This document shows, piece after piece, positions 1 to 29,382 of a DNA stretch of 29,382 nt. Source of the stretch: Deltaproteobacteria bacterium. GTDB lineage: Bacteria > Desulfobacterota > Syntrophia > Syntrophales > UBA5619. The notes under the pieces were generated by a model, which was not told where the DNA came from, searched no databases, and worked only from the letters and a program-made list of their open reading frames with translations. A program made the translations under genes and the position numbers. The first letter of the stretch is position 1. Every line of letters begins with the position of its first letter. Where the stretch lies: the NCBI GenBank assembly GCA_026388345.1, contig JAPLJY010000332.1, positions 1 through 29,382 on the forward strand, given 5' to 3'.

Positions 1-825
1 CACGACCGTGTTGTAGGCGCGGGCCAGGCGGGTGATACTGTCCAGCAGGATAACGACATCCTTTTTGTGCTCCACCAGGCGCTTGGCCTTCTCGATCACC
101 ATCTCGGCCACTTGGACGTGGCGCGTCGCCGGTTCGTCGAAGGTGGAGGAAATCACTTCTCCGGCCACGCTCCGCTGCATGTCCGTCACCTCTTCCGGTC
201 GTTCGTCGATCAAGAGCACCATCAGCACAACCTCCTTGTGGTTGGCCGTGATGCTGTGGGCGATGTCCTGCAGAAGGACGGTCTTCCCGGCCCGCGGCGG
301 GGAGACGATCAGACCGCGCTGCCCCTTGCCGATGGGGGTGAAGAGGTCCATGATGCGCGTGGAGAGGTTCTCCGGATTGAATTCCAGATTCAGTTTTTCC
401 TCCGGGTAGAGGGGGGTCAGGTTGTCGAAGAGGATCTTGTCGCGCGCCGCCTCCGGGCCTTCGAAGTTGACCTCGTCCACCTTCAGGAGGGCAAAGTACT
501 TCTCCCCTTCCTTGGGGGGACGGACCTCGCCGGAAACCGTGTCCCCCGTCCTCAGGCTGAAACGCCGGATCTGCGACGGGGAGATGTAGATGTCGTCCGG
601 ACTGGGGAGGTAGTTGTAATCCACCGCGCGGAGGAATCCGAAACCATCCGGCAGGATCTCCAGCACGCCGGATCCGGAGATGACGCCGTTTTTCTCGGCC
701 TGGGTCTGCAGGATGGCAAAAATCAGATCCTGTCTTCGCATGCCGCTGGCGCCCGGAACGTCCAGGTCCTTGGCCAGCTTTGCCAATTCACTGATCGGCT
801 GTCTTTTGATATCTTCGATGTGCAT
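1..825 (-). CDS. rho: Transcription termination factor Rho (N-terminal 275 residues, runs off window)
   Basis: Hexameric RNA-dependent ATPase that ends transcription at Rho-dependent sites. The frame is open from an ATG at 825 to base 1 without a stop, giving 275 codons, so about the last third lies outside the window. Visible in order: an N-terminal helical domain (about 1-45), a cold-shock-like RNA-binding domain with DGFGFLR at 60-66, the P-loop PPRAGKT at 176-182, the conserved [13 protein letters not shown] at 204-216, and the Walker B strand DVVILLD at 256-262 followed by [10 protein letters not shown]. All match Rho very closely, with no long N-terminal insertion of the actinobacterial kind. 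It is preceded by a 253-bp non-coding stretch with its own candidate promoter and a leader hairpin, so it is probably transcribed separately from pgeF. Identification is essentially certain. Confidence 0.97.
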
Positions 826-858
826 TTTCGTGTCCTATAGATACGTTGATTCGTGTCC

Positions 859-877
859 GCGGATGCACGGCATCCGC
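859..877 (-). promoter_or_regulatory. Perfect 8-bp hairpin in the rho leader
   Basis: GCGGATGC (859-866) and GCATCCGC (870-877) are perfect inverted repeats around a 3-nt loop, ending 33 nt upstream of the rho start codon. No T-tract follows on either strand, so it is not an intrinsic terminator. Rho is known to autoregulate through its leader in Escherichia coli; whether this hairpin takes part in such control here is inference. Confidence 0.4.
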
Positions 878-1054
878 CACGTATGAAAAACCGCTATTGC
901 CTTTAGCTCGTTTAATCCATCAAAATGACTTCAGATTTTTGCGATATAACGACATATAAAAGAGGTGCACGGATTTTTTCGGGTCGCTAATTGATCTCTG
1001 GAATCAATCCAAAAGGAAGGACTTAGCATACGCCTTTCTGAATTTTGACTTCTG

Positions 1055-1082
1055 TCTATACCAAACAGTCCCCTGCTGTCAA
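1055..1082 (-). promoter_or_regulatory. Candidate sigma70 promoter of rho
   Basis: On the minus strand a perfect TTGACA (1082-1077) overlaps the pgeF stop codon and is followed, after 16 nt, by TATAGA (1060-1055). This would give a leader of roughly 220 nt before the rho ATG. The rest of 826-1054 is A+T rich, contains no ORF of note, and holds a weak ATTGAT/ATCAAT inverted repeat (990-1008) besides the leader hairpin. Confidence 0.5.
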
Positions 1083-1897
1083 GCATTTTTTCGGTCATCC
1101 CCCGCGCGCAGCATCAGGAGGTTGATCTGTCTGCCCGAGCGGCCCCCTCCGGCGCGGTGCGAAAAGAAGAGATCCTGCCGGCAGGCGGTACAGAGGCCTG
1201 CGGAAAAAATATTTTCGGACGGCACCCCCGCCTCCCGGATCTGGAGGCGGTTGGAGAGGGCGAGATCGAGCATCCAGCGCCCCAATTCCTTGCAGGGACG
1301 AAGAAACAGGTCCGCACCGGGCATCGCGGAAAAGGCCTCAAAGACCGGGGCGTCGACCTGATAGCAGCAGGGGCCGATCGCCGGTCCGATCAAGGCGAGC
1401 AGATCCTCACGGCGTGAGGAAAACCGTTCTACGAGGGTCTCAACCATCGCCGCCGCGATGCCGAGGGCGGTTCCCCGCCAGCCCGCATGGACAGCCCCGA
1501 TGATCCGGCGGTCGCGGTCCGCAAAGAAAATGGGCACGCAATCCGCCGTCCGGATCCCGAGGGCCACCCCCGGCCGGTCGCTGATCAGGCCGTCGCATTC
1601 GGGAAGCCCTTCCGGAAGGGGTCCGTCGCCGTCGAGGACGCGGATCCGGTCGCCGTGGACCTGCCTCATCAGGATCAGCCGTCCGTCCGTAATTCCAAAG
1701 GCCTCTTCGACAAGGGTCTGGTTCCGGCGGACATCCTCCACCCGGTCTCCCGTGAGAAACCCCAGGTTGAGGCTTGAATATGACCCCGTGCTCACGCCGC
1801 CGCGCCGCGTGCAAAAGGCATGGGTCACAAAACCCGGCGCCGAGAGCTCCTCGGCTTCGAGATAGTCGATGGCGCCTTTTCGGGCGAAACGGAACAT
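1079..1897 (-). CDS. pgeF: PgeF/YfiH-family protein (peptidoglycan editing factor, multicopper polyphenol oxidase-like)
   Basis: Family members (YfiH, LACC1/FAMIN) are small cytoplasmic enzymes with a metal site made of two His and one Cys. They have been linked to removal of wrongly incorporated amino acids during peptidoglycan synthesis and to purine nucleoside phosphorolysis. The 272-residue length is normal. The metal triad is visible as His81 (in RQVHGD), Cys120 (in RTADCVP) and His137 (in HAGWRG), followed by the family GPAIGPCCY at 171-179. The start ATG is 3 nt after the stop of the upstream rluD-type gene, and the two commonly travel together, so they should be cotranscribed. The family assignment is secure; the physiological substrate cannot be read from sequence. 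Confidence 0.93.
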   Translation of the reverse strand: MFRFARKGAIDYLEAEELSAPGFVTHAFCTRRGGVSTGSYSSLNLGFLTGDRVEDVRRNQTLVEEAFGITDGRLILMRQVHGDRIRVLDGDGPLPEGLPECDGLISDRPGVALGIRTADCVPIFFADRDRRIIGAVHAGWRGTALGIAAAMVETLVERFSSRREDLLALIGPAIGPCCYQVDAPVFEAFSAMPGADLFLRPCKELGRWMLDLALSNRLQIREAGVPSENIFSAGLCTACRQDLFFSHRAGGGRSGRQINLLMLRAGDDRKNA

Positions 1898-1900
1898 GGG

Positions 1901-2938
1901 TTAACCTTTTCCCCTCTCCCGGAGGAACGCACAGAGGCCGGCCATATCCTCCGGCAGGGGCGCAGAGAACTGCATTTTTTCTCCCGTCACGGGATGGGTA
2001 AAGGCGAGACGCCAGGCGTGGAGCGCCTGGCGGTCCAGCGCCTTCATCCGGGCGCGGGCCGCCGGATCGCCGACGGTCCGGATCCTCCCCGCGCCGCCAT
2101 AGACCCGGTCCCCCACGACCGGATAACCAAGGTCCGTCAGATGGACCCGGATCTGGTGGGTCCGGCCCGTCTCGATATCCACCTCCAACAGGGCCGCGAC
2201 CCCGTAGCGTTCGCGGATGCGCCAGACGGTCACGGCCGACCGGCTCCGGCGGCCCTTGGTGGACATCCGTTTGCGGTCCGTCGGGTGCCGCCCCACCGCG
2301 GCCTCGATCCTTCCGCAGTCCGTCTTCGGCTCCCCGTAGACGAGGGCCTGGTAGGTCTTCCTCACCTCGCGGCTCTTGAACTGCCCGGCCAGCCCCCGGT
2401 GGGCCTCATCGGATTTGGCCACAACCAGCAACCCGGAAGTTTCCTTGTCAAGACGGTGGACGATCCCGGGACGCAGGACGCCGCCGATTCCCGAGAGATC
2501 GTGGCAGTGGTGCAGGAGGGCGTTCACCAGCGTCCCGCCGGCATGGCCGGCGGCCGGATGGACGACCATCCCCGCCGGTTTGTCGATCACCAGGAGCGAG
2601 GCGTCCTCGTAGAGAATCGTAAGCGGGATCGCCTCGGGCAGGACCCCGGAGGGCCTCGCCGCCGGGAGAACGATGGCCACCTCATCCCCCATCTTCAGCT
2701 TCCGGCCGGACCGGACCGGACTTCCGTTCACCTGGACCCGTCCTTCCTCGACGGCCCGCTGGACCTGCGAACGGGAAAGGCCGATTTCCCGGCCGGTCAG
2801 AAAGAGGTCCAGGCGAAGACCGCCCTGCTCCGGCGCGACCGCGAAACAGATTTGCCGCCCGCCGGATTCGTCGTTTTCCCCGATCCGGCCGGGGGTCATA
2901 TACCCCCGATCCCGCATATCATCCTCGGCCATCATCAC
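1901..2938 (-). CDS. rluD: RluA/RluD-family 23S rRNA pseudouridine synthase
   Basis: Isomerises specific uridines in large-subunit rRNA to pseudouridine. An S4 RNA-binding domain occupies about residues 40-90, and the catalytic domain carries the family motif HRLDKETSGL at 161-170, with Asp164 as the expected nucleophile. The 345-residue length suits RluD rather than RluA. The start overlaps the selA stop by 4 nt (ATGA, 2935-2938), and three Met codons in a row leave the exact start open by one or two codons. An N-terminal extension of about 30 polar residues precedes the S4 domain. RluD itself (U1911/1915/1917) is the likeliest member, but RluC-type specificity cannot be excluded. Confidence 0.9.
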   Translation of the reverse strand: MMMAEDDMRDRGYMTPGRIGENDESGGRQICFAVAPEQGGLRLDLFLTGREIGLSRSQVQRAVEEGRVQVNGSPVRSGRKLKMGDEVAIVLPAARPSGVLPEAIPLTILYEDASLLVIDKPAGMVVHPAAGHAGGTLVNALLHHCHDLSGIGGVLRPGIVHRLDKETSGLLVVAKSDEAHRGLAGQFKSREVRKTYQALVYGEPKTDCGRIEAAVGRHPTDRKRMSTKGRRSRSAVTVWRIRERYGVAALLEVDIETGRTHQIRVHLTDLGYPVVGDRVYGGAGRIRTVGDPAARARMKALDRQALHAWRLAFTHPVTGEKMQFSAPLPEDMAGLCAFLRERGKG

Positions 2939-4374
2939 TCTCCGGCCTTACCTTTCGCCAGAATGTCCCTCAGGGCGTCGCGGATGTCGGCGAACTCCTC
3001 CGGATCGAGCGTCCGGACGTCCAGCAGGAGCTGATCGTCGGCCACCCGGACGATGACCGGCAGCTCCCGCCGCCGAAGGCTTTCCTCGAGGGAGGCCACG
3101 GAGAGTGACTGAGCCCGGAGACCGACGAGGAATGTCGGGATCTCCCGGGTGGGGAGCGACCCCCCGCCGGCCATCGAAACGCCGGATACGAGTTTGATAT
3201 CAACCCCCTCCGGCAGCGCGCGCCGGAGCATCGCTGCCAGCCGCTTCGCCCGCCTCTTCACATCGGCGACGGGTTCCGTCAGCGCGCGCAGGACCCGGAT
3301 GTCGGCAAGGGCCTCCACAGGCCGGAGGTATTTCACCATCGTCGCCTCCAGGGCCGCCAGCGTCAGTTTGTCGATCCGGAGCGCACGGTTCAGCGGGTTC
3401 CTTCGGATCCGCTCCAGGAATTCCTGCTTTCCCAGGATGATCCCCGCCTGCGGCCCGCCGAGGAGCTTGTCGCCGCTGAAGGTGACCACATCCGCCCCCG
3501 CAGCGAGGCAGTCGCGGACAGTGGGCTCCCGCTCCAGGCCGTAGCGGTCCAGTTCGATCAGGCAGCCGCTCCCCAGGTCGTCCACGACGGGGATATGCTG
3601 TTTCTTCCCGAGGGCGACAAGGGATTCCAGATCGGCCTCCTCGGTGAACCCCATGATCCGGAAGTTGCTCGTGTGGACCTTGAGGATGATCCCCGTTTCG
3701 GGGCCGATCGCCCGTTCATAGTCGGAAAGCCGCGTCCGGTTCGTCGTCCCCACCTCCCGGAGTTTCGCGCCGCTCTTCTCCATCACGTCGGGGATGCGGA
3801 ACTCCCCGCCGATCTCGATCAACTCGCCCCGGGAGACGATCGCCTCCTTCCCTTCGGACAGCGCATTGAGGACCAGCAGGACTGCGGCGGCGTTGTTGTT
3901 GACGACGAGGGCGTCCTCCGCCCCGCAAAGGGCGCAGAGAAGCCCCCGAACATGGTCGTAGCGGAGCCCCCGCTCCCCCTTCTCCAGGTCGTATTCGAGG
4001 TTGGAGTACCCCCGGGCGACCTCGACAACCCGCTCGATCGCCTCCCGGCAGAGGGGCGCCCGGCCGAGGTTCGTGTGGAGGATGACCCCCGTCGCGTTAA
4101 TCACCCGGCGGAGCCGGTAGGAACGATAGCCCGCGACGATCTCCGCGGCCCGGTCTGCCGCCTGCTCGGGCGTCGGCAGGCGGAGCGTTTCCCCCTTCTC
4201 CCGAAGGATCCGCGTCCGAAGCCCCTCCACGACCATCCGGCACGTCTCCTTCACGATCTCCCGCGGAAACCCGGCGAAACTCTCCCTCTTTTCGATCCGG
4301 AGCATCATCTCGTCGATCTTCGGCAGATTCTTCAGCAGTTCCTTCCGATGTTCATCCATAGTTTTTGCACCCAT
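2935..4374 (-). CDS. selA: L-seryl-tRNA(Sec) selenium transferase SelA
   Basis: PLP enzyme converting seryl-tRNA(Sec) to selenocysteyl-tRNA(Sec) with selenophosphate, so the host can make selenoproteins. The 479-residue length is typical of the bacterial decamer-forming SelA. Visible signatures are an N-terminal helical domain (1-90), NATGVILHTNLGRAPL at 93-108, and the PLP-lysine segment TFSGDKLLGGPQAG at 298-311, with Lys303 as the Schiff-base residue. It lies 18 nt downstream of the DUF6282 gene and overlaps the rluD-type gene by 4 nt, so it should be cotranscribed with the rluD-pgeF pair and possibly with the TRAP cassette upstream. SelB, SelD and tRNA(Sec) are not in the window. An alternative start is Met6 (4359). 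Confidence 0.96.
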   Translation of the reverse strand: MGAKTMDEHRKELLKNLPKIDEMMLRIEKRESFAGFPREIVKETCRMVVEGLRTRILREKGETLRLPTPEQAADRAAEIVAGYRSYRLRRVINATGVILHTNLGRAPLCREAIERVVEVARGYSNLEYDLEKGERGLRYDHVRGLLCALCGAEDALVVNNNAAAVLLVLNALSEGKEAIVSRGELIEIGGEFRIPDVMEKSGAKLREVGTTNRTRLSDYERAIGPETGIILKVHTSNFRIMGFTEEADLESLVALGKKQHIPVVDDLGSGCLIELDRYGLEREPTVRDCLAAGADVVTFSGDKLLGGPQAGIILGKQEFLERIRRNPLNRALRIDKLTLAALEATMVKYLRPVEALADIRVLRALTEPVADVKRRAKRLAAMLRRALPEGVDIKLVSGVSMAGGGSLPTREIPTFLVGLRAQSLSVASLEESLRRRELPVIVRVADDQLLLDVRTLDPEEFADIRDALRDILAKGKAGE

Positions 4375-4392
4375 CTTTACTGATCATGGATT

Positions 4393-5277
4393 TCAAATCG
4401 TTGGCCGCTTCAGGAGCCTTTTCGGATTGTCATGGATCATGACCCTCAATTCTTCATCTGAGAAGCCCAGCCCCCTCATCTTCCCGAGATAGAAACAGAA
4501 TCCCTCCACAGGAGGACCGTTGGACACCTGCCCGAAATCGGATGTAAGAATGACGTTTCCCACACCCATGAGACGGATCTGCTCGCCGATCCAATCCAGG
4601 GAAACAGAGCCGGGACAACTCTCAGTCACGGCAAAGAAGCAATGCTCGAGAAGCGCCCCCAACTGAACCGCCTCCTTCTGCTGCTCCAGGCTCAAGGCAG
4701 TGACGGGCTCCGAGACATGGGTGACGAGCATTCTCCTGACGCCGAAATCGACGGCGAGTTTGATCAGGGCAAGGGATTCCACGGGCGAGATGTGACCGGT
4801 GGCCATGACGGCATCATGCCCGGCGATCAGGCGCAGGATTGTCTCGCACTCTTCCCAGGGTTTTCCCTTTGCATCAAAAAGGGAAAGACCGGGATAGTCA
4901 GGGCCTGGCAGGGGGAAGGCCGTAGGAGGTTTTCCGGCGCCCCAGATTTCGATGTGATTCTTTGCGCCATAGGTTGGAAAGTAAATGACGTCGGCGCCTT
5001 CGCGCAGCGCAGACTCCACGGCGCAAGGGTTGAGTCCCCCGGCGGGGGGGTTGAGGGCCAGGGCGCTCAAGAAACGGACAGAGCCGGCCGACATCTCGTT
5101 CATCGTAAAGCATCGTCCCACGGTGGATGCGGTGTGATCCTTGATCAATAACCCCGCCATCCCGACCCGGGCCGCCGCCCTGGCCAGCTCAGGCAGGGTC
5201 TGGACCCGCGGCACCACGTCAGGGGCGGCATGGATATGGAGATCATAGGCGCCTTCCAGGAGTTTTTCAATCTTCAT
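4393..5277 (-). CDS. DUF6282-family amidohydrolase-like protein
   Basis: A 294-residue TIM-barrel-type protein of the kind annotated as DUF6282, with metal-hydrolase features: DLHIHAAPD at 12-20 (His14, His16), LLIKDHT (Lys46, His48), ATGHISP (His162), THVSEP (His187) and TSDFGQ (Asp247). This order of an HxH strand, two later histidines and a terminal Asp is that of the amidohydrolase superfamily, so a metal-dependent hydrolase or lactonase is the reasonable class call; the substrate is unknown. A good ribosome site (AGAGGTGAG) precedes the ATG. It starts 41 nt downstream of dctM, and this coupling suggests it acts on the solute the TRAP system imports. There is no signal peptide, so it should be cytoplasmic. 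Confidence 0.8.
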   Translation of the reverse strand: MKIEKLLEGAYDLHIHAAPDVVPRVQTLPELARAAARVGMAGLLIKDHTASTVGRCFTMNEMSAGSVRFLSALALNPPAGGLNPCAVESALREGADVIYFPTYGAKNHIEIWGAGKPPTAFPLPGPDYPGLSLFDAKGKPWEECETILRLIAGHDAVMATGHISPVESLALIKLAVDFGVRRMLVTHVSEPVTALSLEQQKEAVQLGALLEHCFFAVTESCPGSVSLDWIGEQIRLMGVGNVILTSDFGQVSNGPPVEGFCFYLGKMRGLGFSDEELRVMIHDNPKRLLKRPTI

Positions 5278-5318
5278 AGCTCACCTCTTGCAACGACGGC
5301 AACCTTTTCATCGCTGAT

Positions 5319-6608
5319 CTACCCCATGAAAAGCCTTGGAAAGAAAAGCGATATGCCAGGAAATACCGTAATGAGAATCAGCCCCAAAATACAGACCACG
5401 GCAAATGGCCAAATTGCTATGCTGAGTTCTTCCATACTCATGCCTGTCAGTCCTTTCGCGACGAATAAATTTATCGCGAAAGGGGGAGTGATATAACCGA
5501 TGACAAAATTCACCACGACAACAGTCCCAAAGTGAATAGGATCGATCCCGAGTTTGACGGCAATGGGTGCCAATATCGGCGCAAGGATGACGATCGCTGC
5601 CGGAGTATCCAACACGGAGCCGATAAAGAGAAAAAGGATATTGACGAACAGCAAAAAAAGAAATTTGCTGTTGGCCCACTCAAGAATGAAATTCGCAGCA
5701 ACCTGAGGAATCTGTCCGGCGGACATCACCCAGGCCAGCAGGTATGCAGTGGCCAAAACGAACATGATCATTGCCGATATCTTGGAGGTTTTTTCAATGC
5801 ATTCACAAAAACTCCTGATCGTAAGAGTCCTTTTACAAAATCCCACGCCGATGACGTAAATGCTGCCTATGGCCCCTGCCTCCGTCGGGGTATAAAGTCC
5901 GGCATATATTCCGCCGAGGACAATAATCGGGGCTATGAGCGCTTCTTTCGCATGCCAGGTAGCCTTTACCGCACTATTCATGGACGGCCTTTTCCCGGAA
6001 ACAGGAACTCCTTCATGTCTGGCCAATCCATAGCTGAGGATCATCAGGAGGAAACCGAGAACCAAACCGGCCCCCATCCCTCCTAAAAAAAGCTTGGCAA
6101 TCGATTCCCCGGTGGTAACCCCATAGATGATAAAAGGGATGCTTGGGGGGATGATCGGGCCCAGAGCCCCTGCTGAAGATGCGATTCCAACGGCAAATCT
6201 TTGGGAATAGCCCCTCTTGGTCATTTCCGGAATCGTGATCGATCCTATCGCGGCAACGGTAGCGGGACCGGACCCGGAAACCGTGGCAAAGAACATCGAA
6301 GCCAAGACCGTCACGATAGCCATTCCGCCCCGGATAAAACCAACCAGTTCATCGGCAAGATCGACCAGAGACCTCGATATTTCCGCCCTTTCCATGACGA
6401 CACCCAAAAGCACGAAGAAAGGGATCGATAAAAGTGCAAAATTATCGATCCCGGTGATCAAGGTTTGGGAGAACATCATGAACGGCTGATCCAGGAAGAT
6501 TAGTCCGATAATGCCGGATAATCCCAACGCGAACCCGATGGGGACCCCCACGATGAGAAAGAAGAAAAAAATGGCAAATAAGATCAATGCGATAAGCCCC
6601 ATACTCAT
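5319..6608 (-). CDS. dctM: TRAP transporter large permease (DctM)
   Basis: Large membrane subunit of a tripartite ATP-independent periplasmic transporter; it carries the Na+/H+-coupled translocation path for the acid delivered by DctP. The protein has 429 residues and about 12 hydrophobic segments, starting IALILFAIFFFFLIVGVPIG. Conserved DctM stretches are visible, such as ISGSGPATVAAIGSIT-like sequence (here VSGSGPATVAAIG), GALGPIIPPSIPFIIYG and YTPTEAGAIG. The frame is open further upstream, but that part overlaps dctQ out of frame and is not hydrophobic. The ATG at 6608 forms an ATGA overlap with the dctQ stop, the usual coupling, so I start there. Stop is TAG. DUF6282 follows. Confidence 0.94.
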   Translation of the reverse strand: MSMGLIALILFAIFFFFLIVGVPIGFALGLSGIIGLIFLDQPFMMFSQTLITGIDNFALLSIPFFVLLGVVMERAEISRSLVDLADELVGFIRGGMAIVTVLASMFFATVSGSGPATVAAIGSITIPEMTKRGYSQRFAVGIASSAGALGPIIPPSIPFIIYGVTTGESIAKLFLGGMGAGLVLGFLLMILSYGLARHEGVPVSGKRPSMNSAVKATWHAKEALIAPIIVLGGIYAGLYTPTEAGAIGSIYVIGVGFCKRTLTIRSFCECIEKTSKISAMIMFVLATAYLLAWVMSAGQIPQVAANFILEWANSKFLFLLFVNILFLFIGSVLDTPAAIVILAPILAPIAVKLGIDPIHFGTVVVVNFVIGYITPPFAINLFVAKGLTGMSMEELSIAIWPFAVVCILGLILITVFPGISLFFPRLFMG

Positions 6609-7087
6609 GATTCGCTCCTTTTTGCCGGCTTGAATAGTTCCACGATTTTCAACAAAGAGAAAAAGATGATCAACAGACCGCTGATCGGCAGGGACAATGT
6701 CAGCCAAAGGAGGTTGATCCTGGCCGCCGGCGTTGTTTCGAAGGAAAACATGCTGGCATAGGAATATCCATGATATACCAGGACAAATGCAAATACCTGT
6801 ATCATGAGCATGCAAAACAATTTGATCATTTTACTGACAGCGGGAGGGGTATGTCTTATTAAAAAATCAAAGGCGATATGATCGTCCTCCCGAACAACCG
6901 CCGCAACACCGAGTAATGTAAACCATACGAAGAAGATGCCGGCCACCTCTTCGGGCCATGAAAGGGCATTGCCGATAACATACCGGAAAAAGACCTCCAG
7001 GCCGATCAATATGACAAGACCGATTCCCTGGAGGACCAAGGCATAATTTATCAGCCTGCAAAGATACTTTTCGATTTGTCGAATCAA
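6605..7087 (-). CDS. dctQ: TRAP transporter small permease (DctQ)
   Basis: Small membrane subunit of the TRAP transporter, 160 residues with four hydrophobic helices, the standard DctQ layout. Family-like stretches are VFFRYVIGNALSWPEEVAGIFFVW (about residues 31-54), where the FRY and SWPEE positions are typical, and the charged REDDHIAFD loop. It is linked to dctM by a 4-nt ATGA overlap and lies 184 nt downstream of dctP; that gap contains a strong hairpin. Together with dctP and dctM it forms a complete transporter. Confidence 0.92.
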   Translation of the reverse strand: MIRQIEKYLCRLINYALVLQGIGLVILIGLEVFFRYVIGNALSWPEEVAGIFFVWFTLLGVAAVVREDDHIAFDFLIRHTPPAVSKMIKLFCMLMIQVFAFVLVYHGYSYASMFSFETTPAARINLLWLTLSLPISGLLIIFFSLLKIVELFKPAKRSES

Positions 7088-7153
7088 CGTAGGACACCTC
7101 CTTGCCTAGCCCGTATTTAAGTCTTGGATTGTAATCAGGATTAAACACGGAAC

Positions 7154-7196
7154 AGGTGCAAGGGGATTTTTTAATTGCAATCATCCCCTTGCACCT
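7154..7196 (-). promoter_or_regulatory. 14-bp intercistronic hairpin between dctP and dctQ
   Basis: AGGTGCAAGGGGAT (7154-7167) and its exact complement (7183-7196) flank a 15-nt A+T-rich loop, 75 nt downstream of the dctP stop. No T-tract follows on the minus strand, so it is unlikely to be a complete terminator. Such a structure at the 3' end of a receptor gene can protect the upstream mRNA or attenuate read-through, giving more receptor than membrane subunits. That function is inference; the perfect stem is seen directly. Confidence 0.65.
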
Positions 7197-7271
7197 ATCA
7201 TGATACCGATCGCCCTCTTCCAATACGCTTTGTCAGCGAGGCGCAAACTCCCATCGATTCATGGCGGGTTT

Positions 7272-8297
7272 TTAACGGTGCGCATCCCTCGCTTTTATGA
7301 CGGCTCCGAGGACGTCTTTGCCGATCTCACCTTCAAATTTCTTATACAGGGGTGTTACAGCCTCCTGAAAAGGCTTTTTATTGGGGACATCGTTGACGAT
7401 CATGCCGGCTGCTTTGATCTTCTGCAAGCTGCTTTCGAGAATTCCCTTCAGGGCGCCCCGTTCATAGAGAACCGCTTCACGGGCTGCCCTCTTGAAGACT
7501 TCCTGTTCATTCGCAGACAGTTTATTCCATCTCTGTTGCGAGCACATAATAATCAGCGGAGAATAGGTATGGTTGGTAAGTGAGAGATATTTTACAATTT
7601 CGTAATACTTACTCGCATAAATCACCGGTATTGGAATTTCCAACCCATCAATGACTTTCTGTTGTGTCGCCGTGAATACCTCACCCCACGGCATCGGCAC
7701 CGCATTGGATCCTAAGGATTGAAACATTCCGATATAAATGGGAGTCTGCATCACCCGGAATTTAATCCCCTTGGTATCCTCCGGGGTTTTAATGGGCCGG
7801 ACATTATTAATCATATGCCGAAAACCGCCCTCCGAAAAGGCCAGGCCCTTAATCTGGAGTTTGTCGAGCTTGGAAAGGAGCATCTCGCCGACTTCGCCGT
7901 CCAAAACGGCATGGGCCACTTCCCTTTCAGGAAAAATGAATGGCAGGTCAAGGGCCATGTTGGAACTAACGAATGATCCAACCACTGCATTGGTAATGAC
8001 TGCTAAATCCATTGAACCCATGGTCAGGTTCTTTATCATTTCTCTTTCGCTTCCCAATTGGTTATTCGGGAAAACGTTGACCTTGTACTTCCCATTGCTA
8101 TACTGCTCGATTAAACTGCCGAATTTTCTGGCGGTAATATCATATGGGTCATCTTCAGTGGCCGGATCCGTGTGTCCCAGTTTTAACTCTATAGTAGGGG
8201 CAGCCTTCACAAAGGAGGGAATGCAAAAGAGTGACGCTATTGCAAACAAGGACAGAAAAACATATTGCAACTCAGGAAACAAACGCTTTCTCATCAT
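7272..8297 (-). CDS. dctP: TRAP transporter periplasmic solute-binding receptor (DctP)
   Basis: Captures the solute in the periplasm and hands it to DctQM. The 341-residue protein begins with a signal peptide: basic MMRKR, a hydrophobic core YVFLSLFAIASLF, and likely cleavage after FVKA near residue 32. The mature part has the DctP layout: LKLGHTDPATEDDP at its start, the carboxylate-binding Arg181 in GIKFRVMQTP, then SLGSNAVPMPWGEVFTA and VIDGLEIP. A conserved Arg here normally pairs with a substrate carboxylate, so an organic acid is the expected ligand; which acid cannot be told. AGGAGG lies 3 nt from the first ATG and 6 nt from the second (8294), so Met2 may be the real start. Codon use and base composition are more A+T rich than in neighbours on both sides. 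Confidence 0.93.
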   Translation of the reverse strand: MMRKRLFPELQYVFLSLFAIASLFCIPSFVKAAPTIELKLGHTDPATEDDPYDITARKFGSLIEQYSNGKYKVNVFPNNQLGSEREMIKNLTMGSMDLAVITNAVVGSFVSSNMALDLPFIFPEREVAHAVLDGEVGEMLLSKLDKLQIKGLAFSEGGFRHMINNVRPIKTPEDTKGIKFRVMQTPIYIGMFQSLGSNAVPMPWGEVFTATQQKVIDGLEIPIPVIYASKYYEIVKYLSLTNHTYSPLIIMCSQQRWNKLSANEQEVFKRAAREAVLYERGALKGILESSLQKIKAAGMIVNDVPNKKPFQEAVTPLYKKFEGEIGKDVLGAVIKARDAHR

Positions 8298-8449
8298 AAA
8301 CCTCCTTATGTTGGCAAAACGGTCCTTAATGTTTAGATCCTTTTATGGCATGCAAGACTTCTATCCCGAGGATCTTTCCTTTGACCAACAACACTCGAAA
8401 ATATCGTGCCGTCAGTCTCTCCCCCAGTGCAACGCAAATCATTTTTATA

Positions 8450-8469
8450 AATGTCTATGAACAGACATT
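8450..8469. promoter_or_regulatory. Inverted repeat in the dctP leader, possible operator
   Basis: AATGTCT (8450-8456) and AGACATT (8463-8469) are a perfect 7-bp inverted repeat with a 6-nt spacer, about 30-50 nt downstream of the predicted dctP transcription start. Size and spacing suit a dimeric repressor of the GntR or IclR kind, but no regulator gene is present in the window to pair with it. Confidence 0.4.
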
Positions 8470-8508
8470 AACAGATGTATTGATAAGAACTTCCTTTTTC
8501 AGGCTGGA

Positions 8509-8537
8509 ACTATATGAAGAAGGATTTTGTATGTCAA
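8509..8537 (-). promoter_or_regulatory. Sigma70-type promoter of the TRAP cassette
   Basis: Minus strand TTGACA (8537-8532), 17-nt spacer, TATAGT (8514-8509): a perfect -35, ideal spacing and a 5/6 -10 element. It lies in the 332-bp gene-free stretch 8298-8629 and predicts a dctP leader of about 200 nt. The only other structures I see in that stretch are the two palindromes listed separately; there is no convincing ORF. Confidence 0.65.
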
Positions 8538-8541
8538 GGGG

Positions 8542-8557
8542 ATTTTGGCCCCAAAAT
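8542..8557. promoter_or_regulatory. 16-bp palindrome just upstream of the TRAP promoter
   Basis: ATTTTGG-CC-CCAAAAT is a perfect 7-bp inverted repeat with a 2-nt centre, immediately upstream of the -35 hexamer. The position fits an activator site. It could also act as a short stem at the end of the upstream radical SAM transcript, but a 2-nt loop and the absence of a T-tract argue against a terminator. Confidence 0.45.
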
Positions 8558-8629
8558 ATAGGGTGCGGTATCGGTGATGTCAGGAAATTTTGACTATTTT
8601 CATATAGATTCGAGTCTTGTAGAACAGGC

Positions 8630-9946
8630 TTACGGTGCCAGCCGTCCCCGGCAGTAGTCGCGGAAGTTGTTGACCGCCGTGAAGAACTCCCGCATCAGGA
8701 CCACCCAGGCATAACGGCCTCGCCGGGTCAGGACGATCTCCGGCGGCCGCCACGCCAGCGCGCCGATCAGGAAAAAGGCGAGGAGGTCCGGCGCGAGGCG
8801 GCGCCAGAGGGCGCCTCCGTACTTCTTCCGCAGCTCCGCAACATGCAGCCGGGTCCCGAAGAGTTTCATCAGAAAGTCGTAGCGGATCCGTTCCCGGACG
8901 GAAAAGTCACGGGAGGCCAAAAGCGGCAGTTCACCCCGCTCGATCCGGGCGATGTAGGCCCGGATGTCGAAGGTGTTCGCATAGCAGACGCCACCCAGAT
9001 AGCCGATGGAACCGCTGCCGAGGCCGGCGTACTCGTCGTAATCCACAATGTATTCGTCGATCATCGCCTTCTCCCGCGAGAAGCACCAGGCCGACGAAAA
9101 ACGGTACGCGGGAACGAGACGGCCGACAATCTGATGGTAAAACCGCGCCTCCTGCCGGCTGTCCACACGTCCCAGGGTCTCCGTGACCTTCCGCCGGGTG
9201 GCGTCGGAGACCATCAGAGGGTACCAGGTGACCTGATCCACGCCGACGGAAAGCAGGGTGTCGAGGTCGCGGTCGAGCATCTCCCGGGTCTGCGTCGGGA
9301 AATTGAAGATCATGTCGGCGTTGAGCGTCCCGAACCGCCCAAGGGTGCTGCGGAGCCTCTCGGCGATCTCGGCCCCGCTCCCGTACTTTTCATACCGGTC
9401 CATCTTCCGGAGCAGGCCGTCGTTGAAACTCTGGACGCCGACGGAAAGGCGGTTGACGCCCGCCTGCTGCAGGGCCGTCAGACGATCCTCCGTCAGGTGG
9501 TTCGGGTTCGTTTCGACCGACAGTTCCCCGATGTGGAAGGAGGCCCTTGCCAGCGCGATCGTCTCCGTGAGTTCGTCGATCAGGACCGTCGGCGTCCCGC
9601 CGCCCACGTAGATCCCCCCGAAATCATATCCGAGATCGCGGTAGAGGATCAGCTCCTTCCGGAGCGCCCGGAAATAGTCTCGGCAGAGCTCCTCCTCGAA
9701 GACGAAGCGGTTGAAGGAACAGTAGGGGCAGAGACACTCGCAGAAGGGGATGTGAAGGTAGAGAAGCCGGGGACGGTAATCCCCAGGGGGCGGCACACGG
9801 GGGACACCCACTCCCTCGAAACGCATCGCCCGGGAAAATTCGCTCCGCGCCTTTGCCGCAATAATGGAATTGATCAATGTGGCCGATCCCGATAAATTGT
9901 TCCCGGAAAAAGTCCCCGAAGCCGTCCGGAGCGGAAAACCGTTCAC
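8630..9946 (-). CDS. HemN/HemW-like radical SAM protein (coproporphyrinogen III oxidase family)
   Basis: Radical SAM enzyme with the 4Fe-4S motif Cys69-x3-Cys73-x2-Cys76 in IPFCECLCPYCSFNRF, followed by YVGGGTPT (113-120) and ETNPN, the hallmarks of the HemN/HemW group. The residues after the cluster (CSFN) resemble HemW and heme-utilisation relatives rather than classical HemN (CxC). The C-terminal third (about 320-438) matches the HemN C-terminal domain only loosely. Possible roles are heme insertion, anaerobic porphyrinogen oxidation or heme breakdown; sequence alone does not decide. An extra Cys71 inside the cluster motif is unusual. The start used is GTG at 9946; ATG at 9826 is an alternative that would drop 40 weakly conserved residues. 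It starts 216 nt after the Fe-S subunit gene, and that gap shows no clear gene. Confidence 0.78.
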   Translation of the reverse strand: MNGFPLRTASGTFSGNNLSGSATLINSIIAAKARSEFSRAMRFEGVGVPRVPPPGDYRPRLLYLHIPFCECLCPYCSFNRFVFEEELCRDYFRALRKELILYRDLGYDFGGIYVGGGTPTVLIDELTETIALARASFHIGELSVETNPNHLTEDRLTALQQAGVNRLSVGVQSFNDGLLRKMDRYEKYGSGAEIAERLRSTLGRFGTLNADMIFNFPTQTREMLDRDLDTLLSVGVDQVTWYPLMVSDATRRKVTETLGRVDSRQEARFYHQIVGRLVPAYRFSSAWCFSREKAMIDEYIVDYDEYAGLGSGSIGYLGGVCYANTFDIRAYIARIERGELPLLASRDFSVRERIRYDFLMKLFGTRLHVAELRKKYGGALWRRLAPDLLAFFLIGALAWRPPEIVLTRRGRYAWVVLMREFFTAVNNFRDYCRGRLAP

Positions 9947-10162
9947 CGCCGTTCATCCGAAAAACGTAAAGCCGATCGAAAATTAACAGACATTTCCGGA
10001 TTCTGCAAGAACCGAATTGGCAAACCCCCCGACGGCTCCGGCAGGCGCCCGGATTCATACGGCATGATCCGTCCGGCTATCGTTTGAACGTCTCCTGGTC
10101 GCAGAGGGCACTCCGGAGGGCAACGGCACGGGCAGCGAGGAAGAGATAGATGGTCCGCCGGA

Positions 10163-10621
10163 TCACCCGAGACGGAGCGCGCCGCAGATGCACTCCTTCA
10201 CGCAGAAAGGCTCCAGGCCCCGGTCGATCCGGTGGCTGCAAAGGGTGCACTTCTGCGCGTATCCCTCCCCGGGATCGAAACGGATCGCATCGTAAGGACA
10301 GGCATCGGCGCAGACCCGGCAGCCGGTACATTTCTCCCGGTCGATCAGCACAATCCCGTCCGGGCGTTTATGAACGGCACCTGAAGGACAAGCCTCCCGG
10401 CAAGGCGGATCCGGGCAGTGCCGGCAGGTGTCGGGTTGCCAGGAGAGGCTGAGCCCCGGGTACGCGCCGGCGGGACTGTCCGTGGTTGCGCCGCCGCGGG
10501 CGAGCACCCTCATCCACGAGCCCGCGTCCAGATTGTTCTCCACCTTGCAGGCGATCACGCAGGTGCGGCAACCGATGCACCTTCTTTCATCCAAGATCAG
10601 AGAGTACTGCCGATCACCCAT
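10163..10621 (-). CDS. 4Fe-4S ferredoxin-type electron-transfer subunit of a molybdopterin oxidoreductase
   Basis: A 152-residue DmsB/PsrB-type subunit that carries electrons to or from the molybdopterin subunit encoded just upstream. Four cysteine groups are visible: CIGCRTCVIACK (about 15-26), CRHCPDPPCREACP, CTGCRVCADACP and CTLCSHRI...CVKEC, enough for four 4Fe-4S clusters. It is shorter than most DmsB/PsrB proteins because it ends right after the last cluster motif. It has no signal peptide and no membrane anchor gene follows, so the pair is probably soluble or docks to an unlinked partner. Its ATG is 9 nt after the natural end of the catalytic gene. If the amber codon there is real, this subunit may have lost its partner. 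Confidence 0.9.
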   Translation of the reverse strand: MGDRQYSLILDERRCIGCRTCVIACKVENNLDAGSWMRVLARGGATTDSPAGAYPGLSLSWQPDTCRHCPDPPCREACPSGAVHKRPDGIVLIDREKCTGCRVCADACPYDAIRFDPGEGYAQKCTLCSHRIDRGLEPFCVKECICGALRLG

Positions 10622-10630
10622 CGTCCCATC

Positions 10631-10951
10631 CTACGCCTTCACCACCTCTGCGAGGCAATCGAAATGAATCAATCCCGAGCACGCCCGGGAGTCGCCGACG
10701 ACGGCCTCGCTCTCCAGGACCGGATCGATCGTGCTCAGGTCATCGATCCGGTGGAGAAGATCGCTGTAGTGCCCTTCCGCAAACCGTTCGGGCCACCAGC
10801 CGTGGGGCACATTGACCGTTCCCGGCGGAACGGCCTCGCTCAGCCGGGCCTTAAGCTTCACTTTTCCCCGATCGTTGAAGGCCACAACCCAATCGCCGTC
10901 CGCAACGGCGCGCTTTTGTGCATCCGCCGGGTTGATGTGGAGCAGCGGCTA
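10631..10951 (-). pseudogene. Detached C-terminal part of the molybdopterin oxidoreductase, beyond an in-frame amber codon
   Basis: Directly after the TAG at 10951-10949 the same frame stays open for 105 codons to a second TAG at 10633-10631. It reads PLLHINPADAQKRAVADGDW, then GTVNVPHGWWPERF and SRACSGLIHFDCLAEV. This is the molybdopterin-dinucleotide-binding C-terminal domain expected after residue 655 of the upstream ORF. The tail shows no frameshift or further stop. Without it the catalytic protein would lack part of its cofactor pocket. Confidence 0.85.
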
Positions 10952-12916
10952 TTCGGAAACCTCCTGCATCCAGTCCACGTTCGCCATGATCGAATGCATG
11001 GTTGCCCGTACCTTTGCCGAGAGGAAGATCAGCGGGTAGCGCCCGGCCAGAGGGGAGCGGCGGGGGCTCTCCAGCGTTTCCCGGTGGAAGGGCAGCTCCT
11101 CGCCGAATTCCACCAGAGACTCGTTGTAAAACTCGATTCTCCCCGAAGGCGTCGGGAATATCCCGCAGGCAAAGGGAATCTCCGGGGGAGAGGGCAGATT
11201 GCCCCGGACGATCTTCTCCTTTTCCAGCCGTTCGAAAGTGATTCCGTCGAGGGAGGGGTGGCCGGTAGAGAGGAGCATTCTCATATAGTCCTGCGGGGTG
11301 TGACGGAAGTATTCCCCCAGTCCCACGCGCGCGGCCAGTTCGGACCACACATCGAGGGCCGTCCGGGCTTCATGAAGCGGCTCGATCGCCTTCTCCAATA
11401 GCTGCAGGTAATCGCCGTTGACGACCATGTCGTCCCGTTCATAGATGGTCGCATCGGGCAGGACGATGTCCGCATATTGGGCCGTCCGGGTCATGAAGAT
11501 ATCCGATACGACCACCAGTTCCATAGGCGCGAAGATCTCCCGGTACCCATCGAGATGGCCGTCGCACTGCAGGTCGTTGCGGTAGGAGTTGAAAAAGACC
11601 TTGATCGGGTAAGGCTTCCCCTCCCGGATCGCCGCCCAGCCCTTGATGGACGAAGGGGTGCCGGGGAGGGTCTTGACCCCTGGCGTCCCGGGGGGCTCGG
11701 CAACCGCCTGTTCGTCCAAGACGATGGGGGAGAAGACCTGCGGGATGGGAGCGCCGCCGCCCGGAACGCCGATATTGCCGGTCAGGGCGGCCAGGGTGAT
11801 CATCGCCCGGCAGGCAAGCGTGCTGTTGAGGGTGCGCGAGACCCCATAGTACATCCGGATGGTCGCAGGCCTTGCTGCGGCGTATTCCCGGGCGAGCATC
11901 CGGATCTCCTCCGCAGGCACTCTGGTAATCTCCTCGGCCCGCTCGGGTGTGTAGTACGCGGCCTTTTCCGCCAGAAGCTGGAAAGCCGTTTTGCAGGCGC
12001 AGCCGCCCGCGATGAAGGTTCCGTGGAGGGTCGGCGAGGCGGCGCTGTCGCAAGGGCGGGGTCCCTGCGCCGGCCCGTCCCAGACCGCATGCTTCCCGTC
12101 CTCTTTGAGAAACCGCCCGTCTTTCTCTCCGACCAGGAAAGGGGCGACCGTATGCCGCATCACATACTCCCGGTTGTAGAGCCCCTCCCGGATGATGACA
12201 TGGATCATGGCCATGGCCAAAGCGGCGTCCGTCGCCGGCCGAATCGCGATCCACCGGTCGGCCTTGGCGGCAGTGGCATCGAACAGGGGGCCGATCACCA
12301 CCAGTTTGGCCCCTCTCTCCTTCGCATCGAGGATGAACCGCATGTTCGGGATGTGCGTCTCGGCCGGATTTCCGCCCCAGACGATGATCAGTTTCGAATA
12401 AACGACGTCTTGGGGTCGATGGGTTTGTCCCGAATCGCCCAGGGTCAGCAGACTGGCCGCCGGCACCCTCATATCGGCCAGCCAATGGCTTTTGGCCTCG
12501 AAAACGCCTCCCGCGCCCCAGGCGTTCGCGAACCGGGCCGCCATCAGCCTTCCCATGAGAATTCCCACGTGGCTGCTGCTGGCGGCCATGATCTTGACCG
12601 ACTGGGGACCGTGCTTCTCTTTGACCTCGAGGAGCTTGGCGGCGATCGTGTCCAGGGCCTCATCCCAGGAGATCCTTTGCCACCTTCCCTCTCCCCGCTC
12701 CCCGATCCGTTTCAGCGGGTATTTCAGGCGGTCGGGATGGTAGACCCAACGCGGGGCGGCGAGCCCCTTGAGGCAGACGGACCTCGCCTCCGGGTCCCCG
12801 GGATAGTCGGCCGACTCCACCTTGCGGATGCGCCCCTCCCCGACATGGACCTTGAGCGCGCACAACTGGTGGCACCCGGCCGCCGGACAGGTATTATAGA
12901 AGTCCTTCCCCGCCAC
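10949..12916 (-). CDS. Molybdopterin oxidoreductase catalytic subunit, cut short by amber codon
   Basis: DMSO-reductase-superfamily enzyme with bis-MGD cofactor. An N-terminal 4Fe-4S site is visible as Cys10, Cys15, Cys19 and Cys48 (CPAAGCHQLC and SVCLKG), with CPAAGC giving one residue more between the first two Cys than the common CxxC or CxxxC forms. Later come QRISWDEALDTIA, LIIVWGGNPAETH and the DIVLPDATIYERDD stretch typical of the family. The Mo-ligating residue is not obvious by eye. The ORF holds 655 codons, then TAG, then 105 in-frame codons; intact it would be about 761 residues. There is no Tat signal, so it should be cytoplasmic. Start is GTG at 12916, with GAGG 7 nt upstream inside the end of aroQ. 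The substrate is unknown. Confidence 0.85.
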   Translation of the reverse strand: MAGKDFYNTCPAAGCHQLCALKVHVGEGRIRKVESADYPGDPEARSVCLKGLAAPRWVYHPDRLKYPLKRIGERGEGRWQRISWDEALDTIAAKLLEVKEKHGPQSVKIMAASSSHVGILMGRLMAARFANAWGAGGVFEAKSHWLADMRVPAASLLTLGDSGQTHRPQDVVYSKLIIVWGGNPAETHIPNMRFILDAKERGAKLVVIGPLFDATAAKADRWIAIRPATDAALAMAMIHVIIREGLYNREYVMRHTVAPFLVGEKDGRFLKEDGKHAVWDGPAQGPRPCDSAASPTLHGTFIAGGCACKTAFQLLAEKAAYYTPERAEEITRVPAEEIRMLAREYAAARPATIRMYYGVSRTLNSTLACRAMITLAALTGNIGVPGGGAPIPQVFSPIVLDEQAVAEPPGTPGVKTLPGTPSSIKGWAAIREGKPYPIKVFFNSYRNDLQCDGHLDGYREIFAPMELVVVSDIFMTRTAQYADIVLPDATIYERDDMVVNGDYLQLLEKAIEPLHEARTALDVWSELAARVGLGEYFRHTPQDYMRMLLSTGHPSLDGITFERLEKEKIVRGNLPSPPEIPFACGIFPTPSGRIEFYNESLVEFGEELPFHRETLESPRRSPLAGRYPLIFLSAKVRATMHSIMANVDWMQEVSE

Positions 12917-12918
12917 CT

Positions 12919-13398
12919 TTACGCCTCTTTGAGCAGCTCCACGGCGGCCCGGAGGCCCAGCAGGTAGCTCTGGACTCCGAATCCCGCGATCTGCCCCTTG
13001 GCCAGAGGCGCGATCACGGAAAAATGGCGGAACTCCTCCCGCGCGTGGATGTTGGACATGTGGACCTCCACGATGGGGACCTTGAGGATGGCCAGGGCGT
13101 CCCGCAGGCCGACGCTGTAATGGGTCCAGGCGCCGGCGTTGATGAGGACCGCGTCCACCTTGTCGAGGTGGGCCTGGTGGATCTTCTCGCAGATCGCCCC
13201 TTCGAAGTTGGTCTGGAAGGTCTCGACCTCACATCCCAGCTCTTTCCCCAACTCCACCAATTTCCGGTTGATCTCGGCGAGGGTGATTGTCCCGTACTGG
13301 GCCGGGTCCCGCTTCCCGAACATGTTCAGATTGACGCCGTGCAAAACAAGGATCTTTTTCACATTCTTCATCTTCTTCATCATTTTCTCCATCTTCAT
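12919..13398 (-). CDS. aroQ: Type II 3-dehydroquinate dehydratase
   Basis: Interconverts 3-dehydroquinate and 3-dehydroshikimate. Type II signatures are LHGVNLNMFGKRDPAQYG at 19-36 (Arg30 and Tyr35 as the catalytic pair), INAGAWTHYS at 86-95, and VEVHMSNIHAREEFRHFS at 110-127 with catalytic His113. Length (159) is standard once the Lys/Met-rich start is allowed for; Met10 is a possible true start. Departures from the commonest form are Val for Pro in HGPNLN, RDP for REP, and NAGAW for NPGAY. It follows tctA after 3 nt and its end holds the ribosome site of the molybdopterin gene, so it sits in the middle of the operon. Type II enzymes serve both biosynthesis and quinate breakdown; here the transporter context favours breakdown or a specialised use. 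Confidence 0.92.
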   Translation of the reverse strand: MKMEKMMKKMKNVKKILVLHGVNLNMFGKRDPAQYGTITLAEINRKLVELGKELGCEVETFQTNFEGAICEKIHQAHLDKVDAVLINAGAWTHYSVGLRDALAILKVPIVEVHMSNIHAREEFRHFSVIAPLAKGQIAGFGVQSYLLGLRAAVELLKEA

Positions 13399-13401
13399 CG
13401 A

Positions 13402-14901
13402 TTACGTCTTGGCCAAAGCCTTCTTGATTTTCTCCCACCAGTTATACTGACTGCCGAGCATGGCGATGGTGATGGCGATCAGCACCACCGACAGAGGGTG
13501 GGATGCGAATCCCCATAGGGCCGCCGGTACGCTATCGAGGGAATCCTGCATCGTCCTCCGGAATCCCTCCTCCATGATCGGTCCGAGGATGACGCCCAGG
13601 ATCACCGGCCCCATCTGGAAGCCATACATCTTCAGCACATACCCGAAGGTCCCGAACCCCAGCATCCAATAGACATCGCTGAGGCTGTTCTGAATGGCGT
13701 AGGTGCCGACCGTGGAGATGATGATGATGATCGGCAGCAGGAGCCCCTTGCGGACCTCCACGCATTTGGCGAAGATCTTGATCCCCGTGAGCCCCAGGGG
13801 AAGAAGGACCGTGTTGGCCAGCGTCAGGGCGCCGACCCAGAACCAGAACAGGTGCGGCGTGTCGATCATCAGCATCGGGCCGGGCTTGAGGCCGTGGATG
13901 TAGAGGGCGCCGATGAGGATGGCGGTCACGGCGTCGCCGGGGATTCCGAGGGTGAGCATCGGGATGTTGTCCCCGCCGATGCAGGCGTTGTTTGCCGTCT
14001 CGGGGGCGATGACCCCCTCGTAGGCCCCTTCACCGAAGGGCCGGGTCGGATTCTTGATGCTCCGGCGGGCACTCCCGTAGGCCATCAGGGCCGCGATGTC
14101 GCCCCCCGCCCCGGGGAGGGCGCCGATCCCGATCCCGATCAGGGACGACTTGAAGATCAGGGGGGCGTGCTTCCAGAGCAACCGCCAGGAGGGGATGATA
14201 TTCTTGACGTTCTGCTTCATCGGCTGGATATGGATGTCGTGGATCTGGATGAGGGCCTCCGAGACGCCGAAGAGGCCGATCATGATCGCCACGAAGTGGA
14301 TCCCGCTCATGAGGCCGATGCTTCCGAAGGTATACCGCCCCTGGCCGGTGAAGCTATCCATTCCGATCATGCTGAGCCAGACGCCGAGGGCGCCGGCGAA
14401 GATCCCCTTGGCCAGCGAGTCACTCGCGAGACTACCGACGAGGAGGAGCCCCATGATCGCGAGCAGGAAATAGTCCCGTGGGGCAAACATCAGCGCGTAT
14501 TCGGAGATGATCGGCGCGCAGGTCGCCAGGGCGATAATGCCGATGTACCCGCCGATGACGGAGGCGGTCGTCGACAGGCCGATCGCGATCCCCGCCTCGC
14601 CGAGCTTGGCGAGCGGATAGCCGTCGAACCCGGTGGCGACGGCTGCGGGCGCCCCCGGTATGTTCAGCAGGATCGCCGACCGGGACCCCCCGTAGACGCC
14701 GCCGCAGTAGATGCCCGCCATCAGGCAGAGGGCCTCGTTAAGATCCCAGGAAAAGGTGAAAGAGATCAGGACCGAAACGGCCATCGTGACCGACAGGCCG
14801 GGGATGGCGCCGATGTAGATCCCGCAGAAGGTCCCCACGGTGATCAGGGCGATCATTTTGAAGTTCGTAAAGGCCATGAGGAAATAACCCAGTTGTTCCA
14901 T
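13402..14901 (-). CDS. tctA: Tripartite tricarboxylate transporter large permease (TctA)
   Basis: Large membrane subunit of a TTT-family transporter driven by an ion gradient. The 499 residues form about 11-12 hydrophobic segments. Family landmarks are GIYIGAIPGLSVTMAVSVLI near residue 26, the GGVYGGSRSAILLNIPGAP stretch near 67, and SLIGIGIGALPGAGGDIAALMAYG near 255. The small-residue-rich GxxPG repeats are characteristic of TctA. A good ribosome site (GGAGAAATT) precedes the ATG, 9 nt after the tctB stop. With tctB and tctC it gives a complete transporter. The substrate is not necessarily a tricarboxylate; Bug-type receptors bind many acids. Confidence 0.95.
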   Translation of the reverse strand: MEQLGYFLMAFTNFKMIALITVGTFCGIYIGAIPGLSVTMAVSVLISFTFSWDLNEALCLMAGIYCGGVYGGSRSAILLNIPGAPAAVATGFDGYPLAKLGEAGIAIGLSTTASVIGGYIGIIALATCAPIISEYALMFAPRDYFLLAIMGLLLVGSLASDSLAKGIFAGALGVWLSMIGMDSFTGQGRYTFGSIGLMSGIHFVAIMIGLFGVSEALIQIHDIHIQPMKQNVKNIIPSWRLLWKHAPLIFKSSLIGIGIGALPGAGGDIAALMAYGSARRSIKNPTRPFGEGAYEGVIAPETANNACIGGDNIPMLTLGIPGDAVTAILIGALYIHGLKPGPMLMIDTPHLFWFWVGALTLANTVLLPLGLTGIKIFAKCVEVRKGLLLPIIIIISTVGTYAIQNSLSDVYWMLGFGTFGYVLKMYGFQMGPVILGVILGPIMEEGFRRTMQDSLDSVPAALWGFASHPLSVVLIAITIAMLGSQYNWWEKIKKALAKT

Positions 14902-14910
14902 AATTTCTCC

Positions 14911-15372
14911 TTACCACAAGACGATTCTGAAGGCATATTGAAACAGGAGCCAGACCACGGCGAGCATGATGACTCCGGTGATCAAAGCTCTTACTATTTT
15001 TGCGCCTTTCAGCAGCAGAAAGGAGCCGACGAGGAACAGATAGGAGGCCACCCAGAAATGGAGAGGATTGAGCAGCAGGATATAGAGGACCAGGACTCCG
15101 ATATAGGCGACCACCAGATAGGGAAAGGCAAAAGGCTTGGCCTGGTTGAGCTCCTCTTTCCATTGCCAGGAGGCGAAGACCTTCCTTTCCTTCCAGACGA
15201 TGCGGAGGATCGACAGGAACATGACCGCTCCGATGAAGAGCGGGAACGCCCCCATTGATGAAAAGCTGTCGTGGGGCATCTGCCATGCCACGATGAAGAC
15301 GAAAAGACTCAAAGCCAGCAGGAACCACATGAGAAAGCGTTCCCCAGGCTTGCGATCGGTATTCTCTTCCAT
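14911..15372 (-). CDS. tctB: Tripartite tricarboxylate transporter small permease (TctB)
   Basis: Small membrane subunit of the TTT transporter, 153 residues with four hydrophobic helices (FLMWFLLALSLFVFIVAW, MGAFPLFIGAVMFL, LVVAYIGVLVLYILLL, and the C-terminal ALITGVIMLAVVWLLF). The frame is open another 89 codons upstream, but that part is Arg/Pro-rich shadow sequence overlapping tctC. The ATG at 15372, preceded by AAGGAGA, is the clear start. TctB is poorly conserved in sequence, so the call rests mainly on size, topology and its place between tctC and tctA. Confidence 0.88.
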   Translation of the reverse strand: MEENTDRKPGERFLMWFLLALSLFVFIVAWQMPHDSFSSMGAFPLFIGAVMFLSILRIVWKERKVFASWQWKEELNQAKPFAFPYLVVAYIGVLVLYILLLNPLHFWVASYLFLVGSFLLLKGAKIVRALITGVIMLAVVWLLFQYAFRIVLW

Positions 15373-15394
15373 GGTGCAAATCTCCTTACATTGT

Positions 15395-15426
15395 TTCTCC
15401 GGCCGGGCGACGACCCGGCCGGAGAA
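15395..15426 (-). promoter_or_regulatory. 13-bp GC-rich intercistronic hairpin between tctC and tctB
   Basis: TTCTCCGGCCGGG (15395-15407) and its exact complement (15414-15426) flank a 6-nt loop, 20 nt after the tctC stop. It is very stable and lacks a T-tract on the minus strand. The position after the receptor gene parallels the dctP-dctQ hairpin at 7154-7196. A role in raising receptor over permease levels is inferred. Confidence 0.7.
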
Positions 15427-15445
15427 TGCACGACGATATCCGCGG

Positions 15446-16450
15446 TTACGGTTTCGGGATCCCGAATTTGTCGGGCGAAAACTTGGTCGCGCCCGCATCC
15501 TGGAGGAGCCAGGCCGTGGTCGACTGCCATTGTTTAAGGAACTTCTCGGCCTCGGCGCCGGAGATGCCCATGTAGACGGAGCCGAAATTCTTAATGAACG
15601 CCAGGGCCTTGGGATCGCTCGTGCCCTTCTTGAATGCATCCACCAGGACCTTCTTCGCCGCGTCGGGGGTCTCCTTCTTCACAAAAACACCGTAGAAGGG
15701 GCCCCAGGGGAGGAACTTCTTGTAATCGGCGGACGTGGCGGTGATCAGGGGAACGTTTTCGAGACCCGCAATCGGCACCTCGGATACCACGGCCAGGGCG
15801 CGCATGCGGCCCGCCCGGAGGTGCTCACTGCAAGCGGCCATGCCGAACGTCGACCACTGGACGTGGCCGCCCAGGATGGCCGTCGTCAGGGGGCCTTCGC
15901 CCTGGAAGACGATGTGGTTGAAGTTTACACCGCTGGTAGCCTTCATCATGGAGGAAACCACGTGGGGAAGGCCTCCCGGTCCCGTCGATCCCATTTTGAT
16001 CGTGCCGGGGCTTTTCTTGGCGGCGTCGAACAGTTCGCCGAGGGTTTTCCAGGGCTGGTCGTTGTTAACGACGACGACGCCGACGTTGCGGGCGATCAGC
16101 ATAACCGGGAAGAAGGCATCGTAGTCGATCTGGCTGATGTCCAGGACCTTGTAGATGGTGGGGTTCTCCGCCCCGTAGAGCAGGGTGTAACCGTCCGCAG
16201 GCTGATTATAAACCGACATGAGGCCGACGGCGCCCGTCGCGCCCGGCTTGTTCTGGAGAACGATCTGCTTGCCGAGTGCCATCTCGACATAGGGCGTCAT
16301 GGCCCGGGATACGTTATCCGTCGCCCCGCCGGCGCCCCACTGGATGATGCCCGAAATGTCCTTCGTCGGGAAATCCGCCGCCTGGACGGGTACCGCAAAA
16401 CCAATGATCAACAACGCGACAATGACACACAGTCCTTTCATCTTTCTCAT
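15446..16450 (-). CDS. tctC: TTT transporter periplasmic receptor (TctC/Bug family)
   Basis: Extracytoplasmic solute receptor for TctAB. A signal peptide is clear: MRKMKG, hydrophobic LCVIVALLIIGFAV, and likely cleavage after PVQA. Bug-family features in the mature part are WGAGGATDNVSRAMTPYVE, the NKPGATGAVGLMSVYN loop that contacts the bound acid, the DGYTLLYG segment and GSTGPGGLPH. I start at ATG 16450 because AGGAGG lies 7 nt upstream of it; the ATGs at 16468 and 16456 overlap or crowd that ribosome site. The 44-codon ORF upstream stops by overlap with ATG 16468, so coupling to that start remains possible. Ligand: an organic acid, not further defined. Confidence 0.93.
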   Translation of the reverse strand: MRKMKGLCVIVALLIIGFAVPVQAADFPTKDISGIIQWGAGGATDNVSRAMTPYVEMALGKQIVLQNKPGATGAVGLMSVYNQPADGYTLLYGAENPTIYKVLDISQIDYDAFFPVMLIARNVGVVVVNNDQPWKTLGELFDAAKKSPGTIKMGSTGPGGLPHVVSSMMKATSGVNFNHIVFQGEGPLTTAILGGHVQWSTFGMAACSEHLRAGRMRALAVVSEVPIAGLENVPLITATSADYKKFLPWGPFYGVFVKKETPDAAKKVLVDAFKKGTSDPKALAFIKNFGSVYMGISGAEAEKFLKQWQSTTAWLLQDAGATKFSPDKFGIPKP

Positions 16451-16464
16451 CTTCATTCCTCCTG

Positions 16465-16599
16465 TCATAAAAGTGTTTGGTGGCGCTGCATCACAAACAG
16501 CACCTTTGCGGTATCCCCCGCGTAAAACGCCTCGAACGCTCCTTCAAACCCCATCCGGGACGAATACACATGACCCATGGCCCCGATATTCGCCGTCAT
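16465..16599 (-). CDS. 44-residue ORF between the aroC homologue and tctC, possible C-terminal remnant
   Basis: ATG at 16599 has a plausible ribosome site (GAGGG, 6 nt upstream) and is followed by 44 codons ending in a TGA that overlaps an upstream tctC ATG. The product begins MTANIGAMGHVYSSRMGF and contains GAFEAFYAGDTAKVLFVM. That second stretch resembles the C-terminal end of medium-chain dehydrogenases (an EAF..aGd..KVLf pattern), so it may be what is left of a deleted oxidoreductase gene. It is equally possible that it is a real small protein. The resemblance is by eye only. Confidence 0.4.
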   Translation of the reverse strand: MTANIGAMGHVYSSRMGFEGAFEAFYAGDTAKVLFVMQRHQTLL

Positions 16600-16627
16600 A
16601 AGATTCCCTCAGCTTTTCGGCGCCCTC

Positions 16628-17788
16628 TTATGCATCCGGCAACGATAAAATGCTCAGACCAAGCTGGGGACCTTCCATGTCATGGCGGAGCGAACGGTAC
16701 CCGTTCCACATCATCAGGAAGTCCACCAGCACCATCGCCGTCATGGCTTCGGCCACCGGCACCACCCGGGGAACGATGGTCGGGTCCCGGCGCGTCTCCG
16801 CAGCGAGTTTTTCATCGCGTTTTTGAATCACGTTGATCGTCATTTGATCGATGGAGATGGTGGAGGTCGGCTTGACGGCAATTCTAAAAACGATATCGTC
16901 CCCGTTGCTGATTCCGCCCAGCATCCCGCCGCAGCGGTTGGTGCGGAAGCGGACAGCCCCCTTCTCGTCATAGTAGGGGATATCGTTGTTTTCGCTGCCC
17001 AGCCGGCGCGCCTCTGCGAAACCGTCGCCGAACTCGATGCCCCGGACGGAACCGATGCTCGTCATGGCATGGGCCAGCACGGCCGTCAGTTTGTCGAAGA
17101 CCTGCTCGCCGAGACCAGCCGGGACCCCGCGGGCGATCACCTCGATGATCCCGCCCACGGTATCCCCATTCGCGGCAGCCTCCAGGGTCTTGGCGATCAT
17201 CCTTTCGCCGGCCTCCGGGTCGGGGCAACGGGCGATATTGGTTTCCGTATTGGCGACAATGTCGTTCCAGGTCAGGTCCGAACGGGCCGCAATTCCGGCC
17301 ATCTCTTTCGTATAACCACGCACCTCGATTCCTTCCCGGCCGAGGATCTTCTTGGCGACCGTCCCGGCGGCCACGCGACAGGCGGTCTCCCTCCCGCTGG
17401 AACGACCGGCGCCCCGCCAGTCCCGGAAACGTCCGTATTTGATATGAAAGGTGTAGTCCGCATGTCCGGGTCGCACCCGCTCCATCACCCTTGCATACTG
17501 TTTGACATGGAATGGTTCCGTATCGACGTTGTAGATGATCATGCCGACCGGTGCGCCGGTGGTGCACCCGTCGAACACGCCGGCGACAATTTGAACCTTG
17601 TCCTTTTCCTGCCGGGGCGATGTGATGGCGCTCTGGCCCGGACGCCGGCGATCGAGCTCATACTGAACTTCCGCTTCGGTGATCGGCACTCCGGGGGGAA
17701 CCCCGTCGACAATGATCTGTAAGGCCGGGCCGTACGATTCACCCGCGGCCGTAACGCGGAAAACTCTTCCGAAGGTATTCCCCTGCAT
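16628..17788 (-). CDS. aroC: Chorismate synthase homologue with altered active site
   Basis: Chorismate synthase removes phosphate from EPSP using reduced FMN. The 386-residue homologue keeps the fold-defining stretches: RRRPGQS (48-53), DGCTTGAP, GHADYT (108-113, with the second catalytic His as His109), GRSSGRETACRVAAG (128-142), FGDGFAEA, and GGMLGGISNGDD. It departs at key places. The near-invariant GESHG is GESYG (Tyr19 for the first catalytic His), the Arg after RPGxS is Ala54, and the C-terminal RHDP is RRDP (333-336). I checked the Tyr codon (TAC) in the DNA. It lies 104 nt downstream of the aroA homologue and upstream of the TTT genes. It may be a slow true AroC or an enzyme acting on an EPSP-like analogue. 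Confidence 0.88.
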   Translation of the reverse strand: MQGNTFGRVFRVTAAGESYGPALQIIVDGVPPGVPITEAEVQYELDRRRPGQSAITSPRQEKDKVQIVAGVFDGCTTGAPVGMIIYNVDTEPFHVKQYARVMERVRPGHADYTFHIKYGRFRDWRGAGRSSGRETACRVAAGTVAKKILGREGIEVRGYTKEMAGIAARSDLTWNDIVANTETNIARCPDPEAGERMIAKTLEAAANGDTVGGIIEVIARGVPAGLGEQVFDKLTAVLAHAMTSIGSVRGIEFGDGFAEARRLGSENNDIPYYDEKGAVRFRTNRCGGMLGGISNGDDIVFRIAVKPTSTISIDQMTINVIQKRDEKLAAETRRDPTIVPRVVPVAEAMTAMVLVDFLMMWNGYRSLRHDMEGPQLGLSILSLPDA

Positions 17789-17891
17789 ACCCCTCCTCTT
17801 CTTTCATGCCATTTATGGAAAGGATCGTGTTCCCGGGGCAACGAATCATGGAGACGCGACAAAAATATCGCGGTCCGTATCCTCCCGTATG

Positions 17892-19160
17892 CTACTGCCT
17901 GTTAATCTTCCCCCCGAGACCCTGGATCAATTCCAGGAAGTTCGGCACCGTAACCTCAACCGCCTCCGCGGTGTCCACCTCCGTCCGGCCGGGGATGGCC
18001 AGACCGGCAACGGACAGGGACATCACGACACGATGGTCGCCATACCCCCGGACAGGGCAGCCCTTGAGCCTGCTTTCATGGATGATCATTCCATCGGGGA
18101 GTTCCTCCACCCGGGCGCCGAGGCGCCCCAGTTCCTTCGCCATGACCGATATCCGGTCTGTCTCCTTGAGCCGTGCATTGGCCACGTTGCGCAGAACGGT
18201 CTTCCCCCTCGCAAAGCATCCGACCACGGCCATCGCCGGAAGTGCATCCGGGGTGTCGGCCATGTCGATCTCGATGCCCTGCAGCGATCCTTGCCGTACA
18301 CGGACGCCCCCGTTTTCAAAACGGATATCCGCCCCCATTTCCTGGAGATAGGTGACGACCTTTTTGTCACCCTGGACATCGTCCATGTCCAACCCGTGAA
18401 GCGTGATGTCCGCATCGCACAACGCACCGGCAATCAGGAAAAAGGTCGCGGATGAAAAATCGCCGGGAATGGTCACCTCCTGTCCATGATAGGACTGCCC
18501 CCCGAAGAGTTTGAAGCGGGTCAGATCTTCCGAGGCTTCATAGCGGATCCCCTGACGGTCCAGCCATTTCAGCGTGATTTGGACATAGGATTTCTCGTGA
18601 ACATCGTAAACCTCAAACTCGGAATCACGCTCGATCAGCGGACAATGGATCAAAAGGCTCGAAACGTACTGGGAGATGATCCCCCTGAGCCGCGTTCTGC
18701 CTCCCTTGAGACGCCCCTTGACCACGACCGGGGGAAGACCGTTGTTGCGGGTCGAATAGACCTCCGCCCCCAGACCATTCAATGCGCCGATCAGCGGTTG
18801 GACCGGCCGCCGGACGATCTGACGGTCGCCGCTCAGCACGGTCGTCCCCTCCACCAGACTTGCCGTTCCCATGCAGAAATTCATCGTGGTCCCGGAGTTT
18901 GCAACATCGATGATATTTTCAGGCACATGGGGAAAGCCGCCCACCCCTTCCACCGTCCAGGAGCCGCCCAGATCGATCCTGGCCCCAAACATACCGGCCG
19001 CCCTGGCCGCCGCAAGACAATCGCCGGATTCCAAGGGATGGTGAATGATCGAGCTACCATGCGCAAGGCCGGCGATGGTCACCGCCCGGATGGTGTGCGA
19101 CTTGCTTGACGGAATCAGGACATCGCCCCGGAGAGTCGATTTCTCGCTGATCATTCTCAT
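17892..19160 (-). CDS. aroA: EPSP synthase (AroA) homologue with altered substrate-site residues
   Basis: AroA transfers the enolpyruvyl group of PEP to shikimate 3-phosphate. The 422-residue protein spans both inside-out domains and keeps Lys20/Arg25 (SSKSHTIRA), Arg118 (RRP), SQ at 163-164, GDFSSA (233-238), Asp304, KETDR (332-336) and DHR (375-377). Against the E. coli enzyme three conserved residues differ: Asn94 for Arg100 of NAGTxxR, Glu189 for Ser197, which binds S3P phosphate, and Val403 for PEP-site Lys411. The PGSKS motif reads PSSKS. These changes suggest altered or weaker S3P/PEP handling. Start ATG has GGAAAG 6 nt upstream; stop is TAG. It follows the ketopantoate-reductase-like gene after 77 nt and precedes the aroC homologue. 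Confidence 0.88.
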   Translation of the reverse strand: MRMISEKSTLRGDVLIPSSKSHTIRAVTIAGLAHGSSIIHHPLESGDCLAAARAAGMFGARIDLGGSWTVEGVGGFPHVPENIIDVANSGTTMNFCMGTASLVEGTTVLSGDRQIVRRPVQPLIGALNGLGAEVYSTRNNGLPPVVVKGRLKGGRTRLRGIISQYVSSLLIHCPLIERDSEFEVYDVHEKSYVQITLKWLDRQGIRYEASEDLTRFKLFGGQSYHGQEVTIPGDFSSATFFLIAGALCDADITLHGLDMDDVQGDKKVVTYLQEMGADIRFENGGVRVRQGSLQGIEIDMADTPDALPAMAVVGCFARGKTVLRNVANARLKETDRISVMAKELGRLGARVEELPDGMIIHESRLKGCPVRGYGDHRVVMSLSVAGLAIPGRTEVDTAEAVEVTVPNFLELIQGLGGKINRQ

Positions 19161-19237
19161 GGGTTTCTTTCCATACTCTCCAATGGATGGTGGTTTCTGC
19201 CGAAGACCGGACGCGTCAAGGACAAGATTCCAAAAGG

Positions 19238-20179
19238 CTACGCTTTCTTTGCGTAATGCGTCATCCGGTATTCAATTCCCTTGATACCGGCCACCAACGT
19301 CTTGTTGACGGGCGTCGGAACCTTACACTTCTCCCCGTATCGGACGACCGCTCCATTGATGAAATCGATCTCGGTTCTCAAACCTTTCTCCAAACTTTGC
19401 AAGAGGGAGGGTTTGAAATCCTCGGGCAACCCTTCGGACGCTTTGACCCATGCTTCCATGGGGTCCTTCGTAGACAACTTTACACCGATTGCCTTTGCAA
19501 CCGCGATTCCCTCCGATACCGCTGCGAGTGCGCAATCCATGAGTTCCGGCATTGTGTAGAGCCCGCCATAAGGCAGTCCTGTGATGCCGCACAGCGCGCC
19601 GGTGGCAACGTTGACCAGCAACTTATCCCACATGATCCCGATGATATTGGAGCTCACAGTAATCAACAGGCCGGCCCGCTTGAACTCCTCGGCGATCCGG
19701 GTCACCCTTTCCGTGGTCGTGCCGTCGAGCTCTCCAATATAGGTGTGCTTGCCCGTGGTGTTGGCAATCACATGCCCGGGGGCAAGTACCGAGCCGCCGG
19801 CAAATGTTCTCCCGCCCAGCACATGCCCCCTCCCAGCAACCTCCCCGATGATCTCCTCGTTGCCGAGACCGTTCTGGAGAGACATAATTACCGTTTTGTC
19901 CCCGATGATCGGACCGGCATTTTCAATAGCCTCCCTCGTGTTAAAGGACTTCACCAGAACGATGATGAGGTCTGCCGGCCCTATCCCCCGGCAGTCCGTT
20001 GCTGCCCGGACCTTGACCACTCGATCGGACGAGCCTACCCTGAGCCTCAGCCCCCGGCTGTTGATCGAATCGACGTGCTCCGCCCAGGTATCCAGCAGAT
20101 AAACGTCCGATCCACCGGCCGCCAGCAACCCGCCGATCGAGCTGCCCATTGCCCCGGCACCCAGAACGCAGATCTTCAT
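19238..20179 (-). CDS. Ketopantoate reductase-family protein (PanE/ApbA-like)
   Basis: NADP-dependent reductase of 2-keto acids; the reference member makes pantoate for CoA. The 313-residue protein has the Rossmann motif GAGAMG (7-12) and residues matching the reference catalytic set: Lys77 in VKSFNT, Asn103 in LQNGLGNEE, and Lys186 and Asn190 in WDKLLVNVATGAL. TEIDFING appears near the C-terminus, followed by VPTPVNKTLVAGIKGIE, a typical ending. It starts 15 nt after the MDR gene upstream. Many PanE paralogues in catabolic clusters act on other branched or hydroxylated keto acids, so panE itself is not assigned here. Stop is TAG. Confidence 0.88.
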   Translation of the reverse strand: MKICVLGAGAMGSSIGGLLAAGGSDVYLLDTWAEHVDSINSRGLRLRVGSSDRVVKVRAATDCRGIGPADLIIVLVKSFNTREAIENAGPIIGDKTVIMSLQNGLGNEEIIGEVAGRGHVLGGRTFAGGSVLAPGHVIANTTGKHTYIGELDGTTTERVTRIAEEFKRAGLLITVSSNIIGIMWDKLLVNVATGALCGITGLPYGGLYTMPELMDCALAAVSEGIAVAKAIGVKLSTKDPMEAWVKASEGLPEDFKPSLLQSLEKGLRTEIDFINGAVVRYGEKCKVPTPVNKTLVAGIKGIEYRMTHYAKKA

Positions 20180-20194
20180 TTTGGATCCCCCATA

Positions 20195-21187
20195 TCAAAC
20201 CTGCCTGAAGTCCAAAACAATTTTTGCATAGTTACCCGTCAAGGCATCCGCAAATGCCTCCTGGTATTTCGCAACGGGATCGATCCTCGAGAGTATCGGA
20301 GAAACATTGAACGCAGGGTCCTGCAGGAGGGCGATCGCATCCGCGAAGTCTTTCTTCGTGTAAATGATGGTTCCATAAATGGTGATCTCGCTGCGCGTGA
20401 TACGCAGGGCCGGGTAACGGATCTCATCTCCGGTAATGCCTAATGAAATCATGGCTCCCCCGGGTTTCACGAGCTGGAACGCCTGCTCGATAGACGCCTT
20501 CACCCCGGCGGCTTCAACCACGACATCATAGACTTGGTCCTTTACATCGGCAGGATGCATCGCCTTGATATTTTTATTGAAGCTCTTCGCTTTTTCTGTT
20601 TTGATCGGGTTGACATCCAGCACGGTGATATCGGCGCCGATATGGTTCAGCAGCGCGATCGCCAACAGGCCTTCCGTCCCGCAGCCAATTACGGCCACCG
20701 ATTTCCCCTTGGAAATATTGGTTCTCTTCAAGGCATGGACGTTCACGGCAAAGGGCTCGATCAAGATCGCCCTCTCATCCGCCAGATCGGAAGGAATCGG
20801 CACCACGAACTCGGAATCAAGAATAATCTCCTCGGCAAACAGACCGTCGTAAGTTACCCCAAAGGCTTTCTTATCCTTACAGATATTGGTTCTGCCCTGC
20901 AGGCAGAATTCACATTTACCGCAGTAGGTATTCGGAAAAGAGGCTACCTTGGTCCCGACCTTGTACGGCGATTTTTCCCCCGCCTCAACCACCGTCCCCA
21001 AAATTTCATGACCGGGGCGGCAGGGATAGGTCGCATAGGGGATCGTCCCCCTGAGGACCCTGAGATCCGAGCCGCAAATCCCCCCATAGATCACCTTGAT
21101 CTTCACCTCGTTGTCCTTGGGCGCCGGTACCGGATCGCTTTCTCTCATCTTCAAGTCGCCCGGTTTTTCGAGATATAGTTCTTGCAT
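20195..21187 (-). CDS. Zinc-dependent medium-chain dehydrogenase (sorbitol/threonine dehydrogenase type)
   Basis: NAD(P)-dependent polyol or alcohol dehydrogenase. Catalytic zinc ligands are Cys38 (GICGSD) and His60-Glu61 (PGHE); the structural zinc lobe is Cys89, Cys92, Cys95 and Cys103 (CGKCEFCLQGRTNIC). The nucleotide site is VAVIGCGTEGLLA, followed by an acidic ITVLDVN that favours NAD. The 330-residue length is slightly short for the family. It lies 112 nt downstream of a second MDR gene, with a strong hairpin in the gap, and 15 nt upstream of the ketopantoate-reductase-like gene. The sorbitol/threonine/galactitol-phosphate branch fits best; a cyclitol or sugar-acid alcohol is the likely substrate class. 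Confidence 0.9.
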   Translation of the reverse strand: MQELYLEKPGDLKMRESDPVPAPKDNEVKIKVIYGGICGSDLRVLRGTIPYATYPCRPGHEILGTVVEAGEKSPYKVGTKVASFPNTYCGKCEFCLQGRTNICKDKKAFGVTYDGLFAEEIILDSEFVVPIPSDLADERAILIEPFAVNVHALKRTNISKGKSVAVIGCGTEGLLAIALLNHIGADITVLDVNPIKTEKAKSFNKNIKAMHPADVKDQVYDVVVEAAGVKASIEQAFQLVKPGGAMISLGITGDEIRYPALRITRSEITIYGTIIYTKKDFADAIALLQDPAFNVSPILSRIDPVAKYQEAFADALTGNYAKIVLDFRQV

Positions 21188-21210
21188 GTTTCACCATCCT
21201 GTATTTTTTT

Positions 21211-21240
21211 CGACTCTGCGGAAAGAAGCCCGCAGAGTCG
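21211..21240 (-). promoter_or_regulatory. 11-bp intercistronic hairpin upstream of the second MDR gene
   Basis: CGACTCTGCGG (21211-21221) and its exact complement (21230-21240) enclose an 8-nt loop, ending 23 nt before the ATG at 21187. On the minus strand the stem is followed by seven A residues, not T, so it is not a terminator for this operon. It may shape translation of the downstream gene or mark an RNA-processing point; that is inference. Confidence 0.6.
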
Positions 21241-21299
21241 TCAAGCAAGGGTCCGCAATCAAGACGAAGGAGGCATTCCGCCTGAGAAGCAGTCCCCGC

Positions 21300-22331
21300 C
21301 TATATTTCGAAAATGACCTTCGCAACCTCCCCTTTCCGGGACGCCTCGAGGGCCTCCTTGGCCTCGTCCAGACAGAAGAGCCGATTGGCCAGGGGCGTCG
21401 CCTTGACCTTTCCGTATTTCATCCAGCGGATCGCCGTGATGAAATAGCGGGGCAAGGATCCGACGTCGCCGAAGATCTGCAGGCCGCTGCGATTGATCGT
21501 GAGGGGGCTTACCGTTGCCTCGGGATAGAGGCCGAACAGGGAGACACGACCCCGTGCGGCCGCGACCTCCATCGCGAGCGGGATCACGGCGGGCGAGCTG
21601 GACGTTTCCACAACGATATCGGCTCCCAAACCCTCGGTCAGTTCCCGGACCCGTTTCACTGGATCCTCCTTGTTCGAGTTGATGACGTGGTCGGCCCCCA
21701 GGGCCTTGGCCGTCTCGAAGCGCATTGCATCCTGATCGATGCCGATCATGATCACCTGGCCGGCCCCGGCGGCCTTGAAGGCCTGAAGGTGAAAGAGACC
21801 GATCGCCCCCGGGCCGAAGATCGCAACGGTATCGCCGACCATCGGCTTCACCTGCGTCAGCGTCCGGACGGTCAGGCTGATCGGTTCAAGGCAGGCGGCA
21901 TCGACAAAAGAGACATTGTCCGGAAGCTTGTGGGCGGCGCGGGCGGGAACGACCACATACTCCGCAAAGATCCCGTTGTAGGTGATGCCGATATGCCTCC
22001 AGTTCCCGCACATGTTGCTGTTTCCGTTGAGGCAGTTGATGCAGGAGCCGCAGCCGTAAACCACTTCCAGACCGACGCGGTCCCCCACCGCAATATTGTC
22101 CACCCCTTCTCCCAGTTCGTGGATCACCCCCGTCCCCTCGTGGCCCATGATCATCGGGATGGGAACGGGTTTTCGACCTTTGTACTTGTTGTTCAAAATG
22201 GCGACGTCGGTGTAGCATAGACTGGCCGCCTTCACCCGAACCAGGACCTCGCCCCTCCCCGGTTTCGGGACAGGCATATCCTTCACCTCGAAGACCCCCG
22301 CTTCCGGACTTGTTTTCACTATGGCTTTCAT
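21300..22331 (-). CDS. Zinc-dependent medium-chain alcohol dehydrogenase
   Basis: A second MDR enzyme, 343 residues, with catalytic zinc ligands Cys39 (SLCYTD) and His64-Glu65 (GHEGTG), and the structural-zinc cysteines 94, 97, 100 and 108 (CGSCINCLNGNSNMC). The nucleotide motif is VAIFGPGAIGLFHLQ. It shares the IGITYNGIFAEYVV-type segment with its neighbour (FGVTYDGLFAEEII), so the two may be distant paralogues, but they are clearly different in substrate-binding regions. AGGAGG lies 8 nt before the ATG. It sits between the Gfo/Idh/MocA pair and the other MDR, so successive oxidations of one polyhydroxylated substrate are plausible. Stop is TAG. Confidence 0.9.
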   Translation of the reverse strand: MKAIVKTSPEAGVFEVKDMPVPKPGRGEVLVRVKAASLCYTDVAILNNKYKGRKPVPIPMIMGHEGTGVIHELGEGVDNIAVGDRVGLEVVYGCGSCINCLNGNSNMCGNWRHIGITYNGIFAEYVVVPARAAHKLPDNVSFVDAACLEPISLTVRTLTQVKPMVGDTVAIFGPGAIGLFHLQAFKAAGAGQVIMIGIDQDAMRFETAKALGADHVINSNKEDPVKRVRELTEGLGADIVVETSSSPAVIPLAMEVAAARGRVSLFGLYPEATVSPLTINRSGLQIFGDVGSLPRYFITAIRWMKYGKVKATPLANRLFCLDEAKEALEASRKGEVAKVIFEI

Positions 22332-22410
22332 TCAGTGTACCTCCTCTCAGTTTTACATGCAATGCCCACTCCCCTGCAACCCAGGTGGGCGGGAATGATG
22401 ACATGGACCA

Positions 22411-23454
22411 TCACAACCGGATGGGCTGGCCTGTTTCTCCGGACCTCTTGATCGCCAAGGTCGCCTCCAGAGTCCTCTTCCCATCCTCTCCGGAGGTCCG
22501 CGGGGTTTCCTTTCCCTCGATGACCCTGCAGAAGTGGCTGAATTCCTTGATGTAGGGATCCTCACGGGGTATTTTGTATCCCTGCTCCGTGATGGGATAA
22601 TTCCACCCCACCTTCGCCGGGTCGGCATAGTAGCGTCTCTTCATCTGGGGAAACAGCAGGGAGGCCTCTGTGCCGAAGAAATTGTAGCAATTTCCGAAAT
22701 CGCTGTAGAGCAATGGGTTTTCCCCGGTCGTCCCTTCCCAGGATGTCAGGGAGGGCGTGCAATCGCTCAGGAAGATCGTCCCCACGGCCCCGTTCTTGAA
22801 TCGCAGTGTGATGCTGGCGGTATCCTCCACCGCGAAGTTCCGGATCTTGTTGCTCACCACGGCATAGACCTCTTCGATCTCGCCGCAGATGTACCGGAGG
22901 TTATCGATCTCATGGATCAGATTGATCAGGATCGGCCCGCCGTTCTTCTCTTTTCGCCAGGACATGGGACCCTCGTAATAGGCCCCCGGTTTCAGCAGGG
23001 TCCACGTGATGGTGACGCCCACCAGCCGACCCAGTTCGCCGCCGGTTACAATTTCACGGGCCTTTTCAACGAGGCTGCTGAATCTCCTTTGATGCCCCAC
23101 CAGGATCTGCACCTTATTCTCTTTTGCCGCCTCCAAGAGACGGTCGGCTTCGGCAATGCTCGGGGCAATGGGCTTTTCGACAAAAAGATGAAGACCCTTC
23201 TTGGCGCAGACGATACCGATCGGCGCATGGAGATGGTTGGGAAGGGCCAGGATGACGCCCTGGAGGCTTTCCTTTGCGATCATCTCCTCATAATTCTTGT
23301 AGTATTTGATTCCCTGTTCCTCTGCGAACTTTTTTTGCGTCTCGTCGACTTCAGAGGCGGCCACAAGATCGCACTCCTCGACCTTTTTCAGGATTATGGC
23401 ATGGGGCCTCCCCATCAATCCTAAACCGATCAAGCCGATTCTCACTTTTTCCAT
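22411..23454 (-). CDS. Gfo/Idh/MocA-family oxidoreductase (copy 1)
   Basis: NAD(P)-dependent sugar or cyclitol dehydrogenase. The Rossmann motif GLGLMG is at 10-15, the family EKP (Glu93-Lys94-Pro95) is in LFVEKPIA, and the active-site segment is ILINLIHEIDN (175-185). This belongs to the subgroup with Asn-x2-His-x2-Asp instead of the common DxxxH. The C-terminal sheet domain includes TGENPLLYSDFGNCYNFFGTE. It is clearly paralogous along its whole length to the next gene upstream, with the same length and the same closing SGETGQP. A ribosome site GGAGGG lies 4 nt from ATG. Inositol-like or sugar-acid substrates are typical of the family. Confidence 0.92.
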   Translation of the reverse strand: MEKVRIGLIGLGLMGRPHAIILKKVEECDLVAASEVDETQKKFAEEQGIKYYKNYEEMIAKESLQGVILALPNHLHAPIGIVCAKKGLHLFVEKPIAPSIAEADRLLEAAKENKVQILVGHQRRFSSLVEKAREIVTGGELGRLVGVTITWTLLKPGAYYEGPMSWRKEKNGGPILINLIHEIDNLRYICGEIEEVYAVVSNKIRNFAVEDTASITLRFKNGAVGTIFLSDCTPSLTSWEGTTGENPLLYSDFGNCYNFFGTEASLLFPQMKRRYYADPAKVGWNYPITEQGYKIPREDPYIKEFSHFCRVIEGKETPRTSGEDGKRTLEATLAIKRSGETGQPIRL

Positions 23455-23479
23455 CTTACCCTCCTGACTTATGTGAAAA

Positions 23480-23528
23480 CACCCCCCTCCCCATATCCCC
23501 CTCGACGGGGGAGAAAAGGATGGGGGTG
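23480..23528. repeat. REP-like nested palindrome between the two Gfo/Idh/MocA genes
   Basis: An inner perfect stem TCCCCC/GGGGGA (23496-23501 and 23507-23512, loop TCGAC) sits inside an outer pair CACCCCC/GGGGGTG (23480-23486 and 23522-23528). C-rich and G-rich nested palindromes of this type, with a CCCCCGTCGAGGGGG-like core on the minus strand, recur between genes in many bacterial genomes. There is one copy in this window. No T-tract follows, so a mobile REP-type repeat is a better reading than a terminator. Confidence 0.55.
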
Positions 23529-23564
23529 ATTTTCATCGTTCGTTGGCGACCACCCGGCCATGGA

Positions 23565-24611
23565 TCATCCGAAAACGACGGGTTGTCCGGTTTCTCCCGA
23601 TGTCTGAATCGCAAGGGCCACCTCGAGCGTCTTCCTCGCATCGACTCCGTCGATCTTTGGAGCTTCCGTGCCCTGGATGACCCCACAGAAGTTTCTGATC
23701 TGCCGGGTATAGGGATCCTCGCGGTCAATCTTGACGCCCTCTTCGCAGAGGGGGTATTGCCATCCCGCTTTCGCAGCGTCTCGATAGAAGAATTTTTTCA
23801 TCCCCGGGAAGGTAACCACCCCTTCCGTGCCGTAATAGTAGTAGCAGTTCTCCGGGCTATGGTAGAAGAAAAGGTTCTCGCCGGTGTTGGCCTCGTACCC
23901 AATGTTTCCGGGGGCCGTATCGGTGAGAAAGATATTGGCCACAGCGCCGCCCGCGATGCGAAGGCTGATGCTGACCGTGTCCTCGACCGGGAATTGCCTC
24001 GCCGAATTGCTCACCTCCGCATACAGGCGCGTGATGTCACCGCAGATATAACGGATATTGTCGATCTCATGGATCAGGTTGATCCGGATCGGCCCTCCCC
24101 CCGGCTGCGCCCTCCAGGCAAAGGGTCCCTTAAAATAGTCCTTTGGTTTGTACAAGGACCAGAGAACCGTTACGCCGACGAGCTTTCCGATCTGTCCCCC
24201 CCGGACGATATTCCGGAGCTCTTCGATCAACGGGTTGTGCCTCCGGTGGTGTCCGACCATCAGGATGACCTTGTTCTTTTGGGCGACCTCAATCAGGCGG
24301 TCGGCGGAGTCAAGGTCGGCCGCAATGGGTTTTTCCATCAGGATGTTCAACCCCTTTTTCGCGCAGGCTGAGCCCACCGGAAGGTGGAGGTCGTTCGGAA
24401 CGGCGACCACCACGCCATCCAATTTTTCTTTCCCAATCATTTCCTCATAGGACTGGTAATATTTTGTTCCAAGTTCCTCGGCCGTCAGTTGAAGTTTCGG
24501 ATTGGCGTCAGAAGCGGCCACGAACTCGATATCCTTCATCTTGCTCATGGTCTCCGCATGAAGCTTCCCGATCATTCCCATCCCAATCAAACCCAACCGC
24601 ACCTTTGTCAT
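23565..24611 (-). CDS. Gfo/Idh/MocA-family oxidoreductase (copy 2)
   Basis: A 348-residue paralogue of the adjacent copy. Shared features are the Rossmann GMGMIG near 9-14, MEKPIA near 93, the IRINLIHEIDNIRYICGDI active-site segment, TGENLFFYHSPENCYYYYGTE and the ending SGETGQPV. The frame is open 18 codons further up, but GGAGG lies 4 nt before the ATG at 24611, giving MTKVRLGLIGMGMIG, the normal N-terminus. The two copies have diverged through much of the protein, so the duplication is old and distinct substrates or steps are likely. Upstream lies a short aroQ-like relic and then the isomerase-like gene. Confidence 0.92.
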   Translation of the reverse strand: MTKVRLGLIGMGMIGKLHAETMSKMKDIEFVAASDANPKLQLTAEELGTKYYQSYEEMIGKEKLDGVVVAVPNDLHLPVGSACAKKGLNILMEKPIAADLDSADRLIEVAQKNKVILMVGHHRRHNPLIEELRNIVRGGQIGKLVGVTVLWSLYKPKDYFKGPFAWRAQPGGGPIRINLIHEIDNIRYICGDITRLYAEVSNSARQFPVEDTVSISLRIAGGAVANIFLTDTAPGNIGYEANTGENLFFYHSPENCYYYYGTEGVVTFPGMKKFFYRDAAKAGWQYPLCEEGVKIDREDPYTRQIRNFCGVIQGTEAPKIDGVDARKTLEVALAIQTSGETGQPVVFG

Positions 24612-24651
24612 ACTTCCTCCTTTAAATAGAAACCTTTGTTTTTTAATTGAG

Positions 24652-24732
24652 CTACTGATTCTCACGAATCGCCTCCAAAGCCGCCCTCAGCCCCAGCAGA
24701 TACATGTGGACGCTGATGTTAAATCCAAATCC
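24652..24732 (-). pseudogene. Relic of the C-terminus of a second aroQ gene
   Basis: In a frame different from the preceding isomerase gene the minus strand reads GFGFNISVHMYLLGLRAALE and then AIRENQ before a TAG (24654-24652). The intact AroQ in this window ends GFGVQSYLLGLRAAVELL plus KEA, so YLLGLRAA is identical and the flanks match in character. The 5' end of the match (24719-24732) overlaps the last codons of the isomerase gene, and nothing AroQ-like is found further upstream. This looks like the tail of a type II dehydroquinase gene left after a deletion or replacement. The match is short, so chance is not fully excluded. Confidence 0.55.
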
Positions 24733-25516
24733 CCTGAATCGCTTGAATTGCCTTCTCGTCCGTTTCAGAAGGAAGCAGCTCAAATCCGACAAATCCGTCA
24801 TATCCCATCGAATCGAGCGCCTTTAATATATTGCCGCAATGAAGCTCCCCTGTCCCGGGTTCATGGCTTCCGGGGACATCCGCGAGATGGATATAGCCCA
24901 GTTGATCCATGTTCTCTTCCAGCGTATGAATGATGTTCCCGGCCATCAACTGCATGTGGTAAATGTCGTACAAAACCTTCACCCTGTCTGATCCGACCTG
25001 CCGGGTGAGATCAAAGGCAGGTTGGGGATGATCCAGAAAATAGTTCTGATGCGCCCTGGGTTGACCCACACGGGTATTCAGTGGTTCAAGGACAAGCGTT
25101 ACATTCCCCTTTTCCGCAAATGGAGCAATGTCCTTCAGGACCTTGTACATGTTCAAAAGCTTGGCTTCATAGCTGAGCGGCTGGTCCATCTCCTTTGCGC
25201 TTCCGTCCTGATTCAGCGCATCGGAGTGAATCACAAGGTAACGGCAATGAATCTCCTTCGCCTTTTTGATCGATTCCCTCAAAAACCCGACATACAGGCT
25301 GTTCTCGTCGGGATTGATCAGGGAATACTCGTCATCTCCCGAGAAGGCGGCGATTTTTATGCCTGAATCCGCAATGGCCTTTTTTACGCCTGCCCAGTTT
25401 CTTTCCTTCCATGTCCAGAACTCACAGTATTCAAACCCGTCCCTTTTGGCTGCGGCAAATTTGTCTTCAAAGCAGAGACCTTTGTAAAAATTCTCGATGC
25501 AAATGGAATACTTCAT
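24719..25516 (-). CDS. Sugar phosphate isomerase/epimerase-fold protein, hydroxypyruvate isomerase-like
   Basis: A 265-residue TIM barrel of the AP-endonuclease-2/xylose-isomerase-like fold. Metal and catalytic residues are in place: Glu144 (LVLEPLN), Asp184 and His187 (VLYDIYHMQ), His210 (IHLADVPG) and Glu246 (GFELLP). The stretch ADVPGSHEPGTGEL is very close to that of hydroxypyruvate isomerase and 2-oxo-tetronate isomerase, so aldose-ketose isomerisation of a short sugar acid is the best guess. The frame is open 38 codons upstream, but the ATG at 25516 (MKYSICIEN) gives the normal start, 25 nt after the VOC gene. Its 3' end overlaps the aroQ-like relic, so the last few residues may have been replaced by a recombination event. 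Confidence 0.88.
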   Translation of the reverse strand: MKYSICIENFYKGLCFEDKFAAAKRDGFEYCEFWTWKERNWAGVKKAIADSGIKIAAFSGDDEYSLINPDENSLYVGFLRESIKKAKEIHCRYLVIHSDALNQDGSAKEMDQPLSYEAKLLNMYKVLKDIAPFAEKGNVTLVLEPLNTRVGQPRAHQNYFLDHPQPAFDLTRQVGSDRVKVLYDIYHMQLMAGNIIHTLEENMDQLGYIHLADVPGSHEPGTGELHCGNILKALDSMGYDGFVGFELLPSETDEKAIQAIQGIWI

Positions 25517-25541
25517 GCCAATCTTCCATGAAAAAAGAAGC

Positions 25542-25928
25542 TTACGCCCTGAAATTGACAGCCAGCGCCTCAGCGACCGAATTACCCTTTGCTTGTAACA
25601 ATTCGATGATGAGGCCATCGGGCAGAGCAAACCAGTTTCGCCCTTGAGGCATCTGGGTTACAGCCCACTGATTCACCTCCTCGATGGACGCCTCCAGATC
25701 CTCGGTCATGATGCCGAGGTGGGCGCTCCGGCCTTCAGGGCCTTCAAAACCGGGATCCGAGACCAGTTGAACGCCGCCAAGCAGCCAAACCTGTTTCGGA
25801 TGATCCTCCGGCCCTTCGACGCTTCGGATGGACATGCCGAGCGCCTCTCCAAAGAAGTGGATATGCCATTGGATGTCTTTAACCCGAATGGCTGCATGTT
25901 CCAGGTACGTTTTTTTCCGGCAAACCAT
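25542..25928 (-). CDS. VOC-family (glyoxalase/bleomycin-resistance/dioxygenase fold) protein
   Basis: A 128-residue single VOC module with two beta-alpha-beta3 units. Likely metal ligands are His11 (LEHAAIRVKD), His70 (SAHLGIM) and Glu109 (LIIELLQ), so it is probably a metal-dependent lyase, isomerase or epimerase rather than a pure binding protein. I use the ATG at 25928, which places the first strand eight residues in, as usual; an in-frame ATG at 25997 would add 23 residues and lies 9 nt after the aconitase X small subunit stop. Its position between AcnX and the isomerase suggests a step in the same pathway. The reaction cannot be read from sequence. Confidence 0.8.
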   Translation of the reverse strand: MVCRKKTYLEHAAIRVKDIQWHIHFFGEALGMSIRSVEGPEDHPKQVWLLGGVQLVSDPGFEGPEGRSAHLGIMTEDLEASIEEVNQWAVTQMPQGRNWFALPDGLIIELLQAKGNSVAEALAVNFRA

Positions 25929-26006
25929 AGTGTATGCATCCTTTTCAAGGCCGGGGCCGCCTTTTTCAGCAGAGGGCGCGATCCCCTTCATACGCAATCG
26001 CCCTCG

Positions 26007-26420
26007 CTATTGCTTCGTGATTTCAACCATGCCCCGATCGGCGTCGACTTTGACCCAGTCTCCGGTAGAAATCACCTCCGTGGGATCCTGATCAAACTCG
26101 GTCACCGCCGGTACGCGCGCAACCACGGCGCCCAGGGCTGTTTGGGGATTACTCTCTTTGGTCACATAGGCTTTTGGAGAGACGCCCGTAAAGCGCAGGG
26201 CCTGATGGGCAATCGACCAAGCCGACGATCCCTTGGCCGTTCTGAACACGAGGATCTTTCCCGCCACACTTTTCCCGTACCAATCATGGCCGTAATCGAT
26301 CACATCCCCCGTGTCGAAATCGAAACAGCCAAAACCTCCCAGTGACTCCTTCGTAACGAGCGCCTCGCCCTCCGCTGAACCCCCGTTTATTTTTCTACCC
26401 CGCAGGACGATTTTGCTCAT
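26007..26420 (-). CDS. Aconitase X small (swivel, DUF126) subunit
   Basis: The 137-residue swivel domain of aconitase X, here a separate polypeptide. Visible family features are LRGRKINGGSAEGEALVT at the start, GGFGCFDFDTG (about 28-38), the GKILVFRTAKGSSAWS loop whose Ser-rich turn closes over the substrate, and VTEFDQDP. The ATG at 26420 forms an ATGA overlap with the stop of the large subunit gene, so the pair is translationally coupled and must function together. The stop is TAG. Confidence 0.9.
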   Translation of the reverse strand: MSKIVLRGRKINGGSAEGEALVTKESLGGFGCFDFDTGDVIDYGHDWYGKSVAGKILVFRTAKGSSAWSIAHQALRFTGVSPKAYVTKESNPQTALGAVVARVPAVTEFDQDPTEVISTGDWVKVDADRGMVEITKQ

Positions 26421-27700
26421 TTCAGTTCTCCTCTCCACTTCCCGGTCAGGGCAGCCTGGATGCACTCTTCCGTTGTGCCAAACCAGGTGTTTTTTGACCC
26501 GGTCTCCCCGGGAAGGTAATTCGCCATCTTGGCAGAATCACAGGCAAAGACCGTTGAAGGATCGACAGCGAGGACAAGCCCGCAGGCATCTTCCCACACC
26601 GAACCGCCGGCCTGGGTGATCGTCTCCGTATATCCCTGCTTGTCCGCCGTGTTCTTGATCGGGTGGCAGGTCGTGACATAGAGACGGGTATTCTGATTGA
26701 TCTTCTTGCCTTCCAGCATCCCGGCAATCGTCCGCAAACGGTCCAAACCGGCATGGGGACAGCCCAGCACCACAATGTCCACGTCATCCCTGTCGGAATG
26801 ATTCAGCTTTTCATAGGCGATCCTGCGTTCCTCCCGGCCAAATTTCATTATCCTTAGATTTTTCCCGTTTCCGCTTGCTGCTTCAAGGGTCGGGGCATCG
26901 AGCGTGATTCCGATAATGTGAAACTTGACGATGCTTCCCGAGGCAATGCCGGCGGCGCACAGCCCCATCAGACGGGGCAGGTCCGGTACCCGGTTGATGT
27001 GGGTGTAAATGGGGATATCGAGTCCAACCTGGCTTCCGACATAATATCCCATCAGATACCAGTCCCGGAGAAGCTCCATATCGACTTCGACGTCGACAAT
27101 GACCTTGCCGAAACGGTTCTCATCAAGATGCATTCCCCACAGGGGAGTCTTCCCGGTGACCGCCGATGCAAAGGAGCTGTGCAGCCCTTCGATGTTGGTA
27201 TAGGCACCGAGCACAGAGTTACAGAAGGCGACCGCCGACGATTCCGTCCAGGCGCAGTGCTCCCCTTTCATCGGAATATTTCCAACCTGATAGGGGGTGC
27301 AGGTGGCCAGGTGGATGACGCCCACTCTTTTGAGATAATCCGCCATCTTCTGGAGGAGATCGCAGTGGGACTTTCCCCCTCTCTGGAGTTCGGGGTATCT
27401 CTGGTCCCTGAAGGTGGCATTCGTCGTCGTGAAGGCCTTTACCCGATCCAGAACGACCCTCTCATCGCTGTCGAGGAGAAATCTGGAGGCGATCTCATCG
27501 GCGTCCAGGGAGGGAACAACCCTTTCGACGATCTTGATATCGGGGATGGAGCCGACGATGATGGTTGCGTTATTCGTATCGACAAAGCGGTCGGCACCCA
27601 GCCCCTCGGCGTATTTCACGAGCAGCGTCATCGCCTTCTGTCTCGCCGAGCCCTCCTTGCCTTCCAGCATCTCCTGTTCGTTTCGAGCTAACCTCATCAT
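26417..27700 (-). CDS. Aconitase X catalytic (DUF521) subunit
   Basis: Iron-sulfur dehydratase of the aconitase superfamily, 427 residues. Candidate cluster cysteines are Cys134 (LATCTPYQVG), Cys314 (VLGCPHAG) and Cys387 (VFACDSAKMANY). The substrate-site stretch GEHCAWTESSAVAF is at 147-159, followed by SVLGAYTNIEG. Known AcnX enzymes dehydrate cis-3-hydroxy-L-proline in bacteria or mevalonate 5-phosphate in archaea. None of the usual hydroxyproline genes (proline racemase-like, pyrroline-carboxylate reductase) is nearby, so another hydroxy acid is likely here. The separate large and small subunits resemble the archaeal arrangement. GAGGGT is closer to ideal spacing for the second ATG (27697). 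Confidence 0.9.
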   Translation of the reverse strand: MMRLARNEQEMLEGKEGSARQKAMTLLVKYAEGLGADRFVDTNNATIIVGSIPDIKIVERVVPSLDADEIASRFLLDSDERVVLDRVKAFTTTNATFRDQRYPELQRGGKSHCDLLQKMADYLKRVGVIHLATCTPYQVGNIPMKGEHCAWTESSAVAFCNSVLGAYTNIEGLHSSFASAVTGKTPLWGMHLDENRFGKVIVDVEVDMELLRDWYLMGYYVGSQVGLDIPIYTHINRVPDLPRLMGLCAAGIASGSIVKFHIIGITLDAPTLEAASGNGKNLRIMKFGREERRIAYEKLNHSDRDDVDIVVLGCPHAGLDRLRTIAGMLEGKKINQNTRLYVTTCHPIKNTADKQGYTETITQAGGSVWEDACGLVLAVDPSTVFACDSAKMANYLPGETGSKNTWFGTTEECIQAALTGKWRGELK

Positions 27701-27710
27701 ACCCTCTTCA

Positions 27711-27788
27711 TCAAAGGCCGCCTTCCAGACTATCTTCTGCCATTGCCCCGCTCACCGGCCTCCGAAAAATCGACGCTTCATATTTCAT
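27711..27788 (-). CDS. Possible 25-codon leader ORF before the aconitase X genes
   Basis: In the 126-bp gap between the TRAP permease and AcnX, GGAAGG lies 7 nt before an ATG opening MKYEASIFRRPVSGAMAEDS and a few more codons, with TGA 10 nt before the AcnX ATG. It could help couple translation. No homology is recognised and chance is quite possible. Confidence 0.2.
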   Translation of the reverse strand: MKYEASIFRRPVSGAMAEDSLEGGL

Positions 27789-27826
27789 CCTTCCAAGTGC
27801 CCGTCGCAGCCCCGCAAATCGGAAGC

Positions 27827-29382
27827 TTACTTAAAGAATAGGTTCGGCAGGACCAGCGTAAACCACGGGAAAGCCGTGATGATCAGCAGCCCGATGAGCA
27901 GACAGGCCAAATACGGCATAAACGGCACGATGGCCTTTCCAATATCCAGCTTTGCAAAGGCGCAGGCGATGTAGATCCCCATGCCAAGCGGCGGCAGGAA
28001 AAGTCCGATGCCCAGAGAGGCGATCGACAGGATTCCGAAATGCAGCTGGCTGACGCCGAATTGCGCGGTCAGGGGCAGAAAGATCGGGATGAGAATCAGC
28101 ATGGCGGGGAGCCCTTCCAGCACGCAGCCGATGAGAATGAAGCACAGGTTGCACAGAAGGAGGAAAACCAACGGGGAACTGGAAAAATGGACGATCAGTT
28201 CACCGATCTTCTGCGGAATCTGATTGATGGACAAGATCCAGGACAGGATCGAGGCGGTCCCGACGAGGAACATCACGCTGCCCGTCATGATCACGGAGCG
28301 GGTGAGAATGGGGACGAGATCGCTCCAGGCGATTTCCCTGTAGAGAAACTTCCCGATAATGAAGGCATAGAGGACGGCAATGACAGAAATCTCCGTCGGC
28401 GTGGCCGCGCCGCCGATGATGCCGCCCAAGATAATCACGGGGAGCATCAGGGGTATGATCGCCCCTCCCGTCGCCGTGACAGCCTCTTTGAAAGTGGCCT
28501 TTTTGTCCACAGGGATACCGGCCCTGACGGCCTTGTAATAAATGAGAGCCATGATACAAAGCGAGAGGACGACGGCGGGGAGAAACCCCCCCATGAAAAG
28601 GGCGCCCACGGAGATGCCGGTGATCCCGCCGAGGACCACCATGGGGATGCACGGCGGAACGAGAATCCCCATAGCCGTGGCGGAAGAAACGATGCAGACG
28701 GTATCTTCCGAACTGTACCCCGCCTTTTTCATGGCCGGAGTCAGCAGGGAAGCGATCGCCGAGACGTCGGCAATCGTAGAACCGGAAATACCGGAAAAGA
28801 AATATTCCCCTACCACGACGACCATGCCCAGACCGCCGCGGATATGCCCCACGATCACCTTGGCCAGGGCCACGAGCCGCACGGTCACCCCGCCGATATT
28901 CATCAACTCTCCGGCAAGGATGAAAAAAGGCACGGCCAGGAGCGGAAAGGAGTCGATCCCTCCGAACAAGCGGGTGTGGGTCACCACGAGCGGGATCTGC
29001 TGGTAGAGGAGCAGAAACTGCAGGCTGCCGATGCCGAGGGCAAAGGCAATGGGCATGCCGGCCACGATGAAAAGGAAAAAGGAAACGAGCATCACGGCAA
29101 CGAGATTCCCCCCGGAAAATCCCCCTCTGCCGAAGATGAAGTAAAGCACTCCGCACAGGGCGATGGAAACGAGAAATGAAACGATGAGTGTCTTTCTCTC
29201 CAGGCTGAAGGCGCGAATCAGGAGATAGACGGCCATCAGGGTACCGGACAGCGCAATGGCGGCATAGAGATAGGAAAAGGGGAGCAGCAGCACGGGCGTT
29301 AAATCCCGTGTCGTTTTTAGTACCATCACTACTCCCATATAGGTGAGGTAGACGCAGTAGTATAGGATAAGGAAATTGGCGG
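27827..29382 (-). CDS. Fused TRAP transporter permease (DctQ-DctM type), 5' end beyond window
   Basis: The frame is open to the right edge. An ATG at 29338 exists, but upstream codons (ANFLILYYCVYLTYMGVV) are also hydrophobic and DctQ-like, followed by TPVLLLPFSYLYAAIALSG, the typical end of a DctQ domain. After two linker helices the DctM domain starts near FLFIVAGMPIAFALGIG and runs through GISGSTIADVSAIASLLTP, GILVPPCIPMVVLGGITG and AATPTEISVIAVLY to the C-terminus. This points to a fused small-plus-large permease whose N-terminal part, and presumably the matching DctP gene, lie outside the window. It lies 126 nt upstream of the AcnX genes and probably imports their pathway's acid substrate. 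Confidence 0.88.
   Translation of the reverse strand, partial: ANFLILYYCVYLTYMGVVMVLKTTRDLTPVLLLPFSYLYAAIALSGTLMAVYLLIRAFSLERKTLIVSFLVSIALCGVLYFIFGRGGFSGGNLVAVMLVSFFLFIVAGMPIAFALGIGSLQFLLLYQQIPLVVTHTRLFGGIDSFPLLAVPFFILAGELMNIGGVTVRLVALAKVIVGHIRGGLGMVVVVGEYFFSGISGSTIADVSAIASLLTPAMKKAGYSSEDTVCIVSSATAMGILVPPCIPMVVLGGITGISVGALFMGGFLPAVVLSLCIMALIYYKAVRAGIPVDKKATFKEAVTATGGAIIPLMLPVIILGGIIGGAATPTEISVIAVLYAFIIGKFLYREIAWSDLVPILTRSVIMTGSVMFLVGTASILSWILSINQIPQKIGELIVHFSSSPLVFLLLCNLCFILIGCVLEGLPAMLILIPIFLPLTAQFGVSQLHFGILSIASLGIGLFLPPLGMGIYIACAFAKLDIGKAIVPFMPYLACLLIGLLIITAFPWFTLVLPNLFFK

What the first reader, a model, noticed from the sequence alone, without database searches (positions are those of the whole stretch)
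16628..19160. Neighbouring AroA and AroC homologues both lack family-defining active-site residues
Seen: the chorismate-synthase homologue has GESYG instead of GESHG (Tyr19), Ala54 where an Arg normally follows RPGxS, and RRDP instead of RHDP. The EPSP-synthase homologue has Asn94 for the Arg of NxGTxxR, Glu189 for the S3P-phosphate Ser and Val403 for the PEP-site Lys. Known: the first AroC His (His17 in Neurospora, His10 in Streptococcus) and AroA Lys411 and Ser197 (E. coli numbering) take part in catalysis or binding. Inference: two consecutive enzymes changing at substrate-contacting sites, inside a transporter and dehydrogenase island, points to a paralogous pathway on a shikimate-phosphate analogue, possibly an enolpyruvyl-cyclitol route not yet described.
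Basis: partly seen in the sequence, partly recalled or inferred. Interest (0 to 1): 0.75.

Follow-up and report, generated by a model that had tools for sequence, protein, structure and literature searches.

The report
Altered enzyme pair without shikimate kinase
The two odd enzymes belong to a widespread variant pair that seems to make chorismate, the parent of the aromatic amino acids, in microbes that mostly have no recognisable shikimate kinase, which hints at an undescribed shortcut in a textbook pathway.

Summary
The substitutions are real and not chance. All 121 AroA rows (window plus the 120 best hits) have Glu at the Ser197 site; AroC has Tyr19 in 118 of 121, with 3 gaps. Tyr-type AroC and Glu-type AroA are single groups in trees and mostly travel together. 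Ala54 and Asn94 are not diagnostic. An extra cyclitol pathway is only partly supported: in 16 genomes (11 Armatimonadota, 3 of a 'Deltaproteobacteria' phylum, one Auribacterota, one archaeon) the Tyr-type is the only AroC, AroA is Glu-type, and chorismate-using enzymes are present in all 16. There the pair must make chorismate. A shikimate kinase (PF01202) beyond a short P-loop piece is missing in 13 of 15 bacterial ones, against 0 of 40 controls with His-type AroC; the archaeal kinase is below cut-off in all 16. Both key changes sit where the 3-phosphate is normally held or expelled. I read the pair as bypassing shikimate kinase; an unrecognised kinase is the main rival. The window's own genome is not held, and its subclade is a sister of the tested one.

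The parts
17892..19160 (-). AroA homologue, 'E-type' EPSP synthase: Glu189 at the E. coli Ser197 site, Val403 at the Lys411 site, Ile162 at the Ser169 site
   Evidence: E-type is one side of a branch, 100/100, 37 of 45 rows; model pLDDT 95.9, TM 0.95 to 1g6s
16628..17788 (-). AroC homologue, 'Y-type' chorismate synthase: Tyr19 for the first active-site His, Arg334 for the His of RHDP, GAG for GGG at 126-128
   Evidence: Y-type is one side of a branch, 100/100, 30 of 57 rows; model pLDDT 87.8 but residues 126-130 below 50, TM 0.82 to 1qxo
12919..13398 (-). AroQ homologue, type II 3-dehydroquinate dehydratase, same strand; shares NAGAWTHYS with PDB 6cv6
19238..20179 (-). ketopantoate-reductase-like dehydrogenase (TIGR00745, 235 against cut-off 141 bits) directly upstream of aroA; 5 contig lengths are shared between its best homologues and those of AroA, an indirect sign of kept linkage
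13402..16468 (-). tripartite tricarboxylate transporter genes (TctA, TctB, TctC like), named by reading the ORFs, between aroQ and aroC
   Evidence: names recalled, no family scan

Best explanation
The pair is a variant EPSP synthase plus chorismate synthase that makes chorismate and removes the need for shikimate kinase. Proposed steps: shikimate, not shikimate 3-phosphate, binds the E-type AroA, with Glu189 meeting the free 3-OH where Ser197 would hold phosphate; AroA adds the enolpyruvyl group to O5; the Y-type AroC, with FMN, then makes the 1,4-elimination with a leaving group other than phosphate, most simply water helped by Tyr19 and Arg334. Shown by computation: the substitutions and their two groups, the linkage, sole AroC status in 16 genomes, chorismate-using enzymes there, and absence of both known kinase families in most of them. 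Inferred: the substrate, the leaving group, and that the window's own pair, in a sister subclade, works the same way.
For: Position 19 is only Tyr or His in 260 AroCs, and the Tyr rows form one group; this residue lies near the EPSP phosphate and may protonate the leaving group (passage in PMC7144000). Glu is at the Ser197 site in 121 of 121 AroA rows, window and best hits, a 3-phosphate contact (recalled; PMC8983318 section 8, says only that the central domain binds the S3P phosphate). Y-type is the sole AroC in 16 genomes, with an E-type AroA in 16 of 16, adjacent in 15 of 16. PF01202: 11 of 15 bacterial ones have no match and 2 only a short P-loop piece of a cytidylate-kinase-like gene; 40 of 40 His-type controls have a kinase, one cut by a contig end. 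Fisher p 7e-11 to 1e-8 according to how pieces are counted. TIGR01920 is over cut-off in 0 of 16. The 2 exceptions (L132, L212) have GGS for GGG and lack the RP lid motif. PF00425 is present in 16 of 16. Among the neighbours that I read I saw no third gene shared across phyla.
Against: E-type AroA also occurs with His-type AroC: adjacent in L031 (Nitrospinae), and in one operon in L026 (Legionellales, Lys411 kept); whether those genomes hold a kinase was not tested. In Ruminiclostridium and Anaerobacterium the pair's operon carries a shikimate-kinase-like gene, and a more usual kinase exists elsewhere. The arginine array of AroC is kept, as if a third anion were still bound. Ser169 and Ser170 are kept in the kinase-less L100, L102, L141. 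Loss of hydroxide is chemically harder than loss of phosphate. The counted genomes are probably mostly incomplete MAGs, related to one another, and of the sister subclade only. 14 of 16 have weak matches to TIGR01920 below its cut-off.
Confidence: 0.48

Rival explanations
1. Unrecognised kinase: the pathway still runs through shikimate 3-phosphate, made by a kinase of another family or a diverged P-loop kinase; the AroA and AroC changes are tolerated or compensated features of an old clade.
For: E-type AroA beside His-type AroC in L031 and L026; SK-like genes in the operons of L004/L005 and in G001, G406; AroC arginines kept; weak GHMP-kinase matches below cut-off in 14 of 16 genomes; kinase replacement is known in archaea (GHMP type; PMC3018139, passages).
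Against: No shikimate kinase of either known family, by my counting, in 14 of 16 Y-only genomes; no kinase gene seen beside the pair outside Clostridia in the loci read; both key changes sit at phosphate-contact sites.
Confidence: 0.32
2. One reading: a second, specialised pathway on a shikimate analogue, tied to the transporter and dehydrogenase island, beside ordinary aro genes elsewhere in the genome.
For: Window neighbours are AroQ, TTT and TRAP transporters (by reading), two alcohol and two Gfo/Idh dehydrogenases, an isomerase and AcnX; the PanE-like neighbour shares 5 contig lengths with AroA homologues; the subclade is a sister of the tested one; in Anaerobacterium a second, ordinary aroA lies beside tyrA and a DAHP synthase (by reading).
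Against: The sister subclade holds the sole AroC in 16 genomes that use chorismate; catalytic and carboxylate-binding residues are kept; a transporter neighbourhood does not prove function.
Confidence: 0.15
3. Ordinary housekeeping EPSP and chorismate synthases with neutral drift at those sites.
For: Family cut-offs passed and sole AroC in relatives.
Against: A single switch of the active-site residue on a branch of 0.47 changes per column with no other residue seen there, and the link to kinase loss.
Confidence: 0.05

Closest known systems
EPSP synthase (AroA, EC 2.5.1.19; TIGR01356, PF00275; PDB 1g6s)
   Same: Same fold (TM 0.95 to 1g6s), curated cut-off passed, PEP and shikimate-ring residues mostly kept
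   Different: Ser197 is Glu, Ser169 is Ile, Lys411 is Val, Arg100 is Asn
Chorismate synthase (AroC, EC 4.2.3.5; TIGR00033, PF01264; PDB 1qxo, 7rca)
   Same: Same fold (TM 0.82), cut-off passed, second His, Asp and arginines kept
   Different: First active-site His is Tyr, His of RHDP is Arg, GGG is GAG
Archaeal shikimate pathway with GHMP shikimate kinase (TIGR01920)
   Same: Another case in which AroK is missing and chorismate is still made
   Different: The GHMP kinase is not over the cut-off in any of the 16 genomes

Membership tests
EPSP synthase (AroA) | score over curated TIGR01356 cut-off | tested here: met
   410.1 against 287.25 bits
EPSP synthase (AroA) | Lys22, Arg27, Arg124, Asp313, Glu341, Arg344, Arg386 (E. 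coli) | tested here: met
   all kept in the window
EPSP synthase (AroA) | Ser197 and Lys411, 3-phosphate and PEP contacts (roles recalled) | tested here: not met
   Glu189 and Val403
Chorismate synthase (AroC) | score over curated TIGR00033 cut-off | tested here: met
   403.4 against 212.2 bits
Chorismate synthase (AroC) | first active-site His (His17 Neurospora) | tested here: not met
   Tyr19; of 80 loci of a genome scan 75 have His, and 260 AroCs have only His or Tyr
Chorismate synthase (AroC) | second His (RPGHAD) and Asp of RHDP (numbering recalled) | tested here: met
   H109 and D335
Canonical chorismate pathway | shikimate kinase in the same genome | tested here: not met
   relatives only: 13 of 15 bacterial Y-only genomes lack PF01202 beyond a short P-loop piece; own genome not held
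Canonical chorismate pathway | chorismate-consuming enzyme in the same genome | tested here: met
   relatives only: PF00425 in 16 of 16
Canonical chorismate pathway | activity on S3P and EPSP | not testable with these tools
   needs assay
   not so for AroC in 16 relatives; both kinds in Anaerobacterium; window genome not held

The most novel reading that the evidence does not exclude
A two-gene cassette, E-type AroA plus Y-type AroC, has spread between phyla and domains and replaces three steps of the textbook route: shikimate is turned into 5-enolpyruvylshikimate and then chorismate with no 3-phosphate at all, saving one ATP per ring, and genomes that gained it lost shikimate kinase.
Probability: 0.38. 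Interest if true: 0.92.

Novelty: new variant of a known kind. Interest (0 to 1): 0.76.

Why it matters
The shikimate pathway is taught as seven fixed steps and is a target of herbicides and drug design. A branch without shikimate kinase would change genome annotation and auxotrophy predictions for uncultured lineages. It offers a natural test of what chorismate synthase needs as a leaving group. Missing shikimate kinases noted in a 2010 survey (PMC3018139, passages read) would have a concrete candidate explanation in part of the tree.

Tried and rejected
Own genome: none held. Phylum sample of 395 genomes around G007 for close relatives of the window's AroC: best identity 55%, so the window's subclade was not reached. 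Rejected as diagnostic: Ala54 and Asn94. Considered and rejected: chance or sequencing error (same residues across the best 120 hits), pseudogenes (intact frames, confident models). Paper searches for a kinase-less route (open-access library only, listings seen) gave one relevant paper, PMC3018139. Read: passages of PMC7144000 and PMC3018139; passages and one section of PMC8983318.

Counts and dropped rows. Left out of the 15: G216 (mixed: a Y-type AroC, a His-type AroC fused to a kinase, and fragments), G004 and G005 (a second AroC each), and G002 (archaeon, in the 16 but not the 15). G376 counts as one AroC although its gene is split over two contigs. G078 counts as Y-only although two further N-terminal AroC pieces exist; both are Y-type. 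G003 and G502 have PF01202 matches that just pass the Pfam cut-off (22.6 and 22.8 against 22.1 bits) but cover 23 and 30 positions in cytidylate-kinase-like genes; I count them as lacking. Of the 40 controls, 26 are all the His-type loci read, and 14 are a choice from the 19 His-type loci listed. One, G473, holds a kinase cut off by its contig end (66 positions), and G474 a weak one (87 bits). If G473 is counted as lacking, p is 1e-9; if only genomes with no match at all are counted (11 of 15 against 0 of 40), p is 1e-8. AroA copy number was counted in 6 of the 16. Three AroA loci (L044, L093, L177) were left out of the AroA tree. The Tyr/His and Glu/Ser groups are defined by the residue itself, so '137' and '118' are group sizes, not tests; and the trees are the tests.

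Full report
What is there. The window encodes on its minus strand an AroA homologue (17892-19160) and an AroC homologue (16628-17788). Both pass curated family cut-offs. Against PDB relatives the AroC has GESYG for GESHG and RRDP for RHDP. The AroA has Glu189, Val403, Asn94 and also Ile162 at the E. coli positions Ser197, Lys411, Arg100 and Ser169. AlphaFold models have the normal folds: AroA mean pLDDT 95.9, TM 0.95 to 1g6s; AroC 87.8, TM 0.82 to 1qxo, with the stretch 126-130 of low confidence.

More than chance. Among the window and its 120 best hits, AroC 19 is Tyr in 118 with 3 gaps, and AroA 189 is Glu in 121 of 121 (only the best 120 of many hits are listed). I then aligned 261 AroC sequences: the window, 142 from fetched loci after removing near-identical ones, and 118 from the protein search that were over 350 aa. 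Position 19 is Tyr in 137, His in 123 and a gap in one; no other residue occurs. Position 334 is Arg in 127 of the 137 and His in 121 of the 123. In 128 AroA sequences, 118 have Glu at the Ser197 site; all 118 keep R124, S170, D313, K340, E341, R344, H385 and R386, and the Lys411 site is Val 105, Ile 8, Ala 4, Lys 1. These groups are defined by the residue, so the test is the tree: in 57 AroC rows the 30 Tyr rows, and in 45 AroA rows the 37 Glu rows, are each one side of a branch with 100/100 support and in 100% of bootstrap trees.

Where else. The best protein hits reach Armatimonadota and Bacillota by their names. A genome scan gave 80 loci, of which five are Tyr-type: an Armatimonadetes MAG (L001), a Syntrophoarchaeum MAG (L002), an Auribacterota MAG (L003), Anaerobacterium chartisolvens (L004) and Ruminiclostridium papyrosolvens C7 (L005). 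In 395 genomes of the phylum of a 'Deltaproteobacteria' MAG (probably Desulfobacterota; the tool does not name it), 4 of the 30 best-scoring loci that I read were Tyr-type: G078, G216, G301, G376. In 121 genomes of the Armatimonadota sample the AroC scores are bimodal: 11 genomes at 626-695 bits and the rest at 444 or less, 9 of them without a match.

Sole copies. G001, G002, G003 and G301 have exactly one AroC; G376 has one, split over two contigs; G078 has one whole and two short N-terminal pieces, both Tyr-type. All 11 Armatimonadota with Tyr-type have exactly one AroC match. That makes 16 genomes, G001 being in both sets. In the six where I counted, the Glu-type AroA is the only one over the TIGR01356 cut-off. 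All 16 have a Glu-type AroA, adjacent to AroC in all but the archaeon. By reading the ORFs, the pair lies beside a DHQ dehydratase/shikimate dehydrogenase fusion in G078, G301 and G376, beside a shikimate dehydrogenase in L003 and near AroB in G502 and G406. A chorismate-binding enzyme (PF00425) scores 309-332 bits in each of the 16. So in these organisms the pair makes chorismate.

The missing kinase. PF01202, the shikimate kinase family, was searched in six frames. Of the 15 bacterial genomes among the 16, two have a full-length match, G001 and G406; G003 and G502 have only P-loop pieces of 23-30 positions in cytidylate-kinase-like genes, just over the Pfam cut-off; 11 have nothing. Among controls with His-type AroC, 26 of 26 in the first phylum sample and 14 of 14 in Armatimonadota have a kinase, one of them (G473) cut off by a contig end. 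Fisher's test gives 7e-11 to 1e-8 depending on how pieces are counted; kinship between genomes makes this optimistic. The two exceptions have GGS for GGG and lack the RP lid motif. The archaeal GHMP shikimate kinase (TIGR01920) is over the cut-off in 0 of 16; 14 of 16 have weak matches (best 54 bits; 47 in the archaeon; cut-off 127), which other GHMP kinases can give; over the cut-off it rings in 4 of the 14 control genomes.

How it may work. The first His of AroC lies near the phosphate of EPSP and could help to protonate the leaving group (a passage in PMC7144000). Ser197 of AroA contacts the 3-phosphate of S3P (recalled; the section read in PMC8983318 says only that the central domain binds that phosphate). 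So the two fixed changes sit on the same group of the substrate in two consecutive enzymes, and the enzyme that would put the phosphate there is missing. The simplest joint reading is that the phosphate is not used. Then AroA-E takes shikimate, and AroC-Y eliminates the free 3-OH or some other group. This mechanism is inferred. The shared lack of a kinase in several phyla, with no shared third gene seen among the neighbours that I read, fits a cassette that is enough by itself.

Against it. E-type AroA also pairs with His-type AroC: in L031 the two genes are adjacent, and in L026 they share an operon with DAHP synthase, AroB and a prephenate-dehydratase-like gene. I could not search those genomes for a kinase. 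If they have one, E-type AroA can use S3P. In the two Clostridia the operon holds a shikimate-kinase-like gene (FM or FL for FR, lid motif lost) and a more usual kinase lies elsewhere. AroC keeps its arginines. Hence I keep an unrecognised kinase as a strong rival.

The window itself. Its AroC falls in a subclade of 11 rows that is a sister of the 18 rows holding all 13 genome loci of Y-type that were in the tree, one further row (P0222) standing apart with weak support. Its genome is not held. Its neighbours are AroQ, transporters, dehydrogenases and AcnX. Contig-length coincidences suggest that the ketopantoate-reductase-like gene next to aroA is kept in relatives (5 lengths shared between 106 and 74), and AroA and AroC lists share 4 lengths. 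A specialised role for this subclade is therefore not excluded.

Known or new. Both proteins are members of their families by profile and fold, but each fails residues that the family normally keeps. I found no description of a kinase-less route or of this residue pair in the paper searches made, which cover open-access papers only. A 2010 survey noted missing shikimate kinases, mainly in archaea, and suggested unknown replacements (PMC3018139, passages).

Noticed in passing
L165 (6 to 10.2 kb) and L166 (6.8 to 11.1 kb): In Ruminiclostridium papyrosolvens and Anaerobacterium a very divergent His-type AroC (GRV for GRE after the GGRSSGR region) is followed by a membrane protein, an adenylate-forming-ligase-like gene (by reading) and a shikimate kinase: it looks like a small specialised cluster.
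   Followed up: partly
G424, G438, G449, G467, G477, G484, G504, G510: Eight Armatimonadota genomes have an AroC whose profile match is split in two within one open frame, as if an insertion of about 20-60 residues sat in mid-protein; a further AroC variant.
   Followed up: no
window 12919-13398: The AroQ has NAGAWTHYS where the next PDB relative has NPAALTHTS; its best PDB match, 6cv6, shares this motif. It may be a specialised subgroup next to TTT transporters.
   Followed up: partly
window 26007-27700: Aconitase X small and large subunits as two overlapping genes beside a TRAP transporter (by reading), a TIM-barrel isomerase and two Gfo/Idh dehydrogenases: probably a catabolic island.
   Followed up: no
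window 4393-5277: A DUF6282 protein of unknown function next to TRAP transporter genes (by reading).
   Followed up: no
L026 6545-11663: Legionellales operon aroA (Glu at the Ser197 site, Lys411 kept), DAHP synthase, aroB, His-type aroC, prephenate-dehydratase-like gene (names by reading): a possible early branch of the E-type AroA group.
   Followed up: partly
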